From Prevotella sp. (GTDB lineage: Bacteria > Bacteroidota > Bacteroidia > Bacteroidales > Bacteroidaceae): a DNA stretch of 64,000 bases. A program made the translations under genes and the position numbers. The DNA is taken from assembly GCA_017471465.1 (NCBI GenBank), contig JAFUTI010000008.1, forward strand, positions 19,290 through 83,289, given 5' to 3'. The notes beneath the pieces were generated by a model that saw only the letters and a program-made list of their open reading frames with translations, was not told the DNA's origin and made no database searches. Of the stretch, positions 1 to 64,000 are shown one piece after another (position 1 is the first letter of the stretch; the number at the start of each line of letters is the position of its first letter).

Positions 1-2
1 CA

Positions 3-152
3 GAATTAATTGAAAGAACTGTTTTATCCCTACCATTTAGTAGGAATGAAAAAGAACGAAGAGGATACATAAACCCAACCCCCATAGGCAGAGGGTTTCC
101 CCCTACTTATGGCGATTTTGGTTTTACTATGCGCGAGACATTGCAAGCATAA
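3..152 (+). CDS. C-terminal end of an unidentified protein (partial)
   Basis: The frame starting at base 3 is open from the window edge to a TAA at 150-152, about 49 codons, and lies just upstream of a strong plus-strand terminator. The peptide contains INPTPIGRGFPPTYGDFG near its end and reads like a genuine protein tail, but I do not recognise the family. Codon use is unlike the neighbours: rich in AGA, AGG, ATA and CTA and distinctly AT-rich, which suggests an acquired gene. The other two plus-strand frames stop within the first 13 bases. The start lies outside the window. Confidence 0.5.
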   Translation, partial: ELIERTVLSLPFSRNEKERRGYINPTPIGRGFPPTYGDFGFTMRETLQA

Positions 153-221
153 AGTTCACAATTTTGTCGAAGTCCTCGATGAACTTTATGTTCGATATTT
201 CGTCAGCGATGCCGACCAAAA

Positions 222-258
222 GCGACAAGTGAGAGTTTTCACTTGTCGCCTTTTTTTT
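222..258 (+). terminator. Rho-independent terminator
   Basis: A perfect 11-bp stem (GCGACAAGTGA at 222-232 with TCACTTGTCGC at 239-249) and 6-nt loop is followed by C and eight T. It would end transcription of the gene entering from the left edge. Four A residues before the stem give a short U run on the other strand, so it may also serve the ybeY operon. Confidence 0.85.
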
Positions 259-332
259 GGACTGAGCCGAGATTGTTGTATATGAGGCTGCTACTTTACA
301 TAATGACTTATTAAAAGGCTTCACCAATATGC

Positions 333-743
333 TTATCGCAGTGCCAGGGCACGGTCTTCGGCAGCTTCCATTAGTTTGCGCTCGCCAGGCCCCTTGTCGT
401 TGAGACCGCAGAGGTGGAGTATGCCGTGGATGATGACGCGGTGGAGTTCTTCATCGTAGTCCTTGCCATATTTCCGGGCATTGGTGCGCACGGTGTCGAG
501 CGAGATGACGAGGTCGCCGCTGATGGTGTTGCCTTCGCAATAGTCGAAGGTGATGATATCGGTGTAATAGTCGTGTCCCAGGTACTCGCGGTTGACGGCA
601 ATAATGTGGTCGTCGTCGCAGAAGAGATAGCCCACCTCGCCCACCTTCTTGCCGTAGGTAGCGGCAACACGGCGTATCCACGCCGTTGTGTCGCGGCGGC
701 GGATGGCAGGCATCTTGACATTCTCGGTGTTATAGGTAATCAT
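333..743 (-). CDS. ybeY: Endoribonuclease YbeY (rRNA maturation factor)
   Basis: A 136-residue protein of the UPF0054/YbeY family, a cytoplasmic metal-dependent endoribonuclease involved in 16S rRNA 3' maturation and ribosome quality control. The signature region HGILHLCGLNDK carries the first two zinc-ligand histidines (HxxxH), but the third position, His in E. coli (HLMGYDH), is Asp here. Bacteroidetes YbeY proteins commonly have a KDK-type sequence at this point, so this is probably lineage-normal. It is the last gene of a minus-strand ruvB-coaD-ybeY run, 20 bp after coaD. That junction contains two copies of a 13-bp sequence with 14-bp period (747-773), the second overlapping the coaD stop codon. 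Confidence 0.92.
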   Translation of the reverse strand: MITYNTENVKMPAIRRRDTTAWIRRVAATYGKKVGEVGYLFCDDDHIIAVNREYLGHDYYTDIITFDYCEGNTISGDLVISLDTVRTNARKYGKDYDEELHRVIIHGILHLCGLNDKGPGERKLMEAAEDRALALR

Positions 744-763
744 AATTCTTCACTTTTCGCTCT

Positions 764-1219
764 TCACTTTTCGTTGGGTTTTGGCAGAAACTCGCTGACA
801 TCGACACCAAAGTGGCTTAGTTCGCGGACGGCAGTGCTTGAGACACTGGCCAGCTCAGGCTCTGTATAAAGCAGTATGGTCTCGATGCCTCCTAGGCGGC
901 GGTTAAAATCAGCCTGCCACTGCTCGTACTCGAAGTCGCTGACCGAGCGCACGCCCTTGACGATGTAGCTTGCTCCCTCGCTGCGGGCAAAGTCCATCGC
1001 CAGTCCGAAAAAAGGTTTTACCTCAATGGCTGCCTGTCCCTGGTAAAGGTCGGCAATGGCTTTTATGCGGTCGGCGGCAGGACTCATAGCAGGTTTATTC
1101 ACATTGTCGCCAACCACGCCTACAATCAGTTTGTCGAACAATGGCAGAGCCCGGCGTACGATGCTGTCGTGACCGATGGTAAAGGGGTCGAAAGTGCCTA
1201 CAAATAATCCTTTTTTCAT
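764..1219 (-). CDS. coaD: Phosphopantetheine adenylyltransferase
   Basis: A 151-residue cytoplasmic nucleotidyltransferase that adenylylates 4'-phosphopantetheine to dephospho-CoA, the penultimate step of CoA synthesis. The N-terminal GTFDPFTIGH contains the TxGH nucleotide-binding motif, VKGVRSVSDFEYE is the conserved middle block, and SVSSTAVRE near the C-terminus corresponds to the ISST.VRE motif of the family. Length is normal (about 150-165). It lies 11 bp after ruvB, so co-transcription from the ruvB promoter is likely. Confidence 0.95.
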   Translation of the reverse strand: MKKGLFVGTFDPFTIGHDSIVRRALPLFDKLIVGVVGDNVNKPAMSPAADRIKAIADLYQGQAAIEVKPFFGLAMDFARSEGASYIVKGVRSVSDFEYEQWQADFNRRLGGIETILLYTEPELASVSSTAVRELSHFGVDVSEFLPKPNEK

Positions 1220-1230
1220 ATCTGTCGGGG

Positions 1231-2268
1231 TTAATCGAAAAGATTGGGCTCCATGATGTTACCGGAATAAGGGTTGCGGTCGAAGTGGCGATATGCCAGT
1301 TCCGTCACCATTCTTCCGCGTGGGGTGCGCTTGATAAAACCCTCCATAATGAGAAACGGCTCGTAGACCTCTTCCACGGTGCCGGCATCCTCGCCAATGG
1401 CGGTGGCGATGGTGGTCAGACCGACAGGTCCGCCACGGAACTTGTCGATAATGGTCAACAGTATCTTGTTGTCAATCTCGTCGAGGCCATACTGGTCGAT
1501 GTTCAGCGCTGTCAGAGCCACCTTCGTAATCTTGCTGTCGATGCGGCCGTCGCCCTTCACCTGCGCGAAGTCACGTACGCGCCGCAGGAGGGCGTTGGCA
1601 ATACGGGGCGTACCGCGGCTACGGCCGGCAATCTCCAAGGCGGCATCCTCGGTGATGGGCACTCCCAGTATGTTACTGCTGCGCTCGATGATACGCTGCA
1701 GCACCTCGGGCTCGTAGTATTCCAGATGCATGTTGATACCGAAGCGGGCGCGGAGGGGCGCAGTCAGCAATCCGCTGCGCGTGGTGGCTCCGACGAGTGT
1801 AAAAGGATTCAGGTCAATCTGGATGCTGCGTGCCGAAGGGCCTTTGTCGATCATGATGTCGATACGATAGTCCTCCATAGCCGAGTAGAGGTACTCCTCA
1901 ACGACGGGCGACAGGCGGTGGATCTCGTCGATGAACAGTACGTCGTTCTTCTCCAGCGACGTCAGGATACCCGCCAGGTCGCCAGGCTTGTCGAGCACGG
2001 GGCCACTGGTAATCTTGAATCCCACGCCCAACTCGTTGGCAATGATATTCGACAACGTCGTCTTGCCAAGTCCCGGCGGACCATGTAGCAGCGTGTGATC
2101 CAGCGGTTCACCGCGGTATTTGGCCGCTTCGACAAACACCTCCAGATTCTCTACAATCTTCTGTTGGCCGCTGAAGTCGCGGAAGCTCAGCGGTCGCAGC
2201 GCATTCTCGAAGTCCTTCTCGCCTCCGCTGTAGCGCTCTTCTCGGATGTCAAAATCCTCGTCCATCAT
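1231..2268 (-). CDS. ruvB: Holliday junction branch migration helicase RuvB
   Basis: RuvB is the AAA+ motor that, with RuvA, drives branch migration at Holliday junctions. The sequence shows Walker [10 protein letters not shown], Walker B FIDEIHRL, sensor 1 GATTR and the C-terminal winged-helix end [17 protein letters not shown] place the start at the [12 protein letters not shown] segment (345 aa). A longer reading to 2301 is possible, but it would run through the TATCTTTG promoter at 2281-2288, so that extension cannot be in the transcript. Only 12 nt separate the promoter motif from the ATG, implying a very short leader. First gene of ruvB-coaD-ybeY. Confidence 0.95.
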
Positions 2269-2280
2269 GAAATTTTGCTG

Positions 2281-2288
2281 CAAAGATA
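2281..2288 (-). promoter_or_regulatory. Bacteroidetes -7 element for ruvB
   Basis: TATCTTTG on the minus strand, matching TAnnTTTG, 12 nt before the ruvB start. It lies back to back with the promoter of the GH2 gene across the heptamer repeat. Confidence 0.75.
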
Positions 2289-2293
2289 CAAAA

Positions 2294-2321
2294 TAATTCA
2301 TAATTCATAATTCATAATTCA
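2294..2321. repeat. Heptamer tandem repeat between divergent promoters
   Basis: Four exact head-to-tail copies of TAATTCA plus a partial fifth, sitting between the ruvB and GH2 promoters. AT-rich, and placed where the -33 regions of both promoters would fall. Confidence 0.85.
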
Positions 2322-2332
2322 TAATTTTTTTC

Positions 2333-2340
2333 TATCTTTG
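2333..2340 (+). promoter_or_regulatory. -7 element for the GH2/esterase operon
   Basis: TATCTTTG, 23 nt before the ATG at 2364. Confidence 0.75.
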
Positions 2341-2363
2341 CCAACAAAAACCGAAAATTAGCA

Positions 2364-4844
2364 ATGAAAACCAACTTACTAACTACATTGGCACTATTGG
2401 CGGTTTTGCCAATTTCCGCCCATAGACAAGAACTGATGCTGAGTGACAACTGGCAGTTTTCGCAAGACAAGCAGTCGTGGCAGCAGGTAACGATTCCACA
2501 CGACTGGGCCATCAGCGGTCCGTTCGACAAGAAGTGGGACCTGCAGGTGGTGCGTATCGAACAGAACGGCGAGAAGGAGGCCACCGAGAAGTCGGGACGC
2601 TCTGGTTCGTTGCCGTGGATAGGCGAGGGTCACTACAAACGGAAAATCACGATTCCATCGGGATTTTCCGGATACGCCGAACTGGTGTTCGACGGTGCTA
2701 TGGCCGAGCCCACTGTCTACGTGAACGGACAGAAGGCGGGCTACTGGGCTTACGGCTACAATACTTTTAGGATTGACATCACCCCCTACGTCAAGCCGGG
2801 CGAGAACTTGCTGGAGGTCGACTTGAAGAATGTGGAGGAGAGTTCGCGCTGGTATCCCGGTGCAGGCATCTACCGTCCCGTGACATTAGTGCTGACAGGC
2901 CGACAACACCTCGACCGCTGGGGCACTTATTTCCGTACGCTGAGCATCGATGGCGAGAAGGCCGAGGTGGAAGTGACGGCCGTAGGCGTCGGCGGCAATG
3001 CCATTGAGGTTAGTCTGCTCGATGCGAAAGGACAAACCGTTGCCGCCGCCCATAACGACTTGAACAAGGACGGGGTCGCCTGTACGACGATGGAGATAGT
3101 CAAGGCGCAACTCTGGTCGCCCGAGCAACCCAACCTCTACCGCCTGCGTGTGCAACTGATGGAGAACGGGAAAACCATCGATGAAATCGAGGAAAAAGTA
3201 GGAATCCGCACCGTTTCCGTATCCAAGGACGGCGGTTTCCAGTTGAATGGCGTCTCACGTAAGTTGAAGGGCGTCTGCCTGCATCATGACCTCGGCCCTC
3301 TTGGCGCTGCCGTCAACAAGGCCGCCCTTATCCGCCAGATTAAGACGATGAAGACCATGGGCTGCGACGCTATCCGCACGGCCCACAACATGCCAAGTCA
3401 GATGCAGATGCAGGTCTGCGACTCGTTGGGCATGATGGTGATGGCCGAGTCGTTCGACATGTGGATCTATCCGAAGTGCAAGAACGGCTATGCCCGCTTC
3501 TTCAAGGAGTGGAGCGACCGCGATATAACAAATCTCGTGCTGGCCAACCGCAACCATCCAGGCATCGTCATGTGGTCGATAGGCAACGAGATACCTGAGC
3601 AGGGCGACAAGAAGGGGGTCGACATCATCAACCGTCTTCAGGGACTGTGCCACCATCTTGACCCTTCTCGTCCTGTAACACAGGGTATGGACCGCATCGA
3701 CAACGCCATTAGCAGCGGCTTTGCCCAGGCGATGGAGGTGCCGGGCATGAACTACCGCGTACATAAGTATCAAACCGCTTACAACAAACTGCCGCAGGGC
3801 TTCCTGCTGGGCTCCGAGACCGCCTCGACCGTCTCGTCGCGAGGCGTGTATAAGTTTCCTGTCAAGGTGACCGACAACTCACAATATGCCTCATGGGCTA
3901 AGGGCTACGATCCCAATGCCATCAAGACGGCCGACGGACAGTGCTCGAGCTACGATGTGGAATACTGCTCATGGTCGAACCTGCCCGACGACGACTGGCG
4001 CTGGCAGGACGACTATCCGTGGGTCATCGGCGAGTTTGTCTGGACGGGCTACGACTATCTGGGCGAGCCAACACCCTACGACGAATACTGGCCCTCGCGC
4101 AGCAGCTATTTTGGCATCTGCGACCTGGCCGGTCTGCCCAAGGACCGCTACTGGCTATATCGCTCAAAATGGAACGGTGAGCAGCACACCATCCACCTGC
4201 TACCTCATTGGTCGTGGGGAACCACGAAGAAACAGAAGGGGAATCGCATCGGAAAGGTGACACCCGTCTACTGCTATACCGACTATCCTGATGCTGAACT
4301 CTTCGTCAACGGAAAGAGTCAGGGTAGAATTAAAAAGGTGAAAGAGTTAAAAGGTGAAAATGTGAAGGAGGGGCGTCTCGACCGCTACCGTCTGCGCTGG
4401 AACGACGTGAAGTACGAGCCAGGAGAAATAAAGGTGATTGTTTACGATGAAATGGGCAAAAACTGTGGTGAGCAGACAGTTAAGACTGCCGGTAAGCCAG
4501 CCCGCCTGCAGCTCGACACCTGGACACAGCACGACCAGGCGGTTTTGAACGCCGACGGCAACGACCTGGCGTTTGTCACCGTCTCGCTCGTTGACAAAGA
4601 CGGCAACTTCGTCCCCGACGTCCAGGACCAACTCACATTCGAAGTCAGCGGTGCTGGCACCTTCCGCGCCGTGTGCAACGGCGACGCCACCAGTCTGGAG
4701 TCATTTGTCGAGCCTACGATGCGACTCTTCAATGGTCAGCTGGTGGTCATCGTCCAGGCAGCCCGTCAAGCAGGCAACCTTGTGCTGACGGTCAGCGACT
4801 CACGGCGTCAACTCACCGAAACGCTTACTATTCCTGTGAAATGA
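2364..4844 (+). CDS. Glycoside hydrolase family 2 (beta-galactosidase-like), secreted
   Basis: An 826-residue enzyme with an N-terminal signal peptide (MKTNLLTTLALLAVLPISA). It shows the GH2 layout: sugar-binding jelly roll (about 20-180, with IPHDW), Ig-like domain, TIM barrel (about 285-600), then Ig-like C-terminal domains typical of Bacteroidetes GH2 enzymes. The probable acid/base is Glu409 in WSIGNE; Glu485 in GSETAS is the likely nucleophile; GEFVWTGYDYLGEP follows. It probably removes a beta-linked sugar, galactose being the most common activity of this subgroup, in the periplasm. It overlaps the downstream esterase by 4 bp (ATGA), so the two should act together on a decorated glycan. 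A lysine-rich stretch encoded at about 4327-4372 looks like low-complexity intergenic filler inserted in frame. Confidence 0.85.
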   Translation: MKTNLLTTLALLAVLPISAHRQELMLSDNWQFSQDKQSWQQVTIPHDWAISGPFDKKWDLQVVRIEQNGEKEATEKSGRSGSLPWIGEGHYKRKITIPSGFSGYAELVFDGAMAEPTVYVNGQKAGYWAYGYNTFRIDITPYVKPGENLLEVDLKNVEESSRWYPGAGIYRPVTLVLTGRQHLDRWGTYFRTLSIDGEKAEVEVTAVGVGGNAIEVSLLDAKGQTVAAAHNDLNKDGVACTTMEIVKAQLWSPEQPNLYRLRVQLMENGKTIDEIEEKVGIRTVSVSKDGGFQLNGVSRKLKGVCLHHDLGPLGAAVNKAALIRQIKTMKTMGCDAIRTAHNMPSQMQMQVCDSLGMMVMAESFDMWIYPKCKNGYARFFKEWSDRDITNLVLANRNHPGIVMWSIGNEIPEQGDKKGVDIINRLQGLCHHLDPSRPVTQGMDRIDNAISSGFAQAMEVPGMNYRVHKYQTAYNKLPQGFLLGSETASTVSSRGVYKFPVKVTDNSQYASWAKGYDPNAIKTADGQCSSYDVEYCSWSNLPDDDWRWQDDYPWVIGEFVWTGYDYLGEPTPYDEYWPSRSSYFGICDLAGLPKDRYWLYRSKWNGEQHTIHLLPHWSWGTTKKQKGNRIGKVTPVYCYTDYPDAELFVNGKSQGRIKKVKELKGENVKEGRLDRYRLRWNDVKYEPGEIKVIVYDEMGKNCGEQTVKTAGKPARLQLDTWTQHDQAVLNADGNDLAFVTVSLVDKDGNFVPDVQDQLTFEVSGAGTFRAVCNGDATSLESFVEPTMRLFNGQLVVIVQAARQAGNLVLTVSDSRRQLTETLTIPVK

Positions 4845-5953
4845 AAAGAATACTGACAACAGCCCTCATGGCAGCGGCTATGCTCGTTGCCAATGCCGAC
4901 ACCACACTGCCCCTGCGCGGCCATGTCTACAGTCCATCCGACCCTCATATCCAGTATGTCGGACGCATCAGCTTCCTGAACCCTGAACGGCCACAGTTCA
5001 ACTACCCTGGCACGCAGGTCAACGTGGCCTTCGAGGGCACCTCACTGCGGATGCTCTGCAAGCCGAAGAGCGGCTACTGGATGGCCCAGATAGACGAGGC
5101 CGAACCGTTCAAGGTGGCGTTTACCGGACGGCGCGACTCCGTTGTCACCCTTTGCACCGCCCTGCCGCAGGGACGTCATACCGCCCGCCTGATGTATATC
5201 ATCGAAGGGTGGGACCTGAAGCCCGAGTTCCACGGCTTCGTCACCGACGGCCGGCTAGTGGAGCCACCAACCCTGCCGTCGAAAAAAATCGAATTCATCG
5301 GCAATTCTATCACCTGCGGCTACGGCAACGAGGCGATGTTGCCAACCGATCGGTATAGCTATGAGACACAGAACCACTACCTGAGCTATGCACAGATAGC
5401 TGCCCGCCAGCTCGACGCTGTGGCTTATATCGTGGCGCGCAGCGGTATCGGCGTCTATCGTAACTACAACGGGCCGCGTACAGGAACGCCAGACAACCGC
5501 ATCGACATGCAGTACGAATACACACTCTATGCCGAGAAGTCGGCCTTCCGCCGTGAGGGCGGTGCCATGAACGAGCGCTGGGATTTCTCACGTTTCCAGC
5601 CCGACATCGTCTGCATCAACTTAGGGACCAACGACCTGTCGACGAATAACTATGACACCAGACTCCTGAAGCAGGGCTACCAAAAACTGCTGCGCATGGT
5701 GCGTCAGCATAATCCGAAGGCAAAGATCGTGTTCCTCACGGGCACAATGCTGCAGAAGAAGGAACTCGGTATCTGCCGCCAGCTGCTTGACGAGGTTGCC
5801 GACGAGGCTCGTCAGGCGGGTGACGCCGCGGTCTACCGTTTCGACATGACACCTCAGGGAAGTCTGGGCTATGGCGCCGACTGGCACCCCAGCTACGAGC
5901 AGCACAAGAAGATGGCCGACGAGTTGTCGGCATACCTCCGAACGCTGCTATAG
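4841..5953 (+). CDS. SGNH/GDSL carbohydrate esterase, CE2-like
   Basis: A 370-residue secreted protein; the start is the ATG of the ATGA overlap with the GH2 stop, followed by signal peptide MKRILTTALMAAAMLVANA. An N-terminal beta-sandwich (about 25-150) precedes an SGNH hydrolase domain with block I FIGNSITCGYG (Ser nucleophile), block III GTNDLS (Asn) and block V DWHPSYEQH (Asp and His). This order is that of family CE2 acetyl esterases, which remove O-acetyl groups from plant polysaccharides. Translational coupling with the GH2 enzyme suggests de-acetylation before or during glycosidase attack. The exact substrate cannot be read from sequence. Confidence 0.82.
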   Translation: MKRILTTALMAAAMLVANADTTLPLRGHVYSPSDPHIQYVGRISFLNPERPQFNYPGTQVNVAFEGTSLRMLCKPKSGYWMAQIDEAEPFKVAFTGRRDSVVTLCTALPQGRHTARLMYIIEGWDLKPEFHGFVTDGRLVEPPTLPSKKIEFIGNSITCGYGNEAMLPTDRYSYETQNHYLSYAQIAARQLDAVAYIVARSGIGVYRNYNGPRTGTPDNRIDMQYEYTLYAEKSAFRREGGAMNERWDFSRFQPDIVCINLGTNDLSTNNYDTRLLKQGYQKLLRMVRQHNPKAKIVFLTGTMLQKKELGICRQLLDEVADEARQAGDAAVYRFDMTPQGSLGYGADWHPSYEQHKKMADELSAYLRTLL

Positions 5954-5995
5954 AAGATTTCTCGTTCCTTTTTTGGTTGTTTGCAGAATTTGCTG

Positions 5996-6003
5996 TATCT
6001 TTG
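5996..6003 (+). promoter_or_regulatory. -7 element upstream of the TPP riboswitch
   Basis: TATCTTTG, 43 bp after the esterase stop and about 12 nt before the riboswitch P1 stem. Confidence 0.8.
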
Positions 6004-6014
6004 CACCCGATTTT

Positions 6015-6092
6015 CAAGGGGTGCCCACTGTCGTGGGCTGAGATGATACCCTCAAACCTGATTCGGATAATGCCGACGTAGGGATAGAAAGT
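6015..6092 (+). promoter_or_regulatory. TPP riboswitch (THI element)
   Basis: Contains the diagnostic thi-box segments: GGGGTGCCC, CTGAGATGATACC and ACCTGATTCGGATAATGCCG followed by ACGTAGGGA. TPP binding normally represses the downstream gene. It lies 51 bp upstream of the TonB-dependent receptor gene, identifying that receptor and the following PnuT as thiamine transporters. Confidence 0.95.
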
Positions 6093-6142
6093 ATTATTGT
6101 TCCCCCTTTATATTAGTTTTTAATTAAAGGTAAAAAAACAGT

Positions 6143-8503
6143 ATGAAAAAGATTGTTTTGACAGTCATGGGCGTGACTCTGGCTACAGCAGTGGGCGCAC
6201 AACAGCAATGGCATTACGACTCGACCAAAGTCGAGAAGCTGTCGGAAGTGGTGGTCAAGGGCGTAAGGGCACAGAAGAATGCACCTTACGCCGTGAGTAA
6301 CATTAAGAAAAAGGAACTTGGCGACTTCTCCAAGACGGGACGCGAGCTGCCTTTCCTCTTTGCTCAGACGCCCGGCGTCCTGGCATGGAGCGAGAACGGC
6401 GTGGGAACGGGAACCACCTATATGCGCATCCGTGGTGCCGGCGACTCGCGTATCAACGTGACGCTCGACGGTGTGCCCCTCAACTCGCCCGAGGACCAGT
6501 GCGTCTTCTGGGCCAACATGAACAGCTACGGCTCGCTGCTCGGTTCGGTGCAGATACAGCGCGGCGTCGGCACGTCGACCAACGGCGACGGCGCTTTCGG
6601 CGGCACGGTGGCCCTGCAGTCGGCCACGCCCCTGCTGACGCCCAGTCTGGAGCTGTCGGCCAGCTACGGCACGTACAATACCTGGAACTGGGGCGGCAAC
6701 TTCTCGACGGGCGCCTTCAACTTCGGCGTAGGACGGCTCGTTATTGACGGCGCCTATCATCAGACCACGACCGACGGCTTCATTCACGGCACCAGCGGCC
6801 GCTCGGGCAGCTACTATGGCGGTCTGACGTGGATGAAGGAGGGGCTGCGCATAGCCTATAAAAACATAGGAAACTTCGAGTGTACGGGCCAGGCCTGGAA
6901 CGGCGTCACCGCCGGCGACAACGACATGAGTCTGATGGACGGCACCTACGGCGCAACGACAGGCATCAAGACCTACAAGGATATGTGGGAAGCCGGCCTC
7001 GGCAAGTACAACACGCTCTACGAGACATTAGCCTACGATGCCGACGGCAACTTTGCCAAGGACGCCAGCGGCAGCTACGTCACCGAGCGTTACAAGATGG
7101 CCGACGGTTCATACTGGGATAGGACGACGGACAACTTTTGGCAGAACCACAATCTGTTGACGGTCAGTGGTGAGCTTAGTGAACATTGGACGGCTTCAGC
7201 CACATTGCATTATACGCACGGTTATGGTTACTATGAGGAATTCCGCCCGCAGAACAAGCTGAAGAAGTTTGGCCTCGCCTACAATGGTTTAAAGAAGACC
7301 GACTTCGTACGCAAGAAGGGCTTACGGCAGGACGTTGCCGGATTGGTGGGCAACATCAACTATCGAGACGAGAAATGGGACGTCATCGGTGGCGTGTCGG
7401 TACAGAAGTTCTGGGGTGACCATTTTGGCTATATCACCTATGCCGCCGACAAGGGCTTGAGCAGTCTTATTGGTTCGACATACAAATACTACGGTTCTGG
7501 TGCAGAGAAGTTCGACGGCAACGTCTTCGTGAAGGCAGCCTACAAGCTCACCGACCAGTGGGACGCCTTCGCCGACGTCCAGTACCGCCACGTGGGCTAC
7601 AAGACCGACGGCATCAACGACAAGTTCTACGAGGAGGGAAGCCGCTACTACAACCAGCGCCTCGACATCGACAAGAAGTACGACTTCCTGAACCCCAAGG
7701 CCGGTCTGTCGTGGCATGCTGGCGGCCATCGTGCCTATGCCTCGGTAGCCATGAGCCACCGCGAGCCCGAGCGCAACAACTTTACGGACAACGGTTCCTA
7801 TCCTGCCCCCTCGGCTGAGTCAGTCCTCGACTATGAGGTGGGCTACACCTTCACCAACGACCTCCTTCGCGCAGGCGTGAACCTTTATTATATGGACTAC
7901 ACCGACCAGTTCGTACAGACGGGAGCCGTGAGCGACATCGGCGAGAACCTGACCACGAACATCAAGGACTCTTACCGCATGGGCATAGAACTGCAGGCTG
8001 GTATCGACCCCACACCGTGGCTCACCATCGAGGGTAATGCAGCCCTGAGCCAGAACAAAATCAAGGACTTCGACGAACAGGTACAGGTGGACTGGGGCGA
8101 CTATCAGGCCATCCACTACGACAACTCAACACTGGCTTTCTCGCCTGCCGTACTGCTTAACGGCTTCGTCAACTTCCACTACCGCGGCCTGCAGGCCGTG
8201 TGGCACACCAACTACGTCAGTCGTCAATACCTGGACAATACGGAGTGTAAAGACCGTTCGTTGCCAGGATACTCCACATCGAATGTCACCCTGAGTTACA
8301 CGCTGCCCATCAAGAAGGTGCTGCGCGAGGCCGTCTTCGGCCTTAACCTAAACAACGTCTTCGACAAGCGCTATGCTGCAGGCGGATGGGTCTATTCGGC
8401 CATCCTCAGCGACAGTCACCACAACGAGAACCGTTACTACCAGATTGGCTATATGCCCATGGCGGGCTTTACGATGATGGGTAACGTGACGTTACGATTC
8501 TAG
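6143..8503 (+). CDS. TonB-dependent outer-membrane receptor, thiamine-regulated
   Basis: A 786-residue TonB-dependent receptor with signal peptide (MKKIVLTVMGVTLATAVGA). The plug domain (about 35-160) shows QTPGVLAWSENGVGTGTTYM and RIRGAGDSRINVTLDGVPL; a 22-strand beta-barrel follows, ending in the aromatic C-terminus NVTLRF. There is no carboxypeptidase-like N-terminal extension, so it is not SusC type. The TPP riboswitch directly upstream and pnuT 3 bp downstream match the thiamine-regulated receptor plus PnuT arrangement predicted in Bacteroidetes by comparative genomics. It should carry thiamine or its phosphates across the outer membrane. Confidence 0.9.
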   Translation: MKKIVLTVMGVTLATAVGAQQQWHYDSTKVEKLSEVVVKGVRAQKNAPYAVSNIKKKELGDFSKTGRELPFLFAQTPGVLAWSENGVGTGTTYMRIRGAGDSRINVTLDGVPLNSPEDQCVFWANMNSYGSLLGSVQIQRGVGTSTNGDGAFGGTVALQSATPLLTPSLELSASYGTYNTWNWGGNFSTGAFNFGVGRLVIDGAYHQTTTDGFIHGTSGRSGSYYGGLTWMKEGLRIAYKNIGNFECTGQAWNGVTAGDNDMSLMDGTYGATTGIKTYKDMWEAGLGKYNTLYETLAYDADGNFAKDASGSYVTERYKMADGSYWDRTTDNFWQNHNLLTVSGELSEHWTASATLHYTHGYGYYEEFRPQNKLKKFGLAYNGLKKTDFVRKKGLRQDVAGLVGNINYRDEKWDVIGGVSVQKFWGDHFGYITYAADKGLSSLIGSTYKYYGSGAEKFDGNVFVKAAYKLTDQWDAFADVQYRHVGYKTDGINDKFYEEGSRYYNQRLDIDKKYDFLNPKAGLSWHAGGHRAYASVAMSHREPERNNFTDNGSYPAPSAESVLDYEVGYTFTNDLLRAGVNLYYMDYTDQFVQTGAVSDIGENLTTNIKDSYRMGIELQAGIDPTPWLTIEGNAALSQNKIKDFDEQVQVDWGDYQAIHYDNSTLAFSPAVLLNGFVNFHYRGLQAVWHTNYVSRQYLDNTECKDRSLPGYSTSNVTLSYTLPIKKVLREAVFGLNLNNVFDKRYAAGGWVYSAILSDSHHNENRYYQIGYMPMAGFTMMGNVTLRF

Positions 8504-8506
8504 ACG

Positions 8507-9082
8507 ATGACAGAATTTCTAACGACTCATTGGCTCGATATCACGACCACCGTCCTAGGCCTGGCCTATATCCTTCTTGAATATAGAGCCAGTGTCTGGA
8601 TGTGGGCGGTAGGCTTTGCGATGCAGGCCCTTGGCATCGTTCTCTACTACCAAAAAGGACTCTATGCCGACTGCGGCATGGAGTTCTATTATCTGACGAT
8701 GACAGTCTACGGTTGGTGGCGATGGGTACATGGCTCGGCAACGAAGCAGAGTCTGCCTATCCGCCATTTCCCACAACGCCTCATCCTCCCCTGGCTCCTG
8801 ACCATTGCTGCCGTTTGGGCCGCCATTTACTGGCTGCTGGTGTCGTTTACCAACTCCAATGTGCCACTGGCCGATTCGTTCACCACAGCCCTGAGCATCG
8901 TCGGCATCTGGGCGTTGGCCCATAAGTATCTGGAACAGTGGTTCATCTGGATAGCCGTCGATGTAGTGACATCTGTGCTCTATTTCTATAAAGACATTCC
9001 TTTTAAAGCCTCGCTTTACGCCCTTTATGTCGTCATAGCAATTTTTGGCTTCATAAAATGGCGGAAAATGATAAAAAATTAG
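8507..9082 (+). CDS. pnuT: PnuT-type thiamine transporter (PnuC family)
   Basis: A 191-residue inner-membrane protein of the PnuC family, with about seven hydrophobic segments and the aromatic family pattern (YGWWRWVHG, WIAVDVVTSVLYFYKDIPF). PnuC members are facilitators that rely on intracellular phosphorylation of the imported vitamin; PnuC itself takes nicotinamide riboside. Here the gene starts 3 bp after the TPP-riboswitch-controlled receptor, so thiamine is the expected substrate. The thiamine pyrophosphokinase gene often found third in such operons is not present; the next gene has its own promoter. Confidence 0.88.
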   Translation: MTEFLTTHWLDITTTVLGLAYILLEYRASVWMWAVGFAMQALGIVLYYQKGLYADCGMEFYYLTMTVYGWWRWVHGSATKQSLPIRHFPQRLILPWLLTIAAVWAAIYWLLVSFTNSNVPLADSFTTALSIVGIWALAHKYLEQWFIWIAVDVVTSVLYFYKDIPFKASLYALYVVIAIFGFIKWRKMIKN

Positions 9083-9090
9083 TATCTTTG
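9083..9090 (+). promoter_or_regulatory. -7 element for the pfkB-flavodiiron operon
   Basis: TATCTTTG begins one base after the pnuT stop codon, 26 nt before the ATG at 9117. It separates this gene from the thiamine operon. Confidence 0.75.
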
Positions 9091-9116
9091 CGCCCTGAAA
9101 CATAAATATCAACACC

Positions 9117-10085
9117 ATGCGCAAAGTAATAGGAATAGGCGAGACGGTGCTCGACATCATCTTCCGTGGTGACCAGCCTCTGCAAGCGGTGCCTGGCGGG
9201 TCGGCTTTCAACGCCATCATCTCACTCGGGCGAGCCGGAGTGCCAGCATCGTTTATCAGTGAGACGGGAAACGACCGTGTCGGTGACTATGTCAAGAAGT
9301 TTCTTGTCGACAATCATGTCGACGCATCGGCAGTCAGCGTCTTTCCCGATTCGAAATCGCCCATCTCACTGGCTTTCCTCGACGATGAGAATAATGCCGA
9401 CTACATCTTCTATAAAGACCATCCCCACGACCGGCTCGACTTCACTTACCCTGAGGTACACCCCGATGACGTGGTGATCTATGGCTCCTTCTTCGCCATC
9501 AATCCCGTGGTACGCACGCAGGTAAAGGGCTTCCTTGACTATGCCAAGGACAACGGTGCCATTCTCTACTACGATGTCAACTACCGTTCTTCTCACCGCC
9601 ACGAGGTGGTCAAGCTGACGCCTAATCTGCTGGAGAACTTCGAACTGGCCGACATCGTGCGCGGCTCTGACGAGGACTTTGAGATTATGTACGGCAAGAA
9701 GGACTGCGATGCTGTCTATCGCTCAGAGATATCGTTCTATACCAAGAACTTCATCTATACGCGTGGTGCACATCCTGTCGAACTTCGGGCAGAGGGAAAC
9801 ATAAGGAAACAGTATGAGGTAATCAAGACCCAGACTGTAAGCACCATTGGAGCAGGCGATAATTTCAATGCAGGTTTCGTGTACGGACTGATCAAGTATG
9901 GTGTCACCCGCGAGATGATCGAGAGTGGTGTCAGCGAGGCGTTGTGGGATCAGATTATCGCCTGTGCCCAGTCGTTCTCTGCCAATGTCTGCAAAAGCAT
10001 AAAAAACAGCGTCGACCAGACATTTGCCGATGAGAAGAAACGGGAGTTGGAAGCCAGTTTGAAGGAAATGGAAGAGAATAATTAA
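9117..10085 (+). CDS. PfkB-family carbohydrate kinase
   Basis: A 322-residue cytoplasmic kinase of the ribokinase/PfkB superfamily. N-terminal GGSAFNAIISLGRAG matches the first PfkB signature region and STIGAGDNFNAGF is the C-terminal GAGD motif with the catalytic Asp. The likely substrate is a monosaccharide such as fructose; sequence alone does not decide between fructokinase, ribokinase and others. The next gene (flavodiiron protein) starts 4 bp later, suggesting co-transcription. It sits where thiamine operons sometimes carry a thiamine kinase, but its motifs are those of a sugar kinase. Confidence 0.82.
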   Translation: MRKVIGIGETVLDIIFRGDQPLQAVPGGSAFNAIISLGRAGVPASFISETGNDRVGDYVKKFLVDNHVDASAVSVFPDSKSPISLAFLDDENNADYIFYKDHPHDRLDFTYPEVHPDDVVIYGSFFAINPVVRTQVKGFLDYAKDNGAILYYDVNYRSSHRHEVVKLTPNLLENFELADIVRGSDEDFEIMYGKKDCDAVYRSEISFYTKNFIYTRGAHPVELRAEGNIRKQYEVIKTQTVSTIGAGDNFNAGFVYGLIKYGVTREMIESGVSEALWDQIIACAQSFSANVCKSIKNSVDQTFADEKKRELEASLKEMEENN

Positions 10086-10089
10086 AAAT

Positions 10090-11256
10090 ATGAATATGAT
10101 AAGTGATACTATTAAGTACATCGGTGTCGACGATCTTGACATTGATCTGTTTGAGAGTCAGTATGTGGTGCCTGATGGCATGAGTTATAATTCCTATCTC
10201 ATCGACGACGAGAAGATTGCAGTATTGGATACTGCCGACCGTCGCAAGGGCGAGGAGTGGAAGGCGAATCTGAAGGCTGCACTTGGTGGTCGCCAGCCAG
10301 ACTATCTGGTGGCTCACCACATGGAGCCAGACCACGCTGCACTGATTGCCTGGATGCTGGAAACCTATCCTTGTCTGCAGCTCGTATGTAGTGCCCAGGC
10401 TGCGAAAATGCTGCCCAACTTCTTCGAGGGTTTAAACTTCGAAGGGCGTGTGGTGATTGTCAAGGAGGGTGATAAGCTCTCGCTGGGTAGCCATGAACTA
10501 ACCTTCATCGGAGCTCCGATGATACACTGGCCAGAGGTCATCATGAGCTACGACAGTCTTGAAAAAGTGGTCTTCTCTGCCGATGGATTCGGCAAATTCG
10601 GCGCATTGGAAAAGGAAACCGACGATTGGGCATGCGAGGCTCGTCGCTACTATTTTAATATATGCGGCAAGTATGGCACGCAGGTACAGACGGTGATGAA
10701 GAAGTTGGCTGCACTCGACGTTCAGGCCATCTGTCCGCTGCACGGTCCTGTGCTCAAGGGTGAACAGTTGGCTGCTGCCATCAAGCTATACGACACATGG
10801 AGCAAGTACGAGCCAGAGAGCGAAGGCATCCTGATAGCCTACGCCAGTATCCATGGTGGAACGGCAGCTGCTGCAGAGCGTCTGGGTGAGATACTGCGCG
10901 AAAAGGGTGCTAAGAAAGTTGTGGTGAGCGATCTGAGCCGCAGCGATATGGCCGAGGTCATCGAGGATGCTTTCCGTTATCCTACCGTGGTTGTGGCTGC
11001 ATCGAGTTACGACGCAAGCGTGTTCCCCGTGATGCACGACTTCCTCTATCACCTGCAGATCAAGAACTATCAGAAGCGTCGCTTCGGCATCATCGAGAAC
11101 GGCAGCTGGGCACCCACGGCAAGCAAAGTGATGCGCTCGATGATAGAGGGATTGAAAGACTGTGAAATCGTGGAGCCGATGCTCACCATCCGCTCTCGCA
11201 TGAAGACTGCCGACGAGGCTCTGCTAGAGCAGTTGGCCGACAGCCTACTTTCATAA
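10090..11256 (+). CDS. Flavodiiron protein (A-type flavoprotein)
   Basis: A 388-residue cytoplasmic enzyme that reduces O2 to water and/or NO to N2O, protecting anaerobes. The N-terminal metallo-beta-lactamase-like domain (about 1-250) holds the diiron ligand motif HMEPDH and later ligands in PMIHWPE and CPLHGPVL. The C-terminal flavodoxin domain (about 255-388) begins ILIAYASIHGGT for FMN binding. No rubredoxin domain follows, so an external electron donor is needed. Two in-frame ATGs (10090 and 10096) are possible starts. Transcription is expected to end at the hairpin at 11271-11306. Confidence 0.92.
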   Translation: MNMISDTIKYIGVDDLDIDLFESQYVVPDGMSYNSYLIDDEKIAVLDTADRRKGEEWKANLKAALGGRQPDYLVAHHMEPDHAALIAWMLETYPCLQLVCSAQAAKMLPNFFEGLNFEGRVVIVKEGDKLSLGSHELTFIGAPMIHWPEVIMSYDSLEKVVFSADGFGKFGALEKETDDWACEARRYYFNICGKYGTQVQTVMKKLAALDVQAICPLHGPVLKGEQLAAAIKLYDTWSKYEPESEGILIAYASIHGGTAAAAERLGEILREKGAKKVVVSDLSRSDMAEVIEDAFRYPTVVVAASSYDASVFPVMHDFLYHLQIKNYQKRRFGIIENGSWAPTASKVMRSMIEGLKDCEIVEPMLTIRSRMKTADEALLEQLADSLLS

Positions 11257-11263
11257 AATAGTA

Positions 11264-11791
11264 TTATATCAAACGGCTGATTTCTTCCAAGGAGTCAGCC
11301 GTTTTTATATACTGTCGCCAGTCACCACGAACCATGCCACGCTGTTGCAGGTCGTCGAGCGTGGCGATGAGCGGGTTCCAGAAGCCTTTTGCATTATAGA
11401 GCACAACTGGTTTCTGATGATAGCCGATGGTAGCCGAGGCGGCAACAGTAAAGACCTCGTCGAGCGTGCCGATGCCGCCGGGCAGCGCCACGAACACGTC
11501 GCTCTGGTCCATCATCAGCTGCTTGCGGTCCGTCAGGTTGTCGCAGGGAATTTCCACGTCGACATAGTCGCTTGTCCTTCCCGTCTTCTCCACGATGGTG
11601 GGTATCACGCCGATAGTACGTCCACCAGCTTCGTGAGCCGCCTTACCTACAGTTTCCATAAGTCCTTGGTTCACGCCACCATAGACAATCACATGCCCTT
11701 TACTGGCCGCCCAACGCCCCAAGTCCTCCGCTACATGGAAGAAGTCGGGGTCAATCTGCTCATTGGCAGAACAAAACACACAGATCTTCAT
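11264..11791 (-). CDS. LOG-family protein (TIGR00730-like)
   Basis: A 175-residue cytoplasmic Rossmann-fold protein with the family signature PGGIGTLDEVF and N-terminal CVFCSANEQID. Members hydrolyse nucleoside 5'-monophosphates to free base and ribose 5-phosphate; plant-type members release cytokinins, while bacterial ones may act in nucleotide housekeeping. Convergent with the flavodiiron gene. Its -7 promoter element ends only 8 nt before the ATG, so the mRNA is probably leaderless or nearly so. Confidence 0.88.
   Translation of the reverse strand: MKICVFCSANEQIDPDFFHVAEDLGRWAASKGHVIVYGGVNQGLMETVGKAAHEAGGRTIGVIPTIVEKTGRTSDYVDVEIPCDNLTDRKQLMMDQSDVFVALPGGIGTLDEVFTVAASATIGYHQKPVVLYNAKGFWNPLIATLDDLQQRGMVRGDWRQYIKTADSLEEISRLI
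11271..11306 (+). terminator. Rho-independent terminator after the flavodiiron gene
   Basis: A perfect 10-bp stem (AAACGGCTGA at 11271-11280 with TCAGCCGTTT at 11295-11304), 14-nt loop and T run. The whole hairpin lies inside the 3' end of the convergent LOG gene, whose last codons therefore double as terminator sequence. Confidence 0.8.
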
Positions 11792-11799
11792 ACTGATGG

Positions 11800-11807
11800 C
11801 AAAGTTA
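11800..11807 (-). promoter_or_regulatory. -7 element for the LOG-family gene
   Basis: TAACTTTG, ending 8 nt before the start codon. Confidence 0.6.
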
Positions 11808-11880
11808 CGAAAAGTCAGGCAAAATGCAAAAGGTGAACACGCTTTTTTGTCTTTTTTGCATTGATATCGTTTTTTTTGCC

Positions 11881-11888
11881 TATTTTTG
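11881..11888 (+). promoter_or_regulatory. -7 element for the fucosidase operon
   Basis: TATTTTTG, 27 nt before the ATG at 11916. Confidence 0.6.
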
Positions 11889-11915
11889 TACCCAAATTAC
11901 TAAAACAATGAGATC

Positions 11916-13670
11916 ATGAACAGACTATTTACAACTATAGCAGTGCTAACAATTGCTATGTCGGCCAGTGCACAGACTCTGAAAGCAGGACGTGACCTGC
12001 CTGCCATACCCACCATCCCCGAAGTGGATAGTCCAAAACCTAATGGCAGTGTACCCTTGGCCGATGCCAACACGTTCCGTGAGATACAACTCGACATTCC
12101 CATCTGCATCGGACCGTTCAAACCATCGTGGGAAAGCATAGAACAGAACTACCCCGGTACGCCTGAGTGGCTGCGCGAGGCCAAGTTCGGCATCTGGGTA
12201 CACTTCGGACCGCAGGCTGCCGGTGAGAGTGGCGACTGGTATGCCCGCAACCTGTATAAGGAGGGCCATCAGGCCTATAAGAATCACTTGAAGCGCTATG
12301 GTCACCCGTCGGAGGTAGGCTATAAAGAGGTGCTGCGCGACTGGAAACCTGACAAGTTAGACCCTGAGCGACTGACCCGTCTCTATCAGAAAGCCGGTGC
12401 ACGTTTCCTGCTCATCCAGGGTGTTCACCACGACAACTACGACCTGTGGAACTCGCAGTACCAGCCGTGGAACTCGGTGAACGTAGGTCCGAAACGCGAC
12501 CTGTTGCGCGAGTGGGCGGATGCCTGCCATAAATACGGTATGCGCTATGGTGTCACCTTCCATCATGAGTACACCTGGTGGTGGTGGCAGACGGCATTCG
12601 GTGCCGACTCGAAAGGACCGAAGGCTGGTGTGCCCTACGACGGTCATCTGACGTTGAAGGACGGCAAGGGCAAATGGTGGGAAGGCATGGATCCGCGCCT
12701 GCTCTACGGCATTGACCTGCGCGAGTATGAGGATGTCAATGCCAAGGCGCATACGCCGTGGTCACCGCCTAGAGACGGAATCATCTGGAATCATCTGGAC
12801 TACGCCAAGTGGTATGCGACACAATGGGCGTTGCGTATGATGGACGTCACGGCCAACTACAACCCTGATTTCATCTATACCGACGGTACGATGGAAGGTC
12901 CGTTCTGTGGCAACGGCACGGGAACCTTCTATAAGTGCAATGCCATGCCGCTGGTGATGGCCGACTTCTACAACCGCACGCTGAAACGTCGCGGTGAGGT
13001 CAACACGTTCAGCATCGTGAAGTTCCGCCATCCCACCAACGGAACGGTGAACACCGCTGAGTTTGGCTGGCCCGACAGCATCAACACCAGTCAGGCCTGG
13101 ATGCGTGAAGGGCCTGTGGGCGACTGGTTCTATGCCCCCGGCTTCGTCTATGACGCGGGCTCGGTCATCCGCTATATCATCGAAAGCATCAGTCGCGACG
13201 GCTGTGCGGCACTAAATATTCCCATGAAGCCCGATGGTTCGATAGAGCCCGCCTGCGAACAGATGCTGGAAGAGGTGGGCCGCTGGATGCAGGTCAACGG
13301 CGAGGCCGTCTACGGCAGCCGTGCTTGGACAACCTATGGCGAAGGCCCGCTCGACAAGAACGGCAAGATTCGCAAGTTGCCCGGCCACGCCCTGAAAGAA
13401 CAGCACGCGCGTTTCCCCTTCACCGCCCAAGACCTGCGCTTCACGGTGGGCAAGACGGGAGCACTCTATGCTTTCCCGATGAAGTCGCCTGAGGCTGGCC
13501 AGAAGGTTACCATCCAGTCGATGGGCAAGAAGAAGTTAAAGAAGGTGCGCAAGGTCACGCTTCTTGGTTACAATGGAAAAATCAAGTGGCGTCAGACTGC
13601 CGATGCGCTGGAGATCACCGCTCCTGCATCGTTACCTTTCCAAACCGTTGTTGCATTTAAGGTAGATTAA
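11916..13670 (+). CDS. Alpha-L-fucosidase, GH29, secreted
   Basis: A 584-residue GH29 enzyme with signal peptide MNRLFTTIAVLTIAMSASA. The barrel begins WLREAKFGIWVHFGPQ, a hallmark of the family, and continues with VHHDNYDLW and TFHHEYTWWWWQ. The nucleophile is Asp323 in FIYTDGTMEG. The C-terminal domain is about 80 residues. It removes terminal L-fucose from glycans in the periplasm or at the surface. Downstream are a ruined rhamnosidase and the beta-propeller/DUF362 gene in the same direction with little space, so this looks like a locus for a fucose- and rhamnose-bearing glycan that has lost part of its activity. Confidence 0.9.
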   Translation: MNRLFTTIAVLTIAMSASAQTLKAGRDLPAIPTIPEVDSPKPNGSVPLADANTFREIQLDIPICIGPFKPSWESIEQNYPGTPEWLREAKFGIWVHFGPQAAGESGDWYARNLYKEGHQAYKNHLKRYGHPSEVGYKEVLRDWKPDKLDPERLTRLYQKAGARFLLIQGVHHDNYDLWNSQYQPWNSVNVGPKRDLLREWADACHKYGMRYGVTFHHEYTWWWWQTAFGADSKGPKAGVPYDGHLTLKDGKGKWWEGMDPRLLYGIDLREYEDVNAKAHTPWSPPRDGIIWNHLDYAKWYATQWALRMMDVTANYNPDFIYTDGTMEGPFCGNGTGTFYKCNAMPLVMADFYNRTLKRRGEVNTFSIVKFRHPTNGTVNTAEFGWPDSINTSQAWMREGPVGDWFYAPGFVYDAGSVIRYIIESISRDGCAALNIPMKPDGSIEPACEQMLEEVGRWMQVNGEAVYGSRAWTTYGEGPLDKNGKIRKLPGHALKEQHARFPFTAQDLRFTVGKTGALYAFPMKSPEAGQKVTIQSMGKKKLKKVRKVTLLGYNGKIKWRQTADALEITAPASLPFQTVVAFKVD

Positions 13671-13685
13671 TTCAATCTGGAAATT

Positions 13686-14136
13686 ATGCGCAGAACCATT
13701 TGTTCCTTCCTTGCATTCGTCTTTGCATTCCTGCCAATTTTTGTTCAGGCTAAAGACAGACCATGGACGTGACGCCGCTGCTCCGAAAGGGAAAGAATAC
13801 CATCCGCGTGCAGCTGAGCCGTGGCTGGTGGGCAGGCGGCATCAGCCGCAAGGTTTATGCCGACAATCCGCCTTTGGCACTCATGGCACGACTGACGGTT
13901 GACGGCCAGTGCATAGCCCAGACCGCCGACCCGCTGACCATCCCACCTTGCAGTATCAGCCTCGCATCACATGGGTGCGTACCAAGGTGCATACCCCACA
14001 AGGCGACATCACCTCTGCCTGGCGACTGATGGGCGACGGACATTATGAATACGAGTTCACGCTGCCGGCAGGTGTGACCTATAGTGTTGACATACCACAT
14101 CTAACGAATAAAGATAAAGTCATCATTAAACAATGA
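13686..14136 (+). pseudogene. Remnant of a GH78 alpha-L-rhamnosidase
   Basis: Three pieces in three reading frames. First, a signal peptide (MRRTICSFLAFVFAFLPIF, 13686-13772) ending at TGA. Second, from 13763, DVTPLLRKGKNTIRVQLSRG and WWAGG, characteristic of the N-terminal domain of Bacteroidetes GH78 enzymes. Third, from about 13950, VHTPQGDITSAWRLMGDGHY, the C-terminal GH78 domain. Intact GH78 proteins have several hundred more residues, including the whole catalytic barrel, so at least two deletions with frame changes are implied. The stop of the last piece overlaps the next start by 4 bp (ATGA), preserving the old operon junction. Confidence 0.85.
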
Positions 14137-16280
14137 AACGAATACTACTATCACTATTGATGATGCAAAGCATGGTCTTTGCAGAGGCACAGGATACGGT
14201 GACGGACGAGAGCCTCGGTCGCCACAATTTCTTCTATGCTGGACAGAGTAAGCAGCGGCGCATGTTCATCGTCAAGGACGGACAGATCTGCTGGAGTTAT
14301 CAGGACGAGTTGAAGCGCGGTGAGATAAGCGATGCTGTGCTAATGACTGACGGCCACATCCTCGTAGCCCATCAGTATGGTGTGGCCGAGGTGACGCAGC
14401 AGAATGAGACCGTCTGGTGCTACGAGGCTCCCGAGGATACGGAGATTCACACCGTGCAGCCCATCGGTCGCCAGCACGTGGTATTCGTGCAGAACGGGAA
14501 GCCCGCCAAGGCGGTAGTCATGAAGATTCCCGAGTGCCAGATAGTGTGTGAGTTTGAACTGCCCACGAACGAACGGGGCTCTGTTCACGGTCAGTTCCGT
14601 AATGCCCGACTGTCGAGCCGCGGCACACTGCTGGTGGCCAACATGGCGCTTGGGTGTATTCACGAATACACCTCAGACGGCAAAGAGGTGGACTGTTGGA
14701 AGGGTTTCCTGCCGTGGTCTGTTCAGGAAATTGCGAAGACGGGCAACCTGCTCATTACGGGGCGTAAAGGGCTCATTCAAGAAATCAACCGCCAAGGGAA
14801 GACTGTATGGCAGATGAACACCACTGACTACGGCGTGACTCAGCCGCAGAAGACTGTGCGACTGAAGAACGGCAACCACATCGTGAACAACTGGTACAAC
14901 GAATGGGGCAAGGAACCGATGGACAGCGCGAACGCCCCTGTGCAGGCTATCGAAGTAGACAAGCAGGGCAAGGTGGTGTGGCAACTCCGTGCATGGAAAG
15001 CCCCTGACCTCGGACCGTCTACAACCATCCAACTGCTCGACGACGCTGTAAACCGCGACCGGCTATGGTTCGGCGAGTTTGGCAAGCGTCCCCGACCACA
15101 ACTCTTTGTAGGTCCTAATGAGCCCATAGGTGTGGGCCGAGGCATCCATCCCGGTCGCGTGGCATGGATTCATTCGCCCAGTGTGGCCCACTGGGACGGC
15201 AAGACCGGTCTCTGGGTGGAAGACCGCTGGAACTCTCAGGCCAAGGCCGACGCCATGATACCTGAGGCGGTCATACAGCTGACGGGTGAGGCAACGGCCA
15301 AGAAAGCCTGGCAGGCACTGTTCCGCCACTTCAACAAAACCCATAAACGTGGCAACCGAGGCTATAAGAAAGGGGAGATGATAGCCGTGAAGCTTAACAT
15401 GAACAACGCCCTCACACACCATGACACCATCGAACTGAATTCGTCACCCTTCGTGACGCTGGCTCTGGTGCGCTCGATGGTACACGACGGCGGCATCCGC
15501 GAGCAGGACATCGTGCTCTGCGAACCCAGCCGTGCCATCACCGACTCAATATATAACAAGGTACACCGTGAGTTCCCACAGGTACGCTTCATCGACAACA
15601 TAGGTGGCGACGGACGCGAGAAGTGCGAGTATTATCCCGAGCAGATTGTCTATTCGCAAAACAACGGCAAGATGGCCCGCGGACTGGCCAAGTGCATCGT
15701 CGATGCCGACTACCTCATCAACTCGGCCCTGCTGAAGACACACAGCGGACCGGGTGTGACGCTGACCGCCAAGAACTGGTACGGCGCAACGGACATCAAC
15801 CTGCTTTGGCGACAGAACGCCCACAACAACGTGAGCCAGGACAAACGTAACGGCAAGCCGCAGTATAAGACTTTCGTAGACTGGATAGCCCACAAGAATA
15901 TGGGCCAGAAGGCACTGCTCTACCTCATTGACGGCACATACGGTTCGCGCGACGTGAACGGAGCTCCCAACCCGAAGTGGATGAAGGAGCCCTTCAATGG
16001 CAACTGGGCCTGTTCGCTAATCGTCTCACAGGACGAACTGGCCTGCGATGCCGTCGCCATGGACCTCATCATCAGTGAGTGGCCGGAGTTTGGCAGTCTG
16101 AACTACTGCGACGAGTACCTGCGTGAGGCCGCCAGCATACCGAGTGCCCCCAGTGGCACCGTGTATATGCAAGAGGGCAAGCCACTGACCAGACCACTCG
16201 GACTGATGGAACACTGCGACAAGAACCGCCACTACACCAAGATTGACCTGAAATACGTCAACCTAGCGGAACATCAGTAG
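14133..16280 (+). CDS. PQQ-like beta-propeller / DUF362 fusion protein, secreted
   Basis: A 715-residue protein with signal peptide (MKRILLSLLMMQSMVFAEA). Residues about 25-310 form repeated four-strand blades of the quinoprotein/PQQ-like type (GQICWSYQDE, NETVWCYEAP, GKTVWQMNTT, GKVVWQLRAW). Residues about 320-700 match DUF362, with conserved VKLNMNN and INSALLKTHSGPGVTLTAKNW. DUF362 proteins are of unknown activity and sometimes linked to iron-sulfur proteins; none of the usual ferredoxin cysteine clusters is seen here. It follows the fucosidase and the GH78 remnant and overlaps the latter by 4 bp. The 3' end overlaps the convergent GH27 gene by 7 bp, leaving no room for a terminator. Confidence 0.75.
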   Translation: MKRILLSLLMMQSMVFAEAQDTVTDESLGRHNFFYAGQSKQRRMFIVKDGQICWSYQDELKRGEISDAVLMTDGHILVAHQYGVAEVTQQNETVWCYEAPEDTEIHTVQPIGRQHVVFVQNGKPAKAVVMKIPECQIVCEFELPTNERGSVHGQFRNARLSSRGTLLVANMALGCIHEYTSDGKEVDCWKGFLPWSVQEIAKTGNLLITGRKGLIQEINRQGKTVWQMNTTDYGVTQPQKTVRLKNGNHIVNNWYNEWGKEPMDSANAPVQAIEVDKQGKVVWQLRAWKAPDLGPSTTIQLLDDAVNRDRLWFGEFGKRPRPQLFVGPNEPIGVGRGIHPGRVAWIHSPSVAHWDGKTGLWVEDRWNSQAKADAMIPEAVIQLTGEATAKKAWQALFRHFNKTHKRGNRGYKKGEMIAVKLNMNNALTHHDTIELNSSPFVTLALVRSMVHDGGIREQDIVLCEPSRAITDSIYNKVHREFPQVRFIDNIGGDGREKCEYYPEQIVYSQNNGKMARGLAKCIVDADYLINSALLKTHSGPGVTLTAKNWYGATDINLLWRQNAHNNVSQDKRNGKPQYKTFVDWIAHKNMGQKALLYLIDGTYGSRDVNGAPNPKWMKEPFNGNWACSLIVSQDELACDAVAMDLIISEWPEFGSLNYCDEYLREAASIPSAPSGTVYMQEGKPLTRPLGLMEHCDKNRHYTKIDLKYVNLAEHQ

Positions 16281-18781
16281 CTCCTAAGTATTTTTTTGCC
16301 TTCCTGCACGTAAAGTCCCTTGGTCTTTTTACCCATTGGGCGTCCTTGCAGGTCGTAGACAAGCGGCACAGCATTGACGGAACGACTCCTGACAGAGTTG
16401 CCGTCTGCAGGAATCTCCTGTAGGCCACTGGCCTGGTTGTCGCCTAAACGGAAAAGCTTTACGCCGTGACTGGGGACACTGGTCGTCAGGCTACCCATGA
16501 CCGGCGTCAGGTCTTTCTTGGCCCAAATATCGTAGAGGGGAACTGCTTCATCGGCGGCATAGCCAAGCAGCGTCAGGTCGAAGTCGTAGTCTGACTGCTG
16601 GCCTATGGCGTAGACCAGAAACTCCATCGTAGTGCCCGTCGCCGAGGGGTTGTCACTGTCGCAGCTGGAGTCGTAGCCGCAGAGGGTGCGGAAGGTCTTG
16701 TAGCTATGGCCTTCGGGCAGGTCGTAGACAAGCGTGCACTGGGCGTTCAGTCCCAGTCCAGTGGTGTAGGGCTGTCCATCAACGCGCAGTGTGCCACCTT
16801 CCACATTCTGATTGATGTGCAGCGTGCCCCACTCCGACGTATACGATGTCTGCTGTAGGGTAGTAAGCGATGTCTCACGGCCTTCGGCGTCGATAAGCAC
16901 GGGGTTGATGAGGTCGGCGCGGTCGTAGCTGAAGCCGTCGCCATAGTTGCTCACCACAATCTTCAGCTGGCGGGCACCGGTGATGTCAGCCTCCAGCAGC
17001 TTCGACTTCGTGCCCGTACGCGATATAAGCCCTGAGCGGGCAGCGGCGTCATCCTGCTCGTCGGTGAGCGGGTTCTGATCGAACACCATGAAGCGGATGC
17101 TTGTGGTGGAGTTCGTCTGGCCGATGCCAGAGTCGTCGGCAGCGGCCATGGCGCGGAAGCGCACCACGTCCATATCCTCGGGTATCTGGAAGAAGATGGC
17201 AGCATTGGCATCGGTCGAGAATCCACGGTCGTAGCTGACACCCATCACCTTCATTTGGCCACCGTTGTCCACGTTCTGATTCTCACGTATGCGGTTGAAG
17301 TAGCTCTTAGTGTAGTCACGGGTCTTCATCTGACCCGTCAGCGCCACCTCGGTGCCGTCGCGCAGCACAAGCGTAGGGTTAATCCAGTCGCCGTGGTCGT
17401 AGTTGTAGTTGTCGCCACCGTCGTCGACGACGAGCACCAGCGTCTTCTGACCATCAGGCCAGGCAATATCTACGTCAACAGCATGACCGTCGGTTGTATA
17501 GGCCACGGTCTCAGAGCGGTAGAGCGCCTTGGCGCCCACCACCCAGCGCGTGTTGTCGCGCTGAAACAGGGCCAGGTAGCGGTTGCCAGTGGTAGGGTCT
17601 GTGCTGGTCCACGCCACACGGCCCAGATCCTCGTCATTCATCACCTGATGGGCATTTTCGCCATACTTGTGCATCTGGTGATACTCCTCGTTGGTGAGCA
17701 GCGACAGCGTGAACTCGTCATTACGGGTCATCTCGCCGCCAAAGAACAGTGGTGAGTGGCAGATGCCCCAGAGGGTCATCATCGTCAGCTGCTCATTCTG
17801 CGTCAGGCGAGTCCACCGGCCCTGGTCTGCCCCCGTATATCCTTGGTCGGCAATGGTCATGGCAATCCGTCCCAAAGGAAGCATGTCGCAGTCCGCATAG
17901 TTGCCGGGACGGGTGACCGCCTCCCAGGCATGAGCTTCGTTGAACACGGCATCGACGGCACTCCAGTTGTCCCACAGATCATCCATCATACGCCACATGT
18001 TAGCATTCTCCTGACACTCGTCGGCATACTGATACTGGGTCTTGCCGGGCGAGAGAGAGAGTACGATGGGACGCCCCGTCTGGTCGATAGCACGGCGTAT
18101 CATGTGGATCTCGTCGGTATAGAACGGACGGCTCAAATCGTCAATCTTCAGGAAGTCTACGCCCCATTCAGCATACAGATCCATGATGCTATTGTAATAA
18201 AGCTGTCCGTACTCGTTGTTCTTTACCAACAGGTTGTCCTTCAACCACGTGCAGGGCGAGGTCGTGCCATTGTACACCTGAGCCCACGGTGTCTGCTCAC
18301 TGCCTTTCAGCTTATAGCTGCTGCCGACGACCGACTTCGGCACGCCGCGCATGATGTGTATGCCCAGTTTCAGTCCCATTTGGTGGAGCTTGTCGGCCAA
18401 GGCTTTGAAACCGATATTCTTTCCGTCTTTCATACAGGAAGGAAAGCGCGAGGGTGAGGGCAGATAGCGTCCGTACTCGTCGAGCACATAGTCTTGATCG
18501 CCCCGCTGATTGTAATTACCGCCGCCCAGCGACGGGTGGTTGCAGTACCAGCGGATATCGATGACAACATACTGCCAGCCATACTTCACCAGGTCGTTGT
18601 CTACCAGATACTGGGCGTTCTGCAACACCTCCTTCTCCGTCACCGACGAGTAGTAGCAGTCCCATGAGTTCCACCCCATGGGTGGTGTCATAGCCCACGT
18701 GCGGAATGTGGCCACATTGCTCTCCTGAGCAGTAACTGCCAATGACAACATCATCAGCAAAAAAGCGAAAATTTTCTTCAT
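16274..18781 (-). CDS. GH27 alpha-galactosidase-like enzyme with NPCBM-type domains
   Basis: An 835-residue secreted glycosidase (signal MKKIFAFLLMMLSLAVTA). The GH27 barrel opens with MTPPMGWNSWDCYY; Asp214 in FLKIDD is the expected nucleophile, and the second Asp of ADCDMLPLG is the likely acid/base. Residues about 440-760 carry sugar-binding segments of NPCBM/CBM51 style (WGTLHINQNVEGGTLRVDG). The C-terminus VYDLQGRPMGKKTKGLYVQE resembles the sorting tail on other proteins here, suggesting type IX-dependent export. It may cleave alpha-galactosides or alpha/beta-linked galactose or arabinose residues. Own promoter at 18810-18817; convergent overlap with the DUF362 gene. Confidence 0.83.
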   Translation of the reverse strand: MKKIFAFLLMMLSLAVTAQESNVATFRTWAMTPPMGWNSWDCYYSSVTEKEVLQNAQYLVDNDLVKYGWQYVVIDIRWYCNHPSLGGGNYNQRGDQDYVLDEYGRYLPSPSRFPSCMKDGKNIGFKALADKLHQMGLKLGIHIMRGVPKSVVGSSYKLKGSEQTPWAQVYNGTTSPCTWLKDNLLVKNNEYGQLYYNSIMDLYAEWGVDFLKIDDLSRPFYTDEIHMIRRAIDQTGRPIVLSLSPGKTQYQYADECQENANMWRMMDDLWDNWSAVDAVFNEAHAWEAVTRPGNYADCDMLPLGRIAMTIADQGYTGADQGRWTRLTQNEQLTMMTLWGICHSPLFFGGEMTRNDEFTLSLLTNEEYHQMHKYGENAHQVMNDEDLGRVAWTSTDPTTGNRYLALFQRDNTRWVVGAKALYRSETVAYTTDGHAVDVDIAWPDGQKTLVLVVDDGGDNYNYDHGDWINPTLVLRDGTEVALTGQMKTRDYTKSYFNRIRENQNVDNGGQMKVMGVSYDRGFSTDANAAIFFQIPEDMDVVRFRAMAAADDSGIGQTNSTTSIRFMVFDQNPLTDEQDDAAARSGLISRTGTKSKLLEADITGARQLKIVVSNYGDGFSYDRADLINPVLIDAEGRETSLTTLQQTSYTSEWGTLHINQNVEGGTLRVDGQPYTTGLGLNAQCTLVYDLPEGHSYKTFRTLCGYDSSCDSDNPSATGTTMEFLVYAIGQQSDYDFDLTLLGYAADEAVPLYDIWAKKDLTPVMGSLTTSVPSHGVKLFRLGDNQASGLQEIPADGNSVRSRSVNAVPLVYDLQGRPMGKKTKGLYVQEGKKILRSY

Positions 18782-18809
18782 AAATTAGTAGTTAGTCTTA
18801 TATCGACGA

Positions 18810-18817
18810 CAAAGATA
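18810..18817 (-). promoter_or_regulatory. -7 element for the GH27 gene
   Basis: TATCTTTG on the minus strand, 28 nt before the start at 18781. Confidence 0.75.
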
Positions 18818-18878
18818 CGAATAAGTGAGTTAAAAACAAAATAATTCGCGATTATTTTGTATTGCGCTTAACTTTTCG

Positions 18879-18886
18879 TATCTTTG
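18879..18886 (+). promoter_or_regulatory. -7 element for the DEAD-box helicase
   Basis: TATCTTTG ends 8 nt before the ATG at 18895. It overlaps an apparent upstream TTG-start extension, which rules that extension out. Confidence 0.75.
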
Positions 18887-18894
18887 CAAGCAAG

Positions 18895-20778
18895 ATGAAA
18901 AGTTTTGAAGAACTGGGCGTCAGCGGAGAGATCCGGCACGCCATAGAAGAGATGGGATTTGTGCAGCCCATGCCTGTGCAAGAGGAAGTAATCCCCTACC
19001 TGCTGGAAAAGCGGCGCGACATCATTGCGCTGGCCCAGACGGGTACGGGCAAGACGGCGGCGTTCGGCATCCCGTTGCTGATGCGTATCGACACCCGCAA
19101 CCATAACACGCAGGCGCTGGTTCTCTCGCCGACGCGAGAGCTCTGCTTGCAGATTGCCGACGATTTGCGCGACTTCAGTCGCTATATGGACGGCATCCAT
19201 GTGGAGGCGGTCTATGGCGGAGCGGCCATTGAGCCGCAGATGCGGGCTCTGAAGAAGGGTGTGCAAGTCATTGTGGCCACGCCGGGCCGACTGCTGGACT
19301 TGAAGAACCGCGGCTTTGCCCATCTGGAGCTGGTGGCAAACATTGTGCTCGACGAGGCCGACGAAATGCTGAACATGGGTTTCTCTGATGCCATCAACGA
19401 AATCTTTGAGTCGCTGCCTGTGGAGCACGCTACGCTGATGTTCTCAGCCACCATGAGCCGCGAGGTGGAGCGGGTGGCTCGCCGCTACTTGAATAACTAT
19501 GAGACCATTGTTGTTGGCAGTCGCAATGAGGGCGCCGAGAATGTGAACCATGTCTACTATATGGTGCAGGCCAAGGACAAGTATCTGGCCTTGAAGCGCA
19601 TTGTAGACTATTACCCCAAGATTTTCGCAATCATATTCTGCCGCACGAAGCTGGAGACGCAGGAGGTGGCCGACAAGCTGATACGCGACGGCTATAATGC
19701 TGAGGCTCTGCATGGCGACCTGTCGCAGCAGCAACGCGACCTGACCATGCAGAAGTTCCGCCAGCACACGGTGCAGCTGCTGGTGGCCACCGATGTGGCG
19801 GCCCGCGGACTCGATGTTGATGACTTGACTCATGTGATTAACTTCGGACTGCCCGACGACATAGAGAACTATACGCACCGCTCAGGCCGTACGGGCCGTG
19901 CCGGCAAGAAAGGAACCAGTATCTCAATAGTCCACTCAAAGGAGAAGCACAAGATTCGCAATATTGAGCGGGAGATTGGCAAGAAGTTCGTGGAGGCTGA
20001 AATTCCGTCGGCAGAGGAAATCTGCAAGAAGCAGCTCTACAAGGTGATGGACCAGATTGTGAAGACCGACGTGGACGATGAGGAGATTGGACCGTTTATG
20101 AAAGACATCAGCCGCTACTTTGAATACATTGACAAGGAGGAGATCATTAAGAAAATCGTGTCCCTGGAGTTTGGCAAGTTCCTGGCTTACTATGCCGATG
20201 CGCCTGAGATAGAGAAGGTGAATAAAGAGGAGAGAGGAAAGAGGGGAGATGAGAGAGATTACAAGGCGAAGACCGACCGTCAGAAGATGCACAACAAGGC
20301 GGAAAAGGGCTACAAGCGTCTCTTTATCAACTTAGGAAAGAAAGACGGTTTCTTCCCTGGCGTGCTGATGCAGACGCTGAACCGCTACGTCGGTGGTCGC
20401 CAGGAGGTAGGCCATATCGACCTGCTGGACACCATCTCTTATTTTGAAGTACCTGAGAAAGACGCCCGTAAGGTGATGACCCAACTGACGGGCATCCGTT
20501 TCAAAGGGCGTCAGGTTCGTTGCAACGAGGAAGATTCGACAGCAAAAACCGTGCCAAACAACAAGAAAGAGCACTTAAATAATTTCACTAAAAATTCACC
20601 AAACGCTGGCGAACGCAAAAAACGCCCATTTCATCGGGAAAATGACGACTGGCGCAGTCTGATGGGAAAGGCGCCACGCGAGCTGAAAGGCGAGGAGCCC
20701 GACTTCTTTGCAGAGCAAAGCGGCAAAGCCGAGCGCTCGGAAGAAGGTTGGGCACGACGCCGACCGAAAAAGAAGTAG
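18895..20778 (+). CDS. DEAD-box RNA helicase, DeaD/CsdA type
   Basis: A 627-residue ATP-dependent RNA helicase for ribosome assembly and mRNA turnover. All motifs are present: Q motif region PVQEEVIPYL, I AQTGTGKTAAF, Ia PTRELC, Ib TPGRLLD, II DEAD, III SAT, V ATDVAARGLDVD, VI HRSGRTGRAG. Residues about 475-550 form a DbpA/DeaD-type RNA-binding domain (LFINLGKKDGF), followed by a basic tail rich in Arg, Lys and Glu. The start is fixed by the promoter 8 nt upstream, giving an almost leaderless mRNA. Codons around 20218-20260 encode a Lys/Glu/Arg/Gly stretch from purine-rich low-complexity DNA. Confidence 0.93.
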   Translation: MKSFEELGVSGEIRHAIEEMGFVQPMPVQEEVIPYLLEKRRDIIALAQTGTGKTAAFGIPLLMRIDTRNHNTQALVLSPTRELCLQIADDLRDFSRYMDGIHVEAVYGGAAIEPQMRALKKGVQVIVATPGRLLDLKNRGFAHLELVANIVLDEADEMLNMGFSDAINEIFESLPVEHATLMFSATMSREVERVARRYLNNYETIVVGSRNEGAENVNHVYYMVQAKDKYLALKRIVDYYPKIFAIIFCRTKLETQEVADKLIRDGYNAEALHGDLSQQQRDLTMQKFRQHTVQLLVATDVAARGLDVDDLTHVINFGLPDDIENYTHRSGRTGRAGKKGTSISIVHSKEKHKIRNIEREIGKKFVEAEIPSAEEICKKQLYKVMDQIVKTDVDDEEIGPFMKDISRYFEYIDKEEIIKKIVSLEFGKFLAYYADAPEIEKVNKEERGKRGDERDYKAKTDRQKMHNKAEKGYKRLFINLGKKDGFFPGVLMQTLNRYVGGRQEVGHIDLLDTISYFEVPEKDARKVMTQLTGIRFKGRQVRCNEEDSTAKTVPNNKKEHLNNFTKNSPNAGERKKRPFHRENDDWRSLMGKAPRELKGEEPDFFAEQSGKAERSEEGWARRRPKKK

Positions 20779-20792
20779 AACTATAGATAAGT

Positions 20793-21254
20793 ATGAAGAA
20801 CATTTTTCTCACTGTGGTAGCACTGTGGATAGTACAGACCGCCAACGCACAGACGCAGACATTAGTACTGCACCATGCTGACGGGACATCCACTGACGTG
20901 GAACTATACGTCAAGCCACGTATCTCCTTTGTTGGCAACAAACTGTTGGTAACTTCGCCCGTTCTTAACCTTGAATACGCGTTGGGCGATGTGGTGAGGT
21001 ATTCGTTCAAAGGCGAAGGAACGGCCGTTGAGAACATAGCTGCCGAAGCCGACTGTGAACAGCAAAACGGGCGGCTTGTCTTCAATGGCATAGCAATGGC
21101 CGACCGTGTGGCTGTCTATACAACCAATGGTGTGCGCATACCGGTGGAGGTGACCATTGAATCCGACCGTGCTGTCATCCCTCTGACAGCCCTTCCTCAA
21201 GGTGTCTGCCTGATAAGTGTGAATGGTAAAACTGCTAAATTCGTCAGGCCATGA
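20793..21254 (+). CDS. Small secreted protein with sorting-tail-like C-terminus
   Basis: A 153-residue protein with signal peptide MKNIFLTVVALWIVQTANA. The N-terminal part (LVLHHADGTSTDVELYVKP, then NKLLVTSPVLNLEYALGDVV) resembles a short module that recurs in Bacteroidales secreted proteins. The C-terminal 75 residues (VAVYTTNGVRI to GVCLISVNGKTAKFV) resemble a type IX secretion type-A sorting domain. It starts 14 bp after the helicase gene and overlaps the next gene by 4 bp, so it is co-translated with that large surface protein. Function unknown. Confidence 0.7.
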   Translation: MKNIFLTVVALWIVQTANAQTQTLVLHHADGTSTDVELYVKPRISFVGNKLLVTSPVLNLEYALGDVVRYSFKGEGTAVENIAAEADCEQQNGRLVFNGIAMADRVAVYTTNGVRIPVEVTIESDRAVIPLTALPQGVCLISVNGKTAKFVRP

Positions 21255-23896
21255 AAAAGTTTCTTTTTTCTCTGATGCTGCTGGCCGTCTCATGGGCGGG
21301 CTATGCACAAACACTGGGCGAGGCTTTCTACATTTATTTGAACGATGGCCGCTTTGAGGCTTTCTTCCGTCAGGAGGTCGATAGCATCACTTTTTCCTAT
21401 GAGGACGAGCAGGGCAGGACGTACGACGAGATTGTCATGCAGCGGGTATATACCAAAGACAGTGTCTACTTGATTCCGATTGCCAGTATCGACAGTGTGG
21501 CCTTCCTCACTCCACAGACCATTGTCAATGAAAAGGTGTTCCCCCTGACGGTTGAACATGCGCGCTACATCAGCAACGGCAGCATCACGGGTTTTACGCT
21601 CAGTGCAGCAGCGCCTGAGTCAATGCGGCCGAGGGTGGGGCATATTGTGGTGGCTACTGCCGACTGCGATGCCTTCCCCAATGGCATTATGGCTACGGTG
21701 CAGAGTGTCGGCAATGTGGCTGACGGCTTTAGCTATAGCTGCAAGCGGGCCTCTATTGACGAGGTGTTCGACCAGCTGGTGGCCTACGAGCGTCTGGAAG
21801 CTGTCAATGAGTCAGCTGACACGGCGGGAGACTCGATTGCTGCCGTCCGACAGTTGCCTGGCAAGTTGGAGAAGGACAAGAAGTACGACCTGTGGGATTT
21901 TGACTGGGAGTCGGAATTCGGCGAGGACGAAGCCAAACTGAAATTTGGCGGGCGCGATGTGGCCACGTTGAGGCTGGCTGTTCGAAAAACGTTGTTCTCA
22001 CCCCTTTATGCAAAGATTGAACTGAACAATAAGTTTACTGCCTCCATGGATTTCCACGGCGAGGTAAGTGCTGAGAAGGAATGGGAGAAACAGTTGGGCA
22101 AGACGGTCACCTGTGGAAAGATTCCTGTTCCTTATACATTTGGACTGTTCTGGCTGGAGCCTAAGTTCTCCGTCTTCGGCTATGCGGGCATCAGCGGCAA
22201 GGCCAGTGTCGATTTTCATGCTCACAACACCCGCACAGACTCTATTTCCTTTGTCTATCACAAAGGGAAATGGAAGTTTCCTCATGGCAGTAAGGATGAC
22301 CCTGGCATTGATGTGGCCCAGTTGAATCTGGAAGGCTCGGCAGAAGTCGGTTTGAAACCCGTGATGGACTTCTCGCTCAACGGAACAGGCGCCAGTTTCG
22401 GCTTGACGGGTAAGATTGGTATTCGCGAGACGGCCAACTTCGTCTACGATGCCAATGGTGCTGCCGACGGCTCGCTGTATGAGGCCATGAAAGACAGCTA
22501 TGTGCGTACGACACTGCCCTGGAGTCTGCAGGCTCAGGCCAGTCTTAACCTGTTTGAAGACTACGATGTGAATGCTGGCAAAGACGATGATAAAGCTGGC
22601 AAAGATGATGATAAAGCTGGCAAAGATGATGATGAAGCTGACAAAGATAAGATGCAGACGGAGCCCATTGGCCCGGAAGACCCGCCGCAGTTGGGGCATG
22701 ACATCTACTTTCTGCCCGAGTTCAGCAATGTCTATGCATTGGGCAACAGTGGCGACAATAGTGCCGCCTGGTGCATAGCCACCGCCTCGCGTCCTTGTCT
22801 GCTGCCGCTCACATTGGGTTTCCAGTTGTTTGATGTGCTGAACAAGCCGGTGCCGGCTGTCTATTCATCGGCCACCTACAGTGCCGACCGTGCTCCTTTT
22901 TCTGTTGATGTCAACGGACTGGAGGGAGGGCAGTACACGGCCCGTCCGGTTATCAGCATCATGGGCCGCGACTTGGTAGCTTCGCCTGCCGTACAGGTTA
23001 TCAAGGTGGCTACTTTCGAGGCTCAGCAGGCTGATGGTACCGTTACCTTGCACGGCAAGGTCTATGGCACAGCTACCGACAAGGCCGGTTTCTACTATGG
23101 TCCGCATATTGACCTGGAGAACAAACCCACACCGGCCTCTTATGTGGAGGCCACTCTAGGGGCAAATGGCGAGTTCACGGCCACACTGACTGATTTGGCT
23201 CCCGGTAACCTTTATGTGGCTGCCGTTGCCAATGTGCCCGACAATCTGGGGCAGACTACTGAAAGCCGCGGCGAGCCGTTGCTGCTGACCATCAAGGCTC
23301 CAGTTGCCGATGAGCCTACGGCAGGTGCAGTCATTGATTTGGGGCTCAGTGTGAAATGGGCGGCTTGGAATGTCGGTGCCACCAGCCCCGAGGAGATTGG
23401 GGGTTATTGTGGATGGGCCATGAACCATGTCAGTATGAACTATGACGGCAGCGACTATGAGCATAGCGACAAGTTTGCTAACGGTGGTACTGGCAAGCTG
23501 GGGCAACTGCGGCAGGCTCGCAACGACATTGGTTTCGATATCTGTGGTAATCCGCAGTATGATGCTGCTCTTGCAGCGGGAATGGGCCGTCTGCCCACAC
23601 AAAAGGAGTTCCAGGAGCTGAAAGACAACTGCACGGTGAAGCTCATCACCTATAAGGAGCGCAGCGGACTGCTGCTGACCGGCCCCAACGGCAATAGTAT
23701 TTTCCTGCCCTTTGCCGGTGACAGCAACACGGGCAGCTATTGGGCGGGCACTGCCAGCATCTATAACTACCGCAACTATTTAGACTGTCTGACTTTGGGT
23801 GCCAGCGGCACGGTCTTAGGGTCGGGACCGCAGGTCAGTGCCGGCTCGTCTCAGAGCTGGTCGGCAGCTTTCATGGTGCGTGGTGTTGTTGACTAA
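21251..23896 (+). CDS. Large secreted surface protein with C-terminal Fib_succ-like domain
   Basis: An 881-residue protein, signal peptide MKKFLFSLMLLAVSWAGYA. Residues about 25-95 form a module common in Bacteroidales exported proteins (FIYLNDG-like start, DSVYLIPIASIDSVAFLTP). Around residue 440 the 7-residue unit AGKDDDK occurs three times, giving an acidic linker. Residues about 695-880 (IDLGLSVKWAAWNVGATSPE to YWAGTASIYNYRNYLDCLTL) match the Fibrobacter major paralogous-type domain often found at the ends of surface proteins. No catalytic motif is recognisable; an adhesin or scaffold role is possible. ATGA overlap with the previous gene. Confidence 0.7.
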   Translation: MKKFLFSLMLLAVSWAGYAQTLGEAFYIYLNDGRFEAFFRQEVDSITFSYEDEQGRTYDEIVMQRVYTKDSVYLIPIASIDSVAFLTPQTIVNEKVFPLTVEHARYISNGSITGFTLSAAAPESMRPRVGHIVVATADCDAFPNGIMATVQSVGNVADGFSYSCKRASIDEVFDQLVAYERLEAVNESADTAGDSIAAVRQLPGKLEKDKKYDLWDFDWESEFGEDEAKLKFGGRDVATLRLAVRKTLFSPLYAKIELNNKFTASMDFHGEVSAEKEWEKQLGKTVTCGKIPVPYTFGLFWLEPKFSVFGYAGISGKASVDFHAHNTRTDSISFVYHKGKWKFPHGSKDDPGIDVAQLNLEGSAEVGLKPVMDFSLNGTGASFGLTGKIGIRETANFVYDANGAADGSLYEAMKDSYVRTTLPWSLQAQASLNLFEDYDVNAGKDDDKAGKDDDKAGKDDDEADKDKMQTEPIGPEDPPQLGHDIYFLPEFSNVYALGNSGDNSAAWCIATASRPCLLPLTLGFQLFDVLNKPVPAVYSSATYSADRAPFSVDVNGLEGGQYTARPVISIMGRDLVASPAVQVIKVATFEAQQADGTVTLHGKVYGTATDKAGFYYGPHIDLENKPTPASYVEATLGANGEFTATLTDLAPGNLYVAAVANVPDNLGQTTESRGEPLLLTIKAPVADEPTAGAVIDLGLSVKWAAWNVGATSPEEIGGYCGWAMNHVSMNYDGSDYEHSDKFANGGTGKLGQLRQARNDIGFDICGNPQYDAALAAGMGRLPTQKEFQELKDNCTVKLITYKERSGLLLTGPNGNSIFLPFAGDSNTGSYWAGTASIYNYRNYLDCLTLGASGTVLGSGPQVSAGSSQSWSAAFMVRGVVD
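22573..22640 (+). repeat. 21-bp tandem repeat encoding AGKDDDK
   Basis: Three in-frame copies of a 21-bp unit (GCTGGCAAAGATGATGATAA and close variants) form the acidic linker of the large secreted protein. The copy number could vary by slippage without breaking the frame. Confidence 0.85.
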
Positions 23897-23927
23897 ATGT
23901 TTAACTCTTAACAATAATAACAAGACA

Positions 23928-24521
23928 ATGAGAAAAAGAATTCTTTACGTGTGTCTCGCGGCTGCCGCACTGCTGGCTATGCCGCAGACAATGAGTGCCC
24001 AAGGGCTGTTTGGAAAAATCAGTAAGGGACTTGACAAGGTGAACAAGGCGTTGGAGAATACCAACGACAAGCTTGATGTGGCTTCAGGCCAGGCCGTTGA
24101 ACTGCCTGGTGGCGGCATGATGTACAATCCGGCCTCACAGTGGCTCGACATTCAGCTGGTGGGTGTCTATGGTGTCTCCACAAGCAACAACTATGGCTAT
24201 GTGGAAGTGGTGATGAAGGTGAACATGAAGCTCAATAAGTCTTCTGTATCGTTTGGTGGTAAGAAGAGCAACCTCTCTACCCAGGCTACAGATACCGATG
24301 GCAACATCTACAAGATGAAGACCAACATCTATCATTCTTTTGATGTTGAAGAGGGCGAATTTGTGAAGGTGACGCTGAACGACGGTGCTGAGTTCGTGGA
24401 TGTGCGCAAGAGTGCTACCGTGTTCCAGACGCTGAAACTATTCTGCCATGCCGACTACGAGGGTCACGAGGCACTGATTACGTTTAAGAACGTGCCTGTT
24501 CAGTGGGATGTAGAGCACTAG
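23928..24521 (+). CDS. Secreted protein of unknown function
   Basis: A 197-residue protein whose start is set by signal peptide MRKRILYVCLAAAALLAMPQ ending near TMSAQ; a longer reading from 23838 overlaps the previous gene and lacks a signal. After cleavage comes an amphipathic segment (GLFGKISKGLDKVNKALENT) and then a beta-rich region (about 65-197) with repeated short strands. No known domain recognised. Located 31 bp after the large surface protein and convergent with the aspartyl-protease gene (3 bp apart), so transcription from both sides must meet here. Confidence 0.65.
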   Translation: MRKRILYVCLAAAALLAMPQTMSAQGLFGKISKGLDKVNKALENTNDKLDVASGQAVELPGGGMMYNPASQWLDIQLVGVYGVSTSNNYGYVEVVMKVNMKLNKSSVSFGGKKSNLSTQATDTDGNIYKMKTNIYHSFDVEEGEFVKVTLNDGAEFVDVRKSATVFQTLKLFCHADYEGHEALITFKNVPVQWDVEH

Positions 24522-24524
24522 GCT

Positions 24525-25718
24525 TTACTTGGTCAGTCTCACCTGCTTGGTGTGTCCCCATTTGTCGCGCACAGTGTAGGTATAGCTTTGGCCAATGATG
24601 AAAGGATAGGCCAGAAACTGGCGAAAGTCGTTGATGGGTGTGTTGTTGATTCTCTCAATGATGTCACCTTGGCGGAATCCCCGTTGATAGGCTTCGCTGT
24701 ACTCCCATACAAGCCCTACTGCGGCCCTGCCGTGGTCGGGTATATAGTATATGTCGGGCAGATTGTTGCCGACTACCGCTCCGTTGCCACCATCGAACGG
24801 CTGGAAAATGAGGCGACGGCGAAACGGGTTAATGATGACTGAGCCGTAAGCCAGCAGGGCAGCTCCTATCGTGGAATTTCCTTGCGTGGTCAGCGCGCGA
24901 ACTTTACTGAAACGGAAGTTGCCCCACTGCAGCCCGCTGAGGCATAAAGCCACTACTTCATCATTGGTCTCTGCACCATAATGACTGATACGTAAACAGC
25001 CAAAGGTGCGCCCTTCAATCTGGGTATCCAGCAGCCGTCGGTCTACCGACTGAGAAGCGTGCTCAAAAGCCTTGTGTGAGATACTGTAAAACTCACGGTC
25101 GCCAGTATCGAACCTTACATTCTCGTTGAAGCCTTCAAACGGACTAATGGTGACATGCGGTACATGGCGGTTCAGACGGTAGCGAGATGCATAGCCTGGC
25201 TCATTGCGAAACAGCGTCTTGCGGTCAGTGAGGATGAGGTGCTTCTGCCGCACGTCAATCTTTCCAAGCAGGCCCTTGTTGAAGATATCAAAACCAACGA
25301 TTCCATCGGCATTTTTTGCACCTGGCGGCCGGTCAATCACATTGACGTGGTAGTCCCTTACAGTAAGGTTGCCAAGTTGTAAAGGTGGCAGACTAACGAC
25401 CTGTGTTGTATGGCTCCGTCCGTTGGCATCGTGCGAGGTGATATGCCCTATGGGCTTCATCCCATTGATGCGTGTGTCAGTATAGACACCGCCCATGCCT
25501 GCTCCCGTGTCGAGCATGAATCGGTAGGTGTGCTCCCCGATGGTGACGGGCACATACACACGTCCCTGGTCTACGCTGATGGTAATCGTGTCGGCAAAGT
25601 CTTCTGCCGACAAGCTGAAGTTCAGCTTGTAGTGATACTGCTGGGCGCTCGCGTCAGCACTCCAGAGCAGCAGCAGAAGGATAAGCGCTGCGGCTTCCGT
25701 TGTTATTCTTTTTATCAT
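24525..25718 (-). CDS. Retropepsin-like aspartyl protease with PDZ domain, exported
   Basis: A 397-residue protein. The start MIKRITTEAAALILLLLLWS is chosen because it gives a signal peptide and lies 19 nt after the TATCTTTG promoter. The segment FMLDTGAGMGGVYTD has the DTGA motif of single-domain aspartyl proteases, and a second half-site resembling it is present around NVRFDTGDREFY. Residues about 330-397 form a PDZ domain (YQRGFRQGDIIERINNTPI). Such proteases are common in Bacteroidetes and act in the periplasm or outer membrane on unknown substrates. Confidence 0.8.
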   Translation of the reverse strand: MIKRITTEAAALILLLLLWSADASAQQYHYKLNFSLSAEDFADTITISVDQGRVYVPVTIGEHTYRFMLDTGAGMGGVYTDTRINGMKPIGHITSHDANGRSHTTQVVSLPPLQLGNLTVRDYHVNVIDRPPGAKNADGIVGFDIFNKGLLGKIDVRQKHLILTDRKTLFRNEPGYASRYRLNRHVPHVTISPFEGFNENVRFDTGDREFYSISHKAFEHASQSVDRRLLDTQIEGRTFGCLRISHYGAETNDEVVALCLSGLQWGNFRFSKVRALTTQGNSTIGAALLAYGSVIINPFRRRLIFQPFDGGNGAVVGNNLPDIYYIPDHGRAAVGLVWEYSEAYQRGFRQGDIIERINNTPINDFRQFLAYPFIIGQSYTYTVRDKWGHTKQVRLTK

Positions 25719-25737
25719 CGCACTCGGTGTGTGGTTG

Positions 25738-25745
25738 CAAAGATA
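25738..25745 (-). promoter_or_regulatory. -7 element for the aspartyl protease gene
   Basis: TATCTTTG on the minus strand, separated by one base from the inverted repeat at 25747-25786. Confidence 0.75.
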
Positions 25746-25746
25746 A

Positions 25747-25786
25747 GAAATAATCAGGAATCGCCAAAGCAATTCCTGATTATTTC
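25747..25786 (-). terminator. Hairpin terminator abutting the next promoter
   Basis: A perfect 15-bp inverted repeat (GAAATAATCAGGAAT and its complement, 10-nt loop), with T-rich TTATCTTTG following on the minus strand. It would end transcription of the BspA-like gene. The T-rich tail is at the same time the promoter -7 element of the next gene. Confidence 0.65.
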
Positions 25787-25827
25787 TGAATAATTTGCAC
25801 AGCAAGCCTGCCTCGTTGATGGTGTTC

Positions 25828-27357
25828 TCACAGCGCGAACTTCAGCGTCCGGCCGTTGATGGTCAGGATATACACCTGGCCCTGCTGTAGGGCAATCTTC
25901 CGTGTGCCGTCGTTGATGACGGTGTTCACCACCTGCTGACCATCGCTGCCGTAGATGATGCAGCGGCTCTGCGGTTCGGTATTGCTGATGATAATGCCGT
26001 CGCTAACCACCTTGATGTCTGCCTGCGAACGGGTGGCGGCCCTTGCATCTGACGGTGCCCCCTCTTCGTAGACGATGATGATTGAGGTGTCGCCCGTGAT
26101 GACTGGCGTCACGAAAGTACCGTCTTCAGCAAGTCTTGATGTCACATAGCGGCCGTCCATGAAGATGTTGCTAATCTTCCATCCCTCTTCAGCCGTAAAG
26201 TTCAGCGTCTGCTCGGCGCCCTGCTTCACCTTGATCTTTGTGTATCCGCTACGGCTGTCATTCACCGTCAGCCAGGCGAACACCTCGGGCTCCGGCTCTT
26301 TCACGGACATACCGTAAACTACCAAATCGTGTGCCGGCATCGTTGCGGGGTAAGTGTACCAGGTGACGGTATTCCCTTCGTTGTCCTTTGTTGGCGCTGT
26401 TATCTGGCTGCCGTAAGCTATGTTTTGTACAGACAGTTCTTTGTTGTCTACAATAAATGTCAGGCGGTACTTGGCCGTTTCGCCAGTCATAATTGGCGAA
26501 ATTCCATTCCAACTGAGTGTGGCAGTGGCAACGTCAGAGTTGTCATAGCCAGTTTTGGTGGCATAGACACTGACTGTATAGGTCGCTGTCAGGGGAACTG
26601 TCGCATCATAATGTTTCTTAATGTCTGTATTCGTTATCTCCGACACATAATCAACTCCTTCTGTCTCACAATCAAACCTCAATTGCCCATCCTTACATGA
26701 TATTGTCGGTGTAGCACACTTTGGCGTCTCGGGAATCTCTCCACCATCGATGGCAACAATATTCTTAAAGCTGCTCCAAGGAGCTGTAGTTTTGTACGCA
26801 TTAACGGAGGCTGCAGGTACATGCAAGGTTGCGTATTCAATATATGAGCCATTAAATATACTGCTTTTCGCATTTGGAACATTCTCTGCCAAACAAGTAA
26901 CGTCTGCGAGATTTTGACAATTGCTAAAGGCTTCAGCATCAATTGTTTTTACATTACTTCCAATAGTCAATGATGTCAGGCCGCTGCAATCATAGAAAGC
27001 ATAAGCGCCAATTGATGTCACGCTGTTGGGGATATTGACGAAGGTCAGGCCGCTGCAGCCAGAGAAAGCATAACCACCAATTGTTGTCACGCTGTTGCCG
27101 ATGGTGACGGAGGTCAGGCCGCTGCAACCACGGAAAGCATTACTACCAATTGATGTCACGCTGTACTCTACGTTATTATAGCTGACAGACTCGGGGATTG
27201 CAATGTTTCCTGTGTATGAATTAGGATCTTTAGTAACCTCGGCATAATTATCGTTCTTGGCTATTAGAGTGTAATAGATGCCGTCAATTTCCACGGCGTC
27301 AGCGTTTGCCACCATAGGCAGTATAATAAATATGATAAGGAATAATTGCTTTTTCAT
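25828..27357 (-). CDS. BspA-like leucine-rich-repeat surface protein
   Basis: A 509-residue protein; the start [19 protein letters not shown] gives a signal peptide preceded by AGGAG, and is preferred to a start 27 bp upstream. Residues about 55-165 contain LRR_5 (BspA/TpLRR) repeats of about 23 residues built on [20 protein letters not shown]. Then come Ig-like and repeat segments with [20 protein letters not shown], and a C-terminal part ([13 protein letters not shown] to [13 protein letters not shown]) resembling a sorting tail. BspA proteins mediate adhesion to host or bacterial surfaces. The repeats are nearly identical in DNA (69-bp period around 26965-27165), implying recent duplication or homogenisation. 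Confidence 0.85.
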
Positions 27358-27420
27358 AATTGCTCCTAATATTTTTGTTTCCACAATGTTTTTTTATATG
27401 AGTAACGTATCATTTATAAC

Positions 27421-27621
27421 TCAATCAATTATAATATCGTTCCGATGCTGTAGTTCTTTTCGTACGATTTCACGCTCTTGGTCTGTCAGAGATGATGTTT
27501 CGAAACTTTCTGTGAAAATTCGAAAACAATCAGAATCAAGATGACCAGCAACCTTAACAATTTTCTCGCCAAGGTGAATTTCTATTAAATCCCCCTTTCT
27601 AACAAAATTGACCTTATCCAT
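27421..27621 (-). CDS. Small hypothetical protein
   Basis: A 66-residue reading frame starting MDKVNFVRKGDLIEIHLGEK and ending in a charged helix with a final ...NDIIID. Composition is protein-like and AT-rich compared with most genes here. No promoter or clear ribosome-binding site is seen, and no family is recognised. It lies between the ncRNA terminator and the BspA-like gene. Confidence 0.4.
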   Translation of the reverse strand: MDKVNFVRKGDLIEIHLGEKIVKVAGHLDSDCFRIFTESFETSSLTDQEREIVRKELQHRNDIIID

Positions 27622-27684
27622 AATCTATATTATTTATTATCAGTGTTCCCTTCCTGATAGATTAGAGTTATATGGCTAATATAT

Positions 27685-27723
27685 AAAAAGAGCGTGGGAA
27701 TCTACCTGTTACTCGTCCCACGC
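27685..27723 (-). terminator. Terminator of the candidate ncRNA
   Basis: GCGTGGG (27717-27723 read on the minus strand) pairs with CCCACGC (27692-27698), then TCTTTTTATA on the minus strand. Confidence 0.7.
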
Positions 27724-27963
27724 ATCGAGGCTCTGGCATCGCCTTGAATGTTGAACGAGCAACGCCGAAGCCCACGCCGATATGTATATATACGACAATG
27801 TCGGATACTACATACCCATAGGCGTCATTGTTGCGTTGTTCTTGACATTCAGTTTGGAACTGCCAGATTCCGATGCGTCAAGCACAAAGTGCAGATAACG
27901 CTTTTCCTATATATAGGTCTCCACCCAAATGTCCCACGTCATGCGGGGCTTCGGTATGAAGAC
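27685..27963 (-). ncRNA. Candidate structured non-coding RNA, about 280 nt
   Basis: A minus-strand TATCTTTG promoter (27968-27975) is followed by a gene-free segment rich in complementary arms and closed by a terminator hairpin with T run at 27685-27723. A 9-bp long-range stem joins 27946-27954 with 27765-27773 (GGGCTTCGG/CCGAAGCCC). Inside are a two-part hairpin at 27875-27901 (GCGT/ACGC around GCAC/GTGC), a stem at 27850-27862 (CAGTT/AACTG) and an ACAATG/CATTGT pairing. No convincing reading frame occupies it. I cannot assign it to a known RNA family; 6S RNA, RNase P, tmRNA and SRP RNA hallmarks were not seen. Confidence 0.55.
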
Positions 27964-28003
27964 GCAGCAAAGATAGCAAATAAATCTGAAAGTTCCAAGA
28001 AAA
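27961..28003. repeat. 43-bp promoter repeat, copy 1
   Basis: Identical over 43 bp to 28775-28817. It contains the TATCTTTG element (27968-27975) that would drive the ncRNA, plus about 28 bp upstream of it including the -33 region. Confidence 0.95.
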
Positions 28004-28008
28004 TACAC

Positions 28009-28047
28009 AAAAAAATCTCCGAAGCCGCACTATAGGACTTCGGAGAT
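28009..28047 (-). terminator. Terminator of the MntA/HepT operon
   Basis: A perfect 10-bp stem (ATCTCCGAAG/CTTCGGAGAT) and 13-nt loop, followed on the minus strand by seven T. It ends 6 bp before the ncRNA promoter repeat. Between it and the hepT stop is a further 7-bp stem, GTGATGC/GCATCAC (28054-28060 and 28096-28102). Confidence 0.8.
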
Positions 28048-28115
28048 ATTTGGGTGATGCGAGCTGTGGACTTCTGAAACAATCTCAGCCCATAGGCATC
28101 ACGGTTTTTTTAGGG

Positions 28116-28472
28116 TTATGTTACACTATTTAATTCCTCAATATATTGAGAAATCTGTTGCTTTAGCAACGGTAAGTCATTGGTGTAGGTTTCCCAAATT
28201 AACGTTGCATTTGTCGTGATATAGCCATGTACTAATACATTTCGCATATCTACGATATCACGCCAAGGCACCTCCAGATGGTTGTCGCGGAATTCTTTGG
28301 TCAGAAGATTGGCCGCTTCACCTAATATCATGATGTTATAGACGACGGCATGAAAACACATTATGTTTGCTTTCATGTCTTCGAACGACTTCCCATTGAG
28401 ATAGTCATTAATGTGCTCTATGCACTCGTCAATATGGCGAAGACGATCAATGTCTCTAATTGCTTCTCTCAT
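28116..28472 (-). CDS. hepT: HepT-like toxin (HEPN/DUF86 RNase)
   Basis: A 118-residue alpha-helical HEPN protein. The catalytic Rx4-6H motif is RNVLVH followed by GY (RNVLVHGY), as in HepT RNases that cleave RNA or tRNA. Family length is normal. It overlaps the upstream mntA gene by 17 bp, the usual order antitoxin then toxin. In characterised pairs MntA poly-AMPylates a tyrosine near the HEPN active site to silence the toxin; the Tyr directly after the HG of the motif fits that scheme by inference. Confidence 0.88.
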   Translation of the reverse strand: MREAIRDIDRLRHIDECIEHINDYLNGKSFEDMKANIMCFHAVVYNIMILGEAANLLTKEFRDNHLEVPWRDIVDMRNVLVHGYITTNATLIWETYTNDLPLLKQQISQYIEELNSVT

Positions 28473-28755
28473 AAATCACTTTTAAGTCGCGGTTTGCAGT
28501 AATCTGCGCAGCAGGACGAAGGGTGCCTTCTTCTACGAGGTCGACTTTGCGTCCCAGTCTTTCTTCCAGTTCGCGGTGCATACGTACAAACGCAAACAGA
28601 CCTATGGGGAGACTACGATCGAATTTCACAATTAAGTCTACGTCGCTGTCTTCGCGCTCCTCGCCGCGCGCATAGGAGCCAAAGAGCCATGCCTTCAGGA
28701 CGGGTTGTGTCTTGAAGTATTCGGCTATCAGTTCTGTCATTGTCTGCTGGCTCAT
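28456..28755 (-). CDS. mntA: MntA-like antitoxin nucleotidyltransferase
   Basis: A 99-residue minimal nucleotidyltransferase with GSYARGEEREDSDVDL, the GSx10DxD signature that binds ATP and metal. The start MSQQTMTELIAEYF at 28755 is preferred because the promoter at 28782-28789 lies inside any longer reading; a second ATG 15 bp later is possible. It forms a two-gene toxin-antitoxin unit with hepT, a type known in phage defence and plasmid maintenance. Its promoter is a perfect 43-bp copy of that of the neighbouring ncRNA. Confidence 0.88.
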   Translation of the reverse strand: MSQQTMTELIAEYFKTQPVLKAWLFGSYARGEEREDSDVDLIVKFDRSLPIGLFAFVRMHRELEERLGRKVDLVEEGTLRPAAQITANRDLKVIYERSN

Positions 28756-28774
28756 ATTCCGTACTGTTTGAGAT

Positions 28775-28817
28775 GACGCAGCAAAGATAGCAAATAAATC
28801 TGAAAGTTCCAAGAAAA
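28775..28817. repeat. 43-bp promoter repeat, copy 2
   Basis: Identical to 27961-28003, with TATCTTTG on the minus strand at 28782-28789 located 26 nt before the mntA start. Confidence 0.95.
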
Positions 28818-28837
28818 AGGGGCAAAAAGTTTTGTTT

Positions 28838-28970
28838 CGCGCGTGCGTGATATATAGTTGTTACAAGCAAAAATGAACCCTCACCTCCCGCACCTCTCAC
28901 ACCTACGTCGGGTGTGGGAGGTGTGGGAGGTGAGGGTTGTATTTCTGTTTCACAATATATACGCGCGCGA
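28838..28970. repeat. Palindromic repeat element
   Basis: Arms of 28 bp (28876-28903 and 28911-28938) around a 7-nt loop pair fully if two G-U wobbles are allowed, and the wobbles occur only in plus-strand RNA. The right arm is three copies of a 9-bp unit (GGTGTGGGA, GGTGTGGGA, GGTGAGGGT). The outer flanks are also imperfect inverted repeats (CGCGCGTGCGTGATATAT on the left, ATATATACGCGCGCG on the right). It looks like a REP or MITE-like element next to the toxin-antitoxin promoter. Confidence 0.75.
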
Positions 28971-29004
28971 CCGTGACGGTTTCACCACACGCCTATATTT
29001 TTTC

Positions 29005-29039
29005 ACGAGAGGCCGTGAGAGATTTACGAGAGGCCGTGA
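29005..29039. repeat. 14-bp direct repeat
   Basis: ACGAGAGGCCGTGA occurs at 29005-29018 and 29026-29039, 21 bp apart, in the gap between the palindromic element and the peptidase gene. Role unknown. Confidence 0.7.
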
Positions 29040-29057
29040 CGTTTTTGTGAGCGGACG

Positions 29058-31133
29058 CTATTTTCTGATTTCCTGAAGCAGGCGGTCGGCATGTCCCCAA
29101 CGGTCCATCATGAAGAGGACGTAGCGGATGTCGACGCCTATGCAGCGGGCCAATTCGGTGTCGTAGAAGATGTCGCTGGAGAGCGAATCCCAGTTGCCGT
29201 CAAAGGCGAGGCCGATGAGACGGTTGCGGCCGTCGAACATCGGCGAACCGCTATTACCGCCGGTGATGTCGTTGGTGGTGAGGAAGCAGAGGGGCATGTC
29301 GCCGGCCTCTTGCATGAGTGTCAGCATCTCGGGCTGCACCTTATAATCCTCGATGGAATCGCCCTTTTTCATCTTTGCCACCATGCTGGGGGCTGTCGTG
29401 CGGAAGCCCGACCGCCAGTTGCCTAAACGGTACTCTTTCACCTGCCCGTAACTGAGGCGCATGGTGAAGTTGGCGTCGCTGTAGTGGGGCAGGTTCTCCT
29501 CCATGCGCAGCTTGGCCGCGCAGAGCACGCGTTCCAGATCGGCAATACTGTCGCTCATCTGCATATATTCTTTACGCAGGTCGCCCATGACGGTGGTCAG
29601 GTCGAGTCCGTATTGTACGCCTAAGTCTTTCAGGAACGATTTCTTAAGGGGATAGAATCGCTTGCCTTTCTTCATCAGCTTCGACTTGGCATAGAGATCG
29701 TCGGCATAGCGCTGGCAGTCGCCGCCATACTGCTGGTCGATGGTAGCATAGAAGTCGGGGAGGTATTTCTGGTCGCTGACCTTTTCGCGGTAGTTTCTGA
29801 GCAATGTGCCGAGAATCTCGCGGTCGGTATCGTAGTCCCACGTCTCGCTATTGTCCTTGATATTGATGTGCTGGCGCTTGCCGTGGCCGACGGGTTGTGC
29901 ACCATTATGCACAAACATGGCACGCGTAGAAAGCTCATCAGTGCGACGGAAGGTCTCGCTGAAGTAAATCAGGGCCTTGGCAATTTCCAGACGTTTGGCA
30001 TAGAAGTGCTCCAATAGCTGAAAGTCGAGCTGATCCTTATAGAGCCCTGTGGAGTCCTGCCACTGGCGCAGCAGCTGTTCGAACTGCTGCTTCTGGGCGA
30101 TGAGACCTATCGAGTCGATGCACTTGTTCATACCGATGGAATTCTTCCAGTAGTTAGAGGACTGCGCGTATTTTGAGTCATACTTGATGCGGACAGCCTC
30201 TGAAGCGTCCATGTGGCGCTTCATCACCTCCTGCTTGACGCCGCGCACCTGGGCCCGGATAACATTCTGCTCGTAACGCTCATTGATGCCGTAGCTCGAC
30301 AGGTAGCGTGAGGTTGAGCCAGGATAGCCCATGGTCATCGAGAACGAGCCTTCCTGATAGCCAGCATCCGACACGCGGGCCCAGTACTTGGGATGGTAGG
30401 GCACGTTGTCCTTCGAGTAGTCGGCAGGTCCGCCCGTCTTCGGATCGGCATAGATGCGGAAGACAGAGAAGTCGCACGTCTGGCGCGGCCACATCCAGTT
30501 GTCGGTCTCGCCACCGAACTTGCCCATCGACTTGGGGATGGTAAACACGAGGCGCAGGTCGCGGAAGTCGCGGTAGGTGGTGGCAAAATAGCGGTTGCCC
30601 TCGTAGAAGGGTTTCAGTTCAAAGCGCAGGGTGGAGTCTTGAGCCTTCACCTGCTTCGACATAGCGTTCTCGATGCTGTCGAGATAGATAGTGCGGTCCA
30701 GCAGGCTCATCGCCTCAAAGGCTGGCGTCAGTATCTGTTCGGTGACATCTTTCTGTTCAACCATGAACGAGACGAACATATCCTTGTTGGGCAGCTCCTC
30801 TTCATACGACTTGGCATAAAAGCCGTTAAGCATATAGTCGTGTTCGACGGTGCTGTGCGAACGGATAGCCTCGAAACCGCAGTGGTGGTTGGTAAATACG
30901 AGACCATCGGGTGAGACGACGACGCCCGAGCAGTAGCCTGAGAAGTTGACAACGGCCTTCATAATGGCATCGTCGGCACTGTAAAGCTGCTCATACGGCA
31001 GTTCATAACCATCCAACCGCATCTGTTCGTAGACAGCGTTGGGCAGGTTGTAGAGTGTCCACATACCTTCATCGGCCCTCGCTCCGAGGGCTGCCATACA
31101 AGCAAGAGAGAGAATAATACGTTTTAATTTCAT
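29058..31133 (-). CDS. S46-family dipeptidyl peptidase (DPP7/DPP11 type)
   Basis: A 691-residue periplasmic serine peptidase (signal MKLKRIILSLACMAALGARA). The catalytic His is in VFTNHHCGFEAI and the Ser in GGNSGSPMFDG, both in chymotrypsin-like halves separated by the helical lid typical of S46; MGYPGSTSRYL is also conserved. These enzymes remove dipeptides from peptides imported for amino-acid fermentation. DPP7 prefers hydrophobic and DPP11 acidic P1 residues. The AFDGN segment suggests DPP7-like preference, but this is only a guess. The start codon follows a short region containing an orphan tail of another gene. Confidence 0.9.
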   Translation of the reverse strand: MKLKRIILSLACMAALGARADEGMWTLYNLPNAVYEQMRLDGYELPYEQLYSADDAIMKAVVNFSGYCSGVVVSPDGLVFTNHHCGFEAIRSHSTVEHDYMLNGFYAKSYEEELPNKDMFVSFMVEQKDVTEQILTPAFEAMSLLDRTIYLDSIENAMSKQVKAQDSTLRFELKPFYEGNRYFATTYRDFRDLRLVFTIPKSMGKFGGETDNWMWPRQTCDFSVFRIYADPKTGGPADYSKDNVPYHPKYWARVSDAGYQEGSFSMTMGYPGSTSRYLSSYGINERYEQNVIRAQVRGVKQEVMKRHMDASEAVRIKYDSKYAQSSNYWKNSIGMNKCIDSIGLIAQKQQFEQLLRQWQDSTGLYKDQLDFQLLEHFYAKRLEIAKALIYFSETFRRTDELSTRAMFVHNGAQPVGHGKRQHINIKDNSETWDYDTDREILGTLLRNYREKVSDQKYLPDFYATIDQQYGGDCQRYADDLYAKSKLMKKGKRFYPLKKSFLKDLGVQYGLDLTTVMGDLRKEYMQMSDSIADLERVLCAAKLRMEENLPHYSDANFTMRLSYGQVKEYRLGNWRSGFRTTAPSMVAKMKKGDSIEDYKVQPEMLTLMQEAGDMPLCFLTTNDITGGNSGSPMFDGRNRLIGLAFDGNWDSLSSDIFYDTELARCIGVDIRYVLFMMDRWGHADRLLQEIRK

Positions 31134-31145
31134 AGCTATGATATG

Positions 31146-31222
31146 TTATTTCTTGATAATCTTACGTCCATTGACAATATAAACGCACGGTGCGAGCGTA
31201 CCCTGAACAGCCTTATTTCTTT
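31146..31222 (-). pseudogene. Orphan C-terminal sorting-tail fragment
   Basis: On the minus strand, a frame different from the flippase's reads NKAVQGTLAPCVYIVNGRKI then IKK and TAA (stop at 31146-31148). This is the typical end of a sorting-tail-bearing secreted protein (compare KGLYIVNGKKVFIK at 38140). No protein body precedes it: upstream is the end of the flippase gene. It is best explained as the 3' remnant of a deleted gene, its last codons left between the flippase and the S46 peptidase. Confidence 0.65.
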
Positions 31223-32661
31223 CGGAAGTAGCGTCCTATCACAGGAAGGCCACTGAGTGGCAGGTCACGCTTGATGATCAGTACCAGGAAACAGATGATG
31301 AGCAGGGTGTTGCCCGACAGCTGTGCCCATGCAGGCAGACTGGCCGTGAGATACATCATGAAGGTAAGGACAGCCGTTATGGCAACATAGACGATGATGT
31401 CCTTCATAGGATAGGGAATGGGGTTTTTTATCTGGCCAACAACGTAGCTCAGCATCATCGCCGTGCCGTAACCTGCCACGCCGCCCCAGGCGCAGGCCCA
31501 GTAGCCGTACTCAGGGATGAACAGGATGTTGACGGCGAAGAGCACCAGGCAGCCGGCCAGTGAAAACCAGGCACCATAGATGGTCTTGTCGATAAGCTTG
31601 TACCAGAACGACAGGTTGAAGTAGACACCCATCATAATCTCGGCTGCCATGACAACGGGCACCACGCCCAGTCCCTCGCGGTAGTCGGCACCGATGATAT
31701 ATTGCAAGACAGGCATCCAGCCGACGACACAGAGGAAGGCAAGCAGGGTGAAGATGAGGAAATACTTCATAGCCGCTGCATAGTATTCCGTCTTGTCGGC
31801 ATCCTTCGACTTGGCAAAGACAATAGGCTCATAGGCGTAACGGAAAGCCTGCGTAATCATAGCCATAATCATGGCTATCTTCACGCACGACCCATAGATA
31901 CCAAGCTGCACGTTGGCTTCAGCCTGGTCAGGATAAACCAATGGGAAGATAATCTTGTCGGCTACCTGATTCAAGATACCGGCAATGCCGAGGATGAGGA
32001 TGGGCCATGAGTAGCTGAGCATCTGGCGTAACAGCTGACTGTCGAACCGCCAATGGATGCGGAACAGGTCGGGGATGAAGAACAGCGTGATAAAGCCCGT
32101 GCAAAGCAGATTGATGAAGAAGACGTAGAAGACGGACGTCTTGCCAAGAATGACAAACCAGAACACGTTTAGGAAGATGTTCAGGAAGATGAACAGCAAC
32201 TTCAGCGAGGCAAAGCGGATAGCCCGCTTCTGGAAACGCAGGAAGCTGAAAGGAATGGCCTGCAGGGCGTCGAGGGCTACCACCACGCCCATCATCAGCA
32301 GGTAGTCGGGGTGGGCGGCATAGCCTATGGCACTGCTGACGGACGTTATAAAGCCGAAGAGCAACAGCAGGAAGACGGCAGTGAGTGAGGCGACGACAGC
32401 CATCGCTGTCGAGAACACCGTGTCGGGCTTGCTGCGGTCATCGTTAGCAAAGCGAAACAGCGTGGTCTCCATACCGAACGTCAACAGCACGAGTATGAGT
32501 GCCGTGTAGGCATAGACGTTGGTACTCACACCATAGTCGCCCGAGTCCTTGGGCATATAGTGTGTGTAGAGTGGTACGAGCAGGTAGTTCAGGAATCTGC
32601 CTACTATACTTGACAGACCGTAGATGGCAGTGTCTTTAGCAAGAGATTTTAAGTTTGCCAT
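31213..32661 (-). CDS. Polysaccharide flippase (MATE/Wzx-like)
   Basis: A 482-residue polytopic inner-membrane protein with about 14 hydrophobic segments, beginning MANLKSLAKDTAIYGLSSIV and ending in a basic RYFRKK tail. The start resembles oligosaccharide flippases of the polysaccharide biosynthesis (PF01943-like) family, which move lipid-linked glycans across the inner membrane. No glycosyltransferases lie next to it, so the glycan is unknown. It starts 3 bp after the SpmAB gene stop and is probably co-transcribed with it from 33907. Confidence 0.85.
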   Translation of the reverse strand: MANLKSLAKDTAIYGLSSIVGRFLNYLLVPLYTHYMPKDSGDYGVSTNVYAYTALILVLLTFGMETTLFRFANDDRSKPDTVFSTAMAVVASLTAVFLLLLFGFITSVSSAIGYAAHPDYLLMMGVVVALDALQAIPFSFLRFQKRAIRFASLKLLFIFLNIFLNVFWFVILGKTSVFYVFFINLLCTGFITLFFIPDLFRIHWRFDSQLLRQMLSYSWPILILGIAGILNQVADKIIFPLVYPDQAEANVQLGIYGSCVKIAMIMAMITQAFRYAYEPIVFAKSKDADKTEYYAAAMKYFLIFTLLAFLCVVGWMPVLQYIIGADYREGLGVVPVVMAAEIMMGVYFNLSFWYKLIDKTIYGAWFSLAGCLVLFAVNILFIPEYGYWACAWGGVAGYGTAMMLSYVVGQIKNPIPYPMKDIIVYVAITAVLTFMMYLTASLPAWAQLSGNTLLIICFLVLIIKRDLPLSGLPVIGRYFRKK

Positions 32662-32664
32662 AAT

Positions 32665-33897
32665 TTATCCGAAGAACAAATAGCAAATAGCAATGGCAGA
32701 GATGATACCTGCAAGGTCGGCCAGCAGACCGCAGGCCACGGCATGACGCGTATAACGGATGCCGACACTACCGAAGTAGACGGCGAGGATGTAGAAAGTG
32801 GTGTCAGTGCTGCCTTGGAAGATACAACTGAGACGCCCTACGAACGAGTCGGCTCCGAAAGTGGTCATGGCATCGACCATCATGCCACGGGCGCCACTGC
32901 CTGAGAGCGGTTTCATCAGGGCCGTGGGCAGGGCTCCCACGAAATCACTGTTCATGCCCGTCATCTCAACGCCCCATTGGATGCCACTGATAAGCATGTC
33001 CATAGCTCCAGAGGCACGGAACACGCCGATGCCAACAAGGATGGCGATGAGATAGGGGATAATTCGCACGGCAGTGGAAAAGCCGTCCTTTGCACCTTCG
33101 ATGAAAGCATCGTAGACGTTGACTTTTTTACGCATACCCGCCAGGATAAAACCTACAATAATACTCATCAACAGAATATTGGCTACGGTAGTGCTCACGC
33201 GGTTCATCATGTCGGGCGGTAACTGGGAAAAGCCCCAGATGACGGCAGCCACCAAAGCACAGGCGCCACCCAAGGTCAGTAACAGTGTGCGGCTCAGCAG
33301 ATTAATGCGCTGGTAGAGCGACGTGACAATGATGCCGGCCAGTGTCGAGAAGAATGTGGCCAGGAGTATGGGGATAAAAACGTCTGTCGGCTGGGCGGCA
33401 CCCATCTGTGCACGGTAGACGAGAATGCTGACGGGGATAAGTGTGAGTCCGCTGGTGTTCAACACAAGGAACATGATCATGGTGTTCGACGCCGTGTCTT
33501 TTTTCGTGTTGAGTTCTTGCATCTGCTCCATCGCTTTCAGACCGAGCGGCGTGGCTGCATTGTCGAGTCCCAGCATGTTGGCAGCGATATTCATAAAGAT
33601 ACTGCCTGTGACGGGATGCCCCTTGGGAATTTCCGGGAAGAGTTTGGTGAACACGGGCGACAACAGCCGAGCCAGCACATTTACGACACCACCACGCTCG
33701 CCAATCTTCATTATGCCGAGCCAGAGGGCAAGAACGCCGGTAAGGCCCAACGATATTTCAAAGGCCGTCTTCGACGATGAGAACGTCGAGTCCATCATGG
33801 CCGGAAAGACGTCGAAATCGCCAAAAAATATAAGCTTCACCAATGCGATAACAAACGCGATGAGAAAAAAAGCTATCCAAATATAATTCAGTACCAT
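32665..33897 (-). CDS. SpmA-SpmB fusion (nucleoside recognition/Gate domains)
   Basis: A 410-residue inner-membrane protein. The N-terminal half (about 1-200) resembles spore maturation protein A (GLDNAATPLGLKAMEQMQEL) and the C-terminal half (about 215-410) resembles SpmB (GMMVDAMTTFGADSFVGRL, IFQGSTDTTFYILAVYFG). Fused SpmAB occurs in non-sporing Bacteroidetes; the function is unknown, with a transport or envelope role presumed. The start at 33897 is set by the TACCTTTG promoter only 9 nt upstream; a longer reading to 33969 would run through promoter and terminator. Confidence 0.87.
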   Translation of the reverse strand: MVLNYIWIAFFLIAFVIALVKLIFFGDFDVFPAMMDSTFSSSKTAFEISLGLTGVLALWLGIMKIGERGGVVNVLARLLSPVFTKLFPEIPKGHPVTGSIFMNIAANMLGLDNAATPLGLKAMEQMQELNTKKDTASNTMIMFLVLNTSGLTLIPVSILVYRAQMGAAQPTDVFIPILLATFFSTLAGIIVTSLYQRINLLSRTLLLTLGGACALVAAVIWGFSQLPPDMMNRVSTTVANILLMSIIVGFILAGMRKKVNVYDAFIEGAKDGFSTAVRIIPYLIAILVGIGVFRASGAMDMLISGIQWGVEMTGMNSDFVGALPTALMKPLSGSGARGMMVDAMTTFGADSFVGRLSCIFQGSTDTTFYILAVYFGSVGIRYTRHAVACGLLADLAGIISAIAICYLFFG

Positions 33898-33906
33898 AAC
33901 AGTGTG

Positions 33907-33914
33907 CAAAGGTA
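33907..33914 (-). promoter_or_regulatory. -7 element for the spmAB-flippase operon
   Basis: TACCTTTG on the minus strand, ending 9 nt before the start codon. Confidence 0.75.
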
Positions 33915-33949
33915 CGGCTTTTTTGTTGTAACAGCAAAAAAAACGGCGT

Positions 33950-33982
33950 AAAAAAAAGAGCGACTGCATCGCGCAGTCGCTC
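33950..33982 (-). terminator. Rho-independent terminator of the first LruC gene
   Basis: A perfect 10-bp stem GAGCGACTGC/GCAGTCGCTC with 5-nt loop, followed on the minus strand by eight T. It sits between the LruC lipoprotein stop (34024) and the spmAB promoter. Confidence 0.88.
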
Positions 33983-34023
33983 TTCCATTTAGAAATGTTG
34001 TTATTTGAGTATTTGATGTGTCA

Positions 34024-35880
34024 TTATTCTGAAACGATTGACCACCACTTCGACAGGTTCGGTTCGTTCGTCGTTGCCCACTGAACAAATGTCGGGTATT
34101 CATCCTTGATGCTGGTACGCTCGTCAAGCCAGTTGTAGTCGACAGTTACAGCCAGTTTCGTAGCGGGCTCACCCTGTACGGCGGTAAGCAACTGCCATAC
34201 GTTGTTCTTATAGACCTCAATCTTGATAGAGTTGGCTTCTTCAGCGTTGTTGATGCCACGACCAAGACGGAACTCTACGGGCTGCTTGTCGCGGGCATTG
34301 CCCTTCAGACCCTTGGCCTTGGCGTTGGTGTTAACCATGTAGTTCTGGTCTACACCGAACAACTTGTGAACCTCCCACTCATCATTACCGTCGATACGCA
34401 ATTTCAGGGTACCACCGGCAGCCTGCAGCTTGATGTAAGCATTTGAGGCATCATACTTCACGTCGAACACGACGTCGTTGAAGTCGAAGTCGCTGGCATC
34501 GTTGGCACTCAGGTCCTCAGCAATGATACGGAGGTCGTAGGGAGCTTCAACGCGCTTAGCCTCGGTCAGTGTAACAATCCAGTCAGAGAAGTAACCATCG
34601 CTCTTGCCTACCTTCACCCATTCAGTAAGGCTCTTGTTGTTAACAGGCAGATAGCCCTGGGCAACGAGCTCGTTGATGCGCTTCAGGTTCAGCACGTGAG
34701 CCTTGTTGTTTGATGCACCCTGAACTTTCACATCCTTGAACACGAGAACATTATCCGAATAGACCTCGCTGATGGGCTTTTCACTGGCATTTGCCTCACC
34801 TGTCAGCGTAATAGCATCCTCTGAAACGTAGAAGTTCTTGTTTGTGTTAAGCCAACCAATGGCTTCAGTACCTTTCAAGATATTCTGATATGCGGGGAGA
34901 TAGTCGCCGAAAATCTTGTTGCCCCACTGATCCTCAGTATAGCTCTTAATCATAATGATATTCTCACCGTCCCAAGCATAGGCAGGAGCTGTGGGAGCTT
35001 GGCTATAGTCAGCATATACAACATTGCCGCTTCCGTCAGTAGCGTAGGCCTCAGCACCTTCTCTGATAGCCAAGTCGAAGCCCAGGAACGAACGGTTCCA
35101 GCTGTCGGTAACATCTTCACCGAATTTGCCAACACTTTCCAGACTGTCTTTGTGTGCGACAGCCCATGCATCGATAACAGAGGCAGCTACCAAAGCAGCC
35201 TTGTTGTTGTGGTGCATGCTGCTACCCGTCTCGTGATAACCGAAGGCACCAGTATCGTTGATGTCGACCATCAGCATAATTTTATCGCTGTGATAGCTAA
35301 CGTTGCCAGCCGCGATGTCTGAGCCATTGTCAAGCACATTGGCATAGACACTACAGTCACCATTGTTGAAGTTGTTGATATGGAGCGTGTCGTTAGCACC
35401 GACGGTCAGCAGGTTCATATTGGAGCTGTTATAAGTAGAACCATCTGCAGCAATGACTTGCTCTGTTGAGTTGCTTCCTGCAGATGTGCGGCCTTTATAC
35501 ACCTGCTGAACAAAGAAGTTGTTCCATTGCGGATCTTCAAATGTCAAGTTGGGGTTTGCCTGGAAGTAAGCCTGAACGCGCAACTTCTGACCAGTTGTAA
35601 GCGTGTCGGGAACCTGCCAGCCGCCAAAACCAGTGCTGTTCTTAACGTCAGCCCACTCATTGCCGTTGGCATTCTGTGCGCGGGTAGCATTAATTGTCGA
35701 ACTGAAACCCCAAGTTTGGGTAGGGGCAACACTGCCACCAATGTAGCTCAGGAAAATCTGGTCGTACTTGGCCTTGTCAGCCTTTTCCTGTGTCCATTCC
35801 TCGAAATCATCGTTCGAGCAACTTGTGAATGCTGCCCCCATTGTCAAAGCAGCAATTCCCATCATCAAATACTTTTTCAT
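34024..35880 (-). CDS. LruC-domain lipoprotein 1
   Basis: A 618-residue lipoprotein (MKKYLMMGIAALTMGAAFTS before lipobox Cys). Residues about 40-65 hold a short motif shared by this gene family: Tyr-Asp-Gln-Ile-Phe ... TQTWGF. The C-terminal 200 residues are the LruC domain, with DASDFDFNDVVFDVKYDASN, AAGGTLKLRIDGNDEWEVHK and a conserved end (FVQWATTNEPNLSKWW). The DxDxND run resembles a calcium-binding loop. Function unknown; surface exposure is likely. It has its own promoter and terminator, unlike its three-gene upstream neighbour operon. Confidence 0.82.
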   Translation of the reverse strand: MKKYLMMGIAALTMGAAFTSCSNDDFEEWTQEKADKAKYDQIFLSYIGGSVAPTQTWGFSSTINATRAQNANGNEWADVKNSTGFGGWQVPDTLTTGQKLRVQAYFQANPNLTFEDPQWNNFFVQQVYKGRTSAGSNSTEQVIAADGSTYNSSNMNLLTVGANDTLHINNFNNGDCSVYANVLDNGSDIAAGNVSYHSDKIMLMVDINDTGAFGYHETGSSMHHNNKAALVAASVIDAWAVAHKDSLESVGKFGEDVTDSWNRSFLGFDLAIREGAEAYATDGSGNVVYADYSQAPTAPAYAWDGENIIMIKSYTEDQWGNKIFGDYLPAYQNILKGTEAIGWLNTNKNFYVSEDAITLTGEANASEKPISEVYSDNVLVFKDVKVQGASNNKAHVLNLKRINELVAQGYLPVNNKSLTEWVKVGKSDGYFSDWIVTLTEAKRVEAPYDLRIIAEDLSANDASDFDFNDVVFDVKYDASNAYIKLQAAGGTLKLRIDGNDEWEVHKLFGVDQNYMVNTNAKAKGLKGNARDKQPVEFRLGRGINNAEEANSIKIEVYKNNVWQLLTAVQGEPATKLAVTVDYNWLDERTSIKDEYPTFVQWATTNEPNLSKWWSIVSE

Positions 35881-35930
35881 TTCGCCTAATTATTAATAAT
35901 ACTTTAAGTGTTAAATTTACAATTGCGGTG

Positions 35931-35938
35931 CAAAGATA
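35931..35938 (-). promoter_or_regulatory. -7 element for LruC lipoprotein 1
   Basis: TATCTTTG on the minus strand, giving a leader of about 50 nt. Confidence 0.75.
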
Positions 35939-36012
35939 GTGATTTTCTTCGAAAGCGCCAAGAAAAAGTTCAAAACAAAAACAAAAAGATACGTAAACGA
36001 TTACTTATCGCG

Positions 36013-38127
36013 TTACTCATACCAATCGGAGGCTACGCTCGGGTCGCTGACATAGTCGTTGAAACTCTTTGCATACCTTGTTCCGTTATAGATATCGCTG
36101 ATATTCTTGCGCTCGTTGCACCATTCATAGGTGGGTTTCACCTGAATCTTGCTGGCAGGTTCGCCAGTATGGGCGGTGATTTCCATCCATACGCCACGCT
36201 TCTGAACCATCACCTTAACGTCGTTGGCACTGTTGAAGGTGCCAGTCAGCGTCTTCACAACGTCTGGTTTACCGTTGACACCGTTTCTGGCATTGGTGTT
36301 GACCATCACGTTCGTTGCAACGTTGTACATGTTGTGAACCTCGTAGTCGGTATAGCTAGTGTCATCTGCACCACTCCATCCAATGGTCAGCGGCAGTGTG
36401 CCACCGGCTGCCTTCAACTTAATCTGCGCTTTGGTCTTTGCGCTGTTGATGCGAACGTCGAAGACGGCATCGTTGAAGTCGAAGTCGGTACGGGTCTGAA
36501 CACTCAGGTCCTCAACAATAATTCTTACCCAATCGCTCCAGGTGTCGTCATCGACAGGCGGCGTGGTGTCGCCACTGAATCCTGGCGTACAGCCCTTGAC
36601 ACCCAGTTCGAAGTCGGTGTCAGCAGGGATAATTTCTGTTGTGCCTTTGTCGATAACTGCCACATTGCCATTGCCGGTTGCATTGGCCACGATATTCTTG
36701 AACTTGTATTCTGCAATGGAAAGCGAGTAGTTGTACTCATCGCTGGGATCTGTCTGGTGGTAGCCGTTGCCATCGGGGACGTTATCCCATGTATGGGAAT
36801 ATACATAGAGATTGTTGGCAAAATAACCGCCTTGATCAGGATGGTCCTGCTGCCAGTTCAAAAACTCAATCTTATCCTCGATACTCAGAACAGCATAACC
36901 GTCAGATGTAGGTCCTGCCCAGCTAGTGCCGTTGTTATAGAGGGTATTACACTTCACAAGAGCACCGGCTGCTAGACCAACGGTAGTAGGATCACTTGTG
37001 CCGTCCTCACTGCCGCTGAACATCAGCTGACCGCCAACGATAAGCGCTGAGCCCATGACACCCTCGTAATTGCGGATGCGGGCATTGTGCTGGACATAGA
37101 ACTGACAGGCATTGAAGATGCGAGCATTGGCCGTGCTGCTGTCATAGATGCCGAAATGGTCGATGTTGGCAAGATGGTGGTTATAGAAGTTGCTCTCCTG
37201 AGCACCGCCATGATACTCATTGACGAGGAAATCACCGTAGTTATAGAACTTTCCGAAGTTGTTGTTGAAGACAGCCACGTCGATAGTGCCGCCGTTGTAG
37301 TTCTCACGTCCCGCGGCATTACCGTTGTTCACCTCTACTTTTCCCGCGCCTGTCAGCTTTCCGCCGCGAAGTACAACGAGCTGAGCCTGGTTGACCATGT
37401 TCAGCGTCTTACCACTGGCGACGTTCACCGTACCGCCATCAGCAATAATAATTCTGCCGAGACTGCCAATGCGCTGGTCCTCGGTGATGTTCCATGTGCC
37501 GGTGACGACAATGGTGCGCTCAGCACCGCTATGCGTGCTACCGTCGATGAGCCCTTCAGAGCCAGCTACGCTGATGCCACCGTTCCATGTGTCGGTAATC
37601 TTGTAGTTAAGGACATAGTTTTCATCGGCATTGTATACAAACAGGTCATCAAAATGTTCCCATCCAGCAGCTTTGGCAGCAGCCACCTGTGCGTTCCAGT
37701 TATATGAATAATCGGCCGACGGGAAAGCAGCCTCAAACTCTGTGTACCATGTCGCATAGGGTTCGCTGTATGTTCCCGCCTTGCGGCTATAAGAGCTATT
37801 GTCGTAGTTATGGGCAACATTAGTGTTGCTGGGCTCCTTGGCCGTTGTCAGGTAGTCTGTCACCCATGTTCCGTCGTAGGGAGCGTTCAGTATGGGAACG
37901 GCCGGTGTCGCAAACGAGCGGGTGATGCCACGAGCCGTGCTAACCGACGCGTCAAAGCCCCAGTTGTGGTTGCTGGCGGGCTGACCGAATGTCTCGATAA
38001 ACATGGTGTTATAGGTGTTGTTCACCTCATCGGTCGGTGTGTAGTCGTCGAAGTCGTGCGAACAGCTTGTGAAAGCAAGACCCAGGCCAACGGTCGCTAC
38101 ACCTATTATATTATATAATTGCTTCAT
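36013..38127 (-). CDS. LruC-domain lipoprotein 2 with beta-helix region
   Basis: A 704-residue lipoprotein (signal ending GLAFTSC). It has the family N-terminal motif (TMFIETFGQPASNHNWGFDA) and a central right-handed beta-helix-like region (about 210-420) with short repeats such as GGTVNVASGKTLNMVNQAQL and RGGKLTGAGKVEVNNGNAAG. The C-terminal LruC domain contains TRTDFDFNDAVFDVRINSAK, KAAGGTLPLTIGWSG and YEVHNMYNVATNVMVNTNA, and ends YEWCNERKNISDIYNGTRYA. It starts 12 bp after the InlB-repeat gene, so it is third in an operon with 40420-42861 and 38140-40389. A surface or matrix role is likely. Confidence 0.82.
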   Translation of the reverse strand: MKQLYNIIGVATVGLGLAFTSCSHDFDDYTPTDEVNNTYNTMFIETFGQPASNHNWGFDASVSTARGITRSFATPAVPILNAPYDGTWVTDYLTTAKEPSNTNVAHNYDNSSYSRKAGTYSEPYATWYTEFEAAFPSADYSYNWNAQVAAAKAAGWEHFDDLFVYNADENYVLNYKITDTWNGGISVAGSEGLIDGSTHSGAERTIVVTGTWNITEDQRIGSLGRIIIADGGTVNVASGKTLNMVNQAQLVVLRGGKLTGAGKVEVNNGNAAGRENYNGGTIDVAVFNNNFGKFYNYGDFLVNEYHGGAQESNFYNHHLANIDHFGIYDSSTANARIFNACQFYVQHNARIRNYEGVMGSALIVGGQLMFSGSEDGTSDPTTVGLAAGALVKCNTLYNNGTSWAGPTSDGYAVLSIEDKIEFLNWQQDHPDQGGYFANNLYVYSHTWDNVPDGNGYHQTDPSDEYNYSLSIAEYKFKNIVANATGNGNVAVIDKGTTEIIPADTDFELGVKGCTPGFSGDTTPPVDDDTWSDWVRIIVEDLSVQTRTDFDFNDAVFDVRINSAKTKAQIKLKAAGGTLPLTIGWSGADDTSYTDYEVHNMYNVATNVMVNTNARNGVNGKPDVVKTLTGTFNSANDVKVMVQKRGVWMEITAHTGEPASKIQVKPTYEWCNERKNISDIYNGTRYAKSFNDYVSDPSVASDWYE

Positions 38128-38139
38128 ATCTGTTATTGA

Positions 38140-40389
38140 TTATTTGATAAATACCTTTTTGCCATTAACAATGTAGAGTCCCTTACCGGGATTATCCACG
38201 CGTACGCCACGGAGGTTGTAGATGACGCCATCTGCCTCCTTATCGTTAGCGGTTGCTTCGATTGGCGTCGTGTCATCCTCGAAGTCGAAAGTCAGTTCAC
38301 GGGCGCTGGCACTAACCTGCAAGTAAGACTTGCCTGCGGGTACGGTAGCCTCACGACCGTATGTGTCGGCAAACTTCACGACACCATTCTTCACGACCAA
38401 CACGTATTTATTGGCTGCATTGATTGTCACGGAGCCACTGGTGACACCTACCAGCAGGTTATTGCTGTAGGCAGTGCCCGACTCCATCTCCTCGACAGAA
38501 GCGCTGGCATTGGCACTCCCTTTCAGTACAAGGCCTGTGCCGGCAGCGATATTGCCGATCACCTGTTGCAGTGTGACGTTGTTACCGTTCTTAAACTTGG
38601 CGATGTATGCCTTCACAGCCTCGTTGCCAGTAAAGTACAGGGCCTTCGTTGAACAGAAGGTGGCATAGCCTGAAGCGCCAACGGCAACAGAAGTGTACAC
38701 CTTGTCCTTGTCAAATGAACCTGTGATGACGACGTCCTGAGCAGGCATCGTGGCAGGAACATTCTGCCAACCTGAGAAGGTGAAGCCCTCCTTCGTCGGT
38801 TCGGCCTTCGGAGTGATAGCCGTACCGTAAGCCACTGTCTCAGGTGTGCCATAGACCTCGCCGTCGACCATATATGTCAGCGTGTAGCTGTTGACAGTGA
38901 ACACGGCTGTCACCGTCAAGTCGGTTTGCGGCATCTTACCATCTGTCGGCATGCCAGTCCATCCAGAGAAAGTGTAACCTTCTTTCGAAGGAGTAGGAAG
39001 GATATCAGAAAGGCTGGCTCCTTCTGCCACACTTTGTGTCGTTGATGTACCGTCAACAGAAATGGTTAGCGTATGAGTAGGAGTAACAACAATTTCCCCA
39101 TCGTTATGTAACCACTGAATGTCTGTGACGGTGAAATTATAACCAGTAAGGTTCCTTGTCTGGTTATTCTTCAATTGGTTAAGCATATCTTGGCTGATAA
39201 CGGCATCAATATAGCCGTCTTCCGCCGATGTCCACTGGGCAGTGAGAGCAGTATTACCCCAGTTGGGAACTTGCATATCGTTAAGCTGGACGTTGAAGTA
39301 GTTGTTCTCACTATTCATACTGCCTTTGATACGAATAATATCGCCGACCTTAGCATTGGCAAAGTTAGCTGTGGAATACTCAATACGATTATCCCACCAG
39401 TCGATGGCTTTTGACGAGGGACCCCATATAGACGTAACAGTCGTTGTACTGCTAACAACAATTTTGAAAACAGCACTGACAGTCACGTTACTGGCTGGCA
39501 TCACAAACTGATTGTTATTGACCTGAACGGATTGGTTGTTGGCATCTTTCACTGTGACACCTACTAGTTCATAGCCTGCAGGAGGATTGCCAGGAGTGAT
39601 TGTGATAGTCTCGCCAATATGCGCTGTCGTTGAACTGACAGAAACACCGTCGCCAGCTGTCACTGTGTAATCAATGACATTGAAAGTGGCCGATACTGTG
39701 ACGGCTCTGCCTGGCATAGTGAAAGTACGCGTATTGCCACTACCACCAAGTGTAACAGAATTGTTGGCTGCATCAACAACACTAACGGTGCCCACCTCAT
39801 ATCCGGCAGAAGGGGTTAGTGTCAGCGTCACCGTCTTGCCTTCTTCCTGTCTGCTAGGACTGGCTGTAACGGTTCCCCCCGTCAGGTTAGAAGGCAGGTT
39901 GACTGCAAACTTTTCTACAGTTGCAGCATCAGTTGTGTATGTGATGCGATCAATTGTGTACATGCCATCAGTATCAATAAACAAACCATGTGTCTGGAAA
40001 ACGCTGACGGTTGTTGCCGTACATACAAACTCAAAATACTCGTTGTTGAAAGAATAACCCTGACTATTGTCAGACCAAGTGTACCATGAAATATCCACTT
40101 TATTCCAGTTCTCAAAGCCCGGATCGACCCATGATATCGAATTCCAAGAGCTGACGCCGCCGCAGATATAAAGTTTCCAGCCATTAGCATTTATATTACT
40201 CACATAAATGCGGAAAACAGAACCTTCTGCCATATCACTGAACTCAGTGTTGGCAGCCACGAAGTTGTCATATTGGTAATTGTAATTGCCTTGGAATTCT
40301 ACTTCTCGCTCACCAGCCTTCACACTGTTCACTCCCATGAGCAACAAAGCTGCCACGAGAAACATTCTGAAAATATTCTTTGTCTTCAT
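38140..40389 (-). CDS. Secreted InlB-repeat protein with sorting tail
   Basis: A 749-residue protein (start MKTKNIFRMFLVAALLLMG; two upstream ATGs of a slightly longer form are possible). An N-terminal domain (about 25-145) is followed by bacterial Ig-like repeats (GYEVGTVSVVDAANNSVTLG, GYELVGVTVKDANNQSVQVN), two InlB B-repeats (KEGYTFSGWTGMPTDGKMPQ and KEGFTFSGWQNVPATMPAQD), a domain often found in Bacteroidales surface proteins (VAVGASGYATFCSTKAL), and a tail (GVIYNLRGVRVDNPGKGLYI then VNGKKVFIK). It lies between two LruC lipoprotein genes in one operon, so it may be their secreted partner or ligand. Confidence 0.82.
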   Translation of the reverse strand: MKTKNIFRMFLVAALLLMGVNSVKAGEREVEFQGNYNYQYDNFVAANTEFSDMAEGSVFRIYVSNINANGWKLYICGGVSSWNSISWVDPGFENWNKVDISWYTWSDNSQGYSFNNEYFEFVCTATTVSVFQTHGLFIDTDGMYTIDRITYTTDAATVEKFAVNLPSNLTGGTVTASPSRQEEGKTVTLTLTPSAGYEVGTVSVVDAANNSVTLGGSGNTRTFTMPGRAVTVSATFNVIDYTVTAGDGVSVSSTTAHIGETITITPGNPPAGYELVGVTVKDANNQSVQVNNNQFVMPASNVTVSAVFKIVVSSTTTVTSIWGPSSKAIDWWDNRIEYSTANFANAKVGDIIRIKGSMNSENNYFNVQLNDMQVPNWGNTALTAQWTSAEDGYIDAVISQDMLNQLKNNQTRNLTGYNFTVTDIQWLHNDGEIVVTPTHTLTISVDGTSTTQSVAEGASLSDILPTPSKEGYTFSGWTGMPTDGKMPQTDLTVTAVFTVNSYTLTYMVDGEVYGTPETVAYGTAITPKAEPTKEGFTFSGWQNVPATMPAQDVVITGSFDKDKVYTSVAVGASGYATFCSTKALYFTGNEAVKAYIAKFKNGNNVTLQQVIGNIAAGTGLVLKGSANASASVEEMESGTAYSNNLLVGVTSGSVTINAANKYVLVVKNGVVKFADTYGREATVPAGKSYLQVSASARELTFDFEDDTTPIEATANDKEADGVIYNLRGVRVDNPGKGLYIVNGKKVFIK

Positions 40390-40419
40390 AATCGTAGTTC
40401 TCATTTTAGGAGTTAAACA

Positions 40420-42861
40420 TTAACGGAGCTGACGTGAAAGGACATCCTCGCCCTGGTAGCCACCGGTGGTCGTCGACGTTCCCTTGTTGCGATAGGTTGT
40501 CGTGGGACCTTCTATGCCGACGAGTACCGTGACGGGAGCCATGGAACGCTCGGCGTAGGTGTCTTTCGGGTGAGAGTAGAGCATAGAATCTACTTTCTCT
40601 CCCTCCCAGAATTTCTGTGAAGTGCCCACATAGCTCCTGAAGTCCGTATAGGCATTGGCAATGTTCACACGCTCCTTACACCACTTGGTGCCTATAGGAA
40701 CCAGAATCTTATGGGGTGCCCATCCCTGAGCAGCCGTCAACTCTAGCGTCTCGCCGTTGCCGTAGAGCACGCGTATGGGGATAGAGACGATACTTGAGTA
40801 ACCGAAGTCGGTTCCCAGCACGACGGGGTCGTTTGTTGCCGACGTATTGCCGTAAGCATTGTCGCCCGTTCCAATGGTGTTGATGATGGTTGTATAGGAA
40901 TTGCCACCCAGCTTGTTGTGCACTTCGACACCTGCCAGCGACAACTGTAGTGTACCACCGGCAGCTAACAGTACAATCTCGGTCTTATAGGTCGGCGTGC
41001 CATCCACTGTCGTGTTTGTGACGACTACGCCATCCTCCTTGACAACGGTATGGGTGCTTGGCGTGACACGATAGACGTATGCGTCGAAGACCACGTCGTT
41101 GAAGTCCAAGTCGTTGCTGCTGATCTGTCCTAGGTCTTCGCAGAACACACGTCCCTGCTCAATGAGTTCGGTCGTCTCGAAGTATTCTTTCGTTGTGACA
41201 ACGGTAATCATGTCATCCGAGGTATCGCCCTGGTCAACAGGGATGGTTGTCTCGTCCAGAGAGCCATAGCCCGGGCTGCAACCGGAAGCGGGGATGGTGA
41301 CTGGGGCTTGCGTTGCCGTGACATTGGTATCGGCGGGATCGGAGAAGCTGAACTTCACCGTATTGTCATAATAGTATGCCGGCTGCTGGGTATTGTTTCC
41401 CGGAGCATCCTTATACCACTGGCCAAAGTGACTTCCGGCGTCGACGTAGAGGTTTCCGAAGTACGACATACGGAACTGCTCGTTGGAGTCGATGGTGACG
41501 GCCTGTGCCTGTATGACGGCATAGCTTTCACCAACGCCACGGAAGCCATAGTCGCTGTTAGCGTTGTTAGTATGCAAGTTGCCCGTTACCCTGAGTAGCG
41601 AACTACTGTTCATCCAGAAGTTCGATGTATCCTCCCACGTGAACGACGCACACACGACCGATGCTCCGGCATTTAGCACAAACTCACCGCGGTTCAGATG
41701 GAAGTTTCCATTTACCTTTAGATAGCAGTTGTTGTAGTTCTGCGCTGAGTAGTTGTCAACGTCGAAACTGCCTGAGGTGTATTGGCCATCGTTCGTCCAC
41801 TGGCTGTTGCTGTTCGTGAGGTCGGTCTTGCCTGTAATGGTGGTAGTGCCCACATTGTGCATCTTACCGCCGGCCCGCATTGAGAGGAGTGCACTTTTCA
41901 GCGTACCGTTGTTGACAATCTCGGCACTCGAGTTCTGCAAGGCAATAGAGTCGGTAGCCTCTACGGTACCATTGTTATAAAGGAGGTTATAATTATTCTT
42001 AAGGAAGAGTCTCTTAGCTGTAATGGTTTTGTTGGCAGCATTGTAGATCATGTCGCTGGTGTTGCTGCACGACAGAGAGTCGGTAACAGTAATCGTTCCT
42101 TCGTTCCATAGCGTGTTGCTTTGGTCTAAGGTTAGGTTCGTGGCAGTAATCGTGCCTCCTGCGTTCAGAATCTGTGTACTGTTGGTAAACAGCAGATTGC
42201 CGGCATTGACAGTAGCATTGCTGCTAATGTAAAGAGCCGCATGGGAATTCTGGAACGTTGCAGTGCCACTGACTTGCGTCAGGTCAAGGGTAGCACCGGG
42301 GGCCAGATAAACGCTAAGATTGTTGCTGACCTGCTTCAAGACAAGCGTGGAATTCTGGGTGACACAGATTTTTGTACCGTTACCGTTCTGGTTGGTAGAT
42401 CCGTCGTATGTGACGTTCCCGTCCACATAGATGGTCAGATTCTCAGTGTTCTGCGGGTTGTTAAGCGTAGCATACGCCGTGTTGATGTAGATGACGTCAC
42501 CACTTTGGTAGTTCTGGTAGTCTCTGGCATACTTGGCACCAGCGGGCACAGTATCGGTGACGTCAGGCATGGTAGGCCTCGCCATGGGATTAGTGTCACG
42601 GAAAGTTGGTGCGGTTGGCATCTGCGCGCGCATCATGGAACGGGTCAATGCTGCATCGCTGCTGCCAGTACTGTCAGTGTTAAATGTAAAGCCCCAGTTC
42701 TGGTTAGGGTCAATACTACCATAGGTATCCACGAATACCTCCTGGTATGCCTGTTTCTTGCTTTCAACGATTGACGAGTAGCCGTAATCGTCATGTGTGC
42801 ATCCTGCCAAATATCCGCCAAGGACGATAGCAGTAGCCCCTGTCAAAAAAAGGTTCTTCAT
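40420..42861 (-). CDS. LruC-domain lipoprotein 3 with long beta-helix region
   Basis: An 813-residue lipoprotein (lipobox LAGC). N-terminal family motif (VFVDTYGSIDPNQNWGFTFN). Residues about 130-440 are a long repetitive Asn/Thr/Leu-rich stretch (NSSAEIVNNGTLKSALLSMR, NAGGTITATNLTLDQSNTLW) suggesting a right-handed beta-helix. The LruC domain has SSNDLDFNDVVFDAYVYR, LLAAGGTLQLSLAGVEVHNK and the family end TKWCKERVNIANAYTDFRSY. It is the first gene of a three-gene operon, promoter at 42899-42906, divergent from a fourth family member. Confidence 0.83.
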   Translation of the reverse strand: MKNLFLTGATAIVLGGYLAGCTHDDYGYSSIVESKKQAYQEVFVDTYGSIDPNQNWGFTFNTDSTGSSDAALTRSMMRAQMPTAPTFRDTNPMARPTMPDVTDTVPAGAKYARDYQNYQSGDVIYINTAYATLNNPQNTENLTIYVDGNVTYDGSTNQNGNGTKICVTQNSTLVLKQVSNNLSVYLAPGATLDLTQVSGTATFQNSHAALYISSNATVNAGNLLFTNSTQILNAGGTITATNLTLDQSNTLWNEGTITVTDSLSCSNTSDMIYNAANKTITAKRLFLKNNYNLLYNNGTVEATDSIALQNSSAEIVNNGTLKSALLSMRAGGKMHNVGTTTITGKTDLTNSNSQWTNDGQYTSGSFDVDNYSAQNYNNCYLKVNGNFHLNRGEFVLNAGASVVCASFTWEDTSNFWMNSSSLLRVTGNLHTNNANSDYGFRGVGESYAVIQAQAVTIDSNEQFRMSYFGNLYVDAGSHFGQWYKDAPGNNTQQPAYYYDNTVKFSFSDPADTNVTATQAPVTIPASGCSPGYGSLDETTIPVDQGDTSDDMITVVTTKEYFETTELIEQGRVFCEDLGQISSNDLDFNDVVFDAYVYRVTPSTHTVVKEDGVVVTNTTVDGTPTYKTEIVLLAAGGTLQLSLAGVEVHNKLGGNSYTTIINTIGTGDNAYGNTSATNDPVVLGTDFGYSSIVSIPIRVLYGNGETLELTAAQGWAPHKILVPIGTKWCKERVNIANAYTDFRSYVGTSQKFWEGEKVDSMLYSHPKDTYAERSMAPVTVLVGIEGPTTTYRNKGTSTTTGGYQGEDVLSRQLR

Positions 42862-42898
42862 TTGTTACGTAACTTTATAGGAATTCGAATTTATGCTG

Positions 42899-42906
42899 CA
42901 AAATTA
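42899..42906 (-). promoter_or_regulatory. -7 element for the LruC operon
   Basis: TAATTTTG on the minus strand, 37 nt before the start at 42861, in an AT-rich divergent region. Confidence 0.55.
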
Positions 42907-42991
42907 ATATAAATATTTATAAGTAGAACATTTTTTACGTTAAAATTATCAAAACACATTCTCAAAACCCTCCTTTGTGCATTTTTTTTTG

Positions 42992-42999
42992 TATTTTTG
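42992..42999 (+). promoter_or_regulatory. -7 element for LruC lipoprotein 4
   Basis: TATTTTTG, 25 nt before the ATG at 43025. Confidence 0.6.
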
Positions 43000-43024
43000 G
43001 CGACCAAATTACAAGGTTAATCAG

Positions 43025-44305
43025 ATGAAGTGTTTGACGAAGATGAAAGGCAGATGGGTTCTCCTAGCGTGGGGACTGATGATGGTGTCGTGCAATAAGG
43101 ACATGTTCAATGAGGAAGATTACAAACAACTTGTCGAGACGGCCCAACCGGTAAGCGCAATTGACGCGTCCCACACCTGGGAGCTCACGACGACTCGTTA
43201 TCTCACTATCACACTAGGATCAGCGTATTCTGCGATGAACCGTCTGCAGATACTCAGCGACAATCCTGTTTCCGGGAATGGAGCCACGATACTTGGCGAC
43301 TATCCGTTGTCGGGCGACACCCGTGAGTATGTAGCCTTTACGGCTCCCAGCACACTGAAAACATTCTACGCAGCACTGGTCGACAGTGACGGTCGTTATA
43401 CCGTAAAGAAGTTTACGGACGGAGAGACATCGCTGGATTTCTCTAATCCTCTGGCTACCAGTGCCACAGTAGACGAGCGACTCATCAATCATCAGGCCTT
43501 CTCCTACTGTTTCGAGGACGAGATGCCCGAGCCTGGCGATTACGATTACAATGATGTCGTACTGCGCATCTCGCAGGAGCGCACAGCCGAGAGCCAGATA
43601 ACCCTCAACGTCACGCTGGCTGCCGTCGGTTCGCTGTCGCAGGTAGCCGCTGCCATCCGTCTCGTCGGTTTCACGGTCGACCAGATAGAAAGCGTCACCA
43701 CCGTTGATGACGAGTCGTTCGATACAGGTTACAAGAAGTCTTCACTGCCATTTATCGACAGTCATCAGTTTCTGGTCAGCGGTATCGGCAACTCTGCTGT
43801 TATCAATGTCTTCGAAGATGCCCACTGGGCAACAGGGGTGGTTGCATACGCTTCCGAAGGCTATCTCCCGCGTTATATGTATAACGTTACCAAAGGAACG
43901 TCGGAAGAGAGCGACATGATGAGCCCACGCACCATCTCATACGTGATAACCTTCAAACCGACAGTCCTGAATATCAACTACTTCACGCTCGCAACAATAG
44001 ACCCTTTCATCATCGTTGAGTATAACGGCGCTTTCATGGAGAACCACGCAGCCTTCAAATACAGGACGACTTCTGTGCTCCATGAGTATACGCAGCCAAC
44101 GAGTGCTGTCATCCTCCCCTGGGCACTCGTCGTTCCAACCGGTTCTTTCCGCTATCCTCTGAATGGAATGCATATCGGCTATGCCAAGGACGGCGCTCTC
44201 TTTGGCGCCTACATGACCTCAGGCCATTCCTTTGGCCAGTGGGCCTCTGACAGGACAACCTCCACAGACTGGTATGACTATCCGACAACGAACATGGTCT
44301 ACTGA
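43025..44305 (+). CDS. LruC-domain lipoprotein 4
   Basis: A 426-residue lipoprotein (start MKCLTKMKGRWVLLAWGLMM, lipobox VSC; an ATG 18 bp later is the alternative). The N-terminal motif is degenerate (SAIDASHTWELTTTRYLTIT) but in the same place. The LruC core FEDEMPEPGDYDYNDVVLRI is clear, then a longer beta-rich C-terminal part with HIGYAKDGALFGAYMTSGHS before the end. It is transcribed away from the other three family members, sharing their divergent promoter region. The next gene, tcdA, begins 43 bp downstream without an obvious promoter. Confidence 0.8.
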   Translation: MKCLTKMKGRWVLLAWGLMMVSCNKDMFNEEDYKQLVETAQPVSAIDASHTWELTTTRYLTITLGSAYSAMNRLQILSDNPVSGNGATILGDYPLSGDTREYVAFTAPSTLKTFYAALVDSDGRYTVKKFTDGETSLDFSNPLATSATVDERLINHQAFSYCFEDEMPEPGDYDYNDVVLRISQERTAESQITLNVTLAAVGSLSQVAAAIRLVGFTVDQIESVTTVDDESFDTGYKKSSLPFIDSHQFLVSGIGNSAVINVFEDAHWATGVVAYASEGYLPRYMYNVTKGTSEESDMMSPRTISYVITFKPTVLNINYFTLATIDPFIIVEYNGAFMENHAAFKYRTTSVLHEYTQPTSAVILPWALVVPTGSFRYPLNGMHIGYAKDGALFGAYMTSGHSFGQWASDRTTSTDWYDYPTTNMVY

Positions 44306-44348
44306 AGCTCTCCCCGAAAAAGGAACAAAAACCATTCCACTGTTTAGT

Positions 44349-45149
44349 ATGGCTATAGAACAAGCAATATTCCGCAGGGCAGAACTTCTGTTGGGGGATG
44401 AGGCAATGAACCGCATCAGCGAGAAGCGGGTGATTATCTTTGGTGTCGGCGGCGTCGGTTCGTGGTGCGCTGAGAGTTTGGTGCGAAGTGGTATCCGTCA
44501 GCTGACGATCGTCGACTCCGACCGAGTGTGTATCACGAATATCAACCGCCAATTGATGGCGACGACGAAGACCGTTGGCCAGGTGAAGGTTGATGCCCTG
44601 AAGGAGCGTCTGCTGAGCATCAATCCCCAAGCAGAGATTACCGCCCTGCAACAAATATTTACGGCAGAGACAGCAGAAAGCTTCAAGCTCGACGGCTACG
44701 ACTACATCATTGATGCCATCGATTCGTTGAAAGACAAGACGCTGCTTATCCTCATGGCGACACAGACACAAGCCAAGTTCTTCTCGTCAATGGGAGCCGC
44801 ATTGAAGCTCGACCCAACACGCATCAAGACAGCTGAGTTCTGGAAAGTTCAGGGAGATCCCTTGGCTCGTGCCCTCCGCAAGCGTTTCAAACGAGACGGA
44901 CAGTATCCCAAACGTAAGTTTCAGTGCGTCTACAGCGACGAACTTCTCGAAAACAAAGGTCATAATGCCACTTGCGGTACAGAGCACTGCATGTGTCCCA
45001 AAGCCAAGAACGGGCCAGGTGATCCAAACTTGCTAAACCACGAATGGTGCTCATCAAAGGCACAGATTAATGGCACGCTGGCCCACATCACCGCCATCTT
45101 CGGCTTCATGCTGGCAGGCCTGGTAGTACAGGACATCGTCAATGGATAG
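44349..45149 (+). CDS. tcdA: tRNA threonylcarbamoyladenosine dehydratase
   Basis: A 266-residue E1-like enzyme (TcdA/CsdL) that cyclises t6A37 of tRNA to ct6A using ATP. Start at MAIEQAIFRRAELLLGDEAM; a longer reading from 44232 would lie inside the previous gene. Motifs: FGVGGVGSWCAESLVRSG (nucleotide binding), VDSDRVCITNINRQLMAT, and KGHNATCGTEHCMCPKAKN with several cysteines. Length is normal for the family. Cytoplasmic housekeeping enzyme. Confidence 0.93.
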   Translation: MAIEQAIFRRAELLLGDEAMNRISEKRVIIFGVGGVGSWCAESLVRSGIRQLTIVDSDRVCITNINRQLMATTKTVGQVKVDALKERLLSINPQAEITALQQIFTAETAESFKLDGYDYIIDAIDSLKDKTLLILMATQTQAKFFSSMGAALKLDPTRIKTAEFWKVQGDPLARALRKRFKRDGQYPKRKFQCVYSDELLENKGHNATCGTEHCMCPKAKNGPGDPNLLNHEWCSSKAQINGTLAHITAIFGFMLAGLVVQDIVNG

Positions 45150-45181
45150 TTAATCAAGAAGGAAGGGGCTTCGTTGAAATA

Positions 45182-45212
45182 GTTTGTCCATTTCTTGGTT
45201 TTGTTTGTCCAT
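45182..45212 (+). promoter_or_regulatory. Putative operator: two direct repeats with 21-bp period
   Basis: GTTTGTCCAT occurs at 45182-45191 and again at 45203-45212, start-to-start 21 bp, two turns of B-DNA. AraC-family regulators typically bind such direct half-sites. The pair ends 36 bp before the -7 element, the place expected for an activator contacting polymerase. The downstream gene encodes an AraC-domain protein, so autoregulation of the pdx operon is inferred. Confidence 0.6.
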
Positions 45213-45248
45213 ATCAATACAAAATTCTTTCGTTTCCAAAGAAATGTG

Positions 45249-45256
45249 TTCCTTTG
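45249..45256 (+). promoter_or_regulatory. -7 element for the pdx operon
   Basis: TTCCTTTG, one mismatch from TAnnTTTG at the second base, ending 9 nt before the ATG at 45266. A weakened element suits an activator-dependent promoter. Confidence 0.55.
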
Positions 45257-45265
45257 CAAAAAATA

Positions 45266-46153
45266 ATGCGACAGACGAAACCCATATTAACTATCACTGG
45301 TTCTGACCCCACGGGCGGCTCAGGTATTCAGGCTGACATCAAGACCATCACGGCACTTGGCGGTTATGCCGTATCTGCCATTACGAGTGTCACCGTGCAG
45401 ACAACCCTCGGCATCCAGCAGTTCCACGACCTGCCGGCACAAGTGGTGGCGGGACAGATGGAAGCCGTGATGAATGATGTTCAGCCTGAGACGGTGAAGG
45501 TCGGTCTGATTCGCACGGTGGAGGCTGTCAGAGCTATTGCCGAGGCATTGACCAAGTATCGTCCTCGTCACATCGTCTACGCTCCCTCGTCGCAGTCAAG
45601 CCAGGGCGAGGCTCTGATTCCTGCAGATGTGGAACTGGCTATTAACCAACTGCTGCTACCCACATGTACAGTGGTGCTTTCAGATGCTCGCTTCAAGAGT
45701 CATGGTGACATCAACCTCTATGCGAGTGCCGTAGCTTATTATTTGAACGAGGGCGACAATGCCGAAGACGCTCAGCGCAAGGCACGTCAGTTTCTGAATG
45801 TCCAGAGGGCACATACGGAAAGACTCCTTTCTCGCGGCTTCGAACTCTTCGATGAGTTCCGTCAGATGGTAGAGGCCCATTTCGTGGAGAGTAGCGTGGT
45901 AAGTTTCTATGCCGACCGCCTGAATGTCAGTACGAGCTATCTGGCTCAGGTCACAAAACGCATCAGCGGCCAGGCTCCCAAGGCATTCATCGACGAGCGA
46001 ATCATCAGCGAAGCCCGACGACTGCTGACCAGCACATCGCTCACGGTGCAGGAAATATCTTATCAGTTGGGTTTCACAAGTCAGGCACATTTCACCAAGT
46101 ATTTCAAGAAGCTCACGGGACTCACACCGAGTGACTTCCGCAGTAATCCGTAA
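45266..46153 (+). CDS. ThiD/PdxK-like domain fused to AraC-type DNA-binding domain
   Basis: A 295-residue fusion. Residues 1-175 match the ThiD/pyridoxal-kinase fold: ILTITGSDPTGGSGIQADIK, GGYAVSAITSVTVQTTLGIQ, VKVGLI. Residues 198-292 are an AraC/XylS double helix-turn-helix (YADRLNVSTSYLAQVTKRIS, YQLGFTSQAHFTKYFKKLTG). The kinase part is about 80 residues short of normal, and the catalytic anion-hole segment, GTGC in ThiD and its pyridoxal-kinase relatives, reads GDIN at 147-150, so catalysis is unlikely while substrate-site residues remain. With pdxS and pdxT 20 bp downstream, this looks like a ligand-sensing regulator of vitamin B6 synthesis. Thiamine-pathway control is the alternative. 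Confidence 0.85.
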   Translation: MRQTKPILTITGSDPTGGSGIQADIKTITALGGYAVSAITSVTVQTTLGIQQFHDLPAQVVAGQMEAVMNDVQPETVKVGLIRTVEAVRAIAEALTKYRPRHIVYAPSSQSSQGEALIPADVELAINQLLLPTCTVVLSDARFKSHGDINLYASAVAYYLNEGDNAEDAQRKARQFLNVQRAHTERLLSRGFELFDEFRQMVEAHFVESSVVSFYADRLNVSTSYLAQVTKRISGQAPKAFIDERIISEARRLLTSTSLTVQEISYQLGFTSQAHFTKYFKKLTGLTPSDFRSNP

Positions 46154-46173
46154 ATAATTAAAGGTAAAAAGAA

Positions 46174-47121
46174 ATGGAACACAACAGACAAGAACTAAAT
46201 CGACGAACGCAGCAAGAGCAGACGGAGCTCGTTCCTTCTGCCTTGCAAGGAGGAGAAAGAGCGAAGCTCAACCGCAACTTAGCCCAGATGCTGAAGGGCG
46301 GAGTAATTATGGACGTGACAACCCCGGAGCAGGCTCGCATTGCCGAAGAAGCTGGTGCCTGTGCAGTAATGGCATTGGAACGTATTCCTGCCGATATCCG
46401 TGCGGCTGGCGGAGTTTCGCGTATGAGCGACCCCAAGATGATTCGTGGCATTCAAGAGGCTGTCAGCATCCCCGTGATGGCAAAGTGCCGCATCGGACAT
46501 ATCGCCGAGGCGCAGATATTACAGGCCATCGAGATTGACTATATCGACGAGAGCGAGGTGCTTTCTCCCGCCGACAACGTCTACCATATAGACAAGACGA
46601 AGTTCGACGTACCCTTCGTGTGTGGTGCCAAGAACTTAGGCGAAGCCCTACGTCGTATTGCAGAGGGTGCCACAATGATTCGCACAAAGGGTGAGCCCGG
46701 CACCGGCGATGTGGTGCAGGCAGTAAGTCATATACGATTGATGCAGAGTGAGATTCGCCGGCTGGTCAGCATGAGTGAGGACGAACTGTTCGAGGCCGCC
46801 AAGTTGCTGCAGGCACCTTACGAACTGGTGAAGTATGTACACGAAAACGGCAAATTGCCTGTAGTCAACTTTGCTGCTGGGGGTGTGGCTACGCCTGCCG
46901 ACGCCGCCCTGATGATGCAGTTGGGTGCCGAGGGCGTGTTTGTGGGTAGTGGCATTTTCAAAAGCGGCAATCCTGCCAAACGCGCAGCTGCCATCGTGAA
47001 GGCCGTCACCAATTATAATGACGCGAAGATGCTTGCAGAACTCTCCGAGGATTTGGGCGAAGCAATGGTGGGCATTAATGAACAGGAGATAGAACTCTTA
47101 ATGGCCGAAAGAGGCAAGTAA
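46174..47121 (+). CDS. pdxS: Pyridoxal 5'-phosphate synthase, PdxS subunit
   Basis: A 315-residue synthase that builds PLP from ribose 5-phosphate, glyceraldehyde 3-phosphate and ammonia. Catalytic Lys104 (in [10 protein letters not shown]) and Lys172 (in RTKGEPGTG) match Lys81 and Lys149 of B. subtilis PdxS with a constant offset of 23. [20 protein letters not shown] is the phosphate-binding region. The N-terminus is about 20 residues longer than usual ([20 protein letters not shown]); an internal start is possible but no better ribosome site is seen. Operon with the regulator upstream and pdxT 1 bp downstream. Confidence 0.96.
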
Positions 47122-47122
47122 A

Positions 47123-47668
47123 ATGAGAATCGCCGTTTTAGCATTACAGGGAGCATTTGCCGAACACGAGCAGATGCTCCATCGTTTAGGTGCAGAGACT
47201 TTTGAAGTGCGCCAACTAGCCGACTGGAAGGAGCCGAAAGACGGTCTGGTCATTCCAGGTGGCGAATCGACCACACAGGGGAAACTCCTTCACGACCTGG
47301 GTCTCTTTACCCCCATCCGTCAGGCCATCACGGACGGTCTTCCCATCTTCGGCACCTGTGCAGGACTCATTCTTCTCTCGCCCATGCACCTTGGTACGAT
47401 GGATATCAGTGCGCAGCGTAACGCCTACGGTCGTCAGTTGGGCAGTTTCCATACGGTTGCTCCAGTAAAGGGCATTGGCGATGATGTACCCATGACCTTC
47501 ATCCGAGCCCCTTATATCAACAGCATATTGTCTCCCGATGTAGAGGTTTTGGCTGAAGTTGGTGGCCATATTGTTGCAGCCCGTCAAGGCAGGCAACTCG
47601 TCACCGCCTTCCATCCTGAACTGGATGATGATGTCCGAATACACCAGTTTTTTCTTTCCATGAGATAG
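47123..47668 (+). CDS. pdxT: Pyridoxal 5'-phosphate synthase glutaminase, PdxT subunit
   Basis: A 181-residue class I glutaminase that supplies ammonia to PdxS. Motifs: [11 protein letters not shown], nucleophile Cys79 in [11 protein letters not shown], His164 and Glu166 in FHPELDDD. It starts 1 bp after pdxS. After its stop a 7-bp stem GAATACC/GGTATTC (47669-47690) without a T run might act as a weak terminator. Confidence 0.96.
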
Positions 47669-47733
47669 GAATACCCTTTGTTTGGTATTCGGAATGCCAC
47701 GAAATGGCGATTGTGAGTATGTGAAAAACACCG

Positions 47734-47741
47734 TACCTTTG
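47734..47741 (+). promoter_or_regulatory. -7 element for the leader-peptide/SusCD operon
   Basis: TACCTTTG, 56 nt before the leader-peptide ATG at 47798, and 171 nt before the binding-protein start. Confidence 0.75.
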
Positions 47742-47797
47742 CAGCGTCGAAAAGACATAATAACGTTTAAAGAACAAAAACAGAAAAAGTAAAAGTT

Positions 47798-47971
47798 ATG
47801 AAAACAATGAATCGAATGCGAATGCGTGAATACTGTTGTTGCCCGATGATGGCAATAATGATGAAAGGGAGTATATATATAATTGGTGTAAACGAATTAA
47901 AAAAGGAACAATATGAAAAAGATAGCAATAGTAGTTTTATTGAGCATCAACATCAGCGCTATTTGGGCTGA
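47798..47971 (+). CDS. Poly-cysteine leader peptide (uORF)
   Basis: A 57-codon frame starting MKTMNRMRMREYCCCPMMAI, with three consecutive Cys codons (TGT TGT TGC) at 13-15 and seven Met in the first 22 codons. It follows the promoter by about 50 nt and ends at TGA 47969-47971, 59 bp inside the next gene in another frame. Cys-rich uORFs elsewhere sense charged tRNA-Cys and attenuate sulfur-assimilation genes. Stalling at CCC here could free or block the ribosome site of the downstream gene. The overlap suggests translational competition. Translation is not proven. Confidence 0.6.
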   Translation: MKTMNRMRMREYCCCPMMAIMMKGSIYIIGVNELKKEQYEKDSNSSFIEHQHQRYLG

Positions 47972-48842
47972 GAATCATTCTACCAACGCAAGCAGCGTGC
48001 GTTACGTGAAGACACCACGATTCGCTCGTCCGCTGGTAGAGAAATGGATAACAGAATATGCAAAAACACAGCCTGGTGTAGAATTTCAGATTGCCAAGGG
48101 CAACAATAGTCAGGGTAACATAGATTTGAATGTCGTATTCGACAATCAAGATACAAATTCAGAAGACTTTAGCCATAACATTGTTTATTTCGGAGAGTTC
48201 GCCGTGCTGCCTGTCACAGCAAGCGGTAGTGAGGCTGCCAAAATGCTGGAAGGCAAGCACCTGAACTCGAAGAAGCTAAAGCAACTTTTCTTTCTCAACG
48301 ACGATTTCGATGAGGATGCCAAGAAAAGCAAGCAGTACGAAAAACTTGTTATTTACAGTGGTGCCAATGCCTCATCGATAGCTTCATCGTTCGCCCACAA
48401 CTTTGGCGAAGAGAGTAGCAGTTTTCGTGGAAAGCGCATCTCAGGTGACGACTTGTTTCTGAACACTGCCCTTTCCAAGGACCCGTTGGGTGTGTCGTTT
48501 AACGCCCTGCCCAACATCTTCGACTTGCAAAGCCGCCATGTGAAGAGCGGCATCACCATCATCGGACTTGATGTAAAGAAGGATCTCGAAGGGAGTCTTT
48601 CTGACAAGGCTACCCTCGACGAGGTCATCAGTGTGTTGGAGAACGACAAGGTGCAGGAAGTGGCTGTTGAGAAAATCGGCGTAAGCTATGACAAGGCTGA
48701 CGATGCTGTGAACCTGTTCCTACAATGGGTACTGACTTTCGGCACGAAATACAACCACGAGCATGGACTGCTGAACCTGGACAACAAGCTGGCTCAGGCA
48801 CAGTTTGACAAAGTAAAGTCCGTCCTTACTGCCCAGAAGTAA
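47913..48842 (+). CDS. Periplasmic substrate-binding protein (PstS-like fold)
   Basis: A 309-residue exported protein (signal MKKIAIVVLLSINISAIWA). The sequence has features of type 2 periplasmic binding proteins of the phosphate/sulfate class (FGEFAVLPVTASGSEAAKML, LVIYSGANASSIASSF, DPLGVSFNALPNIFDL). No lipobox and no ABC permease or ATPase nearby. Placed first in an operon with SusC, SusD and an exported UroD-like protein, it may hand a small anion or a ligand to the outer-membrane system, or act as a scavenger. The cysteine-rich leader peptide points to a sulfur compound by inference. Confidence 0.72.
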   Translation: MKKIAIVVLLSINISAIWAENHSTNASSVRYVKTPRFARPLVEKWITEYAKTQPGVEFQIAKGNNSQGNIDLNVVFDNQDTNSEDFSHNIVYFGEFAVLPVTASGSEAAKMLEGKHLNSKKLKQLFFLNDDFDEDAKKSKQYEKLVIYSGANASSIASSFAHNFGEESSSFRGKRISGDDLFLNTALSKDPLGVSFNALPNIFDLQSRHVKSGITIIGLDVKKDLEGSLSDKATLDEVISVLENDKVQEVAVEKIGVSYDKADDAVNLFLQWVLTFGTKYNHEHGLLNLDNKLAQAQFDKVKSVLTAQK

Positions 48843-48877
48843 AAAGACAAAAGAGTAAAGGGTAAACACAATTAGAC

Positions 48878-51800
48878 ATGATGGTAAAAAGATTATTTGT
48901 TGCAACAGTCGTTGCAATAGGGCCTTTGTTGGCCTCAGCGCAAAACCTGATTACGGGTCATCTCAGAGACGTTCGCACCGGCGATCCACTGATTGGTGCC
49001 TCCGTGATTGTAAAGAGCGAAAAGAGTCAGGGGGTTGTCACTGACGTAAACGGCAACTTCTCCCTTCAGACTAAAGTCGAGGCTCCGCTGACCCTTCGCG
49101 TAGAATATGTGGGCTATCGCCCGCTCGATGTCGATGTCTACGATTTCGAGGAACCTGTAGAGATCAGTTTGGTCGACAATGCCAGCCGTCTGGACGAAGT
49201 AGTCATTGTAGGCTATGGCGCCCAGAAGCGCCTGGAGCTGACCAGCAGCATCTCGTCAGTAGGCGATGAAATACTTCGTCAGCAGAATCACTCTGTTGAG
49301 AGTGCCTTGCAGGGTGCTGTGGCTGGTCTTAATGTGACGCAGACCTCTGGTCAGCCCGGTGGTGCCAGCATCATCCGCATCCGTGGCGGCAACTCTATCA
49401 CAGGTGGTAACGAGCCGCTCTATGTGATTGACGGCTTCATTGTGTATAATGATGTGTCATCGAACAAGACCGGTGCCCGCGGCAGTGATGCCGCACTCGA
49501 CCCGCTGGCATTCCTGAATCCCTCGGATATCGAGTCGATTGAGGTATTAAAAGACGTATCGGCCACCGCTATCTATGGTACCCGTGGTGCCAACGGTGTT
49601 ATCATCATCACCACCAAGAAAGGATCGCATGGCAAGAACAACATCAGCTATAATGCCACCTTCGGTTGGAGCACCATCAGCAAGAAGCTGAAGTTCATGG
49701 ATGCCTGGCAGTGGGCCGACATCTGGAACGAGATGTACGAGAACGGTGAGGTGGGCTATCGCCTGGACGAACCGACACAGAGCTACGACTGGCAGGATGC
49801 CGCCTTGCAGACGGGTTTTACACAGGAGCACCAGCTCTCGGCTGTGGGTGGTGACGATATCTCACGCTACAGCATCAGCGGCAGCTATAAGAATCAGGAG
49901 GGCATCATCATCAATACCGGTCTGCAGCGTTACGCCGGCCGTATCAACTACGAGCGCAACATATTCAAGACTCTGTTGGTGGGTGTCAACGCGAATGGTG
50001 CCTATAACAAGATGAAGGGGCAGTCTGACCGAAGCTCGATGTTTGCCGCCAACTCATGGTATGGTGCCATCTCGCACACGCCCTACACCCCTGTCTACAA
50101 CGAAGACGGCTCTTTCAACTATGAGCCGACGCCGACGAGTGTGGACATCTATAACGGTAAGGTGGGAAATCCTATCAGCGATCTATTGAACTATGATACA
50201 GCGACGGAGAACACCCGAGTCATTGGCACTGGCTTTGCAGAGTGGACCGTTATTCCGCAGTTGAAACTGAAAGCCAGCCTAGGTGCCGATCTCTCAAACA
50301 CCCGTCAGAGCTACTATGCACCGTCTTATACCTCCGACGGGCTGCCATACAACGGCTACGCCTCAGTGGGACAGACGAAGACACACGTCTGGCAGACAGA
50401 GTACACTGCTACCTATAGCAATGTCTTCAGGAAGGTACACTCGCTGACGGCACTCGTGGGTTATACAGCCCAGCGTACCGACCGCAGCAGGATAGCCACC
50501 ACGGCCTACGGCTTCAGCAACGATGCCACAGGGTATGACAATCTCGGTGCTGCCAGCACCACACTGCCCTCGTCGAGCGGGCACTACATCTCTACCCTAC
50601 AGTCATGGATTGGACGTGTGAACTACAGCTACGACTCTCGTTATAATGCCTCGCTGACCTTGCGCGCCGACGGTAGTAGTCGCTTTGCCAAAGATCACCG
50701 TTGGGGATGGTTCCCCTCGCTGGGCGCCTCTTGGAACCTCGACCGCGAGAAGTGGCTGCGTCTGGGCAAGAAGGTGGACTTCGTCCAGTTGCGTGCCTCG
50801 GTGGGTGTGGTAGGCAATCAGGAAATCGGTGACTATCAGTTTGCTGCCAATCTCACTCCACAAACTGTCATCATCGACGGACAGCGTGCCACGAGTTACA
50901 TTATCTCGAACAAGTCAAACCCCGACTTGAAGTGGGAGACTACCGCTTCATATAACGTCGGTCTGAGCACGGGTTTCTTTCACAACCGTTTGAATGTTAC
51001 TCTTGACGGTTACTACAAGAAGACCAGCGACCTGCTACTCAACGTGCCCGTAGAGCAGGTGACAGGTTTCAATACCGTACTGCGTAACGTGGGGGCCGTC
51101 ACCAACAAGGGCGTGGAACTGGAAGTGGGTGGCGTCCTCATCGAGAAGAAAGAGCTGCGTTGGAACGTAAACGCCAATATCGCCCACAACAAGAACGAAG
51201 TGACCAGTTTGGGCAATGCCGAATATTTCATCCCGTCTCATGGCTATACCAACCCCCTCATCGTCAAGGTCGGCGAGCCCCTTGGTTCCTTTTACGGCTA
51301 CAAGTTCAAAGGCATCATCCAGTCGGACGAGGATCTGAGTCAGCTGCCCTCACAGACCATCTCGACCGTCGAGCCTGGCAATCCCAAGTTTGAAGATGTG
51401 AATGGCGACGGTGTGGTGAACGAACAGGACCGCGTGGTACTAGGTAATATCCAACCGAAGTTCACATACGGTTTCAACACCAAGGTGGCCTATAAGAACG
51501 TGGATCTCTTCATCAGCGCCAGTGGCAGCTATGGCAACAAGCTCTTCAACGAGCTGGCCTGCCGTCTGGACCGAGGTAACGGCTACTATTACAACCCACT
51601 GGCAGAGGTGGCCGACCGTTGGACACCTTCCAACCCCAGCAACACTATCCAGAAAGCTAGCAACGCTACGTCTATCTATACCGACGACCGCTTTGTTGAG
51701 GATGCCAGCTATCTGAAGATTCGCAACATCCAGCTGGGTTATACCCTGCCGGTTCCGAAGATCACGAAGGATGCAAAACTACGCCTTTATGTGTCACTGC

Positions 51801-51952
51801 AGAACTTCTTCACCATTAGCCCCTACAGTGGCTACGATCCTGAAGCCAACCGCAGCGGCAGCGACGAGACCAGTGCCCTGTATCAGGGTATCGACAACGG
51901 AACCTATCCGTCTTCGAAGACAGTATTAGTAGGATTTAACGTAACACTTTAA
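48878..51952 (+). CDS. SusC-like TonB-dependent transporter
   Basis: A 1024-residue outer-membrane receptor of the SusC/RagA family. After the signal peptide, residues about 20-105 are a carboxypeptidase-like domain (GHLRDVRTGDPLIGASVIVK); then the plug with DEVVIVGYGAQKRLELTSSI, IRIRGGNSITGGNEPLYVID and VLKDVSATAIYGTRGANGVI; then the barrel ending VLVGFNVTL. It forms a pedal-bin complex with the SusD protein encoded 4 bp downstream. Two adjacent ATGs (48878 and 48881) are possible starts. No carbohydrate-active enzyme accompanies it, so the ligand is probably not a polysaccharide. Confidence 0.92.
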   Translation: MMVKRLFVATVVAIGPLLASAQNLITGHLRDVRTGDPLIGASVIVKSEKSQGVVTDVNGNFSLQTKVEAPLTLRVEYVGYRPLDVDVYDFEEPVEISLVDNASRLDEVVIVGYGAQKRLELTSSISSVGDEILRQQNHSVESALQGAVAGLNVTQTSGQPGGASIIRIRGGNSITGGNEPLYVIDGFIVYNDVSSNKTGARGSDAALDPLAFLNPSDIESIEVLKDVSATAIYGTRGANGVIIITTKKGSHGKNNISYNATFGWSTISKKLKFMDAWQWADIWNEMYENGEVGYRLDEPTQSYDWQDAALQTGFTQEHQLSAVGGDDISRYSISGSYKNQEGIIINTGLQRYAGRINYERNIFKTLLVGVNANGAYNKMKGQSDRSSMFAANSWYGAISHTPYTPVYNEDGSFNYEPTPTSVDIYNGKVGNPISDLLNYDTATENTRVIGTGFAEWTVIPQLKLKASLGADLSNTRQSYYAPSYTSDGLPYNGYASVGQTKTHVWQTEYTATYSNVFRKVHSLTALVGYTAQRTDRSRIATTAYGFSNDATGYDNLGAASTTLPSSSGHYISTLQSWIGRVNYSYDSRYNASLTLRADGSSRFAKDHRWGWFPSLGASWNLDREKWLRLGKKVDFVQLRASVGVVGNQEIGDYQFAANLTPQTVIIDGQRATSYIISNKSNPDLKWETTASYNVGLSTGFFHNRLNVTLDGYYKKTSDLLLNVPVEQVTGFNTVLRNVGAVTNKGVELEVGGVLIEKKELRWNVNANIAHNKNEVTSLGNAEYFIPSHGYTNPLIVKVGEPLGSFYGYKFKGIIQSDEDLSQLPSQTISTVEPGNPKFEDVNGDGVVNEQDRVVLGNIQPKFTYGFNTKVAYKNVDLFISASGSYGNKLFNELACRLDRGNGYYYNPLAEVADRWTPSNPSNTIQKASNATSIYTDDRFVEDASYLKIRNIQLGYTLPVPKITKDAKLRLYVSLQNFFTISPYSGYDPEANRSGSDETSALYQGIDNGTYPSSKTVLVGFNVTL

Positions 51953-51956
51953 GATT

Positions 51957-53546
51957 ATGAGAAAACACTTATCAGCATATATCCTCTCGGCAGGTCTGCT
52001 GCTCAGCAGTTGTGCCGATCTGGAACAGACTTCGCTCAGCTCTATCGACAGAGACAATTTCTATCAGAGCAAGGAAGACATCGAGACAGCCATCAACGGC
52101 ATCTATCAGGAGTTTACTGTTGACGGGTTCTATGGAATGTTCAACAACCAGAGCATCTACATCAACGACCTACAGACCGACTACGTAAAGGCCGGTGCAC
52201 AGACCAACTCCGCCCATATCCGTGAACTCTCCAACTTCGCCGTCCAGCCCACCAACCTCTTCGTGGGTTATGCCTGGGAGGAGCACTACACGGCTATCAA
52301 CCGCGCCAATGTCATCATCGACAAGGTGAGCGCAGCCTCATGGCTTGACGAGCAGTCGAAGCAGAACTACATCGGCGAGGCCCGTTTCCTGCGTGCCTTG
52401 ATGTACTTCAATCTCGTGCGCTACTTCGGTGGTGTGCCCATCGTGCTGCACGATGGTGAGGGTGAAGGTGCTCCACGTAATACCATCGATGAGGTTTTTA
52501 CACAAATTGTCGAGGACTTCACTGCAGCCGAGAGCCTACCTGACGGATATTCCAATCGCGACAGTAAGGCCTCCTCGCTGGCAGCCTCTGCACTCCTCTC
52601 GAAGGTTTATCTGGAGTGGGCACAGACCATTACCGAACAAAGCAAGACAAACAGAAATGATTTCTATCAAAAGGCCATCGGCTATGCCGACAAGGTGATC
52701 AACTCCGGCAAATACAAACTGCTCGACAAGTTCATCGACAACTGGTCAGTGGATAAGAAGAACGGCCCTGAGCATATCTTCTCCATCGAGCACGACCGCA
52801 GTGTAAATGCCAATGTCTCCGGCCATTGCACCTTTGCCACCAACTGGAGCAATTCCGAACCCGTGCTACTGGCTACCAGCGATAAATATTACGAGCAGAC
52901 CGACCCCCGCGACCAGCGTCGTGACGGTTCGTGGGCCAAGCGGTTGTACAATCCTAATACAGGTACCGACTTCGTGTTCGACATACCTCGCTTCCGTAAA
53001 TACATCGACTCACTGAACTATGCCAATCCGGCATCGAGTGGTAATGCCGCGGGACAGTCGACCAACACCACCATAATCCGCTATGCTGAGGTGTTGCTCA
53101 TCAAGGCCGAGGCCGAGAACGAGCTCAACGGTCCTACAACTGCGGCCTACGATGCCATCAATCAGGTGCGCCGGCGCGCCTACTGGAGCCCCTACGATAA
53201 TGTACAGAACACCCCGTCGGACGGCTCAGTCCTGGAATTGAGCGGATTGTCTCAGCAGGAGTTCCGCGACCGTCTGCGTGAAGAGCGCCGCTTGGAGTTC
53301 GTGCTCGAAGGCCACCGTTGGTTCGACCTGAAGCGCTGGCATATCCTTGTGAAATATGTGAAGGAGCATACCCCCAGCAACGATGAGGTTTCCGGCACCA
53401 AGACCACCAAGGTTCAGAATGTCTCAAAGAAAAATTACTACTTGCCTTTGCCGCAGGATCAGATTATCCTGAATCCAAACCTGGAACAAAACTGGGGCTA
53501 TAGCGGAGAGATCGGCGACGGCCCTTACGGAGCAGAGTTTGAGTAA
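51957..53546 (+). CDS. SusD/RagB-like outer-membrane lipoprotein
   Basis: A 529-residue lipoprotein (lipobox LSSC) with SusD features: FYQSKEDIETAINGIYQEFT, ARFLRALMYFNLVRYFGGVP, TTIIRYAEVLLIKAEAENEL and LREERRLEFVLEGHRWFDLK near the C-terminus. It starts 4 bp after SusC and should cap the transporter to capture its ligand. Between its stop and the next start is a heptamer repeat. Confidence 0.93.
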   Translation: MRKHLSAYILSAGLLLSSCADLEQTSLSSIDRDNFYQSKEDIETAINGIYQEFTVDGFYGMFNNQSIYINDLQTDYVKAGAQTNSAHIRELSNFAVQPTNLFVGYAWEEHYTAINRANVIIDKVSAASWLDEQSKQNYIGEARFLRALMYFNLVRYFGGVPIVLHDGEGEGAPRNTIDEVFTQIVEDFTAAESLPDGYSNRDSKASSLAASALLSKVYLEWAQTITEQSKTNRNDFYQKAIGYADKVINSGKYKLLDKFIDNWSVDKKNGPEHIFSIEHDRSVNANVSGHCTFATNWSNSEPVLLATSDKYYEQTDPRDQRRDGSWAKRLYNPNTGTDFVFDIPRFRKYIDSLNYANPASSGNAAGQSTNTTIIRYAEVLLIKAEAENELNGPTTAAYDAINQVRRRAYWSPYDNVQNTPSDGSVLELSGLSQQEFRDRLREERRLEFVLEGHRWFDLKRWHILVKYVKEHTPSNDEVSGTKTTKVQNVSKKNYYLPLPQDQIILNPNLEQNWGYSGEIGDGPYGAEFE

Positions 53547-53552
53547 TTATTG

Positions 53553-53580
53553 TTTATAGTTTATAGTTTAAAGTTTATAG
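53553..53580 (+). repeat. Heptamer tandem repeat before the UroD-like gene
   Basis: Four copies of TTTATAG (third copy TTTAAAG) ending two bases before the ATG at 53583. Same period as the repeat at 2294-2321. Confidence 0.85.
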
Positions 53581-53582
53581 TT

Positions 53583-54629
53583 ATGAAAAAGATTCAAGTA
53601 AAAACAATCGCCATTGCGCTCCTCGCAGCAGCAGGCGTACAGACCGTCAGTGCACAGTCGCAAGTAGCTAATAGCAAGCGTGAACGAATCCTCCAGGTGC
53701 TCGACCAGAGCCGGCCCAACACGTATGTACCCGCCGCCTTCTTCCTACACTTCGAGAACAAGCTGGGACGTAAGGCCGTACAGGATCATAAGGACTTCTA
53801 TCGTGCCACGAACATGGACTTCGTCAAGGTGTTCTACGAGATTGCCGTGCCCAAGGTAGACATTCAGACAGGTAAAGACTGGGAGAAGGTGCCTGTCTAT
53901 GGCGAGGACTTCTTTGAACCCCAGGTAGCCGTCATCGAGGACCTGGCTCGCGAGTTTGGCGGTGAGGCATTCATCCTGCCTACCGTGTATTCTCCGCTGG
54001 CACTGGCAGGTCAGACGCTGGGATTCGATAACCGTAAGAACTTCAAGAAACTCGTCGAGGAGAATCCCAAGGCCTTCGGACAAGCTATCAAGAACCTGTC
54101 ACTCTCTATTGAGAACTACCTACGTGCAGCCCGCAAGCGTGGTGCCGACGGCTTCTACGTGTCGAGTCAGGGTGGCGACGGCAACTCCCTCTCGCCTGAA
54201 ATCTGGAACAAGTACGTACGTCAGTGGGACAAGCACGTGTCAGAGGTAGCCAATGAGATTGGCGAGATCAACATCCTTCACATCTGCGACTACGGCACTC
54301 CGTTCAAGAATGCAGAGGCACTCTATGCCTTTGCCGACTATCCCACCAGCATCATCAATGTGCCTCTGAAATTCTCCGATGGCTCTACGCTCGACTTGAA
54401 AGAGGCTCAGAAGCGTTTCGGTCGTCCCATCTTTGGCGGTCTTGAGCGTCTGGGCGTCATCGCCAAGGGCTCTGTCGAGGAGGCCAAGGCTGCCGTCGAC
54501 GAAGTGCTGAAGAATGCCTCGCCCAACTTCATCCTTGGTGCCGACTGCACCGTTCCTGGCGATACCGACTGGGATAAGCTCCGCGCTGTCATCGACTACG
54601 CTCACACTTGGCGTCAGACGCATAAGTAA
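53583..54629 (+). CDS. Exported uroporphyrinogen decarboxylase-family protein
   Basis: A 348-residue protein with a clear signal peptide (MKKIQVKTIAIALLAAAGVQ, cleaved near TVSAQSQ). The rest resembles the UroD/methyltransferase superfamily TIM barrel: LGFDNRKNFKKLVEENPKAF, GADGFYVSSQGGDGNSLSPE, ILHICDYGTPF and ILGADCTVPGDTDWDKLRAV, the last corresponding to the conserved C-terminal block. Cytoplasmic relatives decarboxylate uroporphyrinogen or move methyl groups to corrinoids and thiols. A secreted member within a SusC/D operon is unusual and suggests handling of an imported methylated thiol, corrinoid or tetrapyrrole. Enzymatic activity is not predictable from sequence. Confidence 0.8.
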   Translation: MKKIQVKTIAIALLAAAGVQTVSAQSQVANSKRERILQVLDQSRPNTYVPAAFFLHFENKLGRKAVQDHKDFYRATNMDFVKVFYEIAVPKVDIQTGKDWEKVPVYGEDFFEPQVAVIEDLAREFGGEAFILPTVYSPLALAGQTLGFDNRKNFKKLVEENPKAFGQAIKNLSLSIENYLRAARKRGADGFYVSSQGGDGNSLSPEIWNKYVRQWDKHVSEVANEIGEINILHICDYGTPFKNAEALYAFADYPTSIINVPLKFSDGSTLDLKEAQKRFGRPIFGGLERLGVIAKGSVEEAKAAVDEVLKNASPNFILGADCTVPGDTDWDKLRAVIDYAHTWRQTHK

Positions 54630-54647
54630 CATTATTTTAAAAAAAAC

Positions 54648-54677
54648 GGTACGGACTTTCAGAAAAAAGTCCGTACC
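54648..54677. promoter_or_regulatory. Inverted repeat overlapping the symporter promoter
   Basis: A 12-bp perfect inverted repeat (GGTACGGACTTT/AAAGTCCGTACC, 6-nt loop) whose right arm contains the first four bases (TACC) of the -7 element. On the plus strand only TTTG follows; on the minus strand eight T follow, so it looks like a terminator for antisense transcription as well as a possible operator. Confidence 0.6.
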
Positions 54678-54681
54678 TTTG
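54674..54681 (+). promoter_or_regulatory. -7 element for the DAACS symporter
   Basis: TACCTTTG, ending 9 nt before the ATG at 54691. Confidence 0.75.
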
Positions 54682-54690
54682 CATACCGAT

Positions 54691-55878
54691 ATGAAGAAGA
54701 TGCTAATATGGATTGGTGCGCTCCTTGCGGGTGCCGTGTTGGGACTGTTCGGACTGGGGTGGCTTAATGACATGTCGGACTTTGTGGCAACGGTCTATAC
54801 CCGGCTGTTCCAATTGTTGGCTGTGCCGACGATTATGCTGGCGGTGATTACTACGTTTGCCACCTTCGGCTCCAAGGGGTCAGGTCGAATTTTCGGGCGC
54901 ACGCTCTTCTACACGTTGCTCACCACGTTTGCTGCCGCCGCCGTGGGAGCCCTGATCTATGTCCTCATCGCCCCAGGCAATCTGTCTGTCGAAGCACTTA
55001 GCCAGACGGAGGGGGCCATCGCTGACACGCCTCAGCTGTCCTACTACGATCATATTCTCAACATCATCCCCAACAACATCGTCCGTCCACTGCTCGATGG
55101 CAATGTGCTGTCGCTGTTGCTGTTGGCCTTTGCCGTCGGCATCGGATTGTCAAAACTGCCGGAATCAGAGAATAAGGCAATTGTCGTCAAGGGACTGTTG
55201 GGCCTGCAAGAGTTGTTGTTCCTGCTCATCCGTTGGCTTATCTGGACGCTACCTCTTGGCATCGTGGCTTTCACGGCACAGCTGACAGCACAGGTCAGCG
55301 CCGGCGTTGTAGCCGACTCGATAGGCCGCTACGTGCTGGTGGTGTTGGGCGGCAACGTCATCCAGTTCTTCGTCATCCTGCCGCTGTTCCTTCTGGCGCG
55401 CGGTCTGAATCCCATCCACGTGCTAAGCCGCATGATGCCCGCCGTGCTGACAGCACTCTTCACCAAGAGCAGCGCTGCTACCCTACCCGTCACGATGGAG
55501 TCGGCAGAGCAGCGCCTTGGCGTTCGCAGGGAGATAGCGCGCTTTGTATTGCCCATCTGCACCACCATCAACATGAACGGCTGCGCAGCTTTCATCCTCG
55601 TCACCTCGCTCTTCGTGATGCAGAATGGCGGCACTCCGCTAACGCTGGGTACCATTCTGCTGTGGCTGCTCATCTCTGTCGTCTCCGCTATAGGCAATGC
55701 CGGTGTCCCCATGGGCTGCTTTTTCCTGACGCTCTCACTCATGTCGGGCGCCGGGGCCCCCGTCGCCATTCTTGGCATCATCCTACCCGTCTATACCATC
55801 ATCGACATGGTGGAGACAGCTGAGAATGTATGGTCCGACTCCTGTGTCTGTGCGATGACCGACCATGATCTGCGGTGA
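54691..55878 (+). CDS. Dicarboxylate/amino acid:cation symporter (DAACS)
   Basis: A 395-residue inner-membrane transporter of the glutamate/aspartate/C4-dicarboxylate symporter family (GltP/SstT/DctA type). It shows the serine-rich re-entrant loop LFTKSSAATLPVTMESAEQR, NMNGCAAFILVTSLFVMQNG (the NMDGT-like motif reads NMNGC here), and GNAGVPMGCFFLTLSLMSGA. The start at 54691 is set by the promoter; a longer reading begins inside the UroD-like gene. Substrate probably an acidic or small neutral amino acid. Confidence 0.88.
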   Translation: MKKMLIWIGALLAGAVLGLFGLGWLNDMSDFVATVYTRLFQLLAVPTIMLAVITTFATFGSKGSGRIFGRTLFYTLLTTFAAAAVGALIYVLIAPGNLSVEALSQTEGAIADTPQLSYYDHILNIIPNNIVRPLLDGNVLSLLLLAFAVGIGLSKLPESENKAIVVKGLLGLQELLFLLIRWLIWTLPLGIVAFTAQLTAQVSAGVVADSIGRYVLVVLGGNVIQFFVILPLFLLARGLNPIHVLSRMMPAVLTALFTKSSAATLPVTMESAEQRLGVRREIARFVLPICTTINMNGCAAFILVTSLFVMQNGGTPLTLGTILLWLLISVVSAIGNAGVPMGCFFLTLSLMSGAGAPVAILGIILPVYTIIDMVETAENVWSDSCVCAMTDHDLR

Positions 55879-55920
55879 CTTTCCGTCTCAGTAAAAATCA
55901 TCCCTGTGCCACAAAACAAT

Positions 55921-55964
55921 AATACCGGAGAAGGGAAGCCCATGGGCTTCCCTTCTCCGGTATT
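55921..55964. terminator. Perfect 44-bp palindrome, bidirectional terminator
   Basis: Two 22-bp arms with no unpaired loop bases, centred on CCATGG. It separates the convergent symporter and smalltalk genes. The minus side has a T-rich tail (ATTGTTTTG), the plus side none. Confidence 0.75.
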
Positions 55965-56061
55965 AAGCTGTAAAGCAGCTGGTGACTCCGATGGCTGTGG
56001 CAATAGCCGTCAGCACGTTAATGGCAATCTGGATGATTAGCCTCCACGTCTCTTTCTTCAT
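55963..56061 (-). CDS. Smalltalk microprotein
   Basis: A 32-residue peptide starting MKKETWRLIIQIAINVLTAI and ending with a TSC-containing tail; one hydrophobic segment. It matches the pattern of the Bacteroidetes 'smalltalk protein' family, usually encoded between an HU-family gene and an amidase gene. Here the HU-like gene precedes it by 18 bp, but no amidase follows. Its stop codon overlaps the palindrome by 3 bp. Function unknown. Confidence 0.8.
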   Translation of the reverse strand: MKKETWRLIIQIAINVLTAIATAIGVTSCFTA

Positions 56062-56079
56062 GGCTCAGTCCTCCCTCTT

Positions 56080-56550
56080 TTAGCCGTTGTTGTCGTCATC
56101 GTCGTCCTCGGGCTCGGGCTCGGGCTGCGGACGCTCGGCATTGCGCAGGCTCTCGGCCAGCGAGGTGTAGGCCAATGCGCCGGCCTTGTTCAGTTCGGCT
56201 CGTGAAAAGTCACCCGTAGCCATCGTCGACAGACGGATATTCTTCACGTGCTTGCCCAGGTCGTAGGCCAGATAGCTCTCGGCGCCCTTCGACTCCACCT
56301 GACACTTGATGATGGCCAGGTTATCAAGCTTCACGGGTTTGCCTTCGAGTGCCAGCTCACGGATGCACTTCACCATGTTCGTCAGGATGCCAATGATGAG
56401 TCCCGTCTCGTAGGGTGAGTTGTGGTCGTGCATGTGCTGGGCCAGCTGCTCGATGGTCATCGGCTTGTCGTTCTCCACACGGGCATAGATCATGCCATAG
56501 CCCTTAGAGGTGGTCATCGTGTTGCGGTAAAGATTCAGTTTCAGTGACAT
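56080..56550 (-). CDS. HU/IHF-like DNA-binding protein with acidic tail
   Basis: A 156-residue protein. Residues about 1-125 resemble the HU-related family of Bacteroidetes: LYRNTMTTSKGYGMIYARVE, MTIEQLAQHMHDHNSPYETG, and NLAIIKCQVESKGAESY in the strand/arm region. The C-terminus is a Pro/Glu/Asp tail (PEPEPEDDDDDNNG). It is expressed with the smalltalk gene from a TACCTTTG promoter 76 nt upstream, with AAAGGAA as a plausible ribosome site. A role at the nucleoid or in cell-envelope processes is unproven. Confidence 0.8.
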   Translation of the reverse strand: MSLKLNLYRNTMTTSKGYGMIYARVENDKPMTIEQLAQHMHDHNSPYETGLIIGILTNMVKCIRELALEGKPVKLDNLAIIKCQVESKGAESYLAYDLGKHVKNIRLSTMATGDFSRAELNKAGALAYTSLAESLRNAERPQPEPEPEDDDDDNNG

Positions 56551-56858
56551 AATGTTGTTCCTTTCTTTTTTTTAATAGGTTAATACTTGTGTTTGTGTGT
56601 GTTGACTTCAGCGCTTTTGTCGGGTGCAAAGGTACGGCGAAAGTCTGAAGTCTGCAAGGAAACAACTATGGCTGGAAGAATCCTAAAAGTATAACATCCT
56701 GGTATACAATACGTTTTTACAGCCTTTATTATCTGTTTAGGAAAATGCGGAAGTAAGCAATCAATAATTGTGGAATTATATCTGTCATATAGTGGCAGTC
56801 AGGAAGGATGCATTTCCAAAAATGTTATCAACCATTACACTGGATACCTATTGACGGA
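56551..56858. other. Intergenic region, 308 bp
   Basis: Holds the HU-gene leader and promoter (56627-56634). From 56641 to 56858 it is AT-rich sequence in which I see no gene, strong hairpin or repeat. Confidence 0.6.
56627..56634 (-). promoter_or_regulatory. -7 element for the HU/smalltalk genes
   Basis: TACCTTTG on the minus strand, giving the longest simple leader in the window (about 70 nt). Confidence 0.75.
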
Positions 56859-58604
56859 TTACTCCACCCACTCAAAATGTTGGTAGTCCTTGCACGATGT
56901 CCAGTCGCCGCCCCACTCGAAGCCGGCGGCGGTGAAGAGGCGGAAGCAGAGGTCGTCGTGGGTGATTTTGTAGGGGAAGTCCCACGTGCGGTCGCAATAG
57001 GCCTCGGCAGTGGCGGGTTGGATATAACGGGTGCCGTCGGCGCGGTCCTTGTAGTAAGGATTATAGAGCGTGTTGATGTCGATGGCCAGACCGCGGGCAT
57101 GCTTCGACAACTTGGTGCTGCCCGCAATGGCACGATAGCAGAAGCTCGACGAGTTGTTGTCGCGCATCTGGGTCTCGTCATCGGCATTATAGACATCAGG
57201 CAGGAGCATCCGCTGGATGGGGTACTTGGCATCAAAGAGCTGGCGCAGAATGCTGACTACTCGGTCGGCAATCTGAGCGTTGACTATCATCTCGCCTACG
57301 TGCATCTGCTGGTCGTAGTCCCAGTGCAGAGCACGGATGTGGCGCAGGTCGTCGCGGCCAATGTAGGGATTCTCCTTGTAGGTCTTACCCTGCATCCGTG
57401 CCCACACGTCGTCGGGGATGGGCTCAGCGGCGAAGCATTTTTCTATGCCGCCGAAGGCATCGACATCCGCCTGACTGACGGTGCGCCCGGCTTGCCACTC
57501 GGTGAGGACTCGCGTATCAACGGGAAACGAAAAGTCGGTCTTCGTGACACCCTCGCCGTAGATGGTCTTGAAATTGTCGCGCATGGAGATGACGTGGTAG
57601 CCGGCCGTGCGCCACTGCTCGCCCAGCGTGAGGGCCTTTTCGCGGTTGGCATGGTCGCGCTGGTCGTCATCGGCAATGAGCATGAAGGCGGCGGACTTGT
57701 ACTTCTGGTTGCCAAGCGCGTAGTTGTGCATGGCGGCATCGCCTCCGCTGTTGCCAAACGAGAGCACGGGCACCTTGCCGATCTCCTGCGAGATCTGCAG
57801 CACCTTGTTCGTCTTCAGGTTCTTGATGATGAGTTCGTCGGTGCGAACGAGGTATTCCTCGCGGCCCATCGTGTAGTTCACGCCCTCCACGTCGCCCTGA
57901 CTGGTGGAGTGCAGTTTCACGTCCATGCCAATGACGCGGTTCGACGGGATGCCGATGCTCTCCGTCAAAGCGCGGCAGATGAAACGGTCGGAGCCTGAGA
58001 CGACGTAGTACGTGAAGCCGTTGTCTTTCAGATAGTCGAAGACCTCGAGCATCGGCTTATAAAAGCTCTCGCCGTAGGTCATGCCACTGAAGCCATTGGC
58101 GGGCAGGGCGGCGTAGGCCTTCACGTAGGCGTCGAACTCAGCCAGCGTCATGCCGCTGTATGCCTTGGCGGCGGCCAGGGCATGCTTCATGTCGAAGTGG
58201 TCGGGCAGTTTCTTGCCGTTGCGCACGAAGTCGCGAATCTCCTGCGCCGTCTCCATCACGTCCTTCGGCGCGTCGTAGTTGGCATCGTCTAAGGCACGGT
58301 ATTCTAATAGGTTGTACTCGAAGTACGACGGGTAGAGTTCGCCCACGAACGTGCCGTCCATGTCGAACGTGGCGATGCGGTCCTCCGCCGGGATGAAGTT
58401 CGCCGACGCCGAATCGGTCACGTCCTTCACGAAGTCCTGCAGGGCCGTCAGCGCCTCGCACTGGTTCCACAGCGTGAAGTACTCTTTCGCGGGCGGCTGC
58501 TGTGGGGTTACAATACTGTTGTCTTCATTGCCGCACGATGTCAGCACACTTGCGCCGCTGATTATGAGGATGGCGGCGAGCATCCATAGTTTCATTTGTT
58601 TCAT
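56859..58604 (-). CDS. HAD phosphatase / M15 peptidase fusion lipoprotein
   Basis: A 581-residue lipoprotein (lipobox LTSC). Residues about 65-360 are a haloacid dehalogenase-type phosphatase: motif I ATFDMDGTFVGE, motif II VVSGSD, motif IV LSFGNSGGDAAM. Residues about 400-581 are an M15 D-Ala-D-Ala carboxypeptidase/endopeptidase domain with SKHARGLAIDIN (zinc His and Asp) and DYQHFEW near the end (third zinc His). One protein would therefore combine phosphate removal with peptidoglycan peptide cleavage at the outer membrane or periplasm. Own promoter at 58629-58636. The M15 domain might stand in for the amidase missing from the adjacent smalltalk locus. Confidence 0.82.
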   Translation of the reverse strand: MKQMKLWMLAAILIISGASVLTSCGNEDNSIVTPQQPPAKEYFTLWNQCEALTALQDFVKDVTDSASANFIPAEDRIATFDMDGTFVGELYPSYFEYNLLEYRALDDANYDAPKDVMETAQEIRDFVRNGKKLPDHFDMKHALAAAKAYSGMTLAEFDAYVKAYAALPANGFSGMTYGESFYKPMLEVFDYLKDNGFTYYVVSGSDRFICRALTESIGIPSNRVIGMDVKLHSTSQGDVEGVNYTMGREEYLVRTDELIIKNLKTNKVLQISQEIGKVPVLSFGNSGGDAAMHNYALGNQKYKSAAFMLIADDDQRDHANREKALTLGEQWRTAGYHVISMRDNFKTIYGEGVTKTDFSFPVDTRVLTEWQAGRTVSQADVDAFGGIEKCFAAEPIPDDVWARMQGKTYKENPYIGRDDLRHIRALHWDYDQQMHVGEMIVNAQIADRVVSILRQLFDAKYPIQRMLLPDVYNADDETQMRDNNSSSFCYRAIAGSTKLSKHARGLAIDINTLYNPYYKDRADGTRYIQPATAEAYCDRTWDFPYKITHDDLCFRLFTAAGFEWGGDWTSCKDYQHFEWVE

Positions 58605-58628
58605 CTTCTAAATCATAATTTTTGGCTA

Positions 58629-58636
58629 CAAAATTA
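58629..58636 (-). promoter_or_regulatory. -7 element for the HAD-M15 gene
   Basis: TAATTTTG on the minus strand, 24 nt before the start. Confidence 0.55.
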
Positions 58637-58674
58637 CTAAAAATCCATCAAAATCTTGCACTTCCGACATTAAA

Positions 58675-59721
58675 TCACCAGTTGTTGTCATCGTTATTAC
58701 CGTTTTTACACACTTCTATGAAGGCGCGGAACAGGGGGATGGCTGCGTCGTAGGCCATAAACTGGTCGGCATTCTCGTTGTTGACGGCCTTGCCTATGTG
58801 CTTCGCGATGGCGGCCTCGGGGTGGAACTGCACGCCGACGGCGCAGCGCCTGTCGGTACGCTCGATGCCCTCCACCATGTCGACGCCCGACACGGTGGTT
58901 GTGGCAGTGACGCGGAGCGGCGTGCCGTCGGTACTCAACAGGGCCTGATGATGCCAGGAAGGACAGCCGGTGAGCGTTGCCGTGCCGAAGAAGCGGGCCA
59001 GCAAAGACCCTTCACTGAGCGTCACGTCGTGCGGCGCATAGTCGCGGTAGTTCATTCCCTCGGCCTTCTCCCTTCGGTGCTCGTAGTTGTAGGACAGGCC
59101 CTGCCGGGCAAACCATGTGGGGATGTCCTGAATGATGGTGGACCCGGAGACCACGCCCAGCATCTGCGCCCCTCGGCAGAAGCCGATGAGGGGGATGTCG
59201 TGGTCCAGGCAGTAGGTCATGGTCAGATAGTCCGACACGTCGCGGGCAGCGTTGTAGTCTATTTCGGCCTCGATGTGATGCCAGTCTTGCGGGGTGGCCA
59301 GCAGCGTGGGCGCGATGTCCTCGCCGCCGGTGAAGATGACGCCGTCCACGCCGCTGAGCACCTCGGCAGCGTTCGACCCGTCGCAGCCCCGCGAGCGTAC
59401 CAGTGCGCCGCTGGCCTCCGACAGATAGCCAATGCCACAAGAATCGATACAGGTCGCAGCCACCGCGTCGCCACTGTAGTCAAGGTAGTCGGCCTTCACC
59501 TGCGGCAGCACCGTCACCGTGACGCCCACCTCGCGGAAGGCCTCCACGATGTTCGTGCAGAACTCGTTTTCGCTGTCGGCCCGCCAGGCGATGGCGATGC
59601 GCACTTCCTTCCTGCTGCTGTCCGAAGGGGTGTCGTCGCCACTGCGCCAAATGTAGATACATGCGCCACAGATAATGGCAAGGATGGCGGCGAGCGCCCA
59701 ATATCTCATTCTTTCTTTCAT
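58675..59721 (-). CDS. Membrane-anchored class I glutamine amidotransferase-like peptidase (C26)
   Basis: A 348-residue protein with an N-terminal membrane anchor or lipoprotein signal (ILAIICGAC) and a C26/PuuD-like gamma-glutamyl hydrolase domain. FTGGEDIAPTL, nucleophile Cys in IGFCRGAQMLGV, and VQFHPEAAI (His, Glu) form the triad. Cytoplasmic relatives hydrolyse gamma-glutamyl-GABA; exported forms may cut gamma-glutamyl bonds in peptidoglycan or nutrients. The last residues (NGNNDDNNW) resemble the acidic Asn/Asp end of the HU-like protein. About 70 bp separate it from the HAD-M15 gene. Confidence 0.85.
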   Translation of the reverse strand: MKERMRYWALAAILAIICGACIYIWRSGDDTPSDSSRKEVRIAIAWRADSENEFCTNIVEAFREVGVTVTVLPQVKADYLDYSGDAVAATCIDSCGIGYLSEASGALVRSRGCDGSNAAEVLSGVDGVIFTGGEDIAPTLLATPQDWHHIEAEIDYNAARDVSDYLTMTYCLDHDIPLIGFCRGAQMLGVVSGSTIIQDIPTWFARQGLSYNYEHRREKAEGMNYRDYAPHDVTLSEGSLLARFFGTATLTGCPSWHHQALLSTDGTPLRVTATTTVSGVDMVEGIERTDRRCAVGVQFHPEAAIAKHIGKAVNNENADQFMAYDAAIPLFRAFIEVCKNGNNDDNNW

Positions 59722-60149
59722 GTCTATCAGTTTTGTTACCTTATTTTATTTCTGCTTGGGGTTCCCATGAAACCGTTTCCCTGTCGTTGGGCAGTCAGCC
59801 AGCCATGATTGCTTGTTTTTTGCTCCGTCGGGTCGCCCGACAGCCCCGATTGCTTACTTTTCACTCCGTCGGGCCGCCCGACAGCGCGCCAGAGCGATTT
59901 TTCACTCCGTCGGGTCGCCCGACAGCGTGCCGGAGCGATTTTTCACGCTCGCGGGTCGCCCGACAGCGTGCCAGAGCGATTTTTCACGCTCGCGGGCCGC
60001 CCGACAGCGTGCCGGAGCGATTTTTCACTCCGTCGGGTCGCCCGACAGCACTACCGCCCCATTTGCTTCTTCTGTTTCAGGATGCGGCGGACGCTCTGGT
60101 CGATGCAGAGCAGCGGCGAGCATCCATTGTCTGATTGTTCTCATTTCCT
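59722..60149. other. Intergenic region holding the 41-bp tandem array
   Basis: A 428-bp gap. Apart from the array (59824-60049) and a degenerate extra unit before it (about 59776-59823), I see no gene. Three overlapping plus-strand frames are artefacts of the repeat. Confidence 0.75.
59824..60049. repeat. 41-bp tandem repeat with internal hairpins
   Basis: Units begin at 59824, 59865, 59906, 59947, 59988 and 60029 (last one partial). Each contains GTCGGG-TCG-CCCGAC or a close variant (a short perfect hairpin), then GAGCGATTTTTCAC. Units 4 and 5 share a variant start (GCTCGCGGG in place of TCCGTCGGG), so the array grew by block duplication. Because 41 is not a multiple of three, one frame passes through all three phases of the unit. 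Confidence 0.93.
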
Positions 60150-60911
60150 TTATTTAATCCTATAAAAGATACTGATGGTGCCATAGATGGGATAGAGTGT
60201 CTGCTCCACGGTCTTGAAGTCGGAGTGGAGGACGCCTGTAAGTCCCCAGTGCAGCTCTGCGGAAATGCCTATCTGGCGGAACACCTGCCAGTCGGCACCT
60301 GCTGAAACGCCATACTGCATGTGTCGCATTTCGTCGCTAAAGTCGTAGGTGGCCCATTCGCCTTCTTTCTCTCCGATGATGATTTTTGCTCCCGTTGGGT
60401 CGCCCTGGCGCAGATAACCGCCTGAGGCGATGCCGGAGAACTTGCTATTGGTGAGTATCGAAACATAGGGGCCCGCCCTGAGCGAGAACTTGCGGTTAAA
60501 TGCAAAGGTTGCTTCAAGTGGGACTGTGAGCATCCACTGGGTGACTTTCTGCTGTACATGACCCGTGAAAAGGCCCTCTATCTTGCTGTCGCCCTTCACA
60601 AGTTCCATGCGATAGCCCTTGGTAGTAACGTCGGCGTCCATCGCCTTGTTCTCGAAACGCAGCCCCGCAGCCACACCCCAGCGACTGCTGAGTGGAAGCA
60701 TCAGGTCTACTCCCGCCATGAAGGAGGGCGTAAGCCGGAAGGCATCGATGCTACGGATGGTGGCAGGAATACCAATAGGTGCTGTTCCGCCTACGTTGTA
60801 GCCCACGCGTGCCCGTATTTGCAGACTGTCTGCCAGGTTGTCCGCTTTCGAGATGCATGGCAGCATAGCCGTCATATATATAATAACGAGGATTAAGAAT
60901 GTCTTTTTCAT
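60150..60911 (-). CDS. PorT-like outer-membrane beta-barrel protein
   Basis: A 253-residue protein (signal MKKTFLILVIIYMTAMLPCI) with alternating hydrophobic strands, for example FMAGVDLMLPLSSRWGVAAG, LFTGHVQQKVTQWMLTVPLE, KFSLRAGPYVSILTNSKFSG and a C-terminal strand YGTISIFYRIK. It fits the OMP_b-brl_2/PorT family of eight-stranded barrels. Encoded 12 bp after the PCMD lipoprotein and so probably works with it at the surface. Confidence 0.78.
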   Translation of the reverse strand: MKKTFLILVIIYMTAMLPCISKADNLADSLQIRARVGYNVGGTAPIGIPATIRSIDAFRLTPSFMAGVDLMLPLSSRWGVAAGLRFENKAMDADVTTKGYRMELVKGDSKIEGLFTGHVQQKVTQWMLTVPLEATFAFNRKFSLRAGPYVSILTNSKFSGIASGGYLRQGDPTGAKIIIGEKEGEWATYDFSDEMRHMQYGVSAGADWQVFRQIGISAELHWGLTGVLHSDFKTVEQTLYPIYGTISIFYRIK

Positions 60912-60923
60912 CGCTGTAGTTTT

Positions 60924-62072
60924 TTATTCGTCTTCGTTTTCAAACTGCACTTCCACTTCGTCTACATAGAGCGTGCTGCCGATGGCACCCTCGAAAGCGG
61001 CTCCATCTTTGCTGGAAGAGAATACAACCGTGAGATTGTAGCCCAACTCACCGAGCACTGCGGGATCCGCCTCACCGCCTTCAAAGAACATTTCGAAGCG
61101 AGTCCATTCGTCGGTAGGCGGCAGCGAAGCCACCTCGGCCTTGCGCACGATGAGCTGACTGCTGAGCACGTCATCGCCATAGAGCACCACGTTCTTGCCG
61201 TCGGCATCCTGATTGCGGTAGAACACGGCATAGATGTGGGCCTGATCGGTGCGCCCCGGCACCACGTCCATGCTGGCATTGGTGAAATCAGTGCCTGGCT
61301 TGTACTTGTAATAGCCCGTAACCCGTACAGGCACACGGTCGATGGGCGTGCCAAACTCGGTTGTGCGCAAAGGGTCGAAGAGTACGTTGTTCACGTTGAA
61401 CTTACCCATATAGAGGTTGCCGGCGGCAATGGGCTTGTTGAACAACTTGCCCAAATCGCCCGCATACTGCGTGTTCAGGCAAATGCCTTTACCCCTGTAG
61501 CCGTCGGCGATGCTGTGGGTGGGAAAGTCAGCAGGCTGCATGTCCTGGTGCACCAGTGTAACGCCCTCGTTACCCGAAGCCCATATATCGTGGCGAGTGC
61601 CCTGACTGTCTATCTCGTAGAACACGTTGTAAATACAGCCGTTGATGCCCTCTTTCTCCTCTACATTTTCAAAGCTGAATTTGTAGGTGGGCATAGCCGC
61701 CTCGCGGAACTCTATGGAATAGTGACGCTGCCATTGTCCATCTTGCGACGTTACGGTATACTCCACCGGTCCCTGCGTGAAGTCTTGCAGCGAGCCGTTG
61801 GCGGGACTGATGGTGGCTCCCTCGGTCAGTGCGAAACAAACCGGCACTTCGCGGGGCAGGGAGATTAGCGAACGCACGGTGAACACTATTTCGTGTTCGT
61901 TAGAGGCGATGTCATCCTTGCGCATCTGCGTGGATTGATAGAAGATGGGGGCGTAAGCCTCGCCTTCCACCCACGCACTCAGGATGTCGCACTCCGTGCC
62001 CAACGGCTCATCCTTGATACACGATGCAAGCATCAGGGGCAATGCCAGCATCCAAATTAGATTCTTTTTCAT
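60924..62072 (-). CDS. PCMD-domain lipoprotein
   Basis: A 382-residue lipoprotein (lipobox LASC). N-terminal Ig-like domain (about 25-125: LSAWVEGEAYAPIFYQ, EHEIVFTVRSLISLPREVPV), then a PCMD (putative carbohydrate metabolism domain) region of about 250 residues with YRGKGICLNTQYAGDLGK, VRVTGYYKYKPGTDFTNASM and LYVDEVEVQFENEDE at the end. Such lipoproteins are thought to bind carbohydrate and often pair with small beta-barrels, as here. Part of a minus-strand group with the genes on both sides. Confidence 0.82.
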   Translation of the reverse strand: MKKNLIWMLALPLMLASCIKDEPLGTECDILSAWVEGEAYAPIFYQSTQMRKDDIASNEHEIVFTVRSLISLPREVPVCFALTEGATISPANGSLQDFTQGPVEYTVTSQDGQWQRHYSIEFREAAMPTYKFSFENVEEKEGINGCIYNVFYEIDSQGTRHDIWASGNEGVTLVHQDMQPADFPTHSIADGYRGKGICLNTQYAGDLGKLFNKPIAAGNLYMGKFNVNNVLFDPLRTTEFGTPIDRVPVRVTGYYKYKPGTDFTNASMDVVPGRTDQAHIYAVFYRNQDADGKNVVLYGDDVLSSQLIVRKAEVASLPPTDEWTRFEMFFEGGEADPAVLGELGYNLTVVFSSSKDGAAFEGAIGSTLYVDEVEVQFENEDE

Positions 62073-62142
62073 ATTCCTTTGAACTTCTCCTTATTATTTA
62101 AATAGTTGCTGGCTTTCGTTTGCCAAACTATAGGATTGATTC

Positions 62143-64000
62143 TCACTTAATCACGACCTTCTTTCCGCCGTGGATATAGATACCTTTGGCCGTGGGCCGA
62201 CGGGTGAGGTTCTGGCCGCTGGTGGTATAATAGCTATTGTCAAGGGCAGGGTTTGCGACTTGGGTGTCGATGCCGGTGATGACATCGTCGGCAACGGACG
62301 TGTCGGCATGATGGTTGGTGAGAAGGTAGAGCTGTGCGCCGTAGAACGGGTTGCAGGTGCCGAAATAGAGGCCCTCGTCGGTGGCGAGGAACGACGGACA
62401 GCCATAGTTGTACTTGTCGCCCATGCCGTCGGTGGTAATGGTCTCGAAGGTATCCCCGTCGGTGGTGCGGTAGAGGTCGAAGCCCCATTCGCTGTTCCTG
62501 ACGATGTTGTTGATGTAGAGGTATTTCTTGGCGCCCTCCACGTCAATCCTGTCGGCCAGGTCCTCGATGTGCTCCTTCGCTTTCGTTAGCGCCTCTATGA
62601 GCAGTTTGTCGAGCAGCGTGTCGCCGTCCATGGCGTCCAGTCTGGCCTGTATGAGGATTTTCAAGGTCTCCACGAGCGTGCCAATCTTCTCTGCCAGTTC
62701 CGCCTCGGTCTCGCCGTCTGCGGGCTGCAGGATGGCGAGCAGTCCTTTCAGCGTCTCTAACTTCGTCTGCAGTTCATCCTTGATGTTGTCGGCCTTCACC
62801 CTGGCAAGGATGCTGATGGCGCTGGCCAGGTACTGCACCTTCGTCTGCAACTCTTCGGCACTCATGTTGATCAGGCTGCCGTTGGTCATCTGCGTCAGGT
62901 AGCCGTAGAAAATGCCGGCGTCCATGGTGGCGATGTACAACTGTCCGTCGTATTCGCCCATGCGCCAGACGTACTCATTGGTGGTGCCCTCCATGAGGCG
63001 TGTGAACTCCGTGCACTCCTCGAAGCGGCCGGTCTCGTCGTCCAATCGCCATATCTTCTGCGGGTTGTGCAGCGTGTTGTAGATGTATTCCAGATAGTCG
63101 TTGGCCTTCACATTCTGCCCGGCAAGCTTCTGCATGATACCGGCGAAAGCCGCCGCCTCGCCACCAAAGGAATGGTCGAAATTGTAGGCATAGAGCGTGC
63201 CCTGGAACTCAAACACCGAGCCTATCAGCGAGCGCATGGTGCCGGGTTCGCCACCCTTGACGCTGCTCAGGCCGGGGTTGTTGATGCCATTGTCTGGCCC
63301 GGCCACCTCTTCCCAGTGCCATCCGTAGTCGTTAGCCTGCTCGCCTTCGGCGGCAGGATGGCCGCGCCAGATGACGAAGCCCGCCGTGCTCGGTGCGGTG
63401 GCATAGATATATCCGGCGTGCGTAGCCAGCTCCCAGATTGGGCTGCCGGCCCATGACGACATAATCTTGTCGTAAGGCAGGTCGCCGAAGTCGCGGTAGT
63501 CGGCCACGCGCTCCCACACCGTGTCGTCATCGGCTGACTTGCGCAGCACGGCCATGTAGGTCGGCGTTCCTTTGCCCGAAAAGAGCATTTCAAGCATCTC
63601 CTCGACGGTCAGTTCCCGTTCCTCCACTCCGGCGAAGAACAGGTGGTCGTCGTAGACGCAATTAGCCCTCATTGACACCGAGCCGTGGGTGGTGAACACC
63701 TTCGTGAACTCGCCCTCGCTGTCGAGCCTCAGTATGTATTGCTCGGCATCGGGGTTGGCACTGTACGAGCCGAAGTACACATCGTCGCCGAAGGTGACTG
63801 CCGAGCGGAAATAGATGCCGTCCTCAGCGGTGTAGACCACGCGGAACTCGCCCGTCGTGCGGTTGTAACTGATGATGTTGGCCCCCTCGTTGGCATCGTT
63901 GCGCAGGATGTCGCCGTTGTCCACCGCATCAATCAGTGCCCAGAAGTCATCCATCGTCAACTTGTCGTTGGTCATCTTTGCCCCATACATGTTCACCAGT
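62143..64000 (-). CDS. Secreted beta-propeller-like protein with sorting tail (5' end outside window)
   Basis: At least 617 residues; the frame is open to the right edge, so the N-terminus is missing. Residues up to about 370 and from about 505 show repeated blade-like segments (IISYNRTTGEFRVVYTAEDG, NPDAEQYILRLDSEGEFTKV, EYVWRMGEYDGQLYIATMDA, YNYGCPSFLATDEGLYFGTC). A helical, Leu/Glu-rich insert of about 130 residues lies between (ELQTKLETLKGLLAILQPAD). The end GIYIHGGKKVVIK matches the sorting-tail pattern of other proteins here. No enzymatic motif seen; ligand unknown. Confidence 0.75.
   Translation of the reverse strand, partial: LVNMYGAKMTNDKLTMDDFWALIDAVDNGDILRNDANEGANIISYNRTTGEFRVVYTAEDGIYFRSAVTFGDDVYFGSYSANPDAEQYILRLDSEGEFTKVFTTHGSVSMRANCVYDDHLFFAGVEERELTVEEMLEMLFSGKGTPTYMAVLRKSADDDTVWERVADYRDFGDLPYDKIMSSWAGSPIWELATHAGYIYATAPSTAGFVIWRGHPAAEGEQANDYGWHWEEVAGPDNGINNPGLSSVKGGEPGTMRSLIGSVFEFQGTLYAYNFDHSFGGEAAAFAGIMQKLAGQNVKANDYLEYIYNTLHNPQKIWRLDDETGRFEECTEFTRLMEGTTNEYVWRMGEYDGQLYIATMDAGIFYGYLTQMTNGSLINMSAEELQTKVQYLASAISILARVKADNIKDELQTKLETLKGLLAILQPADGETEAELAEKIGTLVETLKILIQARLDAMDGDTLLDKLLIEALTKAKEHIEDLADRIDVEGAKKYLYINNIVRNSEWGFDLYRTTDGDTFETITTDGMGDKYNYGCPSFLATDEGLYFGTCNPFYGAQLYLLTNHHADTSVADDVITGIDTQVANPALDNSYYTTSGQNLTRRPTAKGIYIHGGKKVVIK

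Follow-up and report, generated by a model that had tools for sequence, protein, structure and literature searches.

Here, we provide evidence for a family of proteins in the class Bacteroidia that joins a catalytically inactivated ThiD domain to an AraC-type DNA-binding domain, and propose, with a probability of roughly 64%, that its member in a Prevotella genome regulates pdxST, probably as an activator, with the pocket of the dead kinase sensing a B6 vitamer. Comparison of sequences across genomes supports the existence of the family, the loss of its catalytic residues, its linkage to pdxST and a putative operator tied to the transcription of pdxS, and the computational checks proposed with the original prediction favored it.

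A probably dead ThiD domain on a predicted AraC regulator

The window, by which we mean the whole 64-kb stretch of DNA analyzed, encodes on its forward strand a regulator of 295 amino acids (45266..46153, with its ATG at 45266 and its stop codon ending at 46153), comprising an eroded ThiD domain and an AraC DNA-binding domain according to Pfam, NCBIfam and an AlphaFold2 model with a mean pLDDT of 94.8. The sensor region (residues ~1-185; 45266..45820, forward strand) retains the substrate-binding half of the ThiD fold, with the nucleotide half mostly deleted, as judged from the Pfam family Phos_pyr_kin (131 bits over residues 14-138, profile positions 1-124 of 246), from Foldseek, with the ThiD-family structures 7r8y and 4jjp as top matches, and from a table of conserved residues. 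An AraC-type double helix-turn-helix occupies residues 215-293 (45908..46144, forward strand; HTH_18, 84.5 bits against a curated cut-off of 33.6), and neither a GntR nor an aminotransferase-like domain, the make-up of PdxR/MocR regulators, was among the Pfam matches. The two-domain, 295-residue architecture of the original prediction was thereby confirmed; its description as ThiD/PdxK-like was narrowed, the sequence being nearer to ThiD than to pyridoxal kinase (122 bits for TIGR00097 versus 64 bits for PRK12412), though its 122.5 bits fell below the 204.95-bit cut-off of the TIGR00097 ThiD equivalog.

The window protein is a confirmed member of a ThiD-AraC family. The best 80 fusion loci all belonged to the class Bacteroidia, so that a wider distribution was rejected among them, and outside the window's own genome no two-domain match was found in 296 genomes of the phylum (at most seven candidates scored per genome), others matching the ThiD part alone. 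Both HTH_18 and HTH_AraC were matched by 67/67 members of alignment A3 (E 0.001), and among the 22 NCBIfam families that these members hit, no name describes this architecture. Phylogenetic analysis placed 84 fusions on one side of a branch separating them from 27 Bacteroidota ThiD (SH-aLRT 99). Full-length dead kinases, partly eroded forms and half-folds all occur, and erosion of the nucleotide half required at least five changes on the tree; as many forks were weakly supported, how often the half was lost is left out of our conclusions.

The replacement of the catalytic GTGC loop by GDIN, noted in the original prediction, turned out to be one instance of a loss across the whole family. In the alignment, H146-G-D-I-N150 (45701..45715, forward strand) stands in place of HGTGC, keeping the HG and losing the catalytic Cys, which was present in 0/99 fusion rows versus 28/28 ThiD rows (3 of 29 loci, L127, L135 and L144, were missed by the motif filter and contributed no ThiD row); the His-Gly of the former loop was present in all 99 fusion rows. 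The Thr of GTGC and the Lys of KGG were each retained in 0/84 fusions and the Asn of TPN in 1/84. Kept substrate-pocket residues include the Asp of QAD (84/84), the Gln of VQN (76/84) and the Lys of KxGM (83/84), which have a role in HMP binding. Only 8 residues separate the TPN motif from the loop position in the window protein versus 71 in ThiD, a shortfall of about 63 and hence smaller than the 80 or so first estimated. An active kinase was rejected on the loss of Cys, Thr and Lys and the deletion in the window form, and we regard it as highly improbable that the fusion combines DNA binding with a surviving HMP-P or pyridoxal kinase activity: structure titles identify ThiD-fold enzymes known as pyridoxal kinases, and the long form G021 scores 208.6 bits, the sole fusion over the TIGR00097 cut-off among those seen in 37 genomes, but the same three residues are gone from every fusion scored and the window form lacks that stretch of the nucleotide half.

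Association with pdxS and pdxT

Both proposed targets lie immediately downstream on the forward strand: pdxS, encoding the lyase subunit of PLP synthase (46174..47121; NF003215, 507 bits, cut-off 395), follows the regulator by 20 bp, and pdxT, encoding the glutaminase subunit (47123..47668; TIGR03800, 208 bits, cut-off 105.6), follows by a further 1 bp, both gaps and both identities being as predicted. The suggested check of linkage to pdx genes across genomes found pdxS in the retrieved flanks of 60 of the best 80 fusion loci (named records) and elsewhere in the genome for 16 more (76/80 genomes overall); pdxS was not found in four of these 80 fusion genomes, which counts against the association. 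In a tally of ATG-started ORFs of at least 90 amino acids, pdxS (54) and pdxT (48) were the only neighbors recurring in six or more of the best 80 loci. Among 60 sampled genomes, the fusion was present in 22/22 with pdxS and not detected in 38/38 without it, within the limited sensitivity of the search, whose first version overlooked a long fusion in G053 and diverged ones in G001 and G012. The distribution of the fusion tracks pdxST, and that of true ThiD tracks thiC, with true ThiD present in the same 10/37 genomes as ThiC. PdxJ was not found in any of the 22 fusion genomes; given that pdxST is present in all of them, the fusion would provide apparent control, by a system unrelated to PdxR, of their only detected de novo route to PLP.

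A conserved putative operator ahead of the pdxS transcription unit

The two exact copies of GTTTGTCCAT reported upstream of the regulator were confirmed at 45182..45191 and 45203..45212 (forward strand), spaced by 21 bp, with no further exact copies in the window. A promoter-proximal operator site matching GTTTTnTTTGTCAAAATGnGAACA (45198..45221, forward strand) was assigned from its motif score and its spacing to the promoter: with the window excluded from training and shuffle thresholds derived from other loci, it reached 15.5 bits with a 24-bp motif (99% shuffle threshold 7.8), whereas with a 20-bp motif the margin narrowed to 9.3 versus 8.8. Its half-site lies 35 bp upstream of CTTTG, and its proximal half-site reads ATAC, not GAAC, which counts against it. 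The candidate -7 promoter element TTCCTTTG (45249..45256, forward strand) was recognized by sequence and by spacing to the operator, the Bacteroidetes -7 consensus being TAnnTTTG; as it stands about 10 bp before the ATG, the leader would be very short. A scan near the operator gave no sigma-70-like promoter, which says little for Bacteroidetes.

Across the family, expectation-maximization (EM) motif searches returned a log-likelihood of 384 upstream of the regulators (114-129 in four shuffles) and of 418 in DNA ahead of pdxS (118-129 in four shuffles), the latter using non-coding DNA only, an earlier run having picked up regulator coding sequence; once L073, L078, L103 and L112 had been set aside by hand, 25 of the other 29 loci were used, the rest being dropped as near-copies. 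Likeness between the two motifs was 0.52, above 99% of column-shuffled versions (0.46). Applied unchanged to the second set, the first motif brought no gain (6/38 ahead of pdxS versus 8/38 ahead of the regulator), so that column-shuffle likeness, period and spacing are what tie the two motifs together. In each set, self-identity of the operator DNA is highest at a period of 21 bp (0.43 and 0.49), and the distance from GAAC to the -7 YTTTG is near constant (35-36 bp in 31/36, 36-37 bp in 25/27), including 35-36 bp in 15/16 pdxS genes not seen beside a fetched fusion. A site over threshold lies ahead of the regulator, pdxS or both in 54/60 linked loci. Counting against this are the six linked loci without one (L046, L073, L074, L083, L096 and L098; the L073 site, at 33.9 bits, falls just past the 250-bp limit applied), three loci with at best weak sites lacking the usual spacing (L164, L165 and L159), and three Segatella copri sites of fitting spacing that score below threshold. 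As a control, an operator preceded pdxS in 0/11 genomes without a detected fusion. These 11 genomes, in which no fusion adjoins pdxS, were re-searched using a protein query that recovered the fusions of G000 and G631, because the alignment-A3 search (five candidates scored per genome) missed G631's and the window's own, and we did not rely on its negatives by themselves.

The window's repeat pair, which was to be sought in relatives, is thus one case of a conserved operator, and conservation, the 21-bp period and constant spacing led us to reject a chance repeat. What did not hold was a fixed place before the regulator, as the operator follows the pdxS transcription unit. This bears on whether the regulator in fact targets another gene, its linkage to pdxST merely reflecting common descent. 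Six Prevotella loci (pallens, aurantiaca, dentasini, micans, corporis and disiens) do lie away from pdxS, and G053 carries a second, unlinked fusion. Against this, among nine genomes with a clearly unlinked fusion (more than 5 kb of flank without pdxS), eight keep an operator over threshold at the usual spacing ahead of pdxS, and in the ninth a further fusion immediately precedes pdxS. A strict operator pattern gave 30 matches across 36 genomes, of which 7 fell at fusion operators and 23 at other places, versus 18 for a reversed control, so no second target stands out. Both results make a different target very doubtful, and a wider regulon was rejected for want of a clear excess, although a small regulon beyond pdxST may exist given that the strict pattern missed many sites, the window's own among them.

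Sensing, mechanism and relation to known systems

From these patterns we infer DNA binding, dimerization, activation over repression, and the ligand. We propose that the protein would act as a transcription factor dedicated to pdxST, in which the AraC domain, probably dimerized through the ThiD-like domain, would recognize a tandem direct repeat with a 21-bp period and a half-site of approximately TTTGTCAAAATnnGAACA, the proximal copy presumably ending beside the -33 region of the promoter that drives the pdxS transcription unit, a position at which the regulator most likely acts as an activator. The same regulator and operator could instead repress pdxST in the vitamer-bound state; such end-product repression would serve the same physiology, and the position of the operator close to the promoter fits activation yet is also compatible with repression. 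We consider repression unlikely because the site keeps a near-constant distance upstream of the -33 region whether regulator and pdxS are co-transcribed, separated by a gap or unlinked, which is what an activator contacting polymerase would be expected to show.

The N-terminal domain would be a former ThiD whose substrate pocket was retained but which lost its GTGC loop and, in the window's branch, probably most of its nucleotide-binding half as well. As far as sequence comparison reaches, the kept pocket residues do not discriminate HMP from pyridoxal. Sensing of HMP or HMP-P, tying B6 synthesis to thiamin supply, would suit ThiD as the nearest enzyme and the retention of the VQN Gln and QAD Asp, and salvaged HMP may serve as a source. 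However, neither true ThiD nor ThiC was found in 14/22 fusion genomes (six of the 14 being 99% complete), and the fusion follows pdxST. This makes the thiamin pyrimidine, one of the ligands first proposed, unlikely, and a role in linking the two vitamins decidedly improbable. We favor a B6 vitamer (pyridoxal, pyridoxine or PLP) as the most likely ligand, same-fold proteins having been solved with pyridoxal bound (4ywr and 4c5l, by the titles of the Foldseek matches), such that plentiful B6 would lead to vitamer binding and switch activation off. More tentatively, the family might represent an independent second class of B6 transcription sensor, in which a thiamin-pathway kinase was recruited once in Bacteroidia, inactivated and fused to AraC as a dedicated pdxST activator, had its nucleotide half stripped in part of Prevotella, and now uses the former substrate pocket to detect pyridoxal or pyridoxine in unphosphorylated form, the invariant His-Gly of the former catalytic loop contributing to the switch.

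The family would illustrate a stepwise change from enzyme to sensor, and from the B1 to the B6 pathway. An annotation risk arises as well: as every scanned member (67/67) hits the HMP-P kinase model and G021 passes its cut-off, a thiamin kinase could be credited to genomes showing neither true ThiD nor ThiC. No published ThiD-AraC regulator or AraC regulator of pdxST was found in the portions of full-text literature covered (including PMC5320631, PMC6593275 and PMC9997740), a scope lying outside most subscription journals and preprints.

In several Gram-positives, apo-PdxR activates pdxST and PLP acts as an anti-activator, according to sections of a published account (PMC5320631). PdxR, of the MocR subfamily of GntR, likewise controls pdxST, as we infer here for the fusion, with a sensor taken from an enzyme fold of B6 chemistry; it combines a GntR DNA-binding domain with an aminotransferase fold, whereas the window regulator combines an AraC domain with a ThiD fold. 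ThiD, the HMP/HMP-P kinase (COG0351, TIGR00097), shares fold, substrate-side residues and ancestry with the fusion, which, unlike ThiD, has lost the GTGC residues and the KGG Lys, gained an AraC domain and follows pdxST rather than thiC, with the nucleotide half eroded in short forms. ThiD2-type pyridoxal kinases (Bacillus subtilis 2i5b; Staphylococcus aureus 4c5l, whose structure contains pyridoxal according to its title) have the same fold as the sensor, but are kinases without a DNA-binding domain and more distant from the fusion (64 versus 122 bits). With AraC/XylS regulators the fusion has in common the C-terminal double helix-turn-helix and a predicted tandem direct-repeat operator adjoining the regulated promoter, whereas their usual sensor domains are of other folds than ThiD. 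Enzyme folds are reused in the archaeal thiamin and riboflavin regulators ThiR and RbkR and, comparably, in ROK repressors. As in the fusion, these place an enzyme fold as sensor on a DNA-binding protein, but their folds are unrelated to that of the fusion, in which the fold of a B1-pathway enzyme would serve the B6 pathway.

An eroded ThiD domain on an AraC regulator

The regulator gene of the window (45266-46153) encodes a 295-aa fusion protein and is followed by pdxS after a 20-bp gap and then by pdxT after 1 bp. Pfam places a Phos_pyr_kin match at residues 14-138 (profile 1-124 of 246) and the AraC domain HTH_18 at residues 215-293. The protein scores nearer to HMP-P kinase (TIGR00097, 122 bits) than to pyridoxal kinase (PRK12412, 64 bits), below the cut-off of both. 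Its AlphaFold2 model is confident (mean pLDDT 94.8) and finds ThiD-family proteins as top structural matches, with the pyridoxal-bound relatives 4ywr and 4c5l ranking lower; the model of a full-length relative from Hallella bergensis (L055; 89.1) matches ThiD structures across about 250 columns. In the tree, the nearest fetched named fusions are L119 and L115, both from Prevotella MAGs. The PdxS next door carries about 25 additional N-terminal residues (46174-46260), where the QELNR/KLNRNL beginning found in its relatives looks duplicated. A DUF4842 protein upstream (42977-44305) and a TonB-dependent receptor downstream (48878-51952) have no link to the finding.

A search of the window's genome (63% complete) and 59 relatives returned 20 two-domain fusions, the 21st matching genome, G015, having an ordinary ThiD. 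The best 80 loci from a scan of one genome per species all belong to the class Bacteroidia and encode 296 to 391 aa, the broken locus L091 apart. Both domains are present in 67 of 67 members of an alignment of the window protein with 66 of these loci, from which 14 (near-copies, L091 and a few odd rows) were excluded. The catalytic Cys of GTGC occurs in none of 99 fusion rows vs 28 of 28 ThiD rows, and among 84 dereplicated fusions the Thr of the same motif is never found, nor is the Lys of KGG (29 of these are gaps), with the Asn of TPN kept once. The substrate side is retained in the same 84 (Asp of QAD in 84, Lys of KxGM in 83, Gln of VQN in 76), as is the His-Gly of the former catalytic loop in all. 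Loss of catalytic residues is common to long and short forms. Of the 71 residues that separate TPN from the HG loop, most are kept in 56 of 84 fusions but not in 28, and 8 survive in the window protein. In a shared-core tree one branch (SH-aLRT 99) separates the 84 fusions from 27 ThiD, an arrangement that fits a single origin of the ThiD-AraC fusion.

The 258-aa fusion L024 (574-1347, genome G020) is without about 39 ThiD-part residues that its near relative L011 has, and still precedes pdxS. The fusion gene L091 of Segatella copri strain Indica (5989-6306 and on) looks disrupted, with a frame of only 106 aa in a match spanning about 1285 bp, and pdxS is found elsewhere in that genome. The fusion G021:C191 (L021, L040, L043) exceeds the TIGR00097 cut-off (208.6 vs 204.95) and could therefore be named HMP-P kinase by automatic annotation.

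Linkage of the fusion to pdxS

Within the same 60 genomes pdxS is present in 22, and a fusion in every one of the 22, counting the diverged fusions of G001 and G012, both beside pdxST, that were overlooked by the initial two-domain search. No fusion was detected in the 38 genomes without pdxS; for 15 of these a second search backs the absence, its sole ThiD-domain hits lying in G004 and G015 and scoring as true ThiD, and absence in the remaining 23 rests on searches able to overlook long or diverged fusions. The fusion precedes pdxS on the same strand in 19 of the 22, immediately in 18 and at a distance of about 0.95 kb in G005; in the other three it is divergent, convergent, and, in G017, about 145 kb off on the same contig. 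At 60 of the best 80 loci the fetched flanks contain pdxS: it follows the fusion on the same strand at 56, is divergent at 3 and lies upstream at 1. For the other 20, pdxS was found elsewhere in the genome in 16 and nowhere in 4. Only pdxS and pdxT recur as neighbours in at least 6 of these 80 loci. An order-level set of 344 genomes includes 17 with pdxS, adjoined by the fusion in 6; the 11 with no two-domain match encode PdxS proteins that are more distant from the window's in 8 cases (66-73% identical) and close in 3 (82-89%). Genome G053 has a second, unlinked fusion (L039, 5273-6187), with an AAA_14/DUF4143 protein among its neighbours, in addition to one beside pdxS.

A predicted tandem operator

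From 85 regulator-upstream sequences, expectation-maximisation derived the motif gTtTT.tTTGTCAAaAtg.GAAca, with a log-likelihood of 384 (114-129 in four shuffles); from non-coding DNA ahead of pdxS at gapped or divergent loci it derived GGAACAATATTTTACnATATnGGAACA, at 418 (118-129 in four shuffles). With GAAC aligned, the two motifs are alike: their columns correlate at 0.52 on average, where 99% of column-shuffled versions stay under 0.46 and the highest reaches 0.59. Transferred unchanged, the first failed, reaching 6 of 38 ahead of pdxS and 8 of 38 ahead of the regulator. A direct repeat at offset 21 shows identities of 0.43 (33 sites, first set) and 0.49 (21 sites, second set); no other offset between 12 and 30 exceeds 0.34 and 0.39, respectively. 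In the first set this period is independent of the motif search because the motif there spans the proximal copy only. The two GTTTGTCCAT copies of the window show the same 21-bp period. The -7 element YTTTG keeps a near-constant distance from GAAC, measured between its pyrimidine and the G: 31 of the 36 first-set sites have 35 bp (27) or 36 bp (4), and 25 of the 27 second-set sites have 36 bp (23) or 37 bp (2).

The position of the operator goes with pdxS. Over 60 linked loci, a total that is not independent since the motifs were trained on them, a site over threshold stands ahead of the regulator only in 28, pdxS only in 23, both in 3 and neither in 6. Where regulator and pdxS lie within about 80 bp, any site found is ahead of the regulator; at wider gaps it is mostly ahead of pdxS, with exceptions at gaps of 91-202 bp (L078, L082, L084, L089, L103 and L112). 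Sixteen genomes with pdxS not seen beside the fetched fusion supplied pdxS genes outside the motif training: 12 exceed the 99% shuffle threshold and 15 have the 35-36-bp spacing. In 7, whose fusion contig ends within 1.6 kb downstream, the two genes may be adjacent. Nine have more than 5 kb of flank; eight of these are over threshold and show that spacing, and in the remaining one, G683, pdxS is immediately preceded by another fusion. The pdxS promoter of G012 carries a 24.3-bit site, and that of G017 has the same arrangement, judged by eye. The site is absent at all 11 pdxS genes from genomes in which no fusion was detected, where the best scores were 8.4 and 2.1 bits against thresholds of 11.7 and 4.1. 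The fusions L046, L074, L083, L096, L098, L159, L164 and L165 have no convincing site either. In L044, L045 and L056 the operator between fusion and pdxS is overlapped by an inverted repeat (GGAACGG...CCGTTCC) with a run of T after it, which may be a terminator of the regulator incorporated into the pdxS promoter. At L019 a strict operator match (G016:C1:2042650-2042666) stands some 500 bp ahead of the fusion, past a tract of short GGCCACGGCCGAAA-like repeats; an insertion may have displaced the promoter.

Candidate ligand and mode of regulation

PdxJ was found in 0 of 22 fusion genomes and in 5 of 15 others tested. True ThiD, over the cut-off and apart from the fusions, occurs in 10 of 37 genomes, and ThiC in the same 10; neither was found in 14 of the fusion genomes, including six with 99% completeness. 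By this distribution the fusion tracks the synthesis of B6 rather than of thiamin, which suggests that its ligand is a B6 vitamer even though a thiamin-pathway enzyme supplied the domain. Since the window's branch has lost most of the nucleotide and phosphate side, our more specific guess there is an unphosphorylated vitamer.

Comparative sequence evidence supports the family, its loss of catalytic residues, the linkage and the operator; DNA binding, activation and ligand we infer. Most likely, the apo-fusion would activate pdxST from the tandem repeat next to the -33 region, until a B6 vitamer occupying the old kinase pocket stopped activation. The fusion would be a vitamin sensor derived from an enzyme and carried on an AraC regulator. 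A literature search covering few subscription journals returned no published description of such a fusion, and no matched NCBIfam family is named for this architecture. In several Gram-positives, apo-PdxR activates and PLP serves as anti-activator (PMC5320631); the proposed logic would be parallel, an apo-form activator stopped by a B6 ligand, but assembled from unrelated protein parts.
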